A stretch of DNA of 43,357 nt from a bacterium (GTDB taxonomy: Bacteria; Patescibacteriota; Minisyncoccia; UBA6257; WO2-44-18): the NCBI GenBank assembly GCA_023244815.1, contig JAHFLQ010000006.1:1-43357 (forward strand). The letters run 5' to 3'. The notes beneath the pieces were generated by a model that saw nothing but the letters and a program-made list of their open reading frames with translations, searched no databases and was not told the DNA's origin. A program made the translations under genes and the position numbers. This document shows, piece after piece, positions 1-43,357 of the stretch; position 1 is the stretch's first letter, and each line of letters opens with the position of its first letter.

Positions 1-63
1 TACCTCTTTATTGATGATGGGAAGTACCCATCTTAACCGTTCTTCCTTAATTGTTTTTGCCAT
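1..63 (-). CDS. Partial 5' end of a probable IS481-like transposase/integrase
   Basis: On the minus strand an ATG at 63-61 opens a frame that stays open to the window edge (21 codons, beginning MAKTIKEERLRWVLPIINKE). I recognise this as resembling the N-terminus of helix-turn-helix integrases of the IS481-like type, in which a short charged helix precedes the DNA-binding domain. The catalytic DDE domain would lie outside the window. The fragment is very short, so the family call rests on resemblance of one motif only. It could instead be any small HTH protein. Confidence 0.38.
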   Translation of the reverse strand, partial: MAKTIKEERLRWVLPIINKEV

Positions 64-114
64 ATGTATAGCCATTTCCCCATTCTAGGGAAAACCGCCA
101 TATGTGCCTGCACA
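1..114 (-). mobile_element. Possible terminal part of an insertion sequence
   Basis: If the minus-strand frame at 1-63 is an IS481-like transposase, the sequence just upstream should hold the element's terminal repeat. Read on the minus strand, position 114 starts with TGTGCAGGCACATATGGCGG, which begins with the TGT typical of IS481-family ends. The other end and any target duplication lie outside the window, so the boundary is an inference. Confidence 0.22.
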
Positions 115-127
115 TTACCCAACGCAC

Positions 128-157
128 TTGACAAATAACTATATTATATGCTAAGAT
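128..157 (+). promoter_or_regulatory. Promoter of the 58-residue zinc-ribbon gene
   Basis: TTGACA at 128-133 is followed after 18 bases by TAAGAT at 152-157, with an extended TG one base before the -10. Transcription would start near 164, giving a leader of about 18 bases that carries the SD at 173-179. Confidence 0.6.
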
Positions 158-181
158 TTGGACAGCAATTTTGGAGGTGCG

Positions 182-358
182 ATGAGCGAAAATGGCGTGC
201 TGTACCTGTGGCTGTGGCGGTGCGATGCTTGTGAATCCGTTCAGGAAACGGCCGATCAGCGATCGCCTCAGTCTTGCAAAAAGTGCAGTGGCGCTGTCTT
301 CGGTCTGGTCAAGTCAGCAGCGGCCCAAAACCAGCCGAACGTTAATAAGACCCGATAA
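182..358 (+). CDS. Small zinc-ribbon protein, function unknown
   Basis: A 58-residue protein starting at the ATG at 182, chosen because GGAGGTG lies just upstream (173-179) and a good promoter precedes it. A longer frame from a TTG at 158 would put the start almost at the transcription start. The protein has two CxxC pairs about 17 residues apart (CDAC and CKKC), the pattern of a one-zinc ribbon, then a polar tail. I do not recognise a family. It is transcribed alone, ends inside its own terminator, and converges on tgt. Such rubredoxin-like or ribbon proteins often bind nucleic acid or other proteins, but nothing here shows which. Confidence 0.6.
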   Translation: MSENGVLYLWLWRCDACESVQETADQRSPQSCKKCSGAVFGLVKSAAAQNQPNVNKTR

Positions 359-371
359 AGTCGGGTTTTAT

Positions 372-372
<1 letters not shown>
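350..372 (+). terminator. Terminator between the zinc-ribbon gene and tgt
   Basis: ACCCGA (350-355) pairs with TCGGGT (361-366), followed by a T-rich run. The zinc-ribbon stop codon lies in the loop. The hairpin could also serve convergent tgt transcription, though the U-run is weaker in that direction. Confidence 0.7.
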
Positions 373-2095
<1,723 letters not shown>

Positions 2096-2108
2096 AAAGG
2101 ATACCGCT

Positions 2109-2137
2109 ATAATATCAAATAATTGCCCTTGTGTCAA
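2109..2137 (-). promoter_or_regulatory. Promoter of tsaC-tgt
   Basis: On the minus strand TTGACA (2137-2132) and TATTAT (2114-2109) are separated by 17 bases. The predicted start lies near 2102, a few bases before the tsaC ATG. The -35 overlaps the -35 of the divergent tRNA-Glu promoter. Confidence 0.75.
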
Positions 2138-2157
2138 ATCGAAACGTTTGATAGGAT
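2129..2157 (+). promoter_or_regulatory. Promoter of tRNA-Glu
   Basis: TTGTGT (2129-2134) and TAGGAT (2152-2157) are separated by 17 bases. The predicted start, near 2164, is three bases before the mature tRNA. It shares -35 bases with the divergent tsaC promoter. Confidence 0.5.
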
Positions 2158-2166
2158 ATGGTTATT

Positions 2167-2238
2167 GCTCTTATCGTCTATCGGCTAGGACGCTGCCCTC
2201 TCACGGCGGAAAGATGGGTTCGACTCCCATTGAGAGCA
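2167..2238 (+). tRNA. tRNA-Glu (anticodon CTC)
   Basis: The full cloverleaf can be drawn: acceptor GCTCTTA pairs with TGAGAGC, the anticodon arm is CTGCC-CTCTCAC-GGCGG (anticodon CTC, reads GAG), the T arm is ATGGG-TTCGACT-CCCAT, and the discriminator is A. CCA is not encoded. A strong terminator follows three bases later, so this is a single-gene transcript. Confidence 0.92.
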
Positions 2239-2240
2239 TC

Positions 2241-2277
2241 AAAAGAAAATGCCCCGCTTGTCGGGGTATTTTCTTTT
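2241..2277 (+). terminator. Terminator of tRNA-Glu
   Basis: A long hairpin, AAAAGAAAATGCCCCG pairing with CGGGGTATTTTCTTTT around a four- to five-base loop, whose 3' arm supplies the U-rich tract. It is nearly symmetric and could work in both directions. Confidence 0.85.
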
Positions 2278-2286
2278 GCATATTCA

Positions 2287-2395
2287 GGAGTCGAACGCCG
2301 GAGCGATTTTTCCAGCAAGAAAAATCGTGAGGCGGTGCCCAGACCGAGTCTGCCGACGGGCAGACAAGAGTCGCGGGCGACTCCCATTGAGAGCA
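2287..2395 (+). repeat. tRNA-Glu-derived fragments downstream of the gene
   Basis: The last 18 bases of the tRNA gene (2221-2238) recur exactly at 2378-2395. Ten bases of the T arm also recur in inverted orientation at 2287-2296. Between them are two small hairpins (CGATTTTTC around 2300-2322, and GTCTGCC-GACG-GGCAGAC at 2348-2365). A duplicated tRNA 3' end is what integration at a tRNA gene leaves behind, but no integrase gene is present. Confidence 0.6.
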
Positions 2396-2426
2396 CAAAA
2401 ATAAAAACCGCCTACTTTGAGGCGGT
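2394..2426 (-). terminator. Terminator of the 100-residue hypothetical gene
   Basis: On the minus strand ACCGCC (2426-2421) pairs with GGCGGT (2412-2407), followed by TTTTTATTTTT. The gene's stop codon lies within the stem-loop. Confidence 0.85.
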
Positions 2427-2714
2427 GTGGCATACTGCATTATAGATTCTTCCGTTAACGATCCGGATGGTAACGGTTTTTCTGGCACGTTTAGAACTAC
2501 CAAAGATATCCAGCAGATTGTCGATGTAATCTTTACAAATAATCACCACGTCTTTGATGTGCCGGAGTCCGTCAAAAAGAAATAAGTTGCACTCTTTCTT
2601 TCTTTTGTGAACAGACACAGCTACCGCTTTCAGAATGGAGTCCTTGGCTTTGCCAGTGTAATGTATAAGTCCCCATTCCTGGCATGGGGGACAAAACCAA
2701 ACGGCCTTTCCCAT
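2412..2714 (-). CDS. Hypothetical protein, 100 residues
   Basis: The start is the ATG at 2714, which has an AAAGGAG SD seven bases upstream. A GTG two codons earlier sits too close to that SD. The protein begins MGKAVWFCPPCQEWGLIHYT, with one CPPC pair near the N-terminus. A lysine/arginine-rich middle and a hydrophobic beta-like segment (DVVIICKDYIDNLLDIFG) follow. A single CxxC is not enough for a zinc ribbon unless it pairs with other residues or another chain. No signal peptide or membrane segment is visible. It has its own promoter and terminator downstream of the dcw cluster. I do not recognise a family. Confidence 0.65.
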   Translation of the reverse strand: MGKAVWFCPPCQEWGLIHYTGKAKDSILKAVAVSVHKRKKECNLFLFDGLRHIKDVVIICKDYIDNLLDIFGSSKRARKTVTIRIVNGRIYNAVCHTASK

Positions 2715-2743
2715 AATCACGCTCCTTTCTATTTCCGTTCCTC

Positions 2744-2772
2744 ACTATACAACTTCCACCTACCAAAATCAA
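2744..2772 (-). promoter_or_regulatory. Promoter of the 100-residue hypothetical gene
   Basis: On the minus strand TTGATT (2772-2767) and TATAGT (2749-2744) are separated by 17 bases. The leader is about 25 bases long and carries the SD. Confidence 0.55.
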
Positions 2773-2810
2773 GACGGACAATTAAAATAAAGGGCGAGAA
2801 GAAAGGTGAG

Positions 2811-4043
2811 CTATATCTGTCGAATTTCTTCAACTACTTTTTCTAACTCCATCGCGTGTGAAGCCTTTACTAAAATCAAATCCCCTTTCTTGATCAAGTC
2901 CTGCACTGTCTGAAGCGAATCTTCCACTACGTCAAAACTGCAAATGTTTTTCTTGGCAAGGCCGGCTTTGCTAGCGGCATCGGCAATGAAGCGGGCGCGA
3001 GGACCAACAGTTACCAAAATATCCACTGCCTTGGCGGCAAACCTGCCTATATTCTCATGCGCCTCGATTGTATATTTCCCAATTTCTAACATATCACCAA
3101 GCACGGCGATCTTTCTTTTGGTTTTTAGATCTTTCAACGTTTCCAACGCCGCGTGCGTGGAAGGCGGCGAGGCGTTATAACTATCGTCAATGATCCAGCT
3201 TTCTTTCACGCCCGGCACTAACCGGCCGCGGCCTGGTGATACGCGGTAGTAATTCAACGCTTCGGAAATCTTTACTAAATTCATACCAAAAGCTAGGCCA
3301 ACTGCCGCGGCCGCGGCAGCTGCGTATGCCTGCGCCCTGCCAAATGCGCCGTCCAAACGAACCGGCACGAAATTGCCGCCATATTCCAGTTTGAAAGAAA
3401 TCCCAGCCGGTTTGCCGTCTTCGGTTCGATTTTCAAAATTGGTAATTCTAACCTCCGACCCCTCGCTAAACCCGTAAGTAATTACATGGGCGCGGGTGTG
3501 TTCGCGCATTTCGTATACCGCCTGGTCGTCATAGTTTAATATAGCGAATCCCACTGCCGGCAGGGCTTCCACTAGCCGAGACTTTTCTCGCGCCACTGCG
3601 TCAGATCCGCTATAAAATTCCACGTGCGGCGGTATGTCTCCGATTGCGGTAACCACCCCGATCTGAGGCCTTACCAGCTCCAGCAGATACTTTAGATCGC
3701 CCGGCCGGTCAGCGGCGTATTCCAGAACTAAAAGCTCCGGATAGGACCGGCCGAAGATAAGCCTGAAAAAAGATACGAAGATAACTTTAAACCAAAAAAT
3801 GGCTCCGCTGACTTTCTCCCAATCACCTAAAATCGCGAGCGGCAAACCAAATTCATTATTAAAATTGCCGGCAGATGGACGGGTTTTCCGGATAGATCGT
3901 AAAACAGTGATTACCGCTTCTTTAGTGGAAGTTTTGCCAACCGTGCCGGTAATACCAACAATGCCCGGCTGGTATTTCCATATTGCCCATCGCGCCAGAA
4001 ATCGAAGTTTCCATTTTAAAATATTTTTTAGCTGTTTTTTCAT
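2811..4043 (-). CDS. murF: MurF-like Mur ligase (UDP-MurNAc-tripeptide:D-Ala-D-Ala ligase), N-terminally short
   Basis: Adds D-Ala-D-Ala to UDP-MurNAc-tripeptide in peptidoglycan synthesis. The 410-residue protein has the ATP-binding loop GITGTVGKTSTKEAV near residues 29-43. It also has the MurF signature GNFNNEFGLPLAIL, a central-domain DDSYNASPPS motif and a C-terminal ligase domain (VLGDMLEIG). Most MurF proteins are about 450 residues with an N-terminal UDP-substrate domain of 80-100 residues. Here a basic, tryptophan-containing helix of about 27 residues leads straight into the ATPase domain. It follows ftsI by 15 bases and is the last gene of the dcw transcript. No SD is visible. Confidence 0.87.
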   Translation of the reverse strand: MKKQLKNILKWKLRFLARWAIWKYQPGIVGITGTVGKTSTKEAVITVLRSIRKTRPSAGNFNNEFGLPLAILGDWEKVSGAIFWFKVIFVSFFRLIFGRSYPELLVLEYAADRPGDLKYLLELVRPQIGVVTAIGDIPPHVEFYSGSDAVAREKSRLVEALPAVGFAILNYDDQAVYEMREHTRAHVITYGFSEGSEVRITNFENRTEDGKPAGISFKLEYGGNFVPVRLDGAFGRAQAYAAAAAAAVGLAFGMNLVKISEALNYYRVSPGRGRLVPGVKESWIIDDSYNASPPSTHAALETLKDLKTKRKIAVLGDMLEIGKYTIEAHENIGRFAAKAVDILVTVGPRARFIADAASKAGLAKKNICSFDVVEDSLQTVQDLIKKGDLILVKASHAMELEKVVEEIRQI

Positions 4044-4058
4044 AGTCTTTGCTGACTA

Positions 4059-5654
4059 CTAGTGACTGGTCGCTAAATTATCCGCCGGAATATTATAGTA
4101 GTTTAATATAAACTGCGCTAGCTCGCGAAACGCCGGCACCACCGTCATGCCAGCCAACGGCGCTCCTTTGGGTTTATCAATCTTCATCAAGATGGTAAAT
4201 TTTGGAGCAGAGGCCGGCGCGAACCCGGCATAGCTGTGGATATATTCGTCTTCATAGCCGCCCTTTTTAAAATCGGGTACTTGGGCGGTTCCGGTTTTTC
4301 CCGCGATTTCATACCCAGGGATCTGAGCGATGCCCGCTTTCCGCACCGCCGAAACCATCATTCCCGCAACCTTTTGCGCGGTATTCGGAGAAAGAACGCT
4401 CCGCACCGATTGCGGTTGAGTGCTACTGGTCAGGTAGGGCTTCATCAACGTGCCGCCGTTAGCAATAGCAGAAATGGCACCGATCAGCTCGATGGGCGTC
4501 ACGGAAACACCTTGGCCAAAAGATGCGTTAGCAAAATTTATTTCCCGAAAAGCGGCCTTGAGGTTCGCTAATTTGCCAACTATCTCGCCAGGCATCCCAA
4601 TGCCAGTTGGCTTATCAAGTCCAAATTTCAAAAGGTAGTTATAAAAGATATCATGTCCGGTTTTCTTTTCCGCGAACGCGGCGCCGATATTGATGGATTG
4701 CTCGATTACTTCGGTCATCGTCACTGTGCCGTGCGCTTTTTTGTCCCAGTTTTTGATCGTTTTCCCATTCAATACCAGACTGCCAGAGTCGTAAAATGTG
4801 GTGTCGGGGGTAATTTTCCCGCTGTCGATGCCCGCAGACATCGTTAACACTTTAAAGACGGAACCTGGTTCGTACACGGTCTGAATCGCGGGATTGATGA
4901 AGTTTTTCAGTGATGATTTGGAGTAGTCGTTGGGATCGAAATTGGGATAACTCCCCATGGCCAGAATCTTGCCAGTTTTGGGATCCTGAACAATGACCGT
5001 GCCGCTGACAGCGGCATATTGGTCAATCAGTCCTTTCAAAATCTTTTCCGCCTGCGACTGAATATTAATATCGACGGTTAAAACCAAATCTTTCTTTTGC
5101 AATAAATTTTCGTAATACGACTCCAGGCCGTATCGCCCCTCTTGCGCTCCATTAGTTTCATTGGGACCGACAAAGCCCAGCACGTGGGCGGCTAACGGAC
5201 CAAATGGATAAAAACGGAAATAGGCCGAGTCAACATAGACACCCTTGATGCCGAGAGATTTTATTTTAGCGACTTGCTCACTGCTGGCTTTGGCCAACAG
5301 CAATTTGTAAAGATCTTTGGGGTTTTTGAGTAAATTTTTCAGTTTGGCGCTGTCCGTTTTTAAAACCAGCGCTAGTAATTCTGTCGCTTCGTCAACGTCG
5401 GAGATTTCCTTGGGTACAGCGTAAATAACCGGATATTCGCGGTTAATGGCGGCTGGTATTTTATTGCCGTTTTTGTCCGTAAAATAAATGCCTCCTCTCT
5501 TTTCAACGTTAGTACTGCTAAGTTGATTCTGGGAGGCGGCGCGAGCGGAATAATAACCGCTCTTTTTGACCTGCAAAGTATAGATATTAAAAACAAGGGC
5601 GGAATAGCTACCGAAAATGATCGCGGTAATTATCCATAGGCGCCAATTTTTCAT
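4059..5654 (-). CDS. ftsI: Division-type penicillin-binding protein (peptidoglycan transpeptidase)
   Basis: Cross-links septal peptidoglycan. The 531-residue protein has one N-terminal membrane segment (about residues 6-26), then the PBP dimerisation domain (RGGIYFTDKNG near 53). The transpeptidase domain follows, with the SVFK nucleophile motif (S265), SIN (S320-N322) and KTGTAQ (453-458). Length and order match class B PBPs such as FtsI. Its ATG overlaps the ftsL stop (ATGA), so translation is coupled. The last residues (NLATSH) and the following spacer come from a short repeat, ACTAGTGACTGGT or close to it, also seen in rnhB, suggesting that the natural tail was replaced. Confidence 0.95.
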   Translation of the reverse strand: MKNWRLWIITAIIFGSYSALVFNIYTLQVKKSGYYSARAASQNQLSSTNVEKRGGIYFTDKNGNKIPAAINREYPVIYAVPKEISDVDEATELLALVLKTDSAKLKNLLKNPKDLYKLLLAKASSEQVAKIKSLGIKGVYVDSAYFRFYPFGPLAAHVLGFVGPNETNGAQEGRYGLESYYENLLQKKDLVLTVDINIQSQAEKILKGLIDQYAAVSGTVIVQDPKTGKILAMGSYPNFDPNDYSKSSLKNFINPAIQTVYEPGSVFKVLTMSAGIDSGKITPDTTFYDSGSLVLNGKTIKNWDKKAHGTVTMTEVIEQSINIGAAFAEKKTGHDIFYNYLLKFGLDKPTGIGMPGEIVGKLANLKAAFREINFANASFGQGVSVTPIELIGAISAIANGGTLMKPYLTSSTQPQSVRSVLSPNTAQKVAGMMVSAVRKAGIAQIPGYEIAGKTGTAQVPDFKKGGYEDEYIHSYAGFAPASAPKFTILMKIDKPKGAPLAGMTVVPAFRELAQFILNYYNIPADNLATSH

Positions 5655-5941
5655 CTAGCTGATAAATACTCCGGCTTTTTTTCGCGAACTAATCCTAACT
5701 TTCCCGCCAGTTGATCGACATTTTGCAGCTCCAGCTTCGCGTAAAGCTGTTTCTTGAACTCGCTGACCGAAATCTGCAAATTTTCTATATTCTTACCCGC
5801 ATCTTTCAGCTCATGAGACAAGCGGACGTTCTGGCTATAAGCGAAAATGCTGAAAACTGCCTCAATCAAAACTAGGCTGGTTATCATTAACCAAAGAAAG
5901 CTGACTTTAAATTTATTTTTTTTGGGCTCAATAATGGTCAT
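5651..5941 (-). CDS. ftsL: FtsL-like division protein
   Basis: A 96-residue bitopic membrane protein: a basic cytoplasmic N-terminus (EPKKNKFK), one hydrophobic segment (about residues 14-34), then a predicted coiled coil rich in leucine and asparagine. This is the architecture of FtsL/DivIC proteins, which connect FtsB/DivIC to the FtsWI synthase. Sequence conservation in this family is low, so the call rests on topology and on its position between rsmH and ftsI. It overlaps both neighbours by four bases (ATGA type). Confidence 0.82.
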   Translation of the reverse strand: MTIIEPKKNKFKVSFLWLMITSLVLIEAVFSIFAYSQNVRLSHELKDAGKNIENLQISVSEFKKQLYAKLELQNVDQLAGKLGLVREKKPEYLSAR

Positions 5942-6762
5942 AATAATTGTGCCACCCGTAATTTCGCCGAACGTGACCTCGGGTTGGTCGCGACTTCTTC
6001 AGCAGATGCGGTTATCGGTTTTTTAGTTAACACCTTCATAACGCCGGCTTTGGCGTAATCCCGAAAATAGTTTTTTACGATCCGATCTTCAAGTGAATGA
6101 AAGGAGACGATTGCCACGCGACCACCCGTCTTTAGAATCTTCGGCAAATCCTGTAAAGCTTTTTCTAGATTTTCCAGCTCGTGATTCGCGTAAATCCGCA
6201 AGGCTTGAAAAGTTCTGGTCGCCGGATGGATGCGCCCATGCTCATAACTTTTTGGGGTAGCGCTTTTGACTATTTCCGCCAGTTGTCCAGTAGTTTCTAT
6301 GGGACCGCTCTTTCGGATCTTTTCCTTAATCGCGGCGGCAATTTGTTTGGCGTATCGTTCCTCTCCATAGTTTTTGATGGTATCCGCCAGCCATTCTTCG
6401 CTTAGATTGCGTAGAATTTCTTTCACTGGTTTTTGTTTGGAATCATAGGTCATCAACAGCGGTTCGTCTTTTTGGAAACTGAATCCCCGGCCGTTGCTTA
6501 ACTGCTCGGAAGAAAATCCCAAATCCAACAACAACCCGTCGGCTTTTCCTAAATTTTTATTTCTCAAAATTTCCGCCAAATCGGCATAATTTTCGCCAGT
6601 GTTTTCCCAGTCGATCGCCAGCAGCCTTCCTTTCGCGGCAATTTTTTCTTCAATGGCCTTAGCGTGTCCGTAGGCGCCGGCCGTACCATCAATGAAAAAT
6701 TCTCCCGGTTTCGGATCCAATGCTTCGATAACCTCTTTTAAAAGAACGGGCCTATGTGGCAT
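5938..6762 (-). CDS. rsmH: 16S rRNA (cytosine-1402-N4)-methyltransferase
   Basis: Methylates N4 of C1402 in the ribosomal P site using S-adenosylmethionine. The start is taken at the ATG at 6762 (MPHRPVLLKEVIEAL, the usual family N-terminus). The frame continues upstream, but only through mraZ-overlapping sequence. Of 274 residues, the family motifs are FIDGTAGAYGHA (SAM loop), LLLDLGFSSEQL, GRGFSF, HPATRTFQALRI and IVSFHSLEDRIVK. It starts four bases after the mraZ stop and overlaps ftsL by four bases, the classic mraZ-rsmH-ftsL-ftsI order. Confidence 0.96.
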   Translation of the reverse strand: MPHRPVLLKEVIEALDPKPGEFFIDGTAGAYGHAKAIEEKIAAKGRLLAIDWENTGENYADLAEILRNKNLGKADGLLLDLGFSSEQLSNGRGFSFQKDEPLLMTYDSKQKPVKEILRNLSEEWLADTIKNYGEERYAKQIAAAIKEKIRKSGPIETTGQLAEIVKSATPKSYEHGRIHPATRTFQALRIYANHELENLEKALQDLPKILKTGGRVAIVSFHSLEDRIVKNYFRDYAKAGVMKVLTKKPITASAEEVATNPRSRSAKLRVAQLL

Positions 6763-6766
6763 CGCT

Positions 6767-7198
6767 TTAGATGCCCAGCTCCCCCAACTTTTCGGCAATG
6801 TCATCGGAGGAGGCTTCGGTTTGGGATTTGTAGGTCTTCCAGGAGGCTTCGTCCCAGATTTCGATTCGGTTATAAACTCCGGCAAATACTGCCTGCTTTT
6901 TTAATCCGGCGTATTGGCGCAAATATTCTGGTACAAGAATTCTCCCCTGCCCGTCAAATTCCACTTCAACAGCGCCGGCCAGCATAAGCCGGGAAAAGGC
7001 GCGCGCCTTGGATTGCGAAAGTGGCAAGGCCATTAGTTTCTGCGCGAGCGTGTCCCAATCGGTTTTGTTGTAAATGAAAAGACTGCGATCCAGCCCCCTT
7101 GTGAGGATCGCGCCTTCGCCAAGTTTTTGCCGAAACTTAACAGGTAGGGCAACCCGTCCCTTGGCATCCAAGCTATGTGTGTATTCCCCTATAAACAT
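6767..7198 (-). CDS. mraZ: MraZ transcriptional regulator
   Basis: Ring-forming DNA-binding protein of the AbrB-like swapped-hairpin fold that autoregulates the dcw operon. The start ATG at 7198 gives MFIGEYTHSLDAKGRVALP, matching the family N-terminus, with a GGGGAT SD. An in-frame GTG or ATG nine codons earlier would lie inside the operator. The 143-residue protein has two MraZ repeats, each with the DAKGR / DGQGR core (near residues 12 and 84). Direct evidence for autoregulation is the array of GTGG boxes just upstream. Confidence 0.95.
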   Translation of the reverse strand: MFIGEYTHSLDAKGRVALPVKFRQKLGEGAILTRGLDRSLFIYNKTDWDTLAQKLMALPLSQSKARAFSRLMLAGAVEVEFDGQGRILVPEYLRQYAGLKKQAVFAGVYNRIEIWDEASWKTYKSQTEASSDDIAEKLGELGI

Positions 7199-7216
7199 AT
7201 CCCCAGATACGGCAGT

Positions 7217-7282
7217 TATCCCCATATTTATCCACTTTTCACCACCGTAACTACACTATACCCCACTTTAAATGGAAGCCAA
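7217..7282 (-). promoter_or_regulatory. dcw promoter with MraZ-box operator
   Basis: Minus-strand -35 TTGGCT (7282-7277) and -10 TATAGT (7260-7255) are 16 bases apart. From 7266 downward the sequence falls into five ten-base units (GTGGGGTATA, GTGTAGTTAC, GGTGGTGAAA, AGTGGATAAA, TATGGGGATA). These carry GTGG-like cores at 10- to 11-base spacing. MraZ is known to bind TGGG-type direct repeats at ten-base periodicity, so this is very probably its operator. It overlaps the promoter and the first transcribed bases. Confidence 0.75.
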
Positions 7283-7375
7283 AGCTAAAATGTGCATAAC
7301 TTAAAGCTCAGCTTGTGGCCTTTTGATGTTGTCGGTTATGCTAAAATTAATTTAGTTCTTAGAAGGGGGTTGCGT

Positions 7376-7846
7376 ATGGTGAGCCCGCCGGACCCGCTCG
7401 CGGTAAGCATATTTGAGTTGATCGGCAAAGAACCGCCGGCACCGGAAGTGGTAAACCGAACTTTTGATTTATTCCTTCACGCGCTCAATAACAAAATTGC
7501 GCAAGTCCACAGAGTAAAAAATCTTTATTATCCCGGTACTGTAAAAGAGTGGACGCTTATAGGATATTCGGCTGACCGAATAAAACTGCCGCTTTGGGGA
7601 TTGCAGATGACCGACAGGATTTACATCAATCATAACGCCGATAAAGAAGGTGCTATCCGAATCTTGATTCACGAATTGCTGCACTTTCTCTTTGAATTTG
7701 CTGACCATCAAAAAGAAGAAAAGGCAGTAACCGAAATTGAGCGTCGGCTCTGGAGAAGGTTTTCCCACGCGCAAATAGAAATCCTCTGGCAATACGTTCC
7801 ACGCAAAGTGACACTGACAATCGTCGATCATGAACCTAAAAAATAA
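7376..7846 (+). CDS. Small zincin-type metallopeptidase, function unknown
   Basis: The start is the ATG at 7376, preceded by AGAAGGGGG; the frame extends further upstream without an SD. The 156-residue protein has HELLH (H99, E100, H103) in a hydrophobic helix, the HExxH zinc-binding and catalytic motif. It is followed by glutamates at about 114-121 (KEEKAVTEIERR), one of which could be the third zinc ligand as in minigluzincins. No signal peptide or membrane segment is seen, so it is probably cytoplasmic. An extended -10 (TGCTAAAAT, 7339-7347) lies upstream but lacks a good -35. It is a single-gene unit, divergent from mraZ. Substrate unknown. Confidence 0.72.
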   Translation: MVSPPDPLAVSIFELIGKEPPAPEVVNRTFDLFLHALNNKIAQVHRVKNLYYPGTVKEWTLIGYSADRIKLPLWGLQMTDRIYINHNADKEGAIRILIHELLHFLFEFADHQKEEKAVTEIERRLWRRFSHAQIEILWQYVPRKVTLTIVDHEPKK

Positions 7847-7875
7847 ATTCCGACAAGCGTCGGAATTTTTATTTT
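7846..7875 (+). terminator. Terminator of the zincin gene
   Basis: ATTCCGAC (7847-7854) pairs with GTCGGAAT (7859-7866) around AAGC, followed by TTTTATTTT. Confidence 0.9.
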
Positions 7876-7876
7876 G

Positions 7877-7948
7877 TGCGCCTTGCTGGGATCGAACCAG
7901 CGACCTTTCCGATGTGAACGGAACGCTCTGCCATTGAGCTAAAGGCGC
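7877..7948 (-). tRNA. tRNA-Val (anticodon CAC)
   Basis: Minus-strand cloverleaf: acceptor GCGCCTT pairs with AAGGCGC, D arm contains AGCTCAATGGCAGAGC, the anticodon arm is TTCCG-TTCACAT-CGGAA (anticodon CAC, reads GTG), and the T arm is GCTGG-TTCGATC-CCAGC. The discriminator is A and no CCA is encoded. Its promoter is fused to the terminator of the upstream gene. Confidence 0.93.
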
Positions 7949-7964
7949 GCCCATGCTGACATCT

Positions 7965-7996
7965 GAAATAATAAGCCCCCGCTTTCGCGAGGGCAA
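7965..7996 (-). promoter_or_regulatory. Overlapping terminator (8017 gene) and promoter (tRNA-Val)
   Basis: On the minus strand CCCTCGC-GAAA-GCGGGGG (7993-7976) is a seven-pair hairpin with a GNRA loop followed by CTTATTATTT, a terminator for the zinc-ribbon gene. The same bases supply -35 TTGCCC (7996-7991) and -10 TATTAT (7973-7968), 17 apart, for tRNA-Val. Confidence 0.7.
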
Positions 7997-8016
7997 GTAG
8001 GTTCGTCGCTGCGACT

Positions 8017-8214
8017 CTAGCCGCGCTTGCAGGAGAAACACTGCCTGCCGGAGTTGTAGACACTCAACTGCTTCCGGCAGTTGCGGCACCATCTCCCCTT
8101 CTTGTACCGCTTCGCCTCAGGAACATCTCCTGTCGACGGCACCGCTGTCACGTAACCGCAGCGAGGGATTACTATATTCTCCTCCTGTTCCTGTTCTTTT
8201 GTGAACAGCCCCAT
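8017..8214 (-). CDS. Small zinc-ribbon protein, function unknown
   Basis: A 65-residue protein; the ATG at 8214 is chosen for its AAGGAG SD and because the promoter lies just upstream. The C-terminal half carries WCRNCRKQLSVYNSGRQCFS: two CxxC pairs 13 residues apart, typical of a single zinc ribbon. The N-terminal half is acidic (EQEQEEN) with one more cysteine. The protein ends in a basic tail. No partner gene is in its transcript. The LSVYN core looks like a conserved small-ribbon family, but I cannot name it or a function. Confidence 0.68.
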   Translation of the reverse strand: MGLFTKEQEQEENIVIPRCGYVTAVPSTGDVPEAKRYKKGRWCRNCRKQLSVYNSGRQCFSCKRG

Positions 8215-8240
8215 GTGTTTCTCCTTAAAATCTAATAGAG

Positions 8241-8269
8241 ATGGTAACAAAAAAGCAGTGCCCTGTCAA
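8241..8269 (-). promoter_or_regulatory. Promoter of the 65-residue zinc-ribbon gene
   Basis: Minus-strand TTGACA (8269-8264) and TACCAT (8246-8241) are separated by 17 bases. The -35 lies exactly in the loop of the rplL terminator hairpin. Confidence 0.65.
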
Positions 8270-8284
8270 CACCGCTTTTTTGTT
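8246..8284 (-). terminator. Terminator of rplJ-rplL
   Basis: On the minus strand AACAAAAAAGC (8284-8274) pairs perfectly with GCTTTTTTGTT (8256-8246). Four more pairs with one G-U lie inside, giving a 15-pair stem with a nine-base loop (TTGACAGGG). The 3' arm is itself the U-tract. Confidence 0.88.
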
Positions 8285-8295
8285 TGGCTGGCAAA

Positions 8296-8664
8296 CTATT
8301 GTAATTCAATAGTCGCACCGGCAGTTTCGAGTTTCTTCTTCAGATCCTCGGCTTCATCTTTTTTCAGGCCTTCCTTTACCATTTTTGGGGCGCCGTCCAC
8401 TAAATCTTTGGCCTCTTTCAAACCGAGTCCAGTCACTTCGCGAAGAACCTTAATGACCTGGATCTTCTGCTGGCCGCCATCTTTCAGCATTACTTTCCAG
8501 GCGGTCTTTTCTTCGGCTTCGGCCGCTCCCGCGCCCGCCGCTCCCGCCGCCATCGGCATCGCCGCCGAAATTCCGAACTTTTCCTCCATTTTCTTAACCA
8601 GATCGGAAAGTTCGGTAACTTTCAATTCGCCTACAAGATTTATAATTTGTTCTAATTTTTCCAT
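8296..8664 (-). CDS. rplL: 50S ribosomal protein L7/L12
   Basis: Forms the dimers of the ribosomal stalk that recruit translation GTPases. The 122-residue protein has the N-terminal dimerisation helices, an alanine/glycine-rich hinge ([19 protein letters not shown], about 34-52), and the C-terminal domain with [20 protein letters not shown]. Length and domain order are normal. It follows rplJ by eight bases and shares its leader-controlled transcript, so its supply would be regulated by L10 binding. Confidence 0.98.
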
Positions 8665-8672
8665 TTTCGTAA

Positions 8673-9221
8673 TTATTTGTTTTCGACCGTTTCATTACTC
8701 ATCGTCGTAGTGGCTGGTATCGGTTGTGTTTTAGCTATTTCCGCCGCTACATACATAAACGCGCGAAGCGGTCCGGTAATCGCGCCAAGAACCATCGCAA
8801 GCAGAGTTTCGCGGCCCGGTAACTTGGCGATTATGTTAAACTCGTCCAGAGAAATCAGCGTTTTATTCGCCAGATCATAGGCGCCTAAAACTTTGAATTC
8901 TTTTTTTTCTTTCAGCACTTCTTTGGCAAACTTATGAATCGGGCCGGCTACCGAACTCAAATCTTCCGGAACGAAAAAAGTACCGACTTGGGCCGCAAAT
9001 TGCATCGGGTCAAAATCAATTCCCAAATTTTTGAAAGCAATCCTTAATAGGCGTTTCTTGATTACTTTGAAAGTCGCGCCGGCTTTTTTGACTTCTACTT
9101 TAATTCTGCGGACAGAGCCAGTATCCACGCCGGTAAAATCGGCGAACACCAGGGTCTTGCTCTTTTTCAGCAAGTCCTCGCCAATTTCTACGTGTTTTTT
9201 CTTTTGTAATTTTGTAAGCAT
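8673..9221 (-). CDS. rplJ: 50S ribosomal protein L10
   Basis: Anchors the L7/L12 dimers to 23S rRNA at the stalk base and, with L12, binds its own mRNA leader. The 182-residue protein shows the N-terminal [20 protein letters not shown] region and the [14 protein letters not shown] segment. Its C-terminus is longer than in compact L10 forms (a helix followed by [18 protein letters not shown]). The gene has a 100-base leader with an L10-type fold and attenuator; no SD is evident. rplK, nusG and secE lie 31 kb away in this window, so the usual cluster is split. Confidence 0.96.
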
Positions 9222-9224
9222 TTT

Positions 9225-9315
9225 ATAAATAAAATACGGACTTTTTGTCCGTAGCTACAAGGCCGCTAAGCGGCGCTTCCTAGAGAGGGCTTATTGATTG
9301 CCTCTTGTCTACGGA
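9225..9315 (-). promoter_or_regulatory. L10 leader with overlapping attenuator
   Basis: On the minus strand TCCGTAG-ACAAG (from 9315) pairs with CTTGT-AG-CTACGGA (to 9248), closing a junction. One branch is GAGGC...GCCCTC, with the AATCAATAA loop typical of L10 leaders; the other is hairpin GCCGC-TTA-GCGGC. The next hairpin, TACGGAC-AAAAA-GTCCGTA (9253-9235) followed by TTTTATTT, is an intrinsic terminator. Its 5' arm reuses the closing strand CTACGGA, so aptamer stem and terminator exclude each other. This resembles the Rfam L10_leader, but the direction of regulation cannot be read from sequence alone. Confidence 0.75.
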
Positions 9316-9324
9316 TTATTAAAG

Positions 9325-9353
9325 ATACTAGCGTAATAGCCGTAGGCTGTCAA
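9325..9353 (-). promoter_or_regulatory. Promoter of rplJ-rplL
   Basis: Minus-strand TTGACA (9353-9348) and TAGTAT (9330-9325) are separated by 17 bases. The start near 9318 falls just before the leader's closing stem. Confidence 0.8.
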
Positions 9354-9441
9354 GCTAAAATGTGAGCCGAGCACTGTAGCACCTAGCCGTTTTCTTTATG
9401 AATAATCTTACAGCTTTCAGGGCTAACGCTGGGAATCTCTT

Positions 9442-9474
9442 TAAAAAATAAAAACCCCGAGCTAGTCGGGGTTT
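9442..9474 (-). terminator. Terminator of yeaH-spoVR
   Basis: On the minus strand AAACCCCGA (9474-9466) pairs with TCGGGGTTT (9460-9452), followed by TTATTTTTTAAA. Confidence 0.88.
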
Positions 9475-9486
9475 GAAGAGCAAAAT

Positions 9487-10989
9487 CTAGGGTTGAAATT
9501 TACGAAAGCGCTGTCCGTCGTGCTGCATGACAATCGGAACTTTGTTTTCCACCGTTTCTAAATAAACGGTTCGCCCCCAAAGATGCTGGATGTTCTCCAA
9601 GGTCTTTTCGCAATAGGCCAAATCCAGTTCCTGGCCAGTGTAGTGATGCCTCAACAAAAGGGCGTTGCTACCATTCAAATTGCCGTCCTGGATGGTAATC
9701 TTGGGCGTATGGATCCCCAAGATTCGCTTGAGAACTTGGCGGACTGATTCCGCATCGTTGTTAGTAATAATATCAAAAATCTTATTGCTGTTTTTAACCT
9801 GACCGTAGATGTAGAGATTTTGTGAGCGAATAAAGTCATCGTTGAACAGTTCGGCAACCGCTCTCCCGTCACTGTAAAGCGATCGGACCTCAAAGATTTT
9901 CTGTTTACCCAATCCGGCACTGGTGTCCCAGTGGGACTTTTGGTACTGATCGCGGCAACGCTCGTACTCACGCCCAAAGCGTCCTTTGTCCCAACGCTCT
10001 TTTACGTCCTCGTAAAGCGCCAAACCAATTCTGTACCAGTTAAAACGCTTCTTGGACGAGGCGGTCACTCGCGCGTGCATGGTGTTAAAAACGCCATGTT
10101 CTTCAGGAGTCAACAGGCCCGCCTCAAAAAGGCGTCGCATGATACGGACATGCCAGTAAGTCGCCCAGCCCTCATTGAGCATTTTCGTCCTGGTATTAGG
10201 GAAAAGCGCCCGGGCTTGATCGCGAATCACCGACAAAACATCCTGCATCCACGGCTTCAGGGGCAACGGAGAGTGTTTAGTGGTGTAGCCCAGCAGGTCA
10301 AAAGTCGGTTCGGGCGGTGTCTTGGTAGACAGAGTCTTAATCCATCTTTCCAAACCAGCAATTTGATCCGGAGTCAGCGGACGCTCGGCCAGATTCCTGG
10401 GGCGCTGACCGGCGAGCAGTTTTGCCCGCGCCCGCTCAATTAAACGGCTCCGCAACATCTCCTCGTCCGGTTCCTCGTAAAAAACGTCCGGATGCTGGTG
10501 CCATTGGATGGAGTAACCGGCATCCATCACCGCTTCCACTTCTTCGGAACCGTAGCGTTCTTCGTACTTTCGGAACCGACTGGCGGCATTACGCGCCTCT
10601 TCCGCGATATCGGAAAACTTCCGGCCATGCTGTGTGAAACGGCTGTTGAGAAAAAAGTCCACATGGCCGTAAACGTGGGCAATCACCACCGCCTGCAGGG
10701 CAAATGGATTGGTTTCCACTAAGAACGCGCGCGGCGTATCAAAGTTCCAAACCTGCTCATAGGGAATGCCTTGCTGAGTATGTTCGTAGATGGTACGGAT
10801 TCGGTCATAATCGCGACCGTGAGACCAGTGCGAAAAGTTGATCGGGAAATTGTAGGCCATTCCCTCAATCACTCTCTGCGTCGGCACGACCTCAAAATTG
10901 ATTTCCGTCGTTGACAGTCCTTCTTCTTCCGCTATCTTTCTGATTTCTTTTTCGAGAAATTTCAGCCGTTCCAGATCTTTCTTATTCAT
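9487..10989 (-). CDS. spoVR: SpoVR/YcgB family protein
   Basis: A 500-residue member of the SpoVR/YcgB family, biochemical activity unknown; the Bacillus protein affects spore cortex formation and E. coli YcgB is a stationary-phase protein. Family features are the N-terminal acidic helix with NFEVVPTQRVIEGMAYNFPI, FSHWSHGRDYDRIR, the histidine-rich VIAHVYGHVDFFLNSRF, NEGWATYWHVRIMRRL in the middle, and the C-terminal LLLRHHYTGQELD. The start ATG at 10989 has an AAAGGTGG SD; the frame extends 22 codons upstream inside yeaH. It overlaps the yeaH stop by eight bases. The family almost always travels with yeaH and prkA, as here. Confidence 0.93.
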   Translation of the reverse strand: MNKKDLERLKFLEKEIRKIAEEEGLSTTEINFEVVPTQRVIEGMAYNFPINFSHWSHGRDYDRIRTIYEHTQQGIPYEQVWNFDTPRAFLVETNPFALQAVVIAHVYGHVDFFLNSRFTQHGRKFSDIAEEARNAASRFRKYEERYGSEEVEAVMDAGYSIQWHQHPDVFYEEPDEEMLRSRLIERARAKLLAGQRPRNLAERPLTPDQIAGLERWIKTLSTKTPPEPTFDLLGYTTKHSPLPLKPWMQDVLSVIRDQARALFPNTRTKMLNEGWATYWHVRIMRRLFEAGLLTPEEHGVFNTMHARVTASSKKRFNWYRIGLALYEDVKERWDKGRFGREYERCRDQYQKSHWDTSAGLGKQKIFEVRSLYSDGRAVAELFNDDFIRSQNLYIYGQVKNSNKIFDIITNNDAESVRQVLKRILGIHTPKITIQDGNLNGSNALLLRHHYTGQELDLAYCEKTLENIQHLWGRTVYLETVENKVPIVMQHDGQRFRKFQP

Positions 10990-12292
10990 ACGGTTGCCAC
11001 CTTTCTTTCTTGAGAAACTCTCTGATGACCGGCAAAATGTGCCCCTTTTCGGCAATCCTCATCCCTAAAAACGGGCAGTTATTTTGACCAACCGCGATGA
11101 AGTTTTTCTGATCGGGAATCGCCGCGACCGGAAGCTCCGCGCTAAAGATGCGCAGCAAGCGGCGATCGTTCAACGGTTCGGTGTTCACTTCGCCGTAGCC
11201 GAACATATTAATCTTCCGTTCAAACAGTTTCCGCAGTTCCTGGAGAGTTTCTTTCGGATCTTCATCCTCGCCGTCGGAAAAGTGGAAAAGGTAGGTGTTC
11301 CATTCACTGGCCGGGTATTCGTCATCAAGCAACTTCCCCGCTAACCGATAAGCGGCGTAACTGCGTGTTCCACCGCTTTCTCCAGTATGGAAAAATTCGT
11401 GTTCATCCACGATTCTCGCTTCCGCGGTATGGAGGATGAAACGAATCTCCAGCCGCTGGTAGACGTGGCGGAGGAATTCCACCAGCCAGAAAAGCATCGA
11501 CCGGGCCAGATACTTTTTCGTGGTATCCATAGACCCGGAAACGTCCATCATCGCGATCACTACCGCGCGGGATTCGGGAGTTTTCGCTTCCTCGATCCGA
11601 TGGTAGCGCTGATCATCGTGATAAATGATCGCGAACGGCTCAATTTCGGTAGAAGTCGCCTGAAAATTGGGGTCCTTCAAAGCCTCCAGAGCATCCGTGA
11701 GAATGCCCTGCGCCTTTTTTAGGGCGTCGTAACAGACGAGTTCGGCAAGGCTGGTTTCTTTTTCCAGGTAGCGCAGGAAGTGCCAGAAGCGCCGGATGCC
11801 TTCTTTAGCGGTGGCGCGATTGTCCAAGAGCGGTCTTGGTCCGACGGTGGATCGTCCGGAAATTTCCATTCCCAAAGAAACCAAAAACTCTTTGATGTTT
11901 TTGGTTTGGAGATTCGGCAATCCGAGATCTTCCAGCATCCACCCGATAACTTCCTGAATGTCCACTTCGGTCTCGATATAGCCGACTCCCGGTTCGGAAC
12001 CGGCAGAGTAGGGTCCGTCCGGATTGGGCCGCTCGCCGATAATATCGCCGGGCTCGCCCCCTCCTTGTCCGACGCCGACTGTCGGCTCTTCGGATTGGTC
12101 ATGACGAAAATGCGGAATGTCCAGACTACGGATTCGGATTTTAACAATCCGGTCACGCTTCCCGGTGATAATGTCCTCTTCAGCAATAATTTCTGGAATT
12201 CGCTCCTTGAGCGCTTCTTTCTGCTTTTCACGGTGGCGGCGGGCATCTTTTTTCCCGCGCTCCTCAATCGGTTCGGGAATAGTGATCGGCAT
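10982..12292 (-). CDS. yeaH: YeaH/YhbH family protein (DUF444, von Willebrand A-like)
   Basis: A 436-residue DUF444 protein. Its N-terminus is very basic (KKDARRHREKQKEALKERIP), followed by a glycine-rich linker (GVGQGGGEPGD), and the C-terminal half is a vWA-like domain. That domain carries a metal-ion-dependent adhesion motif, MMDVSGSMDTTKK (D250, S252, S254), and LFHFSDGEDEDP. Such domains bind a divalent metal and mediate protein contacts, and YeaH works with the PrkA/YeaG kinase in E. coli. It has its own promoter and an AAAGGAGGTGG SD, and it is separated from prkA by a terminator; spoVR is co-transcribed. Confidence 0.93.
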   Translation of the reverse strand: MPITIPEPIEERGKKDARRHREKQKEALKERIPEIIAEEDIITGKRDRIVKIRIRSLDIPHFRHDQSEEPTVGVGQGGGEPGDIIGERPNPDGPYSAGSEPGVGYIETEVDIQEVIGWMLEDLGLPNLQTKNIKEFLVSLGMEISGRSTVGPRPLLDNRATAKEGIRRFWHFLRYLEKETSLAELVCYDALKKAQGILTDALEALKDPNFQATSTEIEPFAIIYHDDQRYHRIEEAKTPESRAVVIAMMDVSGSMDTTKKYLARSMLFWLVEFLRHVYQRLEIRFILHTAEARIVDEHEFFHTGESGGTRSYAAYRLAGKLLDDEYPASEWNTYLFHFSDGEDEDPKETLQELRKLFERKINMFGYGEVNTEPLNDRRLLRIFSAELPVAAIPDQKNFIAVGQNNCPFLGMRIAEKGHILPVIREFLKKERWQPYE

Positions 12293-12322
12293 ATAGCCAC
12301 CTCCTTTTCAAAGTGCAAGTGC

Positions 12323-12351
12323 AGTTTAATAGTTTTGTGACAATCTGGCAA
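12323..12351 (-). promoter_or_regulatory. Promoter of yeaH-spoVR
   Basis: Minus-strand TTGCCA (12351-12346) and TAAACT (12328-12323) are separated by 17 bases. The leader is about 25 bases and holds the SD. Confidence 0.6.
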
Positions 12352-12371
12352 TGGCTCCGCTTTGTTGTTGT

Positions 12372-12408
12372 AAATTAAGAAAACCCCTCGATGTATATCG
12401 AGGGGTTA
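12372..12408 (-). terminator. Terminator of prkA
   Basis: On the minus strand AACCCCTCGAT (12407-12397) pairs with ATCGAGGGGTT (12392-12382), followed by TTCTTAATTT. It splits the prkA-yeaH-spoVR module into two transcripts. Confidence 0.85.
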
Positions 12409-12416
12409 ATGGTGTG

Positions 12417-14465
12417 CTATTGGCTTAAAAACTCTTGCGCTTGTTCCACTGCTTCTTGCGCGCAGACATTGCAGAACCCGCCTGTCTGCAAACCCTTAAA
12501 GAGGTCGTCGACACGCCGGCTTTCGTCTTTGGTGTTTGCTTTGTCCGAATTCAGAACCGCCGCCAGAGTAGCCGTGCTGTCGGCAATCAACTTGCGGTCA
12601 ACGGCCATATCCAAAAGCGGATACGAGCCGTAGCCAAAGCCGGTCTTACTGGACTTATATTCCAAGAGTTCGCCGCGGAAAGTTTCCGCTTCGTCGTCCG
12701 AGAGTTCGATCTGCTCTTCAATGGACCGCATGAATTTCATGTCCGGCTCTTTCGGCTTGCCGGTTTTGGGATCCAGTTTCATTTCGGTCTGCCGACCGCC
12801 AGTATATTTGCGTTTTTGGTCGCGGTAAAACTGGACTTCCTCAATGTAGCGGTTGAACAGCGCCTTCGCCAGATCGCTATAGGCGCTCAAGAACGCTTTG
12901 GTGACAGCTTCAAGGATGAAATCCCTATACTCCACCATCACGCTGTCTTTTTCGCCGGCGGAGAGAAACTCGCGGTAGCTTTTAACATCTTCCGGGCTGT
13001 AGCCCATTCGATGATCAAACACTCCTCGCAGAGCTTGAATAGACCCCAGGGGCGTGAGGCAACCGTTTTCGCCTTCTTTCACCAGCGCGTTGTTCAGAGC
13101 CGCCAAAATGTCGCGCGAGCTCATGCCAAACATTCCTTCCCGTTTGGCAATGTCCGGGTCTTTCTGTGCTTCTTCTAAAAGCAGGCGGATATCTAAGGGC
13201 TTTTGGTCCTTGTCCCGCAATTTGGTAAGCGCGACATCGCCGTTGTAGGCCTTGGCCTTCGTCAGCAAGTCCGTGTCGCCTGGAGGGTCGGTTAAACGGG
13301 TGAGAACCGCGAACAGCGCCGCCAGCTCCAGCGCTCCCGGAGCAATGTGGCACTTTTTAAGGCGGAGATAAGTGCTCTCCTCCTCAATCAGTTTGCGATA
13401 GATCTTCACTTCGTCCTGAATTCGAACCGGGTACGGGAAGAAAACTGTGTAGATCCGATCGTGCAGGGCTTCGTTCTCCGGCCGACCGGCAAATTTCTTA
13501 TATTCCGTGAGGTTGGTATGTCCGATGATCGACAAGTCAACGTGAAGATGGGGGAAGGTCGATCCCTGTACCTTGATTTCCTTTTCCTCAGCGGCGCTGA
13601 TGAAAACCCAAAGAATTTCTTCCTGGGCTTTGATCATCTCGCGGCACTCAAGGAGGCCGCGGTTGGCTTTCTCGGCTTCACCAGAAAGTTCGTATGACTG
13701 CGGGTGGTTGTAGCCCTTGACTGACGTAATCGAGATATTTTCCCGACCGATCAGCAGAGTAACGTCTGAGGTTTTTTTGTCGGAGGGCTCGAAAGAGCCG
13801 ATACCCCGGCATCCCTGGATGGAAAAAGTGAAAGTTTCCACCGGCATGTCCCACCAGCGGACAACGCCGCCTTCTTTGTCCCGATATTCGTTCAGAAGCC
13901 TGTGGCGGCAAACCGGGCAAAGATCGCCTTCGATCTTCACTCCCAGTTCCTTGGCCATCTTGTCACGCACTTCGCCCTTCGGCAAAAGATGGAGCGGCTC
14001 TTCAAACATCGGACAACCCTTAATCATAAAGACCGGGCGCGTCCGATAGTTTTCCAAAGCGCGCTTCAGAGTGCTGACGAAGGTGGACTTACCGGAAGCC
14101 GTCGGTCCCACCAGCAGCAGAATCTGCTTGCCGGTGGAAAGTGAACTCGCTCCAACCTTCAGATGTTCCACCACGTTCTGGATAGAACGCTCCAGACCAA
14201 ACAGCGAGGTGCTGAAAAGCTTGTAGCGCTTATCCGCGTTGGCAAACCGTTCCGCCTTCGGAATGGGTTCCTCTCCGGTCTCCAAAATTACTTCCAACAA
14301 GCGCGCCGGAGAGTTCTGGGCAACCAGCGGATCCGTTTCCAACATCTCTAAATAACCCCGAAACGGAATTTCCAAATGCCGCTTCTCTTTTTTCGCCCTG
14401 GCATCGGCATCAATCCAGTCCTGAATGTTGAATTTTTTATCCGGGACTTCTCTGGAATCGGACAT
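12417..14465 (-). CDS. prkA: PrkA/YeaG family AAA+ serine protein kinase
   Basis: A 682-residue protein of the PrkA family: an N-terminal AAA+ domain with Walker A GPTASGKST (120-128), then the PrkA C-terminal domain. Conserved segments include CPVCRHRLLNEY, GSFEPSDKKTSDVTLLIGRE, IGHTNLTEYKKF and HDRIYTVFFPYPVRI. E. coli YeaG phosphorylates proteins and acts in nitrogen and stationary-phase stress; a Lon-like protease role has been reported for Bacillus PrkA. The C-terminus adds CNVCAQEAVEQAQEF, a possible metal pair. The start ATG has a GGGGGTG SD. It is followed by the prkA terminator and then yeaH-spoVR, the usual functional partners. Confidence 0.94.
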   Translation of the reverse strand: MSDSREVPDKKFNIQDWIDADARAKKEKRHLEIPFRGYLEMLETDPLVAQNSPARLLEVILETGEEPIPKAERFANADKRYKLFSTSLFGLERSIQNVVEHLKVGASSLSTGKQILLLVGPTASGKSTFVSTLKRALENYRTRPVFMIKGCPMFEEPLHLLPKGEVRDKMAKELGVKIEGDLCPVCRHRLLNEYRDKEGGVVRWWDMPVETFTFSIQGCRGIGSFEPSDKKTSDVTLLIGRENISITSVKGYNHPQSYELSGEAEKANRGLLECREMIKAQEEILWVFISAAEEKEIKVQGSTFPHLHVDLSIIGHTNLTEYKKFAGRPENEALHDRIYTVFFPYPVRIQDEVKIYRKLIEEESTYLRLKKCHIAPGALELAALFAVLTRLTDPPGDTDLLTKAKAYNGDVALTKLRDKDQKPLDIRLLLEEAQKDPDIAKREGMFGMSSRDILAALNNALVKEGENGCLTPLGSIQALRGVFDHRMGYSPEDVKSYREFLSAGEKDSVMVEYRDFILEAVTKAFLSAYSDLAKALFNRYIEEVQFYRDQKRKYTGGRQTEMKLDPKTGKPKEPDMKFMRSIEEQIELSDDEAETFRGELLEYKSSKTGFGYGSYPLLDMAVDRKLIADSTATLAAVLNSDKANTKDESRRVDDLFKGLQTGGFCNVCAQEAVEQAQEFLSQ

Positions 14466-14509
14466 TCCAACACCCCCATTTCAGAAGTGATTTCAAAGAG
14501 CACAGGTAG

Positions 14510-14538
14510 ATTATTACAAAAGGGAATCGCCGTGTCAA
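14510..14538 (-). promoter_or_regulatory. Promoter of prkA
   Basis: Minus-strand TTGACA (14538-14533) and AATAAT (14515-14510) are separated by 17 bases. The leader is about 40 bases long. Confidence 0.65.
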
Positions 14539-14558
14539 CCCAGCATCTTTGCCAAAAG

Positions 14559-15203
14559 TTATCTCTCCCGGCGCCACTCGTTAATGGCTTTATGACTTCC
14601 GGATAAAAGCGTTTTCGGCACTTTCCATTTTATCCCGCGCTTTGGTTCAAAGACTTCCGGCCGGGTGTAGGACGGGAAAGATCCTTTAATATCTTCCAGC
14701 GATTCGTATTTGCCGAGTACGCCGGGAATATAGCGCGACACCGCTTCTACTAAAACCAGCGCCGGCAGCTCGCCGCCGGAAAGTATATAATCGCCTATGG
14801 AAATCTCCTCGTCGGCAATATATTTCGCTACCCGTTCATCCACGCCCTCATACCGCCCGCAAATTAAAATTAATTGATCATATTTAGAAAGCCGCTTCGC
14901 GGTTTTAGAATCAAGCTTTTTGCCGCGCGTGCTGAAAAGAATTACCCGGACTTTTGACTTTGGATTTTTGACTTTGGATTTCAAAGATTGAACTGCCCGA
15001 TAAATCGGCTCAACCTTCAAAACCATTCCCGGTCCCCCGCCATACGGCTTGTCGTCTACTTTCAAGTGCTTGTCGGTCGTGTAATCGCGGAGATTGTGCG
15101 CGGTAATTTTAATCAGTTTATTTTCTCGCGCGCGTTTAATAATTGACTCGCCGAGGTAGGAGTCAAATATTTTCGGGAAGATTGTAATTATATCGAACTT
15201 CAT
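14559..15203 (-). CDS. trmD: tRNA (guanine-37-N1)-methyltransferase
   Basis: Methylates G37 of tRNAs reading CNN codons, preventing frameshifting; SPOUT fold with a trefoil knot. The start is the ATG at 15203 (MKFDIITIFPKIFDSYL), the usual N-terminus. The 214-residue protein shows KPYGGGPGMVL, CGRYEGVDERV, SIGDYILSGGELPALVLVEA and PSYTRPEVFE. Around residues 80-90 the sequence SKVKNPKSKVRV is encoded by a 14-base tandem repeat at 14951-14978, in a surface region before the SPOUT core. No SD is present. An extended -10 (TGCTAAAGT, with TAAAGT at 15217-15212) eight bases from the ATG suggests a leaderless mRNA. rimM and rplS, usual neighbours, are absent. Confidence 0.95.
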   Translation of the reverse strand: MKFDIITIFPKIFDSYLGESIIKRARENKLIKITAHNLRDYTTDKHLKVDDKPYGGGPGMVLKVEPIYRAVQSLKSKVKNPKSKVRVILFSTRGKKLDSKTAKRLSKYDQLILICGRYEGVDERVAKYIADEEISIGDYILSGGELPALVLVEAVSRYIPGVLGKYESLEDIKGSFPSYTRPEVFEPKRGIKWKVPKTLLSGSHKAINEWRRER

Positions 15204-15221
15204 ATAGTATAACTTTAGCAT

Positions 15222-15251
15222 TTGTAACATGGAGGCACTGTGCAGTACAAT
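15222..15251 (+). promoter_or_regulatory. Promoter of the HIT gene
   Basis: TTGTAA (15222-15227) and TACAAT (15246-15251) are separated by 18 bases. The leader is about 28 bases and carries AAAGGAGG. Confidence 0.5.
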
Positions 15252-15285
15252 AAGCTAGTAAGTAGTTCATAGAAAGGAGGTTGGC

Positions 15286-15948
15286 GTGGACAAGCCTTGT
15301 ACTTTTTGCGATCGCAGAATGTTTGAAGAGCGTCTAATCGCCGAAGATGAGAATTTTTACTTCATCGCCACGCTTGGACAAATTACCGAAGGCGGGTATG
15401 TGTTGGTCGTACCAAAACAACACATCGAGTGTTTTGGAGACGTGCCCCAAAATAAATTGAGGCAAGTTTCGGTGGCTGTGGATAGGGCCAGTTTGGCAAT
15501 CGACCTAGAATATAGGTCACAGCATCTGATTTTCGAACACGGCAAAATCGGTCAGAGCATCGGCCATGCGCATTTCCACGTTCTGCCAATTGCTAAAAAT
15601 TTGAATATTCGGGAACAAGTGAGAAAAGATTTTCCTTTAGCCGAAATTGATCAGTTGCAAAGCTCCGCGAATTTTTTTGCCAGATTGTCAGAATCCGACT
15701 GCAAAGAACCTTATCTATTCTGGCAAGAAGCGGACGGCTCGTCTTGCGTCTGTTGGAACCCTAAGGCACCTTCTCAATACCTGCGCGCTGTTGTTGCTTC
15801 AGCACTCGGCCGACCGGAACGCGCCGATTGGAGGAAAATGGATCCGGAACTTGATCGCCGGCTCTGGTCCGGTACCGTCCAGAAACTGAAACCGTATTTC
15901 CAGAATCCCGGCGGCTTTTTCCGCATCAAAAGCAAGCGCAAAGATTGA
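15286..15948 (+). CDS. HIT-superfamily protein with C-terminal extension
   Basis: A 220-residue protein starting with GTG at 15286 behind an AAAGGAGG SD. The N-terminal half is a HIT domain: CTFC (residues 5-8, a CxxC as in zinc-containing HIT proteins), GGYVLVVPKQHIECF, and the catalytic triad region IGHAHFHVLPI (H94, H96, H98). HIT enzymes hydrolyse or transfer nucleotides from dinucleoside polyphosphates or AMP-conjugates. Residues from about 110 on form an extra domain that I do not recognise. It begins with a helix (REQVRKDFPLAEIDQLQ) and ends with a basic tail. The gene stands alone on the plus strand between trmD and khpA, interrupting an otherwise conserved minus-strand cluster. Confidence 0.82.
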   Translation: MDKPCTFCDRRMFEERLIAEDENFYFIATLGQITEGGYVLVVPKQHIECFGDVPQNKLRQVSVAVDRASLAIDLEYRSQHLIFEHGKIGQSIGHAHFHVLPIAKNLNIREQVRKDFPLAEIDQLQSSANFFARLSESDCKEPYLFWQEADGSSCVCWNPKAPSQYLRAVVASALGRPERADWRKMDPELDRRLWSGTVQKLKPYFQNPGGFFRIKSKRKD

Positions 15949-15962
15949 GGATAAACTGATTG

Positions 15963-15988
15963 AAGCCCCGTGTGGGCTTCTTTTATTT
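15963..15988 (+). terminator. Terminator of the HIT gene
   Basis: AAGCCC (15963-15968) pairs with GGGCTT (15974-15979), followed by CTTTTATTT. Confidence 0.75.
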
Positions 15989-15990
15989 CA

Positions 15991-16023
15991 AACCAAAACC
16001 CCGCTATACGCGGGGTTTTGGTT
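15991..16023 (-). terminator. Terminator of khpA (symmetric)
   Basis: AACCAAAACCCCGC (15991-16004) pairs perfectly over 14 bases with GCGGGGTTTTGGTT (16010-16023). It sits just after khpA on the minus strand; the arms contain their own T-tract and the structure is symmetric. Confidence 0.8.
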
Positions 16024-16038
16024 AATTGGAAATAAACT

Positions 16039-16335
16039 CTACTCTTCAGTGCCGCGGTCCATTCTGGGAGCACGGGTAGACCCCTCCGGCTCTTCGATCT
16101 TGAGGTTCACTCGGGCATTATTTTTAATACCGACGATCCTCAAGAGAGAGCGGATGGCTTTGGCGGTAGCGCCTTGCCGGCCGACTACCTGCCCCATATC
16201 CTGGGCGTTCACTTTCAAAGAAAGCAGGACCCCCATCTCGTCCACCTTGCGATCAACCTTCACATCGTCCGGATGATCCACGATAGACTTGGTAAGATAT
16301 TCCAAGAACTCCTGATCGGTTGCTTTATCTGCCAT
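16039..16335 (-). CDS. khpA: KH-domain RNA-binding protein KhpA
   Basis: A 98-residue single type-II KH domain protein. The start is the ATG at 16335 (MADKATDQEFLEYLTKSIVD), matching the family; the frame continues upstream through the promoter region. The RNA-binding loop is MGQVVGRQGATAKAIRSLL (GRQG at 52-55). KhpA partners with KhpB/Jag and binds structured RNAs; in Firmicutes it affects cell division and elongation. A C-terminal tail of about 20 charged residues follows. Its usual place is between rpsP and rimM/trmD; here rpsP and trmD lie on either side but are separated by plus-strand genes. Confidence 0.92.
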   Translation of the reverse strand: MADKATDQEFLEYLTKSIVDHPDDVKVDRKVDEMGVLLSLKVNAQDMGQVVGRQGATAKAIRSLLRIVGIKNNARVNLKIEEPEGSTRAPRMDRGTEE

Positions 16336-16384
16336 ATCGTTTCTGATTTTGCTGAGTTTCTGGCGACCTTTTTTAATTACGAGA

Positions 16385-16446
16385 ATTTTAGCAGATAGCC
16401 GATTAAGTGTCAAATTGTTGGACAAACATAAAGCAGGATGTATAAT
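16385..16446. promoter_or_regulatory. Divergent promoters of khpA and pckG
   Basis: For khpA on the minus strand: TTGACA (16413-16408), 17 bases, TAAAAT (16390-16385) with an extended TGC. For pckG on the plus strand: TTGGAC (16418-16423), 17 bases, consensus TATAAT (16441-16446). The two -35 elements are only four bases apart, so both polymerases compete for one 62-base region. Confidence 0.8.
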
Positions 16447-16473
16447 TGAGCCAGTTCTTTACAAGGAGAATCT

Positions 16474-18162
16474 ATGGGCAGAAGCTTGCTGGAGGAGATG
16501 GTGGAATTAGCAAAAGAAACTATGGCCGATAATGTCAAAATTTGTGATGGTTCAGCAAAGGAATTTGAAGAACTGACACAAAAAATGCTGGCCGATAGAG
16601 CGCTGATTGCTCTCAATCCCAAAACTTATCCCGGGTGCTTTCTGCACCGAAGCGCCCCGCACGACGTTGCCAGAACTGAAAAAGTTACCTTCATCTGCAC
16701 CAGGAAAAAAGATGACGCTGGTCCTACCAACAACTGGATGGATCCAAAAGAGGCCGGAGAAAAAATGACGTCTCTGTTCCGCGGCAGTATGCGCGGACGG
16801 ACGATGTATGTTGTCCCCTTCTCTATGGGGCCGGTAAATTCTCGTTTCTCGCGCCTTGGCATTGAAATTACCGACAGCCCATATGTGGTGCTTAACATGC
16901 ATTACCTTGTCCGCATTATACCCGCCACCCGCTTATCATCAGAAGAACCCAAAGACATCATGTATGGCCTGCATTCTTTGGGAGACCTTTCTCCGGAGAA
17001 ACGTTTTATAATGCATTTTCCCGAAACAAACACGGTCGCGAGCATCGGCTCCGGCTATGGCGGCAACGCTCTCTTGGGCAAGAAGTGTTTCGCTCTGCGC
17101 TTGGCAAGCTATATCGGCAGAGACGAGGGTTGGCTCGCTGAACACATGATGGTGCTTGGGCTGGAAGACATCAGCGGAAGAATTACCTACATCGCCGGCG
17201 CTTTCCCGAGCGCCTGTGGCAAGACTAACCTCTCTATGCTCGCTTCCGAACTGCCGGGATATAAAGTCTGGACAGTCAGCGATGATCTCTGCTGGCTGCA
17301 TGTCGGGGCTGACGGACGCCTTTGGGCAATTAATCCAGAAAGCGGGTTTTTCGCCGTAGCGCCCGGCACGGGTCCGGCCACCAACCCGAATATGCTGGCC
17401 GCTGTGAAAAGAAACACGATCTTCACTAACATCGCTTTAACGCCCGCCAACGAACCGTGGTGGGAGGGAATCGGAACCGAAGCTCCCGAAGGACTAGTGG
17501 ATTGGCAAGGTCGGCCCTGGGATAAATCCGGACCGGCAGCGCATCCCAATGCCCGTTTTACGGCTCCGTTCCATCAGTGCCCAAGCGCCTCACCGGAAGC
17601 TGACAAGCCGAACGGAGTTCCCATCTCGGCTATCATTTTCGGAGGGCGCCGCGCCGATACTGTGCCACTGCTTTTTGAAGCTTTTGATTGGCAGCATGGA
17701 ATGTTCCTGGGGCTTTCTATCGCCTCGGAAACAACCGCCGCCACTACCGGCGAAATCGGAGTCCTGCGACGCGACCCCTTTGCCATGCTGCCGTTCACCG
17801 GGTACAACATGGCCGACTCGGTACGTCACCGGTTAGAAGTCGGGGCAAAGCTCTCCCGCCCTCCGAAAGTTTTCCATCTGAATCTTTTTGCCCAAGACGA
17901 CGAAGGAAAATACCTCTGGCCCGGATTTAAAGAAAATATCCGACTCCTCAAATATATTGCGGAGCGGGTTCACGGCGAAGTTTCCGCCAAGGAAACGCCC
18001 ATCGGACTGGTTCCCAATGGATATGGCATTCAGATAGATGAGGCGCAGTGGGAAAAAGAAGCTGTCTTGCTTGATACCCACCTGGAATCGCTGGGCAACC
18101 GGCTGCCTGAAGAAATGTGGGAAGAGCTGGCCGAATTGCGTAAAAGATTCGGCTGGTATTAA
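16474..18162 (+). CDS. pckG: Phosphoenolpyruvate carboxykinase (GTP)
   Basis: Interconverts oxaloacetate + GTP and PEP + CO2 + GDP. At 562 residues it is slightly shorter than the usual 590-620. The active-site loop AGAFPSACGKTNLSML (residues 241-256) has the hyper-reactive cysteine C248 and the kinase-1a lysine typical of the GTP-dependent family. Other family segments are ASETTAATTGEIG, RRDPFAMLPFTGYNMADS and LWPGFKENIRLL. It has a strong consensus promoter and an AAGGAG SD, so it is likely well expressed. No other central-carbon gene is in the window. It lies on the plus strand between khpA and rpsP. Confidence 0.96.
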   Translation: MGRSLLEEMVELAKETMADNVKICDGSAKEFEELTQKMLADRALIALNPKTYPGCFLHRSAPHDVARTEKVTFICTRKKDDAGPTNNWMDPKEAGEKMTSLFRGSMRGRTMYVVPFSMGPVNSRFSRLGIEITDSPYVVLNMHYLVRIIPATRLSSEEPKDIMYGLHSLGDLSPEKRFIMHFPETNTVASIGSGYGGNALLGKKCFALRLASYIGRDEGWLAEHMMVLGLEDISGRITYIAGAFPSACGKTNLSMLASELPGYKVWTVSDDLCWLHVGADGRLWAINPESGFFAVAPGTGPATNPNMLAAVKRNTIFTNIALTPANEPWWEGIGTEAPEGLVDWQGRPWDKSGPAAHPNARFTAPFHQCPSASPEADKPNGVPISAIIFGGRRADTVPLLFEAFDWQHGMFLGLSIASETTAATTGEIGVLRRDPFAMLPFTGYNMADSVRHRLEVGAKLSRPPKVFHLNLFAQDDEGKYLWPGFKENIRLLKYIAERVHGEVSAKETPIGLVPNGYGIQIDEAQWEKEAVLLDTHLESLGNRLPEEMWEELAELRKRFGWY

Positions 18163-18170
18163 TCAAAACA

Positions 18171-18204
18171 AAAGACCCCCGATGTACTTCGGGGGTCTTT
18201 ATTA
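18171..18204 (+). terminator. Shared terminator of pckG and rpsP
   Basis: AAAGACCCCCGA (18171-18182) pairs with TCGGGGGTCTTT (18189-18200). T-rich arms on both sides suit convergent transcripts. Confidence 0.85.
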
Positions 18205-18564
18205 TTGGGTAGCTGGTACTTCAGCAACGGGCTGGGCAGGGGTCGCTGCTTTCTCGCCTTCCTTTTTACCCGCCGTAGCCTCAGCGGAGGCGGGCTTTTT
18301 CGGTTGCTTGTGCACGGCGATTTTTTTGCCAGTCAGAACTCCGGCATTGACAAGCAAATTGTGGACAGTATCAGTTGGCTGCGCGCCGGTTTTAATCCAA
18401 TATTCTATCCGATCCTTTTTTACTTCAAACTTATCCGTGCGCGGATTATACCAGCCCAAGTCTTCCACGTTCGTGCCCACCATCTTGTGGCGTTTTTCAT
18501 CAACGATCAAACGAAAGGACCCCTGGTGCTTCTTGCCAATTCTTTTTAACTTGAGCATTAACAT
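18202..18564 (-). CDS. rpsP: 30S ribosomal protein S16
   Basis: Early-binding 30S assembly protein. The 120-residue protein begins MLMLKLKRIGKKHQGSFRLI; the first ATG (18564) is preferred over the second (18558) because it lies seven bases from the -10, as in a leaderless mRNA. The S16 core (LGWYNPRTDKFEVKKDRIEYWI, TGAQPTDTVHNLL) ends near residue 85. An added alanine/lysine tail includes PASAEATAG, encoded by a palindrome (18269-18294, CCCGCC...GGCGGG) that looks like an inserted repeat. smc lies 90 bases upstream on the same strand. Confidence 0.94.
   Translation of the reverse strand: MLMLKLKRIGKKHQGSFRLIVDEKRHKMVGTNVEDLGWYNPRTDKFEVKKDRIEYWIKTGAQPTDTVHNLLVNAGVLTGKKIAVHKQPKKPASAEATAGKKEGEKAATPAQPVAEVPATQ
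18269..18294 (-). repeat. Palindromic repeat inside rpsP
   Basis: CCCGCC at 18269-18274 and GGCGGG at 18289-18294 enclose an inner GCCTC-AGCG-GAGGC hairpin. It encodes PASAEATAG in the non-conserved tail of S16, consistent with a small repeat tolerated in frame. Confidence 0.5.
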
Positions 18565-18571
18565 AGTGGCA

Positions 18572-18600
18572 ATATTAGCAAATTAGAATAATTGAGTCAA
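18572..18600 (-). promoter_or_regulatory. Promoter of rpsP
   Basis: Minus-strand TTGACT (18600-18595) and TAATAT (18577-18572), 17 apart, with extended TGC. Only seven bases separate the -10 from the ATG at 18564. Confidence 0.75.
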
Positions 18601-18654
18601 TCAGATGCGGAGCCGGCTTTGCTTCACATTGGCTGCGGCCTGTAACCTACAGAG

Positions 18655-20838
18655 TTATTTAGCCACAACGGCCTCCGCCTGCTCCAACTTAATAGACAAA
18701 ACCCGGGAAGTGCCGTCATCGTTCATTGTGACGCCATACAAAACATTGGCGGCTTCCATGGTCGCCCGGTTGTGGGTGACGATAATAAACTGGGTCTTTT
18801 TAGAAAAATCCGCGATCAGCTCGGCAAACCGCTTGGCGTTCCGTTCATCCAGAGCGGCGTCCACTTCGTCCAGCACAAGAAATGGCGGCGGGCTAACGGA
18901 AATCATGGCAAACAGGGCGGCGATGGAAACTAAACTCCGTTCCCCGCCAGAAAGCATTTCCAACCCGCTGATTTTCTTTCGCGGAATGCTTACCGATACT
19001 TCTAATCCCCCATGGTCCACCTCATGTTCTTCGTCTTCGTCCTGTGCCTCGTCGATCGGCTGCTCGGTTACTTCCTCGTCAATTTCTTTCGGCACCGGTT
19101 CTTCCTTGACCAGCTTCAAGCTCGCCCTGCCGCCGTCGAACATCAATTTGAAATAGCGGTCAAACTGCTCGGTAATAGCCCTAAGATTTTTGCTAAACTC
19201 GGTGTGAATTTTTTCGTCTAGATCCTGAATCAGAGTGTTTAAATCATTGGACGCTTTGTCCAAATCCGCCATCTGAGTTTCCAAAAAATTGTAGCGTGAC
19301 TCGGTTTCTTGCGCTTCTTTAATCAATGCCGGATCCAAATCGCCGATACCGGCCAATTCCGCCCTCAACTTGAACATGCGCCGCTCCATCTCTGAAAAGT
19401 CGCTCTCTGCCAGTTCTGCTTTTGGCTGAAATTCACTGACTTTGCGGCCGGATTGAGAGGCCAAATTATCCAGTTCCTGCCGGCGAATAGTGATGCGTTC
19501 TTTGTCGAAAAGCAATTTATTCTGCTCATTGTCCAGCTTCTGAATTTCGTCTCTCTCCGCCTCCACAGCACCAAAGGCCTTTTTGAAAATCGCGTTAAAG
19601 CCGCGCAGATCCTCGGCCAGTTGATTCTCCATCGCGGAAAGCTTGGTCAGCTCCACATCCACCGCCGCCAGTTCTTCGGAGGCTTGGGTTTTTTGTTTCT
19701 CCAGATCTTTTACCCTTCCCGCCCGGTCATCCGTGCCCACAGACAACACTTTACCGATTTTCTCCAACAGCATCTTCAGCAAATTTTTTAAATTATCCAG
19801 CAGATTTTCCGACATTCCCACTTCCAGAGTTTTTTTCACTTCGCCCAGCATCTGAATCACTTCGGCGGCTTTCACCTCCGACTTAGGTTGGGAAGAAACA
19901 AACTCAATCTGCGCTTCCATTCTGCCAATCTGTTTTTGAAGCTGAGCTTTCCGGTTGAACAGTTCGTTTTGTTTCTTTTTGAAACTTTGGAAGTTCTCGT
20001 CCCCTTTCGGCCCGGACTTTTCCACTTTGGCAAGCTCCACCTGTAATTTTTTAAGCCCCTGCCGCTTGTCGCTGATTGCTTGTTCCAATGATTTAATTTG
20101 CGGCTCTAAATCTTTCAGATCGCTGTCAATTTGCGCAAGCTTACCGCCAAAATAGTCGGCTTCCAGATGACGCAAATTTTTTTCTACTTCGGCCTGTTTT
20201 TCGTATTTGGAAGCCTGACGTCGGAGCAGCCGAAGATGCGGCATCAGTTCGTCAACCATTGCTTTTACTTTTTCCAAATTGAATCGGGTGCTGACTAGCT
20301 TCCGCTCCGCTTCGTGTTTCTTCAGCTGAAACTGCCGCAATCCCAAAACCTCTTCTATCATAGTGCGTCGTTCTTTAGGGTTGGCGCGCACGAAAATATC
20401 GCTGTTCCCCTGATTGACAATCGTCAAGCCGCGAGTGCCGAGGCGGACTTTGGCAAAAAAATCCACAATATCGCGGAGGCGGACCGCCGCTTCATTGAGA
20501 TAGTATTCCGAATTGCCGTCACGGCTGACTTTTCTGGTAATGGAAACTTCGTCGTAATCCACCGGAAAAAAATGGTCGGCGTTATCAAACATCATCGTCG
20601 CCTGCGCCATGCCCATTCTGGCTTTCTGCGGAGTGCCGGCGAAAATTAAATCTTCAGCGCGCGCGCCGCGGATGTTTTTGGCATCCCGCTCGCCTAATAG
20701 CCAGCGGATCGCGTCAATCACGTTGGATTTGCCGGAACCGTTCGGCCCAACAATAGCCGTTACGCCGGAAGTGAAATCCAAAATAGTCTTTTGGGCAAAG
20801 GACTTAAAACCGGCCAATTCCAGGCTCTTCAATCGCAT
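18655..20838 (-). CDS. smc: Short SMC chromosome-partition ATPase without recognisable hinge
   Basis: Folds and segregates the chromosome as an ABC-type ATPase dimer. The 727-residue protein has an N-terminal head with Walker A GPNGSGKSN (31-39), IRGARAEDLIFAG and an arginine-rich R-loop. Coiled coil runs from about 165 to 315, followed by a short mid segment (320-380), returning coiled coil, and a C-terminal head. That head has signature LSGGERS (629-635) and Walker B FLVLDEVDAALDE (653-665). Typical SMCs are 1150-1200 residues with a globular hinge of about 150 residues. No hinge-like glycine motif is visible here; the turn consists of leucine-rich helices (LLDNLKNLLKMLLEKIGKVL). An acidic insertion (about 585-610) precedes the signature. 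It follows ftsH on the minus strand. Confidence 0.9.
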   Translation of the reverse strand: MRLKSLELAGFKSFAQKTILDFTSGVTAIVGPNGSGKSNVIDAIRWLLGERDAKNIRGARAEDLIFAGTPQKARMGMAQATMMFDNADHFFPVDYDEVSITRKVSRDGNSEYYLNEAAVRLRDIVDFFAKVRLGTRGLTIVNQGNSDIFVRANPKERRTMIEEVLGLRQFQLKKHEAERKLVSTRFNLEKVKAMVDELMPHLRLLRRQASKYEKQAEVEKNLRHLEADYFGGKLAQIDSDLKDLEPQIKSLEQAISDKRQGLKKLQVELAKVEKSGPKGDENFQSFKKKQNELFNRKAQLQKQIGRMEAQIEFVSSQPKSEVKAAEVIQMLGEVKKTLEVGMSENLLDNLKNLLKMLLEKIGKVLSVGTDDRAGRVKDLEKQKTQASEELAAVDVELTKLSAMENQLAEDLRGFNAIFKKAFGAVEAERDEIQKLDNEQNKLLFDKERITIRRQELDNLASQSGRKVSEFQPKAELAESDFSEMERRMFKLRAELAGIGDLDPALIKEAQETESRYNFLETQMADLDKASNDLNTLIQDLDEKIHTEFSKNLRAITEQFDRYFKLMFDGGRASLKLVKEEPVPKEIDEEVTEQPIDEAQDEDEEHEVDHGGLEVSVSIPRKKISGLEMLSGGERSLVSIAALFAMISVSPPPFLVLDEVDAALDERNAKRFAELIADFSKKTQFIIVTHNRATMEAANVLYGVTMNDDGTSRVLSIKLEQAEAVVAK

Positions 20839-20872
20839 GCTGTAATTTTATAAATTTACGAGCGAAAGCGCA

Positions 20873-20898
20873 ATAAAAAGCCTCGGCTAAGCCGAGGC
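20873..20898 (-). terminator. Terminator of ftsH
   Basis: On the minus strand GCCTCGGC (20898-20891) pairs with GCCGAGGC (20887-20880), followed by TTTTTATTG. The stem includes the last ftsH codons. Confidence 0.85.
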
Positions 20899-22713
20899 TA
20901 TAATCTCATCTACTTCTTTTCCAGTCAGCGTTTCTTTTGCAAGCAAGGCCTGGGCCAAAGCCTCTAACTTTTCCGCGTTAGCTTCAATGATCTGACTGGC
21001 CTGATCATAGGCTTCGTCAAGGAATTTTTTAATTTCCTCATCGACGATTCTTCGAGTTTCCGGGGAACAGTCCAAAGATTCGCTGACTGAGCCAAGAAAT
21101 TCGCTTCGAGTGATAAAAACCCGCTTGCCGACTCGCTCGCTCATCCCCAGCTCCAGAACCATAGATTTGGCAATGCCGGTAGCGGCCCGAAAATCTTCCC
21201 TGGCACCGCTAGTTTCCTGCTTGAACTTGTACATTTCGGCCACTCTGCCACCCATGGCTACTGTCATCCGACCGGTTAAATATTTCTTGCCGTGAATGTG
21301 GCGATCTTCTTCCGGCAAAAAGTGAGTCGCTCCGCCGGTAGGCCCCCGCGGAATTATTGTGACCTGACGCACAGGATCAACGCCCGGAACAAACTTCGCA
21401 ACCAGCGTATGGCCTGCCTCGTGGTAAGCAACAATTTCCATTTCTTTTCTGGGTACCACCGCGCTTTTTCGCTCCGAACCGTAAAGAGCCTTGTCCATGC
21501 CATTACGAAGGTCCTGTTGTTCTACAGCTATCGCTTTGCGCAAAGTGGCAAAAATTGCCGCTTCGTTGACGATATTCGCTAAATCAGCGCCGGAAGCCAT
21601 GGGGGTGCCCCTGGCAATCTCGCTGAAATCAGCATCTGCAACAAGTTTTATTTTTCGGCCGTGCACTTTCAAAATGGCTTCTCTGGCTTTCAGGTCAGGC
21701 AAGGGAACAACGACCTTGCGGTCAAATCGGCCGGGCCGCAACAGCGCGGCGTCTAAAACTTCGGGTTGGTTGGTAGCGCCAATCACTAATATGCCGCCGT
21801 CGGATTTAAAGCCGTCCATCTCCGCCAAAATGGCATTGAGGGTCTGCTCTTGTTCCGGGTGATAATTGTTGCTCATTCCCCTGGCTTTTCCCGCCGCATC
21901 CAGCTCGTCAATGAAAATTATGCACGGAGCGCGCCGCTTTGCTTCAGTAAACAAAGCGCGAACCCGGCTGGCGCCGACTCCAACAAACATTTCCACAAAA
22001 TCCGATCCATTGATGTAGGCAAACGGGACATTGGCTTCCCCTGCCATCGCTTTGGCAAGAAGTGTCTTGCCCGTTCCCGGAGGGCCTATGAAAAGCAGCC
22101 CCCGCGGCAAGCGCGCTCCCAAATCGGTGAAGCTACCAGGATTTTTCAAAAATTCAATGTAGAGCCGCGCATCCTCTTTTGCTTCTTCACAACCGGCAAC
22201 GTCTTCAAAGGAAAGCCCGAGGCGAGCTTCCCAATCGCCAACCGTCTCCTTGTTACTAGTGATGAACGACTTAAGTTGAGGACCATTGGCTTGGCTACTC
22301 CGTCTAGCTAACCAAATCAGCGCCAAAATCAGAAGAATTGTCGGGCCCCAAAACAAAAGAAAATTGCCACCTCCGCCGCCTTCAGAATTGGCAGTAATTT
22401 TTATGCCTCTGGCTATTGCTTCTTTTTCTAAATTGCTGGGGTCGGCTACTTGACTTTTGAATCTAGTGCCGTCTTTAAAGCTCCCGGTAACTGATCGGCT
22501 GGTCGCATCAATGTTGAGGTTTTCTACGACTCCCTGTCCAATACTTTTGTAAAGTTCGTCAATGGTGATCTCTTTCGCTGCTTTTGGCCTAGCCGTACTG
22601 CACACCATCATTCCTAAAACCACCAGCGCCAAAATTGCCAGCAACAACATAGATTTGCCCAGTTTTTCCTTTTTATGGGCCGGATCTCTAGGGTCTTGGA
22701 GAAAACTCCCCAT
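20887..22713 (-). CDS. ftsH: ATP-dependent zinc metalloprotease FtsH
   Basis: Membrane-anchored hexameric AAA+ protease for misassembled membrane proteins and regulators. In the 608-residue protein, membrane segments lie at about 20-37 and 117-136 with an extracytoplasmic domain between. The AAA domain has Walker A GPPGTGKT (210-217), Walker [11 protein letters not shown] and [12 protein letters not shown]. The M41 protease domain has HEAGH (431-435) and the third ligand region [10 protein letters not shown] (D507). The pore motif [16 protein letters not shown] is standard. The start ATG has an AGAGGTGA SD. It lies between rnc and smc on the minus strand and has its own promoter and terminator. 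Confidence 0.97.
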
Positions 22714-22749
22714 CAGTCACCTCTATTCTGGATTTTCAAAGGACCCGCT

Positions 22750-22779
22750 TATTTAAGCACTTTTTAAAACACTGAACAA
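22750..22779 (-). promoter_or_regulatory. Probable promoter of ftsH
   Basis: Minus-strand TTGTTC (22779-22774) and TAAATA (22755-22750) are separated by 18 bases, in the rnc-ftsH gap. The match is moderate. Confidence 0.4.
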
Positions 22780-22796
22780 GCCAGGATTCTATGTGG

Positions 22797-23495
22797 CTAG
22801 CGATTTTCGGAGAGACTGGACAAAGCAGCGCGAGCGGCTTCCGCCTCGGCCTCCTGTTTGGAGGGACCGCTACCCTTGGCGAGTAGTTTATTGCCAACAT
22901 AAACCCCCACTTCGAAAATTTTTGCGTGATCCGGACCGGTCTCGGATAAAACTTGATAAGTCGGCGCGGCCTTTGTCTTTTCCTGAATCTTTTCCTGCAA
23001 AGCGCTTTTCGGATCTTTAAATAGCCCTTTTTTGATTACTTCGTCGAGCCGCTCCATCACGAACTTATTGACGAATTTCCCGACTGTTTTATAAGCGCTG
23101 TCCAGATAAAGAGCGCCGATCAGCGCCTCGATGGCGTTCGCGAGAATCACATCCCGAGCGCGGCCGGTGTCCTTAGCCTCGCCTCGGGACATCAAAATAA
23201 AATTTTCGAGGCCGAAATCTTTAGCAACCGAGGACAGCATCACATAATTAACCAACGCGGCGCGGAGACCGGTCATCTGGCCTTCCTGGTAATCCGGAAA
23301 TCGTTTAAAAAGCTCTTCGGTAACCGAAAGCTCGAGCACCGCGTCGCCTAAAAACTCCAGCCGCTCATTGTTGGGCAACCCCCACTTCGGGTTTTCGTTT
23401 AGATAAGAGCGGTGCGTTAAAGCTTCCTTTAACAGATTCTTATCTTTGAAAACATAACCGATATTTTCTTCTAAAATTTTAAGAGGTTGTGCCAT
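22797..23495 (-). CDS. rnc: Ribonuclease III
   Basis: Cuts double-stranded RNA, including rRNA precursors. The start is placed at the ATG at 23495 (MAQPLKILEENIGYVFKDKN), giving 232 residues with the normal N-terminus. The open frame runs 65 codons further upstream, but that part overlaps nusB and is encoded by a repeat. The endonuclease domain has NERLEFLGDAVLEL (catalytic glutamate and aspartate) and DVILANAIEALIGALYLD. The C-terminal dsRNA-binding domain has PTYQVLSETGPDHAKIFEVGV and KQEAEAEAARAAL. It follows nusB by a 67-base repeat-filled spacer, and ftsH follows. Confidence 0.95.
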   Translation of the reverse strand: MAQPLKILEENIGYVFKDKNLLKEALTHRSYLNENPKWGLPNNERLEFLGDAVLELSVTEELFKRFPDYQEGQMTGLRAALVNYVMLSSVAKDFGLENFILMSRGEAKDTGRARDVILANAIEALIGALYLDSAYKTVGKFVNKFVMERLDEVIKKGLFKDPKSALQEKIQEKTKAAPTYQVLSETGPDHAKIFEVGVYVGNKLLAKGSGPSKQEAEAEAARAALSSLSENR

Positions 23496-23562
23496 AGCCT
23501 TGAAACTATGACCATAACGATAATCATGACAATATTTGTCATAGTTATTGCTATAGCCATTG
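23496..23562. repeat. Low-complexity imperfect repeat between nusB and rnc
   Basis: The 67-base spacer is made of degenerate copies of TATGAC/TAACGA-like units, several of them mutually complementary (CATGACAATATTTGTCATAG is a local palindrome). In the rnc frame it would encode an asparagine/tyrosine-rich stretch. It resembles the repeat insertions seen in gatB and rnhB. Confidence 0.5.
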
Positions 23563-24039
23563 TTATTCTTTTTTATCTTCCTTCTTTTCGACTTTTGCCG
23601 CTTCCGCCGGCCGCAAACCCTGTTCCTGCAGTTGTTTGTAAACCGTGCCGAGCACGCCGTTGATAAATTTTCCGGAATTCGGCCCGCCATAGCTTTTAGC
23701 GACCTCGATCGCCTCGTTAATGGCCACTTTCGGCGGCACTTCTTCCGGATCCGCGTACATCAGCTCGTAAAGCCCGATGCGGAGCGCGTTCCGGTCAATG
23801 ATGGCGATTTGAGCGATTGGCCACTCCGGCGCCGCTTTTTCGATAATCTTGTCTATCGCCTCAAGATGGTCAATCACTCCTTTCATCAAACGCCAGGCGA
23901 AATCCGGCTCGTCTATGTCGGGCGCAAATTCAAGTAAGTTGCGCTCCAAAATCTTAGTTAGATCTTCTTTTTTAGCGTAAAAATCCCACTCGTAAAGAGA
24001 CTGAAGAACGACTGAACGAGCTAACTGCCTTGTGGCCAT
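23563..24039 (-). CDS. nusB: Transcription antitermination factor NusB
   Basis: All-helical RNA-binding factor that joins NusE (S10) on boxA of rRNA transcripts. The 158-residue protein shows the N-terminal [14 protein letters not shown] and the C-terminal [13 protein letters not shown] and [21 protein letters not shown], and ends [14 protein letters not shown] lysine/glutamate-rich tail of about 20 residues is extra. The start follows the rpmF stop by 20 bases, so the two are co-transcribed; rnc comes next. No good SD is seen. Confidence 0.95.
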
Positions 24040-24059
24040 CTACTTGTAATTATAGCAGA

Positions 24060-24221
24060 CTATTTCACCGCGTAAGTACCGCACTGCGGGCAAACTCTAT
24101 GCGGCAGAATGGGACCCCTGCAGTTTGAGCAGACAAAAATTTGGGTCTTTTTTAAGGCCAAATGCGACCGGCGCCGGCCGACTTTGGATTTAGAATGATG
24201 TTTTACTGGTACGCCTCCCAT
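24060..24221 (-). CDS. rpmF: 50S ribosomal protein L32
   Basis: A 53-residue ribosomal protein. It begins MGGVPVKHHSKSKVGRRRSH, the basic N-terminal tail that runs into the 50S subunit. The zinc ribbon follows: CSNC and, 13 residues further, CPQC, within VCSNCRGPILPHRVCPQCGT, matching the bacterial L32 C+ form. The start ATG (24221) lacks an SD; a hairpin lies immediately upstream in the leader. It heads the rpmF-nusB-rnc group. Four cysteines mean that the protein should bind zinc. Confidence 0.95.
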   Translation of the reverse strand: MGGVPVKHHSKSKVGRRRSHLALKKTQIFVCSNCRGPILPHRVCPQCGTYAVK

Positions 24222-24225
24222 AATA

Positions 24226-24253
24226 GTACTGAATTAGCACTGAATCAGTACTG
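24226..24253 (-). promoter_or_regulatory. Leader hairpin before rpmF
   Basis: On the minus strand AGTACTGA and TCAGTACT pair over eight bases with a 12-base loop. The hairpin ends four bases before the ATG, where an SD would normally be. Its loop and 3' arm also contain a direct repeat (TTCAGTGCTAA / TTCAGTACTAT). Confidence 0.5.
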
Positions 24254-24255
24254 GA

Positions 24256-24285
24256 AAGATAGCATGCTGGTTGCTTATATGTCAA
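24256..24285 (-). promoter_or_regulatory. Promoter of rpmF-nusB-rnc
   Basis: Minus-strand TTGACA (24285-24280) and TATCTT (24261-24256), 18 apart, with extended TGC. The -35 is part of the T-rich tail of the preceding terminator. Confidence 0.7.
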
Positions 24286-24317
24286 ATAAGAAACAGGCCG
24301 TTCGCGAACGGCCTGTT
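24283..24317 (-). terminator. Terminator of the 289-residue gene
   Basis: A perfect 26-base palindrome centred on TTCGCGAA (24292-24317), followed on the minus strand by TTCTTATTT. Its tail merges into the rpmF -35. Confidence 0.85.
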
Positions 24318-24337
24318 GCCAGGTATTCAAGGATCGA

Positions 24338-25207
24338 TTACTGCGAGACGAAGGCCGAAGCGGAACCATAGTACCCGTAGGCGTCGTCGTACCAGTAGGC
24401 GTAGAACTTGACCTTGCCGTCGTTGAAGTTGAAGATCGGCGCGTGCGAGAAGTCGCCATCGGCGCCCGGAGAGAACTCGTCACCTGCGCAGTCGACGTGA
24501 AGCTGTTCCCACTGAACCTCGCGTTCGGGGTGGGTCAGGATCATGATGCCGATTGCGAAGGCACCGAGACCGAACTCGTTGGCCACGAAGACCTCGCGAG
24601 CCCGACGCACCGACCGGCCCCTGTGACGGAGACCGAACTGTGCCGGAACGACGAGGATGTCGTGATCCTTCTGCTCGTCGCCGAGCTTCTGGAACATCTT
24701 CGCCGTACGCGCGTGCTGTCGCAGGTATTCCGCTCCGAGCTGGCCGTCACGGTAGTTGTAGAACTTCCGCTTGGACCCGATCATCGCGAGCACCTTCTCG
24801 ACCGCCTCACCGTACGTCGGCGCGAACTTCTCCCACTTCGGAATGGCGAACCATCCCTCGGCGTTCGGGGGAAGCGGCTGGTCGGCCAGCTTCTCATCGG
24901 CGAAGCCGATGCCCGGGAAGAGCTGACGCAGGACGTTGGTCTGCTCCGTGATCCCCTTGACCTTGTAGCCCTTGGGGTACGCGTAGCTCGACTGCACTTC
25001 CTCGTCGGCGAACTGGTTGGACACCGAGAGATCCCGGATGCCGGTCATGATGCGCGACTGGAATTCGTCGCCGTTCTCGATGAGCTTCTGGATGCCGTCC
25101 TTGTCGAGACCGACTTCCTTCAGCGCCTTCTCCGCCGCGTCTTCGACGAAACGGAGATACTGCTTCCTTTGTCCATCTGTGATGGACGTGATCGACTGTG
25201 TCGTCAT
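24338..25207 (-). CDS. GC-rich conserved-looking protein of unknown function
   Basis: A 289-residue protein with its own promoter, an AGGGAGA SD and a terminator. It is clearly richer in G and C than its neighbours, with C or G at most third codon positions, so recent transfer or selection for expression is possible. No signal peptide or membrane segment is seen. The N-terminal third is helical and acidic. The middle contains EGWFAIPKWEKFAPTYGEAV and FYNYRDGQLGAEYLRQHART. A basic stretch, FGLRHRGRSVRRAREVFVAN, follows, and the C-terminus is rich in aspartate, tyrosine and glycine. I believe similar proteins occur in other CPR genomes but know no function. The basic segment might bind nucleic acid (inference). 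Confidence 0.8.
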   Translation of the reverse strand: MTTQSITSITDGQRKQYLRFVEDAAEKALKEVGLDKDGIQKLIENGDEFQSRIMTGIRDLSVSNQFADEEVQSSYAYPKGYKVKGITEQTNVLRQLFPGIGFADEKLADQPLPPNAEGWFAIPKWEKFAPTYGEAVEKVLAMIGSKRKFYNYRDGQLGAEYLRQHARTAKMFQKLGDEQKDHDILVVPAQFGLRHRGRSVRRAREVFVANEFGLGAFAIGIMILTHPEREVQWEQLHVDCAGDEFSPGADGDFSHAPIFNFNDGKVKFYAYWYDDAYGYYGSASAFVSQ

Positions 25208-25271
25208 CGCCGTCTCCCTAAATGGGATCTGCCGGAAACCTGTCCGGCGCAGTTTTAATTTACTAACCAGT

Positions 25272-25299
25272 ATTATACAAAATTCTTAATAAAAGTCAA
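25272..25299 (-). promoter_or_regulatory. Promoter of the 289-residue gene
   Basis: Minus-strand TTGACT (25299-25294), 16 bases, consensus TATAAT (25277-25272). It lies over the last codons and stop of rnhB. The leader then contains a six-pair hairpin, GCCGGA...TCCGGC (25231-25248). Confidence 0.75.
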
Positions 25300-25902
25300 G
25301 CGGTGCAATTCGCAGATGCCGTGCTTTTTGATCGCCTTAATATGAAGCCGTGTACCGTAGCCTTTGTGCTGGGCAAAGCCGTAGATGGGATAGTCGCAGT
25401 GATTTCGGGAAATAATCCGGTCGCGGTTCACTTTGGCAACGATGGAGGCCAGCTTGATGGCGTTATATTTTTCGTCGCCGCGGACTACCGTCCGGCAACT
25501 AGTAACTGGTAAATGGTAATTAGCAATTTTGTTTAGGTACAAACCGCCATCTAAGAAGACGTTTATTTTGGATTTTCTATTTACTATTTGCCATTTACTA
25601 TTTACTAAGAGCTTTTTCAAAGCTCTGGTGGCCGCCAAATTCGCCGCCTGGGAAATATTGATACGATCTATTGTTTTCGGATAAACGTTGGCGCGGGCGT
25701 AAAAAATCTGCGGATGTTTTTTAGCCGCTTCGAAAAACCTCTCTCTTTGTTTAGCAGAAAGTTTTTTTGAATCTCTCAATTTAACTTTCAGCTTTAAACT
25801 TTTAAGTTTAAACTTGGGCGGCAGCGCAAGCGCCGCCACCGTCACCGGCCCGGCCAAACAACCCCTGCCCACTTCGTCAATACCTATTATAAAACGAGTC
25901 AT
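25273..25902 (-). CDS. rnhB: Ribonuclease HII with repeat insertions
   Basis: Removes RNA from RNA-DNA hybrids, including single ribonucleotides. The 209-residue protein has GIDEVGRG (catalytic D9, E10), LRDSKKLS, VFLDGG, GDEKYNAIKLASIVAKVNRD and HKGYGT. Three lysine-, serine- or valine-rich stretches look inserted between conserved blocks: KFKLKSLKLKVK (about 30-41), NSKWQIVNRKSKI (about 100-112) and NYHLPVTSCRTV (about 126-138). They are encoded by AT-rich repetitive DNA such as TTTACTATTTGCCATTTACT. All catalytic motifs remain. The ATG at 25902 is preceded by no clear SD. The upstream 316 bases form the structured region described separately. Confidence 0.93.
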   Translation of the reverse strand: MTRFIIGIDEVGRGCLAGPVTVAALALPPKFKLKSLKLKVKLRDSKKLSAKQRERFFEAAKKHPQIFYARANVYPKTIDRINISQAANLAATRALKKLLVNSKWQIVNRKSKINVFLDGGLYLNKIANYHLPVTSCRTVVRGDEKYNAIKLASIVAKVNRDRIISRNHCDYPIYGFAQHKGYGTRLHIKAIKKHGICELHRLTFIKNFV

Positions 25903-26218
25903 ATGCTATATTGGTAATAGTATATCGCACATTGAAAGGGTGGTAGCCACCTCCTTTCACATAAGCTCCCGGACGCGATGCGAGCTATTTTCTCTGTAGA
26001 GCTAGGATTGAGGGCGCAGGCATAGACATCTATGCCAAGCCCGAAAACAACGCTATGCAGGAAAATAGCCGCATCCTTTCGGGTTGTTACGAAAATGTCC
26101 GCTCGCTTTGCCACCCCATCTTGGCAGTAGAGTCTACAGCTCAAGACAGAAGCGTCTTCGCGAATCGGAACATTTTCGCTAACAACGCGCCAGAGATTTA
26201 TGTGAAAGGAGGTGGCTT
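25903..26218 (+). promoter_or_regulatory. Structured leader region of the first protease gene (candidate cis-regulatory RNA)
   Basis: No convincing gene lies here. An extended -10, TGCTATATT (25904-25912), could start a plus transcript near 25919. AGCCACCTCCTTTCACATAA (25945-25964) is exactly complementary to 26198-26217, which contains the protease SD AAAGGAGGTGG. Inside are two long helices, 25977-25992 with 26061-26075 and 26083-26106 with 26160-26186, each with smaller hairpins (GGCATAGA...TCTATGCC at 26019-26036; TGCCA...TGGCA; AAGAC...GTCTT). Just upstream, GAAAGGGTGG (25934-25943) can pair with CCACC..CTTTC of the anti-SD arm instead, freeing the SD. This is the layout of a translational switch. 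An invertible element is an alternative reading. Confidence 0.6.
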
Positions 26219-27022
26219 ATGCGTAGAAATCTGATGTCGCTGCCCAGGATAATTTCCCTTTTCGGCTTAGCGCTCTTGTTTATTCTGATAATCCACTCAT
26301 GTATAAACTCTCCGCCCCGCTATCAATTGCCCGCAGGGCCGACGATTGAAAAAGCAGTCCTGCAAATCCCGGCCGCTCTGCCGCCTGGCCAAAAAACTCC
26401 CCAGCAAATTTATAAAGAAGCGCGTTATCTCGCAGAAATCCATGTGATCGGAAAACGCAATGACTCCGACGAGGAGGTCAGTGGAATCGGCTCCGGATTC
26501 CTGATTAAGTTTAACAACAAATATCTGGTGCTGACTGCCGCTCACGTTATCAGGGATTCGCGGTTCACCGTCAAAGAAATTACTGTTTACCTGAAGGGCA
26601 AGCCGGACGGTTACTCCGCCGAAGTGGACAAAGTAAGCGCCGACAATCTCGATTGTGCCACTTTAAAATTCGGGGATCCGAATTTTAAATTTACCGACAA
26701 TCTTGCCATGCTTCATCTGCAAAAAGACTTTGAGGTCGGCGATGATGTTTACTCGCTAGGCTCTCCTATGGGGATCGGCTACGCATTTGGCAGGGGCATC
26801 CTTATGAATCTGGATTTCGGCCAGCGCAAAATACCCGGCCTTGATTGGAGATCGGTAATCGTCCACAACGCCACCATTGCCCCGGGCAGCTCCGGCGGGC
26901 CGCTGGTGGACCAGTATGGCCGCGTTATCGGCATGAATGTCGCCTTGCATCCGACTTATCAGAACTATCAACTGGCGACCTTTATCACCGACATTCTCGA
27001 TTGGTTGGCTACGCAGTATTAA
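26219..27022 (+). CDS. Trypsin-fold serine protease, probable lipoprotein
   Basis: A 267-residue S1/HtrA-type protease. A hydrophobic signal segment (residues 11-27) ends at IIHSC (C28), a near-lipobox, so it is probably lipid-anchored outside the membrane. The catalytic triad is visible: H109 in LTAAHVI, D145 in NLDCATLKF, S225 in APGSSGGPLVD. There is no PDZ domain. The start ATG at 26219 directly follows the SD AAAGGAGGTGG, which can be sequestered by the long-range helix of the leader. It is the first of three successive plus-strand protease genes, each with its own terminator. Substrate unknown; envelope protein quality control is a reasonable guess. Confidence 0.88.
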   Translation: MRRNLMSLPRIISLFGLALLFILIIHSCINSPPRYQLPAGPTIEKAVLQIPAALPPGQKTPQQIYKEARYLAEIHVIGKRNDSDEEVSGIGSGFLIKFNNKYLVLTAAHVIRDSRFTVKEITVYLKGKPDGYSAEVDKVSADNLDCATLKFGDPNFKFTDNLAMLHLQKDFEVGDDVYSLGSPMGIGYAFGRGILMNLDFGQRKIPGLDWRSVIVHNATIAPGSSGGPLVDQYGRVIGMNVALHPTYQNYQLATFITDILDWLATQY

Positions 27023-27031
27023 AACAAACTC

Positions 27032-27067
27032 AAAAGCCCCCCAAGGTAAATCGGGGGCTTTTAAAAT
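27032..27067 (+). terminator. Terminator of the first protease gene
   Basis: AAAAGCCCCC (27032-27041) pairs with GGGGGCTTTT (27053-27062). Confidence 0.85.
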
Positions 27068-27078
27068 TGTGGCTCCTG

Positions 27079-27106
27079 TTGCATTGGTTTTTATATCTGT
27101 TAAAGT
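27079..27106 (+). promoter_or_regulatory. Promoter of the second protease gene
   Basis: TTGCAT (27079-27084) and TAAAGT (27101-27106) are separated by 16 bases, about 30 bases upstream of the gene. Confidence 0.5.
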
Positions 27107-27137
27107 TTTATCTAGGACTTTTAAAGGAAGGTGATGT

Positions 27138-28238
27138 ATGAGGCGGTGCCTGCTGGCGGTGAATTTGCTGGTTTTGCTGACATCAGTCGGCTGTTTCGGC
27201 CTTTTTGCGCCGGATCGCAACAGCCTAGTCGTTGACAATACTGCTCCAGGATCAGAGTTTAAGAGCGACCCCGATTTCGGCAAAACCGAAGTCGGCGCTG
27301 ATAGCGCAACCGCTAAAGCAATAAGCGGTGCGCAAATCTACGCTGATTTTGATTCCGTCCACATTGAAATGATCGTCGGTAAAGCCTACGAATCTTGTAA
27401 GGGCGCCGGCTTTCCGGTGTCAGTAGGCGGCCAGCCTTATGTTTTGACTGCCGGACATAATTGCTTCTCGATGGCCAAATACCGTAAAGTATTCGTCTAC
27501 TTCAAAAATAGTTGCCAATCCCCAGAAGAGGCGGAATTCGCGGTTGGCGACCCAAACATTGATTGGGCGCTGCTCCGATTTAAAAAACCCGGGTTTGCCT
27601 ACCAGGGCAAGTATCCGAAGCTCGGTTTGGCCAATGGGCTGGTTATCGGGGAAGCGGTGTTTTCCATCGGCTCTTCCAGCGGCACGGAACACTCCTTCAA
27701 GACGGGCATTGTTGAGCAGATTATTTGCGGCCGAAACAATGGACAAACACAGCCGCGTTTAATTATCCACTCCTGTCAGCTCGAGCCGGGCAATTCTGGC
27801 GGCCCCCTCCTGAACAGCCGCGGAGAAGTAGTCGGCATCAATGTGATGGCGAACATGTCGAAAGGCATTGCCGTTCCCATTGATGATGTCATTGCTTCAA
27901 TCCGGCGGGTTAAGAAAGGCGGGAAGTTCGAACACCCCTACCTCGATTTTCTCCTAATGGAGACGAAATGGCTCAATGAAGCGGATTACACGGAACGCCT
28001 GAAAGTGCCTACGCCAGGCCAGAGCGGACTTGTCGTGTACGTCTGCGACTCCAGTTCTTCTATCGCTAAAGCCGGACTGAAACTCGGCGATCTGGTTCTG
28101 GAATGCGCCGGCGTGGAAGCCAAAGACAGCGCAGAAGTATACCGGCACCTGATGCTCGACTTTGATCCGGGCGATGAAGTTGAGTTCAAGGTGCTGCGCG
28201 GCAAAGAAAAGCTGACTTTTAAAATTCAGCTTGAGTGA
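27138..28238 (+). CDS. HtrA/DegP-like serine protease with PDZ domain, probable lipoprotein
   Basis: A 366-residue protein. The signal segment ends TSVGC (C19), a likely lipobox. The protease domain has H107 in LTAGHNCFS, D142 in PNIDWALLRF and S220 in LEPGNSGGPLLN. A C-terminal PDZ domain follows (about residues 290-366: GLVVYVCDSSSSIAKAGLKL, GDLVLECAG), giving the protease-PDZ arrangement of DegS/HtrA. Additional cysteines in the protease domain (C87, C109, C126, C197, C213) might form disulfides outside the cell. The ATG at 27138 has an AAAGGAAGGTGATGT SD region. Second of three protease paralogues; possibly regulated by C-terminal peptides through the PDZ domain, as in the family. Confidence 0.9.
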   Translation: MRRCLLAVNLLVLLTSVGCFGLFAPDRNSLVVDNTAPGSEFKSDPDFGKTEVGADSATAKAISGAQIYADFDSVHIEMIVGKAYESCKGAGFPVSVGGQPYVLTAGHNCFSMAKYRKVFVYFKNSCQSPEEAEFAVGDPNIDWALLRFKKPGFAYQGKYPKLGLANGLVIGEAVFSIGSSSGTEHSFKTGIVEQIICGRNNGQTQPRLIIHSCQLEPGNSGGPLLNSRGEVVGINVMANMSKGIAVPIDDVIASIRRVKKGGKFEHPYLDFLLMETKWLNEADYTERLKVPTPGQSGLVVYVCDSSSSIAKAGLKLGDLVLECAGVEAKDSAEVYRHLMLDFDPGDEVEFKVLRGKEKLTFKIQLE

Positions 28239-28247
28239 AAAAAATCA

Positions 28248-28275
28248 AAATTCCTCCATCTGGAGGAATTTTTTT
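28248..28275 (+). terminator. Terminator of the second protease gene
   Basis: AAATTCCTCCA (28248-28258) pairs with TGGAGGAATTT (28261-28271), followed by TTTT. Confidence 0.88.
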
Positions 28276-28345
28276 AGGCAGGGCTTTTTTGTTATACTGT
28301 AAGCGTTCTTTAAAAATCGAGTGCGTCCTGGAAGGGAGGCAACTT

Positions 28346-29074
28346 GTGCGTCACGCACTGATTCTTCTGCTCGTGTTACTGGCGGCCTGCGCACCGGGGC
28401 AGTTCAAAATTCAACCGCCGACGGAAACAGACCTCAAAGAATTGCCGGTTTACAAAAACGCGGATTACCTGGCAGTGGTGGAGGGTCGTGGTTTCAAACT
28501 CTCCGGTTTTCTGATCGAACAGGATGGAAAGTATTTTGTGATAACAGCTGGTCATATAATTGACGGTCTGGGGCCACGCACTACTTGCCGAACCAGATTC
28601 AAAAACGACCCGGAAAAGTTTTTCTCGGTAGAGCTAGTTGGCTACGACAGAGCTTACGACACCGCTGTACTGGCCGTTAAAGAGCAAAGCTTTCAATTTG
28701 GCGGTCGTCTTGCTGTCTTGGGAGATTCCGACACAACAACAGTCGGTGATCTCGTTTATAGCCTCGGCAATCCCCGTACCTTGCTTTGGTACATTAGTGA
28801 AGGATTGATAATGTCGGTATCGGCGAGGGATATGAATGCCGAACCAAGTCTTCTCCGGAAAAAAATTGCTTGCCGAATGATTGAGCATTCTGCCATGGCC
28901 GGATACGGAAGCTCCGGCGGCCCTGTCTTAAACTCGCGCGGTGAAGTAATCGCGATGAATGTGGAGATAGTGCCCATACATAAAGACGCGGGCATCTCGG
29001 AAGATGTTCTCGCTATTCCGATAAACGAGATTAAGAAACGGCTAAGCGACTTAATGGCCGGTTATAAAAATTAA
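28346..29074 (+). CDS. Trypsin-fold serine protease, lipoprotein
   Basis: A 242-residue protein. The GTG at 28346 is taken as start because AAGGGAGG precedes it and it opens directly with a lipoprotein signal, MRHALILLLVLLAACAPG, with lipobox LAAC (C15). The longer frame starting at 28235 overlaps the previous gene and its terminator. Triad: H70 in ITAGHII, D105 in YDTAVLAV, S190 in GYGSSGGPVLN. No PDZ domain. A possible -10 TATACT (28293-28298) lies upstream without a clear -35. Third member of the tandem protease set. The three share the fold but are well diverged, so the set is old or of mixed origin. Confidence 0.88.
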   Translation: MRHALILLLVLLAACAPGQFKIQPPTETDLKELPVYKNADYLAVVEGRGFKLSGFLIEQDGKYFVITAGHIIDGLGPRTTCRTRFKNDPEKFFSVELVGYDRAYDTAVLAVKEQSFQFGGRLAVLGDSDTTTVGDLVYSLGNPRTLLWYISEGLIMSVSARDMNAEPSLLRKKIACRMIEHSAMAGYGSSGGPVLNSRGEVIAMNVEIVPIHKDAGISEDVLAIPINEIKKRLSDLMAGYKN

Positions 29075-29086
29075 CCGGCTTTTTTA
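29057..29086 (+). terminator. Terminator of the third protease gene
   Basis: GCCGGTTA (29057-29064) pairs with TAACCGGC (29072-29079), followed by TTTTTTATTTT. The stem begins inside the last codons. Confidence 0.9.
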
Positions 29087-29098
29087 TTTTAAAACTTC

Positions 29099-29127
29099 TT
29101 GTAAAATAGAGTTTTTCTGCGTAAAAT
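29099..29127 (+). promoter_or_regulatory. Promoter of dnaE
   Basis: TTGTAA (29099-29104) and TAAAAT (29122-29127) are separated by 17 bases. The ATG is 11 bases beyond the -10, so the leader would be about four or five bases. Confidence 0.6.
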
Positions 29128-29138
29128 TAACTTAAGAA

Positions 29139-32100
29139 ATGAAATTTACACATCTTCACACTCACTCACATTATTCCTTGCTCGATGGCCTGGCTAAAAT
29201 TGATCAACTGGTGGATCAGGCCAAGAAGCTGGGAATGGATTCGCTCGCTCTCACCGATCACGGCAATCTCTATGGGGCCGTGGAATTTTATAAAAAAGCC
29301 AGAGCCGCCGGCATCAAACCGATTTTGGGTATCGAAGCCTATATAATGCCGGACCCTTCGGCAAACTCAGGGCAAGCGGCAACAGAAAAGTATTTCCACT
29401 TGATTTTACTCTGCCAGAACCAGACCGGCTGGAAAAATTTGCTGAAGCTGGTCACGCACGCGCACCTCGAAGGGTTTTATTATAAGCCGCGCATCAATAA
29501 AGATTTTCTCCGCAAGAACAGCGCCGGCCTGATTGCTCTTTCTGCCTGCTTATCCGGTGAAATTGGCCGTAATATTTTAAACAACAATCTAGCCGAGGCC
29601 GAACGGGTAGCGCTCGACTACCAAAATATTTTCGGCAAGGGGAGCTTTTTTTTGGAAACCGGCCATCACCCGGGTATCCGCGAAACTATCAAAGTCCATG
29701 ACGGGGTGATTAAGCTTTCCCAAAAAACTGGCATACCAATTATCGCGACGCAGGATATCCATTATCTCAACAAGCAGGACGCGGAATACCACGACATTCT
29801 GCTCGCCGTCCAAACCGGCGGGAAATTGGACGACCCCGATCGCCTCTCGCTAAAAGATGATGATTTTTCCATGCGCTCTCCGGAAGAAATGGCCGAGCTG
29901 TTCAAAGATCTTCCAGAGGCGATTGCCAATACTCAAGTGGTCGCGGAACGGTGCAATATGGAGATCGAGCTCGGAAAAATCCAGTTGCCTAAATTTGCCG
30001 TGCCGGATGGCAAAACGGCCGCCGATTATTTGCATGAGATCGTTAATGCGCGCATCGAGCATCGTTATCCGCAATTAACCTCACAGGTAAAAGACCGCGT
30101 GGAGTATGAGCTGGGCGTCATTGAAAAAATGGGCTTTGCCGATTACTTTCTGGTTGTCCAAGATCTGGTGAACTGGGCGAAAGACCGCGGTATTGTCGTG
30201 GGTCCCGGCCGCGGTTCCGCCGCCGGCAGTATCATCTCCTATATTCTCCGCATTACCGACATTGACCCGATTAAATACGAACTCCTCTTCGAACGGTTTT
30301 TGAACCCAGATCGTATCCAGATGCCGGATATTGATATTGATATCACCGACCGCCGACGCGATGAAGTATTCGGCTATCTAGTAGAAAAATATGGCAGTGA
30401 CCGGGTTGCTCATATTATTACTTTTGGAACAATGGCCGCTCGCGCTGCCGTTCGTGATGTCGGCCGGGCGCTCGGCATTAGTTACGGTTTTTGTGACCAG
30501 CTCGCCAAATTAATTCAGTTCAATCAAGAACTGGAAGAAGCGATGGAAACAAAAGAGGTGGCCAATCTCTACCAAACCAATCCGGACGCAAAAAAAATTC
30601 TGGACGCCGCCAAACACCTGGAAGGCATGGCCCGTCATGCTTCCATGCACGCCTGTGGCATCGTAATTTCCGCCAAACCGCTGACCGACTACCTTCCGCT
30701 CCAGAAAGCGCCGCAAGATCCCAATACAATTGTCTCGCAGTTCGAAATGCACAGCGTGGAAGATCTCGGTTTGCTAAAAATGGATCTCCTGGGCTTGAAA
30801 AATCTAACCATTATTGAGGATACTGTGCGATTAGTACAAGAAGCGCGCGGCGAAAAGATTGATATTGACCATCTGCCAGATTGGGATGAAAAAACCGAAA
30901 AGCTCTTGCAGTCCGCCGATACCACCGGCGTCTTTCAGTTTGAGTCATCCGGCATGCGCCGCTATATGAAAGAGATCAGACCAACCGCATTGGAAGACCT
31001 GATTGCGCTCGTGGCACTTTATCGTCCCGGTCCGATGGATCTTATTCCTGAATACATCCGCCGCAAGCACGGCTTGGAAAAAGTTACCTACCTCCATCCA
31101 AGGTTGGAACCGATTTTGAAACCGACCTGGGGCGTGGGTATTTACCAGGAACAGATGATGAGGATCGCCCGCGATCTGGCCGGCTTCACCCTTGCCGAAG
31201 CCGACACGCTCCGCAAAGCCATCGGCAAGAAAATCAAAGTGCTGCTGGATAAACAGCAGGAAAAGCTGGTGAGCGGCATGATTAAAAACGGCATTGCCCA
31301 AAATACGGCTCAGGCTATCTGGGATCTCTTCCCGCCGTTTGCCCGCTACGGATTCAATCGCTCGCATGCCGCCTGTTATGCCCTGATCGGTTATCAGACC
31401 GCCTACCTCAAAGCCCATTACCCAATCGAGCTTATGGCGAGCGTACTCAACGCCGACTCCGGCGACACCGACCGCGTCTCATTTCTCATTTCCGAATGCC
31501 AGAAGATGGGCATCGCCGTTCTGTCTCCGGATATTAACAACAGTTCGTTAAGTTTTACCCCGGAGGGCAACGCCATTCGCTTCGGACTGACGGGCGTGAA
31601 GAACGTGGGCGAAAACATTATTGCCGCCCTGATTGAAGAGCGGCAGAAAGCCGGTCCGTATAAGAATCTTGCCGACTTAGTAAGCCGCGTGCAGCACAAA
31701 GACCTCAATAAAAAATCGCTGGAGAGCATGGCGAAGTGCGGCGTACTCGATTCGCTGGGCCTGGAACGCAATGTGATCATTCAAAATATAGACGACATTG
31801 TTAAATTCCACCAAGCGCTCAAAAAAACCCGGGACACCCGCTTGATGAGTCTCTTCGGCGGCGAAAAGATGAGCTACAACTTAAAACTCAAACCAGCTCC
31901 TCCGGCGACTTCAGCCGACAAGCTGATTTGGGAAAAAGAACTGCTTGGGCTATACGTATCCGATCATCCGATGAATGCCTACAAGGCCGCGCTGGAAACT
32001 GCCAGAGCGGTACCGATCAAGGACGCCCTGCTCGTTACCTCTCCGGCTATTCGCCTTGTCATAGGAGGAATGATTTCTAAAATCCAGAAGATCATTACCA

Positions 32101-32291
32101 AAAAGGGCCAACCGATGCTGTTTGCGAAAATAGAGGATTTAACGAATACCATGGAAGTAATCGTGTTTTCGGATATGTTGGAAAAAACCGTGTCAGTCTG
32201 GCAGGAAAATAAGCCGGTCCTGATTGCCGGCAAAATGTCCGACCGCAATGGCGAGACCAAGTTAATTGTGGATAAGGCGGTGGCTTTGTGA
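29139..32291 (+). CDS. dnaE: DNA polymerase III alpha subunit
   Basis: Replicative C-family polymerase. The 1050-residue protein starts with the PHP domain (FTHLHTHSHYSLLDGL). The palm has GRGSAAGSIISYIL and the catalytic aspartates in MPDIDIDITDRR. Fingers and tandem HhH follow, and a C-terminal OB fold (GGMISKIQKIITKKGQPMLF) ends the protein. It is shorter than E. coli DnaE (1160) mainly at the C-terminus. Residues 71-80 (PDPSANSGQA) come from CTTCGGCAAACTCAGGGCAA, a palindromic-repeat-like insertion in the PHP domain. No SD is seen. A single-gene transcript after the protease genes; the 500 bases downstream hold repeat elements. Confidence 0.96.
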   Translation: MKFTHLHTHSHYSLLDGLAKIDQLVDQAKKLGMDSLALTDHGNLYGAVEFYKKARAAGIKPILGIEAYIMPDPSANSGQAATEKYFHLILLCQNQTGWKNLLKLVTHAHLEGFYYKPRINKDFLRKNSAGLIALSACLSGEIGRNILNNNLAEAERVALDYQNIFGKGSFFLETGHHPGIRETIKVHDGVIKLSQKTGIPIIATQDIHYLNKQDAEYHDILLAVQTGGKLDDPDRLSLKDDDFSMRSPEEMAELFKDLPEAIANTQVVAERCNMEIELGKIQLPKFAVPDGKTAADYLHEIVNARIEHRYPQLTSQVKDRVEYELGVIEKMGFADYFLVVQDLVNWAKDRGIVVGPGRGSAAGSIISYILRITDIDPIKYELLFERFLNPDRIQMPDIDIDITDRRRDEVFGYLVEKYGSDRVAHIITFGTMAARAAVRDVGRALGISYGFCDQLAKLIQFNQELEEAMETKEVANLYQTNPDAKKILDAAKHLEGMARHASMHACGIVISAKPLTDYLPLQKAPQDPNTIVSQFEMHSVEDLGLLKMDLLGLKNLTIIEDTVRLVQEARGEKIDIDHLPDWDEKTEKLLQSADTTGVFQFESSGMRRYMKEIRPTALEDLIALVALYRPGPMDLIPEYIRRKHGLEKVTYLHPRLEPILKPTWGVGIYQEQMMRIARDLAGFTLAEADTLRKAIGKKIKVLLDKQQEKLVSGMIKNGIAQNTAQAIWDLFPPFARYGFNRSHAACYALIGYQTAYLKAHYPIELMASVLNADSGDTDRVSFLISECQKMGIAVLSPDINNSSLSFTPEGNAIRFGLTGVKNVGENIIAALIEERQKAGPYKNLADLVSRVQHKDLNKKSLESMAKCGVLDSLGLERNVIIQNIDDIVKFHQALKKTRDTRLMSLFGGEKMSYNLKLKPAPPATSADKLIWEKELLGLYVSDHPMNAYKAALETARAVPIKDALLVTSPAIRLVIGGMISKIQKIITKKGQPMLFAKIEDLTNTMEVIVFSDMLEKTVSVWQENKPVLIAGKMSDRNGETKLIVDKAVAL
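29349..29378 (+). repeat. Repeat-like insertion inside dnaE
   Basis: The bases encoding PDPSANSGQA share the core CCTTCG..AA.CTCAGG with the reverse complement of the repeat at 32537-32557. This indicates a dispersed small palindromic repeat tolerated in frame. Confidence 0.45.
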
Positions 32292-32324
32292 TAGAGGCGG
32301 CCGCCGGCAAATAGCTCTCTCTCT

Positions 32325-32460
32325 TCTTCCTCGCCGCGACGCTCCGGGTTGGACAAATTATCCTCGTCTCACTTCGGGGAGCCCTCCGGAATTTGGTCGC
32401 GCCACGCTCCCGCAGTTCCGGCTTCCCTCTCGTGAGCCGAGGTAATTTGTACGCCAACCC
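32325..32460 (-). repeat. Large hairpin element, copy A
   Basis: Read on the minus strand from 32460: GGGTTGG, ACAAATTA, CCTCG and CTCAC pair in order with GTGAG, CGAGG, TAATTTGT and CCAACCC (ending at 32346). Inner pairs are CCGGAA/TTCCGG and GGGA/TCCC. A tail AGCGT..GCGGCGAGGA follows. It is homologous to copy B (32638-32766) in the opposite orientation and overlaps no convincing gene. Confidence 0.7.
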
Positions 32461-32536
32461 TCCGCTAATGCGGCTGTGGAGAAGACGGCTCGCCAAGACT
32501 TCGGTCAAGGCGGCTTTTTGATTCCACAAATAGAAA

Positions 32537-32557
32537 GTCCTGAGCTTTTCGAAGGAC
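32537..32557. repeat. Small palindromic repeat
   Basis: GTCCT at the left and AGGAC at the right bracket GAGCTTTTCGA. It is the same type as the insertion in dnaE (29349-29378) and lies between hairpin elements A and B. Confidence 0.5.
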
Positions 32558-32637
32558 TACATCATTATCCAACTTTTATAAAAGAGCGATCCCTGGAACA
32601 AACGAACCCGTCCTTCTTTGAGCCAGTATTTAGCGAA

Positions 32638-32766
32638 GGTCACAGCTACAAATTACGCCAGCTGAACGACAGGAAAGCCGGAACTGGTGTCTTTGAGGAA
32701 TTCCGGAAGGCTTCCGGAGTTCAGATGACGATAATTTGTCTGAACCGCAGCGTACTGGCGAGGAGA
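32638..32766 (+). repeat. Large hairpin element, copy B
   Basis: ACAAATTA (32648-32655) pairs with TAATTTGT, CTGAAC with GTTCAG, GGT/CAG with CTG/ACC outside, and CCGGAA with TTCCGG inside. The tail AGCGTACTGGCGAGGA matches that of copy A. The element ends about 25 bases before thrS, so it may be transcribed as leader sequence or contribute promoter bases. Confidence 0.7.
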
Positions 32767-32792
32767 ATGACGGGTGAGTTATACTAAAATCC

Positions 32793-33995
32793 ATGCGGGA
32801 TCACAGAGAAATCGGACAGGCGCTCGATTTATTTTCGTTCCAGGAGATCGCTCCGGGAGCGCCGTTTTGGCATAACAACGGCATGGTTATTTTCAAAGAG
32901 CTGGAAAAGTATCTCCGCGAAGAACTGGATAAAAACGGCTACCAGGAAATCGCCACGCCGATTATGGTAAAGAAAGAGGTTTTTGAAAAATCTGGCCACT
33001 GGGAACACTACCGCGAAAATATGTTTTATTTTGACAATCCGCGCGATGAAAAGGAGCATCTGATCATTAAACCGATGAACTGTCCGGAGTCTACCTACGT
33101 TTATAATTCCACCATCCGGAGCTATAAGGATCTGCCGCTCCGACTCGCTGAAATCGGCCGCCTGCACAGGAATGAACTCTCCGGCACGCTTGGTGGAATG
33201 TTCCGCGTCCGCCAGATCACCATGGACGATGCCCACATTTATGCCCTGCCAAATCAGGTCAAGAAAGAAGTCGTGTTATTCATCGCCATGCTGGATCGCT
33301 TTTACGCCCTTTTCGGCCTTCAGGCCAGCTATGTGCTCGCCACTCGGCCGGAAAAAGCGCTTGGTTCGGTGGCCGATTGGGACAAGGCGGAAAAGGCGTT
33401 GTCCGACGCGCTCGCAAAAGCCAGAAAGAAATTCACAGTGGCCAAAGGCGAAGGGGCTTTTTATGGACCGAAAATCGAGATGCACCTCAATGATTCGCAG
33501 GGCCGCGACTGGCAGATGGGCACCGCCCAGCTCGATCTCGTGATGCTCCCCAAGCAATTTGAAACCTATTACACTGCTGAAGACGGTTCCAAAAAATTGC
33601 CCTGGGTCATTCACCGCGCTATTTTCGGCTCTTTTGAGCGCTTTATCGGAATGCTGCTGGAGCACACCGACGGAAAACTTCCCACTTGGCTCTCCCCCAT
33701 TCAGGTAGAAATAATGAATATCAGCGAAGGACAGATGAAATACGCCGGACAGATCGCGAAAAAACTCCGAAAGAAAGGCGTTCGCGTAAAACTGAACAAC
33801 GCAAACGAAAGTATCGGTAAAAAAATACGCGAAGCGGAAATCCGCCGCATCCCCTACATCGCCGTCGTTGGCGACAAAGAATTAGACGCCGGTACAGTGA
33901 GCGTCCGCTGGTATAAAGAAAAAGAAAATAAGGTGATGCCGGTGGCCGATTTTGCTAAACGGGTACTCAAAGAAATAAAAGAAAAAGCGGCTTAG
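32793..33995 (+). CDS. thrS: Threonyl-tRNA synthetase lacking TGS and editing domains
   Basis: Charges tRNA-Thr. The 400-residue protein begins exactly at the class II catalytic domain (DHREIGQALDLFSFQEIAPG). Motif 1 region ATPIMVKKEVFEKSGHWEHY, motif 2 RLHRNELSGTLGGMFRVRQ and motif 3 IHRAIFGSFERFIG are present. So are the zinc ligands in PMNCPES, DDAHIY and VIHRA, and a C-terminal anticodon-binding domain. The usual bacterial enzyme is about 640 residues with N-terminal TGS and editing domains; an in-frame TGA about seven codons upstream rules out a longer start. TATACT (32780-32785) lies seven bases before the ATG and no SD is seen, suggesting leaderless translation. Confidence 0.94.
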   Translation: MRDHREIGQALDLFSFQEIAPGAPFWHNNGMVIFKELEKYLREELDKNGYQEIATPIMVKKEVFEKSGHWEHYRENMFYFDNPRDEKEHLIIKPMNCPESTYVYNSTIRSYKDLPLRLAEIGRLHRNELSGTLGGMFRVRQITMDDAHIYALPNQVKKEVVLFIAMLDRFYALFGLQASYVLATRPEKALGSVADWDKAEKALSDALAKARKKFTVAKGEGAFYGPKIEMHLNDSQGRDWQMGTAQLDLVMLPKQFETYYTAEDGSKKLPWVIHRAIFGSFERFIGMLLEHTDGKLPTWLSPIQVEIMNISEGQMKYAGQIAKKLRKKGVRVKLNNANESIGKKIREAEIRRIPYIAVVGDKELDAGTVSVRWYKEKENKVMPVADFAKRVLKEIKEKAA

Positions 33996-34010
33996 GAGCC
34001 GCTTTTTAAA
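33983..34010 (+). terminator. Shared terminator of thrS and the 34006 gene
   Basis: AAAAAGCGGCT (33983-33993) pairs with AGCCGCTTTTT (33998-34008). It includes the thrS stop and serves both converging transcripts. Confidence 0.88.
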
Positions 34011-34446
34011 TAGAAAAAATTGGTTTGTTGTTTAAATATAGAATAATGGCATGAATACCCTGGTGTTCCCCATCGTCAAAATACTTGACGTCAAACTCCC
34101 AGGTCTCGTTTCTTTTCAAGATGTGCCACTCTCGTTCATCAACAAGCACCGCCTCAACCCAATTCGCCATATCATTTATCAAGCCCCAAAATTTAATGAC
34201 GGAGATTCGGTTGTAAGGGAGAATTTCCATTCCGCCAGCCAAGCCGTCTTTGCTAACATAAACCATTGCCTTGCCGACCCAAAACCGCACTACTTCTTTA
34301 TACAGTTGCTGGTTCTTGGGCGTGAGGCGCTCGCTGTGTCTAATTTTTTCTATATCCCCGGTTTTCGGATTGTAGTAAAGGTTCGTGAAACGAGAAATTT
34401 TCCAGGCCTTGGCATCAGAAAAGTCTGGCGTAGTTAAATTCCCCAC
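34006..34446 (-). CDS. Hypothetical protein, 146 residues
   Basis: The frame starts with GTG at 34446, with a weak GAGGGT SD. The protein is soluble-looking, mixed alpha/beta, and rich in tryptophan (WKIS, FWVG, KFWGL, NWVEA, EWHIL, TWEFD). Tyrosines near residue 25 (NLYYNPKTGD) are followed by a charged stretch. The segment ISVIKFWGLINDMANWVEAV vaguely resembles RLKYWGLRGDIGDHGETPLH of the 165-residue protein at 36540-37037; a distant relation is possible but unproven. The gene lies 22 bases after gatB on the same strand and may be read from it. I do not recognise a family. Confidence 0.6.
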   Translation of the reverse strand: MGNLTTPDFSDAKAWKISRFTNLYYNPKTGDIEKIRHSERLTPKNQQLYKEVVRFWVGKAMVYVSKDGLAGGMEILPYNRISVIKFWGLINDMANWVEAVLVDEREWHILKRNETWEFDVKYFDDGEHQGIHAIILYLNNKPIFSI

Positions 34447-34468
34447 TTAATTACCCTCAATTTACTGC

Positions 34469-35929
34469 CTAAACTATGTTCTCTTTTATAACTTTACGCA
34501 ACAGTTCCGGATTGCCGCGTCCCTTGAGCTCGGCCATGCACTTGCCGACCAGAAACATAATCGCGTTCTCTTTTCCTTTTTTATAATCGGCAATCGCGTT
34601 TGGATTGGCAGCAATTATTTTTTTCGCCACCTCTACCAGCGCGCCTTCATCGGAAACCTGGGTCAGGCCGCCTTCTTGAACAATCGCGTTCGGATCAAGT
34701 CCCGTCTCAAACATTTTGGCGAGCACATCTTTCGCTACCCGGCTGTTGATTTTCCCGGTCGCGATCAGCTCTATCAGATCGGCGAAGTTTTCGGGGTCGA
34801 TTTTGATCTCCTCCAAGCTAGTTTCTTTGGCCATCAACAGGCCAGCTAAATCGCTGGTAAGATAGTTCACTAAAAGCTTGGTTTTTTCACCGATATTTTT
34901 GCTATCATCGGCGGCCAGCTCCGACGCTGCTTCTTCAAAAAATTCGCCCATTTTTCTATCTGTTACCAAAAGCTCCGCCATTTCCGGCGTGAGATTATAT
35001 TCTTTAACAAAGCGCTGTCGTTTCGCGAGCGGCAATTCCGGAATCTCCAGCTTTAACTGCTTGAGATCAAAATGCGCGAGATCAAGCGGCGGCAAATCCG
35101 GCTCCGGAAAATAACGGTAGTCGTGAGCGTCTTCTTTGATGCGCTGGGAAACAGTGCGGTTGTGCGCGTCGTCCCAGCCACGCGTTTCCTGTGTTATTTT
35201 GCCGCCAGATTCCAGCACTTCTTCCTGACGTTTCAATTCGTATTTAATTGCTCCCTCTGCCGCCTTAAAAGAATTAATATTTTTCACCTCCACCTTCGTC
35301 CCCATGTTTAAACTGATATTCGCCTCAACGCGCATCTGCCCCTTTTCCATATCCGCGTCAGAAACACCCAGATAGCGCAAAATCATCTGCAATTCTTTCG
35401 CAAAAGCCGCAGCCTGCTCGGCACTGGTAATGTCCGGCTCGGTTACTAATTCCATTAGCGGCACGCCCGCGCGATTGTAATCAACAAAACTCGCATCGTG
35501 TATCGTATGTCGTGTATCGTTTTTTTGGGATTCAGGATGCGCGATATGCGATTCATGAATAAGCCGGCCAGTATCTTCTTCGAGGTGAACGCGGCGGATA
35601 CGGATACCATTAAGATTACCGCCAAAAATCAGCGGCAGATCGTATTGCGAAATCTGGTAGCCTTTTGGCAAATCCGGATAAAAATAATTTTTGCGGTCAA
35701 ATTTGGAAAACTGCGGGATGTCACCATTTACCGCCATCCCTACTTTCAAAACGTATTCCACCGCCTTTTTGTTGATGGTTGGCAGAGTGCCGGGATGACC
35801 GGTGCAAATGGGGCAGACATTAGTGTTCGGATGTTTTTCCTCCGGATCGTTCAGCGAATCGCAGAACATTTTTGTCCGCGTTTTCAGCTCGGCGTGGACT
35901 TCCAATCCTATTGTCGGCTGATACTTCAT
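34469..35929 (-). CDS. gatB: Asp-tRNA(Asn)/Glu-tRNA(Gln) amidotransferase subunit B
   Basis: Subunit of GatCAB, which converts mischarged Glu-tRNA-Gln and Asp-tRNA-Asn. The 486-residue protein has TIGLEVHAELKTRTKMFC, CPICTGHPGTLP, RKNYFYPDLPKGYQISQY, VDYNRAGVPLMELVTEPD and YRYFPEPDLPPL. The YqeY-like C-terminal domain (INSRVAKDVL) is present. About 16 residues (HIAHPESQKNDTRHTIHD) are inserted before VDYNRAGVP; they are encoded by repetitive DNA (35493-35557, with CGTGTATCGT twice). TATAAT (35942-35937) lies seven bases before the ATG and there is no SD, so a leaderless mRNA is likely. gatA and gatC are not in the window. Confidence 0.96.
   Translation of the reverse strand: MKYQPTIGLEVHAELKTRTKMFCDSLNDPEEKHPNTNVCPICTGHPGTLPTINKKAVEYVLKVGMAVNGDIPQFSKFDRKNYFYPDLPKGYQISQYDLPLIFGGNLNGIRIRRVHLEEDTGRLIHESHIAHPESQKNDTRHTIHDASFVDYNRAGVPLMELVTEPDITSAEQAAAFAKELQMILRYLGVSDADMEKGQMRVEANISLNMGTKVEVKNINSFKAAEGAIKYELKRQEEVLESGGKITQETRGWDDAHNRTVSQRIKEDAHDYRYFPEPDLPPLDLAHFDLKQLKLEIPELPLAKRQRFVKEYNLTPEMAELLVTDRKMGEFFEEAASELAADDSKNIGEKTKLLVNYLTSDLAGLLMAKETSLEEIKIDPENFADLIELIATGKINSRVAKDVLAKMFETGLDPNAIVQEGGLTQVSDEGALVEVAKKIIAANPNAIADYKKGKENAIMFLVGKCMAELKGRGNPELLRKVIKENIV
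35493..35557. repeat. Repetitive insertion inside gatB
   Basis: CGTGTATCGT occurs at 35497-35506 and 35511-35520, followed by GATATGCGATTCATG-like sequence. It encodes extra residues between two conserved GatB blocks, in frame. Confidence 0.55.
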
Positions 35930-35936
35930 TGGATTT

Positions 35937-35942
35937 ATTATA
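35937..35942 (-). promoter_or_regulatory. -10 element of gatB
   Basis: Consensus TATAAT on the minus strand, seven bases before the start codon. No good -35 is visible at 17 bases. Confidence 0.5.
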
Positions 35943-35969
35943 AAATAATCAGGTTCTTTTAGAAAGGGA

Positions 35970-36005
35970 ATTGGAATATTAAGCCCCCGATTTACTTCGG
36001 GGGCA
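35970..36005 (-). terminator. Terminator of the 36011 gene
   Basis: On the minus strand GCCCCCGA (36004-35997) pairs with TCGGGGGC (35990-35983), followed by TTAATATT. Confidence 0.75.
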
Positions 36006-36010
36006 TTTTA

Positions 36011-36478
36011 TTACAAAAAACGCTTGATCAGTTCTTCCGGAGTCGGAACCACCGCATGAATCAGTTTGCGAGCCGATGGCTCTTCATGGAGGTTGCCGGC
36101 GGCATAGTCACCGATCAGCATCCGGTCATCCAGAGCGTAGCAGATCTTGCCAAGAGAGAAGGCCGCGAACAACTCGCCGCCCGTGTTAAAACCGATATAG
36201 CCGTCCTTATTGAAGATGAGGCAACGGCGGGCCGGGAAAACTTTTTTACAAAGATGTTCAAATACCGCCCCAGCGACACCGGCGCGGTATGTAGCGTCCT
36301 TTTTTAGCCTTTCCGCTTCGGTGAGGTTCGTGAACGAGTCTGGCCGGTTTTCGAACTCCGGCTCAAGAATCTCGACAAACATGCCATAATTGACGAGCAG
36401 TTGACGGAAGTTGGCGATGAAGTCTCCCAGTGGCTTGCGGAATCGCTGGCTGGAACAAAAAACAATGGAGTCGGACAT
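36011..36478 (-). CDS. Nucleoside deoxyribosyltransferase-like protein (paralogue 1)
   Basis: A 155-residue protein. The N-terminal beta strand and loop IVFCSSQRFRK and the later CLIFNKDGYIGFNTGGELFAA (E102) followed by a strand (ICYALDD) match the pattern of nucleoside 2-deoxyribosyltransferase-like folds. There a G..G.NT..E motif carries the catalytic glutamate. The sugar-nucleotide-type activity is therefore inferred from motif, not shown. The same plan appears in the protein at 37099-37638, and both end with a TPEE(L/F)I helix. The gene has a GGGGAA SD and its own terminator. Neighbouring nucleotide genes (dTMP kinase, dCMP-deaminase-like) suggest a role in nucleotide salvage or clean-up. 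Confidence 0.62.
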   Translation of the reverse strand: MSDSIVFCSSQRFRKPLGDFIANFRQLLVNYGMFVEILEPEFENRPDSFTNLTEAERLKKDATYRAGVAGAVFEHLCKKVFPARRCLIFNKDGYIGFNTGGELFAAFSLGKICYALDDRMLIGDYAAGNLHEEPSARKLIHAVVPTPEELIKRFL

Positions 36479-36509
36479 ACTTCCCCCTGTTAAAAATCTG
36501 TCTTTATTT

Positions 36510-36540
36510 TGTATAAAAACCCGCTTTTTGTAAAGCGGGT
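36510..36540 (-). terminator. Terminator of the 36540 gene
   Basis: On the minus strand ACCCGCTTT (36540-36532) pairs with AAAGCGGGT (36527-36519), followed by TTTTATACAAAAT. The tail may double as a -10 for the next gene. Confidence 0.85.
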
Positions 36541-37037
36541 TAACGTTGGATGGTTATGGTAAAAAGCTCTTTCGCTTTCTGTGCCTCGGTTTTGCGACGG
36601 CTTACTGTCAGTTCAGCCGCCACTACTCTTTTGCATTCGCTTCCAGATCCGAAAACCGGATTGTAGCCGGCTTCGGACTCGATGTTTGAGAAAACTTCCC
36701 AAACGCCATCGTCACGGAAAATGGCGAAGCTGTGCAGCGGAGTTTCTCCGTGATCGCCGATGTCGCCCCTCAAGCCCCAGTATTTCAGCCGCGGCTCTTT
36801 GCCAAAAAACTGGTACTCGTTTCCAATCACGACAACACCATTGCCAAAATCACGCAAGTAGTTATTAACATAGGCCATCCAGGAATCCATCCGCTCGTCA
36901 GTTCGATCCGCGGTCTGCCATTTTGGTTTGCGGGGGTTGGAAGGGAAAACGTGCACGGAGATCTCATCTTTCAAATCCCACTTGGTAAAATCAGGCGGCT
37001 CCTTCGGAACTACTTCGACCCCCATATCGCTCCCCAT
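36540..37037 (-). CDS. Hypothetical protein, 165 residues
   Basis: The ATG at 37037 is preceded by a weak GGAAGAAAG SD and a TACAAT -10 inside the previous gene's terminator tail. The protein has no signal or membrane segment. Its middle contains MDSWMAYVNNYLRDFGNGVV, then RLKYWGLRGDIGDHGETPLH, FAIFRDDGVWEVFS and a basic C-terminus (VSRRKTEAQKAKELF). I do not recognise a family. It sits between two deoxyribosyltransferase-like paralogues on the same strand, so a shared biological role is possible, but each gene has its own terminator. Confidence 0.6.
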   Translation of the reverse strand: MGSDMGVEVVPKEPPDFTKWDLKDEISVHVFPSNPRKPKWQTADRTDERMDSWMAYVNNYLRDFGNGVVVIGNEYQFFGKEPRLKYWGLRGDIGDHGETPLHSFAIFRDDGVWEVFSNIESEAGYNPVFGSGSECKRVVAAELTVSRRKTEAQKAKELFTITIQR

Positions 37038-37051
37038 AAACTTTCTTCCAT

Positions 37052-37089
37052 TATTGTATAAAAAATTCCCCCTGTTGTATAGGGGGGAA
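37052..37089 (-). terminator. Terminator of the 37099 gene
   Basis: On the minus strand TTCCCCCCT (37089-37081) pairs with AGGGGGAA (37073-37066), followed by TTTTTTATACAAT. The tail overlaps a likely -10 (TACAAT) of the 36540 gene. Confidence 0.85.
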
Positions 37090-37098
37090 CTTTAAGCC

Positions 37099-37638
37099 TC
37101 ATTGCTTGACCACTTCGATGCTTTGAGTAACTCCGAAAAGTCTCTGCTTGGCAATGAACTCTTCGGGCGTTTTCACGAAGAAATCAACGAAATCGTCAAA
37201 GATTACTTCCTTCTGGTGGTGAGGTTCAAGCGCAAACACCACCATCTCCAACTCTTGGCTGGCAAGAAAGAACTCCCCAAAGGTGTTCAGTCCAACATAG
37301 CCACCTGGATTGAAAATAAAGCAGGTTCCGCCATAATTTTTCACTTTGCGTAGACGCTCAACGTGGCCCATCGCCATTCCCGGAACACGGACCTTGTATG
37401 ACCAGCTCTCTAGGCGGCGTTTTTCGGTTTTTCGAATCATTTTCTTCCTGTGCCGGCGGAAATCCGGTTCCATAATTAGAATGTCGGCTAAATGGCGAAC
37501 TTCGCGCATAAACTCTTTAACGTCTTCTTTGAAGCGCTGGCTTGTGCAAAAGACTACCGGCCGTAGGATGGGCCGAGAAATAACCAGCTTGCCTAGTTCA
37601 GGGAGGACCAGCCTTCGATTACGAATTGGCAGTTCCAT
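37099..37638 (-). CDS. Nucleoside deoxyribosyltransferase-like protein (paralogue 2)
   Basis: A 179-residue protein starting at the ATG at 37638 behind AAAGGAA. It is longer at the N-terminus than its paralogue at 36011-36478 but shares the plan: VVFCTSQRFKEDVKEFMREV near residue 28, then CFIFNPGGYVGLNTFGEFF (E122), a hydrophobic strand (MVVFALEP) and a KTPEEFI helix. The G..G.NT..E motif is that of deoxyribosyltransferase-like folds. A strongly basic stretch (RRHRKKMIRKTEKRRLES, about 61-78) is specific to this copy. It has its own TTGACA-type promoter and terminator. Activity is unproven; a nucleoside, nucleotide or ADP-ribose-like substrate is the best guess. Confidence 0.62.
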   Translation of the reverse strand: MELPIRNRRLVLPELGKLVISRPILRPVVFCTSQRFKEDVKEFMREVRHLADILIMEPDFRRHRKKMIRKTEKRRLESWSYKVRVPGMAMGHVERLRKVKNYGGTCFIFNPGGYVGLNTFGEFFLASQELEMVVFALEPHHQKEVIFDDFVDFFVKTPEEFIAKQRLFGVTQSIEVVKQ

Positions 37639-37676
37639 CACGACTTCCTTTCAAAAAACAACTTACTACAAGATAT

Positions 37677-37705
37677 AATCTACACAAAATAACTGGTAAT
37701 GTCAA
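37677..37705 (-). promoter_or_regulatory. Promoter of the 37099 gene
   Basis: Minus-strand TTGACA (37705-37700) and TAGATT (37682-37677) are separated by 17 bases. The -35 follows the tmk terminator tail directly. Confidence 0.65.
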
Positions 37706-37733
37706 TATAAAAAAACCGTTACTTAAGTAGCGG
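37706..37733 (-). terminator. Terminator of tmk
   Basis: On the minus strand CCGCTACTT pairs with AAGTAACGG (37733-37716, one G-U pair), followed by TTTTTTTATATTG. The stop codon lies in the stem. Confidence 0.85.
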
Positions 37734-38366
37734 CTTGATGGTTTTGTAAATCTTTTCAGCGATCACTTCCGGCGGCAAAAGTTCGCCGTCTTTTACACAC
37801 TCCACTAGCTTATGGTCTTCAGGGTACCATTTGGCCAACAAAGAGTATGTGGCTTCGGCGTTGCGTAAGTGGCTAGGGTCGGCTTCGTGTCCGTCTCTCG
37901 CTCCCCCTCTTTTTTCGATCAATCGCAAGCTCAGCTCAACCGGAACGTGAAGAATCACCACCACATCTGGCTTCGGAATGCCGAGCTCTTGATATTCATA
38001 GCGGTAAAGCCATTCAACATACTTCTTGCGTTCTGCCAGGTCGGTAATCTTGCCACCTTGATGCGCGGCGTTGGATGGCGTAAAGCGGTCCGCGACAAAG
38101 ATTCCTCCGCTATTAAGCTTTGCGCGTATCTTCGGCGCGGCATCCAAGCGATCTTTCGCATAAATCTTGGAGGCCTCGTAAGGATCCTTAGCAGGACTTT
38201 CCTTCAGGTATTTTTTGATTTCTTCTACGACTGGCTCTCCATACCGGGGGAAGGATGCCGTGCTTATCGCATAACCTTCGGACCTCAAACGCTCAACTAA
38301 ACTTCTGGTTTGCGTTGCCTTGCCGCTGCTATCAGAGCCCTCAATCGCGATAAACTTGCCTAACAT
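37719..38366 (-). CDS. tmk: dTMP kinase
   Basis: Phosphorylates dTMP to dTDP with ATP, essential for dTTP supply. The start is the ATG at 38366, with an AAAAGGAGA SD; a TTG one codon earlier is less likely. The 215-residue protein has the P-loop IEGSDSSGKATQT (residues 8-20), the dTMP-binding DRF motif (D93-F95, IFVADRFTPSNAAHQG) and a basic lid region (IEKRGGARDGHEADPSHL). Length and layout are normal; the lid has an arginine as in type I or II enzymes. It is transcribed alone with its own terminator. Confidence 0.93.
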   Translation of the reverse strand: MLGKFIAIEGSDSSGKATQTRSLVERLRSEGYAISTASFPRYGEPVVEEIKKYLKESPAKDPYEASKIYAKDRLDAAPKIRAKLNSGGIFVADRFTPSNAAHQGGKITDLAERKKYVEWLYRYEYQELGIPKPDVVVILHVPVELSLRLIEKRGGARDGHEADPSHLRNAEATYSLLAKWYPEDHKLVECVKDGELLPPEVIAEKIYKTIKPLLK

Positions 38367-38420
38367 CAATTTATTATCTCCTTTTAGGAACTAAAGTTAA
38401 AGATAACAAAATGCCAGCGA

Positions 38421-38454
38421 ATTAAATAGCGCTACCTCTAGAGATAGCGCTAAA
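38421..38454 (-). terminator. Terminator of the deaminase-like gene
   Basis: On the minus strand TAGCGCTA (38452-38445) pairs with TAGCGCTA (38434-38427); the inner CTCTAGAG extends it. TTTAATT follows. Confidence 0.8.
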
Positions 38455-38457
38455 TTG

Positions 38458-39039
38458 TTAGTCAGAACCGGATGGTAGCTCATTCGTAATCCCGCGTTCT
38501 TTGTAACGATCCTTGGTGGCCTGGCCGCTGACGTCGTCAAAGAGGATCTCTTTAATTCCTACGATACTGCAGAAGCGCTGGCAGTTCTCGCATGCATAAT
38601 AGTGGCCGACGAGATAGAGCGTGGCGCCCAAAAGCCATTCCAACTCTGCCGGAGTGAACGCGGCGCGGATTTCTTCTTCGCTCGGCGCAAGATGACCGGC
38701 AAATTTGGCCATCCCATCCGTCGTAAGCGGACAAGATTTAGCGTTCAAACAGGCCATCACTTCCGCGTGGATCGGCTTGCAAAGTTCGTATCCGGTGCCG
38801 GTCTTCATTCCTTCGCGTGGACACTTCTCAATCGTGTCGCCGTAATTGTGTCCGTCTGGCGCGCACCTGTTCTGACCCGTGGAGATTCTGATTCCATCTT
38901 TGACGATAAGCGCGCCGGTCTTCGTCTTCACGCAAGTGGAATGGAGACTCGCGTCCTTGGCAATCGCGAAAAGGGTTTCCTTGTCCAGACCGCTCTGACA
39001 ACCGCAACCGCCGGCATCGCAACATTCGGATCCGCTCAT
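38458..39039 (-). CDS. dCMP deaminase-like zinc protein
   Basis: A 193-residue protein of the cytidine/deoxycytidylate deaminase fold. The zinc site is KPIHAEVMACLNA (H91, E93) and YYACENCQRFC (C150, C153), the HAE...CxxC pattern. The proline usually before the first cysteine is replaced by alanine. The N-terminus has four cysteines in nine residues (CCDAGGCGC), possibly a second metal site or an anchor. About 35 residues between the two motifs (SCPLTTDGMAKFAGHLAPSE onward) are longer than in minimal deaminases. It has a CGGAGG SD and a promoter abutting a perfect 34-base palindrome. With tmk nearby, a role in dUMP/dTTP supply is likely, but another base or nucleoside substrate is possible. 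Confidence 0.85.
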   Translation of the reverse strand: MSGSECCDAGGCGCQSGLDKETLFAIAKDASLHSTCVKTKTGALIVKDGIRISTGQNRCAPDGHNYGDTIEKCPREGMKTGTGYELCKPIHAEVMACLNAKSCPLTTDGMAKFAGHLAPSEEEIRAAFTPAELEWLLGATLYLVGHYYACENCQRFCSIVGIKEILFDDVSGQATKDRYKERGITNELPSGSD

Positions 39040-39066
39040 AAAACCTCCGTTGAAAAGAACTGGATT

Positions 39067-39095
39067 AGCTTAACAAAATAGCTTGAAACTTTCAA
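39067..39095 (-). promoter_or_regulatory. Promoter of the deaminase-like gene
   Basis: Minus-strand TTGAAA (39095-39090) and TAAGCT (39072-39067) are separated by 17 bases. The -35 belongs to a short inverted repeat, CTTGAAA-C-TTTCAAG on the plus strand. Confidence 0.6.
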
Positions 39096-39129
39096 GTTAT
39101 CGGCTTATTCGTACGAATAAGCCGATAAC
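39096..39129. promoter_or_regulatory. Perfect 34-base palindrome, possible operator
   Basis: GTTATCGGCTTATTCGT (39096-39112) is followed immediately by its exact reverse complement (39113-39129). It ends one base before the -35 of the deaminase-like gene and has no T-tract, so it looks like a regulator-binding site rather than a terminator. It could also form a cruciform. Confidence 0.5.
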
Positions 39130-39160
39130 AAAACAAAAAGCCCCGAAGTACTTCGGGGCT
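39129..39160 (-). terminator. Terminator of the Nudix-like gene
   Basis: A perfect 22-base palindrome, AGCCCCGAAGT/ACTTCGGGGCT (39139-39160), followed on the minus strand by TTTTTGTTTTG. Confidence 0.9.
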
Positions 39161-39166
39161 GAATTG

Positions 39167-39823
39167 CTAGTTGCCATCCGGAACTTCATCGGCGGGCACT
39201 GGAGCCGCTACTTTCTTTACTGGCGCGTTTTGGAACGTCCAGTCGAAAAAATTCGCCATCCGGAGGACGTAGTACCAGACGGGTTCAAGGCCGGGATCGC
39301 TTTCCCATTCGGCGTAAAATATCTTCTCCTCGTCAGTTACCGGGCCGGTTTTCGGATCACCGAAAACCGCGAGCGTCAGCGCGCCGACTTCCGTCCATGA
39401 AAGTCCGAGCTTGGAAAAGAAATACTCGGTGCGGATGGCGTAGTGTTGCCACTCGTCGCGCGTCGCCCAGAAAGCCTGCTTTGCGTCGTCCCCCGCCTTG
39501 AGCTCCAAGGTCGGCGGCGGTCCGGCAAGCCGGTAAACCCGCCACTTATGGTTGGATCCGCCTTCCCGCTTGCAAGGGTTGCCGATCGCGATGCCATCGA
39601 CGCTTTGCATTTCGCCAAAGGCAAGCAGGAGGTCCCGCATCGGCACTTCCAAACCGACTTCCTGTGAGACTTCCGTTATCGCCATCTCCGGATAGCTTCC
39701 GCCGTCTAGATGTCCGGCCGGCAACGCCTTGCACCGCGGGTAGTTCCCGCGATCGATCATCAGCAACCGATCGCCATCAGTGATGATCATCCCGACACTC
39801 TTATTGTCGCAGAGTTCGGCCAT
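39167..39823 (-). CDS. Nudix-like hydrolase with degenerate Nudix box
   Basis: A 218-residue protein. The N-terminal strand SVGMIITDGDRLLMIDRGNY leads to PAGHLDGGSYPEMAITEVSQ, ending QEVGLEV, which aligns with the Nudix box GX5EX7REUXEEXGU. The first E is S, R is T and the first of the paired E is Q, while the second acidic pair member and the glycines remain. Metal binding may thus be altered. The C-terminal 80 residues (KIFYAEWESDPGLEPVWYYV onward) are an added domain I do not recognise. It has an AAAGGAG SD and starts three bases after the 61-residue membrane protein, with which it is co-transcribed. It may clean up or sense a nucleoside diphosphate derivative. Confidence 0.75.
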   Translation of the reverse strand: MAELCDNKSVGMIITDGDRLLMIDRGNYPRCKALPAGHLDGGSYPEMAITEVSQEVGLEVPMRDLLLAFGEMQSVDGIAIGNPCKREGGSNHKWRVYRLAGPPPTLELKAGDDAKQAFWATRDEWQHYAIRTEYFFSKLGLSWTEVGALTLAVFGDPKTGPVTDEEKIFYAEWESDPGLEPVWYYVLRMANFFDWTFQNAPVKKVAAPVPADEVPDGN

Positions 39824-39826
39824 TTT

Positions 39827-40012
39827 TTATGATCTCCTTTTTCGTTTGTGCAGGTAAACACACCACGATGCACCAACAGTCGATAGCATGCCCACAAGGA
39901 ACAGTGCCAGACCTAGGGGGATTGTCTCATGGTTACCGCATAAAATTCCAAAGATGCCGGCAGTCATTACAAGAACACCAAGGAAAGCGGCGATACAATC
40001 AAACACAGTCAC
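39827..40012 (-). CDS. Small two-helix membrane protein
   Basis: A 61-residue protein starting with GTG at 40012, five bases after an AAAGGAG SD. Two hydrophobic segments (about residues 6-26 and 33-53) are joined by a short loop (NHETI). They are followed by a basic tail (HKRKRRS), giving an N-in/C-in hairpin by the positive-inside rule. Codons and spacing support it as real despite its size. It shares a promoter with the Nudix-like gene. No family recognised. Confidence 0.65.
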   Translation of the reverse strand: MTVFDCIAAFLGVLVMTAGIFGILCGNHETIPLGLALFLVGMLSTVGASWCVYLHKRKRRS

Positions 40013-40041
40013 ACAAGCTCCTTTCTCAAAAAACTAAAAAT

Positions 40042-40070
40042 AGAATACCAGATTCTTCCTATTTATACAA
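40042..40070 (-). promoter_or_regulatory. Promoter of the membrane protein and Nudix-like genes
   Basis: Minus-strand TTGTAT (40070-40065) and TATTCT (40047-40042) are separated by 17 bases. Confidence 0.6.
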
Positions 40071-40082
40071 CCCCACCCACAC

Positions 40083-40119
40083 GTAAATTTTGAGGGCGTG
40101 CGCCCAACAGAAAATTTAC
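40083..40119 (-). other. Hairpin at the end of rplK
   Basis: GTAAATTTT (40083-40091) pairs with AAAATTTAC (40111-40119), with an inner GGGCG-TG-CGCCC. It overlaps the rplK stop. It may stabilise or end the secE-nusG-rplK mRNA, though no U-run follows. Confidence 0.5.
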
Positions 40120-40547
40120 TACTTTTCTATCACCTCTATGCCCATATTCCTGGCACTGCCCTCGATGATGCGCATCGCGGCCTCAATGTCGTTGGCGTTT
40201 AAATCCACCATCTTTTTCTCGGCAATGGCGCGGATGTCCTCTTTCGTCACTTTGCCGACTTTCTTTTTATTCGGCTCGCCGGAACCTTTTTCCACGCCGG
40301 CGGCTTTGCGAAGCAGAGCGGAGGCCGGGGAAGTTTTTAGTTTGAAATCAAAGGTCCGATCTTCGTAGATCGTAATTTCGGCGGGAATAATATCCCCCGT
40401 TTTGTCTTTGGTGGCTTCGTTGAACTTCTTGCAGAAGTCCGCGATGTTGATGCCGTGCTGACCAAGCGCCGGGCCGATCGGAGGCGCCGGGTTCGCTTTG
40501 CCGGCCTCAATTTGCAGTATTAATCTAGCCTTGACTGGTTTTGCCAT
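40119..40547 (-). CDS. rplK: 50S ribosomal protein L11
   Basis: Stalk-base protein that binds the GTPase centre of 23S rRNA. The 142-residue protein shows [20 protein letters not shown] (the proline-rich N-terminal domain contacting factors and RelA) and the C-terminal rRNA-binding domain ([34 protein letters not shown]). Standard length. It follows nusG by 21 bases in the order secE-nusG-rplK. rplA (L1), which normally follows, is not here; the next gene is a small membrane protein. Confidence 0.98.
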
Positions 40548-40568
40548 TTTTGTAAGGAAAATTATATA

Positions 40569-41123
40569 TTATAATTTCTGAACTTGCAATGAGTCTAACT
40601 CCACCATCGTATCGCGGCCAAAAATCGCCACCAGCACCTTTACTTTGCCTTTTTCCTCATCCACTTCGGCAACTTTGGCGTCGTAATCTTTGAAAGGCCC
40701 GTCGGTAATCTTCACCGTCTCGCCGACTTTCAGTTCCACCCGGAACTTAGTCTCTTGCTCCGGCTTCATCTTAGCCATCAGGTTATCAATTTCCGATTGG
40801 GAGAGCGGGATCGGCTTGGTAGTGTCGGGACCCACGAATCCGGTAACACGCGGCGTGTTTCGCACCACATACCAGGTATCTTCCGTCAAAACCATGTCCA
40901 CTAACACATAGCCAGGGTAGAGTTTTTCCTCCACGGCGCGCCGTTTGCCATTCTTAATTTTAATTCGCTTCTCCTTTGGCACAATCACGCTGAAAATCTT
41001 GTCCTGCATAGACAAGGATTCGATTCTTTGCTGGAGATAGCGGGCTACCGCGTCTTCATAGCCCGAGTAGGTATGTACCGCGTACCAGTGCCGTTCTTTA
41101 TTAGTCTCTACTTTTTGATCCAT
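40569..41123 (-). CDS. nusG: Transcription termination/antitermination factor NusG
   Basis: Binds RNA polymerase and links it to Rho or to S10 on the ribosome. The 184-residue protein has the NGN domain (HWYAVHTYSGYEDAVARYLQ, YPGYVLVDMVLTEDTWYVVR, NTPRVTGFVG) and a C-terminal KOW domain (VGETVKITDGPFKDYDAKVA). The start ATG overlaps the secE stop (TAATG), so the two are translationally coupled. Normal length and content. Confidence 0.98.
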   Translation of the reverse strand: MDQKVETNKERHWYAVHTYSGYEDAVARYLQQRIESLSMQDKIFSVIVPKEKRIKIKNGKRRAVEEKLYPGYVLVDMVLTEDTWYVVRNTPRVTGFVGPDTTKPIPLSQSEIDNLMAKMKPEQETKFRVELKVGETVKITDGPFKDYDAKVAEVDEEKGKVKVLVAIFGRDTMVELDSLQVQKL

Positions 41124-41311
41124 TAAACGTTAATAAATTTTCCCAAAAGATAGGTAAATCCGGAGTCCAAAACCCCCAGCAACAACGCGATGGCGAGGCT
41201 GAAAACTATCACAATCGTAGTCAAACGCGTAGCTTCTGAAAACGTCGGCCAGTTGACCCGTTTGAACTCCTGCCGGGATTCATCCCAAAAAGCTTTTACT
41301 TTACTGAACAT
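41123..41311 (-). CDS. secE: Preprotein translocase subunit SecE
   Basis: Clamps SecY in the membrane. The 62-residue single-pass form has the amphipathic helix VKAFWDESRQEFKRVNWPTF, with the conserved RVNWP motif, then one membrane segment (about residues 32-52). This is the short form used by most bacteria outside Gammaproteobacteria. The promoter lies over the gyrB stop and gives a leader of about two bases with no SD. Coupled to nusG. Confidence 0.96.
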   Translation of the reverse strand: MFSKVKAFWDESRQEFKRVNWPTFSEATRLTTIVIVFSLAIALLLGVLDSGFTYLLGKFINV

Positions 41312-41320
41312 AGTTCGTGT

Positions 41321-41349
41321 AGTTTATTAATTTTTTGCTTAAATGTCAA
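41321..41349 (-). promoter_or_regulatory. Promoter of secE-nusG-rplK
   Basis: Minus-strand TTGACA (41349-41344) and TAAACT (41326-41321), 17 apart. The -35 is in the last coding codons of gyrB. Only nine bases separate the -10 from the secE ATG. Confidence 0.8.
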
Positions 41350-43288
41350 GATTCTTCACAAACTGCGCGCGGCTCTGAATAAATTGTTTCCTCGGCTCCA
41401 CTTCTTCACCAAGCAAAATATCAAATAAGCGGTCGGCTTCCTCCGCGTCTTCTACCACCACTTTCCGTAGCATGCGGTTGGCAGGATTCATGGTCGTTTC
41501 CCAAAGCTGCTCCGGGTTCATTTCACCCAAACCTTTGTAACGCTGGACGCTCCAACCTTCCAGATTAGTTTTGGACTTTTCTTCTTCTTTATAAATATAT
41601 TTTGATTCCTTGCCTCTCTTGATCTGGTAAAGCGGCGGCTGGGCAATATACAAATGGCCATTATCTATGATTTGCGGGAAGTAACGGTAGAAAAGCGTAA
41701 GGAGCAGCGTGCGGATGTGCGAACCATCAACATCAGCATCGGTCATCAGCACAATTTTATGATAACGAAGCTTGCTTAAATCAAAGGATTCGGCGATAGC
41801 GGTGCCCAAAGCCACTACCAACGCTTTGATTTCTTTATTGATTAACATTTTATCAATGCGGGCTTTCTCCACATTTAAAATCTTGCCCTTGAGCGGCAGG
41901 ATAGCCTGTGTGCGGCGATCGCGGCCCTGTTTGGCACTGCCTCCGGCGCTGTCGCCCTCAACGACGAACATCTCGGATTCCTCCGGATTTCTGGAACTGC
42001 AATCGGCCAGCTTGCCGGGCAGAGTCAGCCCCTCGAGCACGCCTTTTCTCAAAACGGTTTCTTTGGCGGCTTTGGCGGCTTTCCTTGCTTTCATCGAAAG
42101 CAGACCGCGCTCGATAATTCGCCGGGCGTCAGCGGTGTTTTGCTCTAAAAAGTTTTTAATGGCTTCGCCCAGCACCGTTTCGGTGGCCGTTCTCGCCTGC
42201 GGACTGCCTAGCCGCGCCTTGGTCTGGCCCTCAAACTGCGGTTCGCGCAGTTTCACCGAAACTATGGCGATCAGGCCTTCGCGAACATCATCGCCAGTCA
42301 ATGTCTCGCCGTCTTTTTTGATGTACTCATTTTCAGTCGCGTAATTATTCAACGAACGGGTCAGCGCCGAACGGAATCCCGTCAGGTGCATGCCGCCATC
42401 AGGGGTGTAAATGTTGTTGGCAAAACTTAATTCCTGCGCCTCTGTTTCGTTCTTGTACAAAAACGCCACTTCCACTTCCACGCTTTCCGCCGATTTATTC
42501 ACGTAAAACGGTGTTTCCTGTAGAGGTTTTTCGTTACGGCTTAAATATTTGATGAAGGAGAGGAGGCCGCCGTCAAAATAAAACCCGTGATAAACCGGCA
42601 ACCTAGCGTCACGCTCGTCAGTGATTTCAATCCGTACGCTTTTCGTGAGAAAAGCCTGCTGGCGCAAGTGATCAATAATTCTTTTCAAATCAAATTCGGT
42701 CATTTTCCCGCCTCCAGGAGAGAAAATTTCTGCGTCCGGCTCGAATTCTATTTTGGTGCCGGTGCGGTTGGATTTGCCGATCTTCCTGACTTTATATTGC
42801 GGCTTGCCGCGCTTGTATTCCTGTTCATAGATTCCCCCATCGCGATGGACTTCGGCGCGCATCCAGCTGGATAAAGCGCAAACCACGGAAACGCCGACGC
42901 CGTGCAGTCCGCCGGAAACTTTATAAGAATCGCCGCCGAACTTGCCGCCGGCGTGGAGTGTGGTCAAAACAGTTTCCAGCGTGGATTTCTTGCTTTGCGG
43001 GTGGATTTCCACCGGAATGCCGCGGCCGTCGTCGGTCACCGCCACGCGATTGCCCGGCAAGAGTTCCACGCGGATATTTTTGGCATAGCCCGCCATCGCC
43101 TCGTCGAACGAGTTGTCCACTACTTCCCAGATCAGGTGATGCAAACCGGCGGTATCCGTTGTGCCGATGTACATACCCGGGCGTTTCCGGACCGGATCCA
43201 ACCCCTCCAAAACATAAATATCTTTGGCGGTATAACCGGCTTCTTTGGTCTTTTTTTCTTCCTTCTTTTGTCTTGCTTTTTTGGCCAT
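41339..43288 (-). CDS. gyrB: DNA gyrase subunit B
   Basis: ATPase subunit of gyrase. The 649-residue protein has the GHKL domain (EVVDNSFDEAMAG, VTDDGRGIPVEIHPQ, GGLHGVGVSVV) and the transducer domain. The TOPRIM domain has EGDSAGGSAKQGRDRRTQAI and DADVDGSHIRTLLLTLFYR, and the C-terminus is RYKGLGEMNPEQLWETTM. Length is typical for the form lacking the gammaproteobacterial insertion. The lysine-rich N-terminus (KKARQKKEEKKTKEA) is an extension. The start ATG lies four bases after a leader hairpin. gyrA is not in the window. Confidence 0.97.
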   Translation of the reverse strand: MAKKARQKKEEKKTKEAGYTAKDIYVLEGLDPVRKRPGMYIGTTDTAGLHHLIWEVVDNSFDEAMAGYAKNIRVELLPGNRVAVTDDGRGIPVEIHPQSKKSTLETVLTTLHAGGKFGGDSYKVSGGLHGVGVSVVCALSSWMRAEVHRDGGIYEQEYKRGKPQYKVRKIGKSNRTGTKIEFEPDAEIFSPGGGKMTEFDLKRIIDHLRQQAFLTKSVRIEITDERDARLPVYHGFYFDGGLLSFIKYLSRNEKPLQETPFYVNKSAESVEVEVAFLYKNETEAQELSFANNIYTPDGGMHLTGFRSALTRSLNNYATENEYIKKDGETLTGDDVREGLIAIVSVKLREPQFEGQTKARLGSPQARTATETVLGEAIKNFLEQNTADARRIIERGLLSMKARKAAKAAKETVLRKGVLEGLTLPGKLADCSSRNPEESEMFVVEGDSAGGSAKQGRDRRTQAILPLKGKILNVEKARIDKMLINKEIKALVVALGTAIAESFDLSKLRYHKIVLMTDADVDGSHIRTLLLTLFYRYFPQIIDNGHLYIAQPPLYQIKRGKESKYIYKEEEKSKTNLEGWSVQRYKGLGEMNPEQLWETTMNPANRMLRKVVVEDAEEADRLFDILLGEEVEPRKQFIQSRAQFVKNLDI

Positions 43289-43290
43289 AA

Positions 43291-43349
43291 TGAAAAAAGC
43301 TTCCGCTTTTTGACTTAATTATTGTATCAAATTCCACCCTTTAAAACAA
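43291..43349 (-). promoter_or_regulatory. gyrB promoter and leader hairpin
   Basis: Minus-strand TTGTTT (43349-43344) and TACAAT (43326-43321) are separated by 17 bases. Between start site and ATG, AAAAAGC-GGAA-GCTTTTTT (43311-43293) forms a seven-pair hairpin with a GNRA loop whose 3' arm is a U-tract, an attenuator-like element. It stands where an SD would be expected. Confidence 0.6.
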
Positions 43350-43357
43350 GGTGGTTT

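Follow-up and report, generated by a model that had tools for sequence, protein, structure and literature searches.

The segment from 25945 to 26217 of the window (the whole stretch of 43,357 nucleotides analysed here) is, with a probability of about 0.9, a copy of a non-coding, MITE-like palindromic mobile element inserted between the SD of a protease gene and its start codon. It is a member of a previously unlisted, dispersed family of non-coding palindromes found in many CPR bacteria. Identical copies lie at two loci and an orthologous site is empty, which shows repetition and mobility on an evolutionary scale; the two-armed palindrome is conserved, with compensatory changes; and the copies with SD-type ends are placed at start codons. 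The features of the locus are the following.

25273-25902, minus strand: RNase HII gene (rnhB), divergent neighbour (Pfam RNase_HII, 1.8e-34)
25934-25943, plus strand: original SD of the protease gene, GAAAGGGTGG, now severed from the start codon; aligns with the SD of the element-free site L156
25945-26217, no strand: the whole mobile element, 273 bp, non-coding, with a 100% identical second copy and diverged relatives
25945-25964, no strand: left TIR, AGCCACCTCCTTTCACATAA, anti-SD-like, perfect complement of 26198-26217; common to copies in several genomes
25977-26075, no strand: arm 1, a long imperfect hairpin with an apical GUAGAnUCUAC-type sub-hairpin; identified from the fold and from compensatory changes among 18 relatives
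26083-26186, no strand: arm 2, a second long imperfect hairpin, related in sequence to arm 1 reversed; identified from the fold and from compensatory changes
26198-26217, no strand: right TIR, TTATGTGAAAGGAGGTGGCT, which supplies the new SD GGAGG (26208-26212), 6 nt before the ATG
26219-27022, plus strand: lipoprotein-like protease of the trypsin family, first of three in tandem (Pfam Trypsin_2, 2.5e-22)

Orthologues and paralogues of the 26219 protease occur in all 8 genomes of the family. The three tandem Trypsin_2 genes of the window (26219-29074) are all of the lipoprotein type and one has a PDZ domain; similar tandem clusters exist in relatives, with three genes in G002 and six in G005.

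Structure of the leader and its SD

The preliminary description had read the segment as a structured leader of no class that it recognised, in which a long-range helix masks the SD and a local hairpin frees it. Its structural part stands. The perfect 20-base inverted repeat (25945-25964 and 26198-26217, with a 233-nt spacer) is as described, both inner helices (25977-25992/26061-26075 and 26083-26106/26160-26186) are recovered by folding, and the order does exceed that of a random spacer: the plus strand folds at -144 kcal/mol against a mean of -91 for shuffled sequences (z = -11, none of 100 shuffles equal). The minus strand, which was not visible to that first reading, folds equally well (-150, z = -10). 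Palindromic DNA, rather than a one-strand RNA, has this property of equal folding.

The GGAGG at 26208-26212 sits 6 nt 5' of the ATG at 26219. Folding confirms the proposed local pairing between 25934-25943 and the anti-SD arm (duplex, -14.3 kcal/mol; hairpin alone, -9.6 kcal/mol), but the long-range duplex of the repeat arms is far stronger, at -35.2. An SD enclosed in a long-range helix and contested by a local hairpin is physically possible, as had been claimed. In the full leader, as transcribed from a start ahead of the element, pairing of the SD is nearly complete (unpaired probability ~0). With the left arm absent, the hexamer tested, 26207-26212, is open at its last four bases (unpaired probability 0.84-0.99) and still paired at its first two. 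That the structure was not recognised as a known class was borne out by an Rfam search at gathering and permissive thresholds (E up to 10), which gave no match. Open reading frames inside the element (for example 25899-26144, minus strand) are kept only in the identical copy and were dismissed as due to chance.

Insertion site and copies of the element

The part of the preliminary description that does not hold is that this structure evolved as the leader of the 26219 gene. In L156, from another genus of the same family, the same divergent rnhB/protease pair has a short, element-free leader that ends in GTGAAAGGAGGCGGTTGATG, whereas the window reads GAAAGGGTGGT (also given as TTGAAAGGGTGGT), then the element, then TATG; as the empty site comes from another genus, the insertion border is exact to a few bases only. 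The genome to which the window belongs (G000, 598 kb in 15 contigs) contains a second copy at C10:12569-12851, identical at 283 of 283 bases (the element, C10:12569-12841, and 10 bp of left flank), and this copy precedes an unrelated, amidinotransferase-like gene. It too has an SD at the place that matches 25934-25943, and splits it from the start of that gene; in the G007 relative the corresponding sequence, TTGAAGGAGGCGAATATG, is unbroken. These two empty sites identify 25934-25943 as the original SD of the protease gene, not the SD mimic that it had been called on first reading, and the SD beside the ATG as that of the element.

The right end, GAAAGGAGGTGG, re-creates a near-ideal SD at 6 nt from the ATG, so that the gene may survive the insertion. 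In a transcript that contains both ends this SD is hidden, and translation of the gene therefore probably continues from RNAs begun or processed within the element. The two competing pairings, ON and OFF, are thus a by-product of an SD-like end having landed next to an SD, whether or not they now regulate the gene.

Other copies are more diverged. That at C9:69477-69747 of G000 has a related interior and perfect ends that are quite different (GAGCCATATCCCAATACTAA), and the genome holds 6 elements with the apical hairpin TGTAGACTCTACT or a one-base variant of it. DNA matches are found in 6 of the 8 genomes of the family, and Harrisonbacteria, Yanofskybacteria and one Parcubacteria group genome are among the named carriers. 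A covariance model of arm 2 matches 54 of the 244 order genomes (E <= 0.001) and 35 of 384 genomes sampled across the class (E <= 1e-6), many of them in several copies. No copies were found in the viral and plasmid collections searched. Pattern matches in L063 (Spirochaetaceae, the one examined), L087 and L088 were without element ends and were rejected. A literature search, incomplete in its coverage, found no described family of this kind in Patescibacteria.

Anatomy and placement of the family

The elements, mostly 263-289 bp long, share a common plan in which lineage-specific TIRs of ~20 bp close two arms of ~100 nt. The order is TIR, [A/G]CTCYC..CGCGATG, arm 1, a CATCC-CGAAG-GGTTG linker, arm 2, CAACGCG.., TIR; the arm 2 model (R1) also matches arm 1, on the opposite strand. 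When 18 aligned elements were analysed with RNAalifold, 58 of the 74 predicted pairs displayed at least one double compensatory change. The fold is kept in elements that do not lie in leaders, namely in terminator loops (L043, L052, L055) and in the variable loop of broken tRNA genes (L133, L146). A strand-specific RNA is expected to favour G.U over A.C mismatches. On pairs predicted from both strands, 36 elements gave 53 G.U and 43 A.C mismatches (p = 0.36), compared with 17 and 7 in a small tRNA control. This near-equality is supportive only, and points to a constraint at the DNA level, not on a one-strand RNA; the test is weak, a larger set folded on the plus strand alone having given a G.U excess that was traced to the bias of that fold.

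Some elements depart from the common plan. L050 and L054, both in G005, are otherwise similar and have the same ends, with the interior of arm 2 inverted between them. In L029 and L037 of the same genome both arms are swapped for other palindromes (GACATCCGATATCC-type and GATTCCCGAAATCC-type) while the ends and the general shape are kept, as if the arms were exchangeable modules. In L101, L102, L134, L138, L141 and L143, elements with GGAACCCATTTGCTAAATAG-type ends adjoin a recurring flank, TTTTGARGTT..GGRGCTA, for which an Rfam search gave no match, and a second TIR-like sequence; this arrangement recurs in several genomes.

Relatives of the element occur in either orientation, and their sites include terminators, positions ahead of other genes and the interior of broken tRNA genes. 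Both ends could be resolved in 10 elements of the SD class, and every one of these has a start codon at a distance of 0-3 nt, 6 in one orientation relative to it and 4 in the other; 6.6% of random positions in the same loci are that near a start codon (p = 1.6e-12). Several elements of other TIR classes are likewise adjacent to start codons, stop codons or terminator hairpins, and the class with GGGGGC ends in G004 is in or beside terminators. Likeness between target and TIR may be what steers the SD-type class to SDs, and folded DNA may be what the mobilising enzyme recognises. No constant target-site duplication was found among 33 elements, the mean border repeat being 2.8 nt versus 2.4 nt by chance (2.3 s.d.), values compatible with a short one.

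The tRNA cases comprise three loci, three tRNA species and three families, and are cargo-like. In L133 (G065) and L146 (G078), at about positions 1250-1750 of each locus, a broken outer tRNA gene holds the palindromic element in its variable loop, and its anticodon loop is interrupted by an inverted-repeat stem enclosing an intact tRNA with the same anticodon (Pro CGG and Glu CTC, respectively); joining the tRNA flanks gives a variable loop of normal length. In L118 (G001:C2, locus positions 1286-1645) the broken gene around the element is a tRNA-Gln, and arm 1 of the element contains an intact tRNA-Gln (CTG) bordered by a short inverted repeat.

Alternative readings and the mover

A translational riboswitch or thermosensor evolved for the protease gene, in which the local hairpin frees the SD (ON), the long helix hides it (OFF) and the arms act as the sensor, would share with known riboswitches and RNA thermometers an SD within a helix and a competing hairpin. 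The energetics given above allow it, the SD being hidden in the full leader and mostly open without the left arm. As an account of the origin of the segment it is nevertheless already contradicted: the same 273 bp stand before an unrelated gene and so are not tied to a gene family, the orthologous leader of L156 does without them, the same structure occurs at non-leader places in both orientations, and without a target that is itself an SD there would be no ON hairpin. There is also no Rfam match, although a novel ligand class would escape Rfam. I consider this origin highly improbable. Hardly credible at all is the phase-variable segment, inverting as a promoter or SD switch, that the preliminary description had held in reserve. 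The unit is indeed flanked by inverted repeats, and the L050/L054 pair indicates that inversions do occur in the element family, but the repeats are the ends of the element and, because the two ends are identical, a flipped unit would present the gene with the same SD; moreover, the interior contains no promoter-like site beyond chance and the 8 family genomes contain no serine recombinase. A further possibility is that the element makes a functional RNA, such as a guide RNA for a recombinase, and that mobility is secondary. Conservation of a two-armed structure of ~270 nt over a class of bacteria would agree with this, and the bridge-RNA elements IS110/IS1111, whose targets are often structured, likewise have a structured, RNA-sized non-coding piece with two looped arms. 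However, none of the 244 genomes of the order encodes an IS110 (DEDD) enzyme, the type known to use bridge RNAs, and the element, unlike IS110/IS1111, has long TIRs and no open reading frame. Its two strands fold equally, and G.U shows no excess over A.C on the pairs common to both, all of which makes a functional RNA an improbable primary product.

Bacterial MITEs and palindromic interspersed repeats are reviewed in PMC10969869, and BOX, RUP and SPRITE are treated in PMC3049150. Like MITEs, Correia, ERIC, BOX, RUP and SPRITE, the present element is short, non-coding, multi-copy and intergenic, has inverted ends and a stable fold, and may affect nearby expression; with 273 bp, 20-bp TIRs, no coding capacity, 6 copies in G000 and more in relatives, it has the basic traits of a MITE. 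Unlike them, it has a two-armed fold conserved over a class with extensive compensatory change, lineage-variable TIRs, no constant target duplication, and an end class found only between SD and start codon, where it rebuilds the SD. It may be an ordinary MITE of a since-lost DDE transposase, found at start codons only because such landings survive, and TIRs, size, copy number and intergenic location do fit MITEs (PMC10969869). This is a possible but doubtful reading in view of the missing constant duplication, the diverse TIRs on one conserved fold and the confinement of SD-class copies to start codons though neutral intergenic sites abound. Variation of the TIRs by lineage also counts against the mobile-element reading as such, since elements mobilised by a single sequence-specific transposase would not usually differ in this way. 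Derivation from an IS200/IS605-type (Y1 HUH) single-strand transposon, or from a REPIN/RAYT-like repeat, would account for the folded ends and imperfect palindromes, for the lack of an evident target duplication and for insertion directly 3' of an end-like sequence, as single-strand transposition predicts. Long perfect TIRs are atypical of these systems, however, and the Y1 transposase is missing from four of the six family carriers (G000, the window's own genome, G001, G002 and G004), whereas it is present in G003 and G006, which carry no element or one weak match; this derivation is therefore rather unlikely.

The distribution of IS200/IS605 (Y1), IS110 and serine recombinases does not fit that of the carriers, and all were rejected as movers of the mobile element. 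No autonomous element that shares its ends and encodes a transposase was seen among the loci retrieved. My best guess, and a tentative one, is an enzyme that acts on a folded strand and chooses its target partly by likeness to the element ends; a lost DDE transposase is nearly as likely. It is also possible, if less likely than not, that the family is a new class of CPR element that moves as folded DNA, finds SDs, terminator loops and tRNA loops by their resemblance to its own changeable ends, and repairs what it breaks, with a new SD for genes or an intact tRNA of the same anticodon for tRNA genes.

Copies of the element look exactly like riboswitches or structured leaders and are thus a trap for annotation. 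CPR genomes are small and seemingly poor in selfish DNA, yet this non-coding element, in which a conserved two-armed fold is combined with no known mobilising enzyme, is distributed over many families within one class. Its SD-like ends illustrate how a translation start can take up a mobile element without being destroyed.
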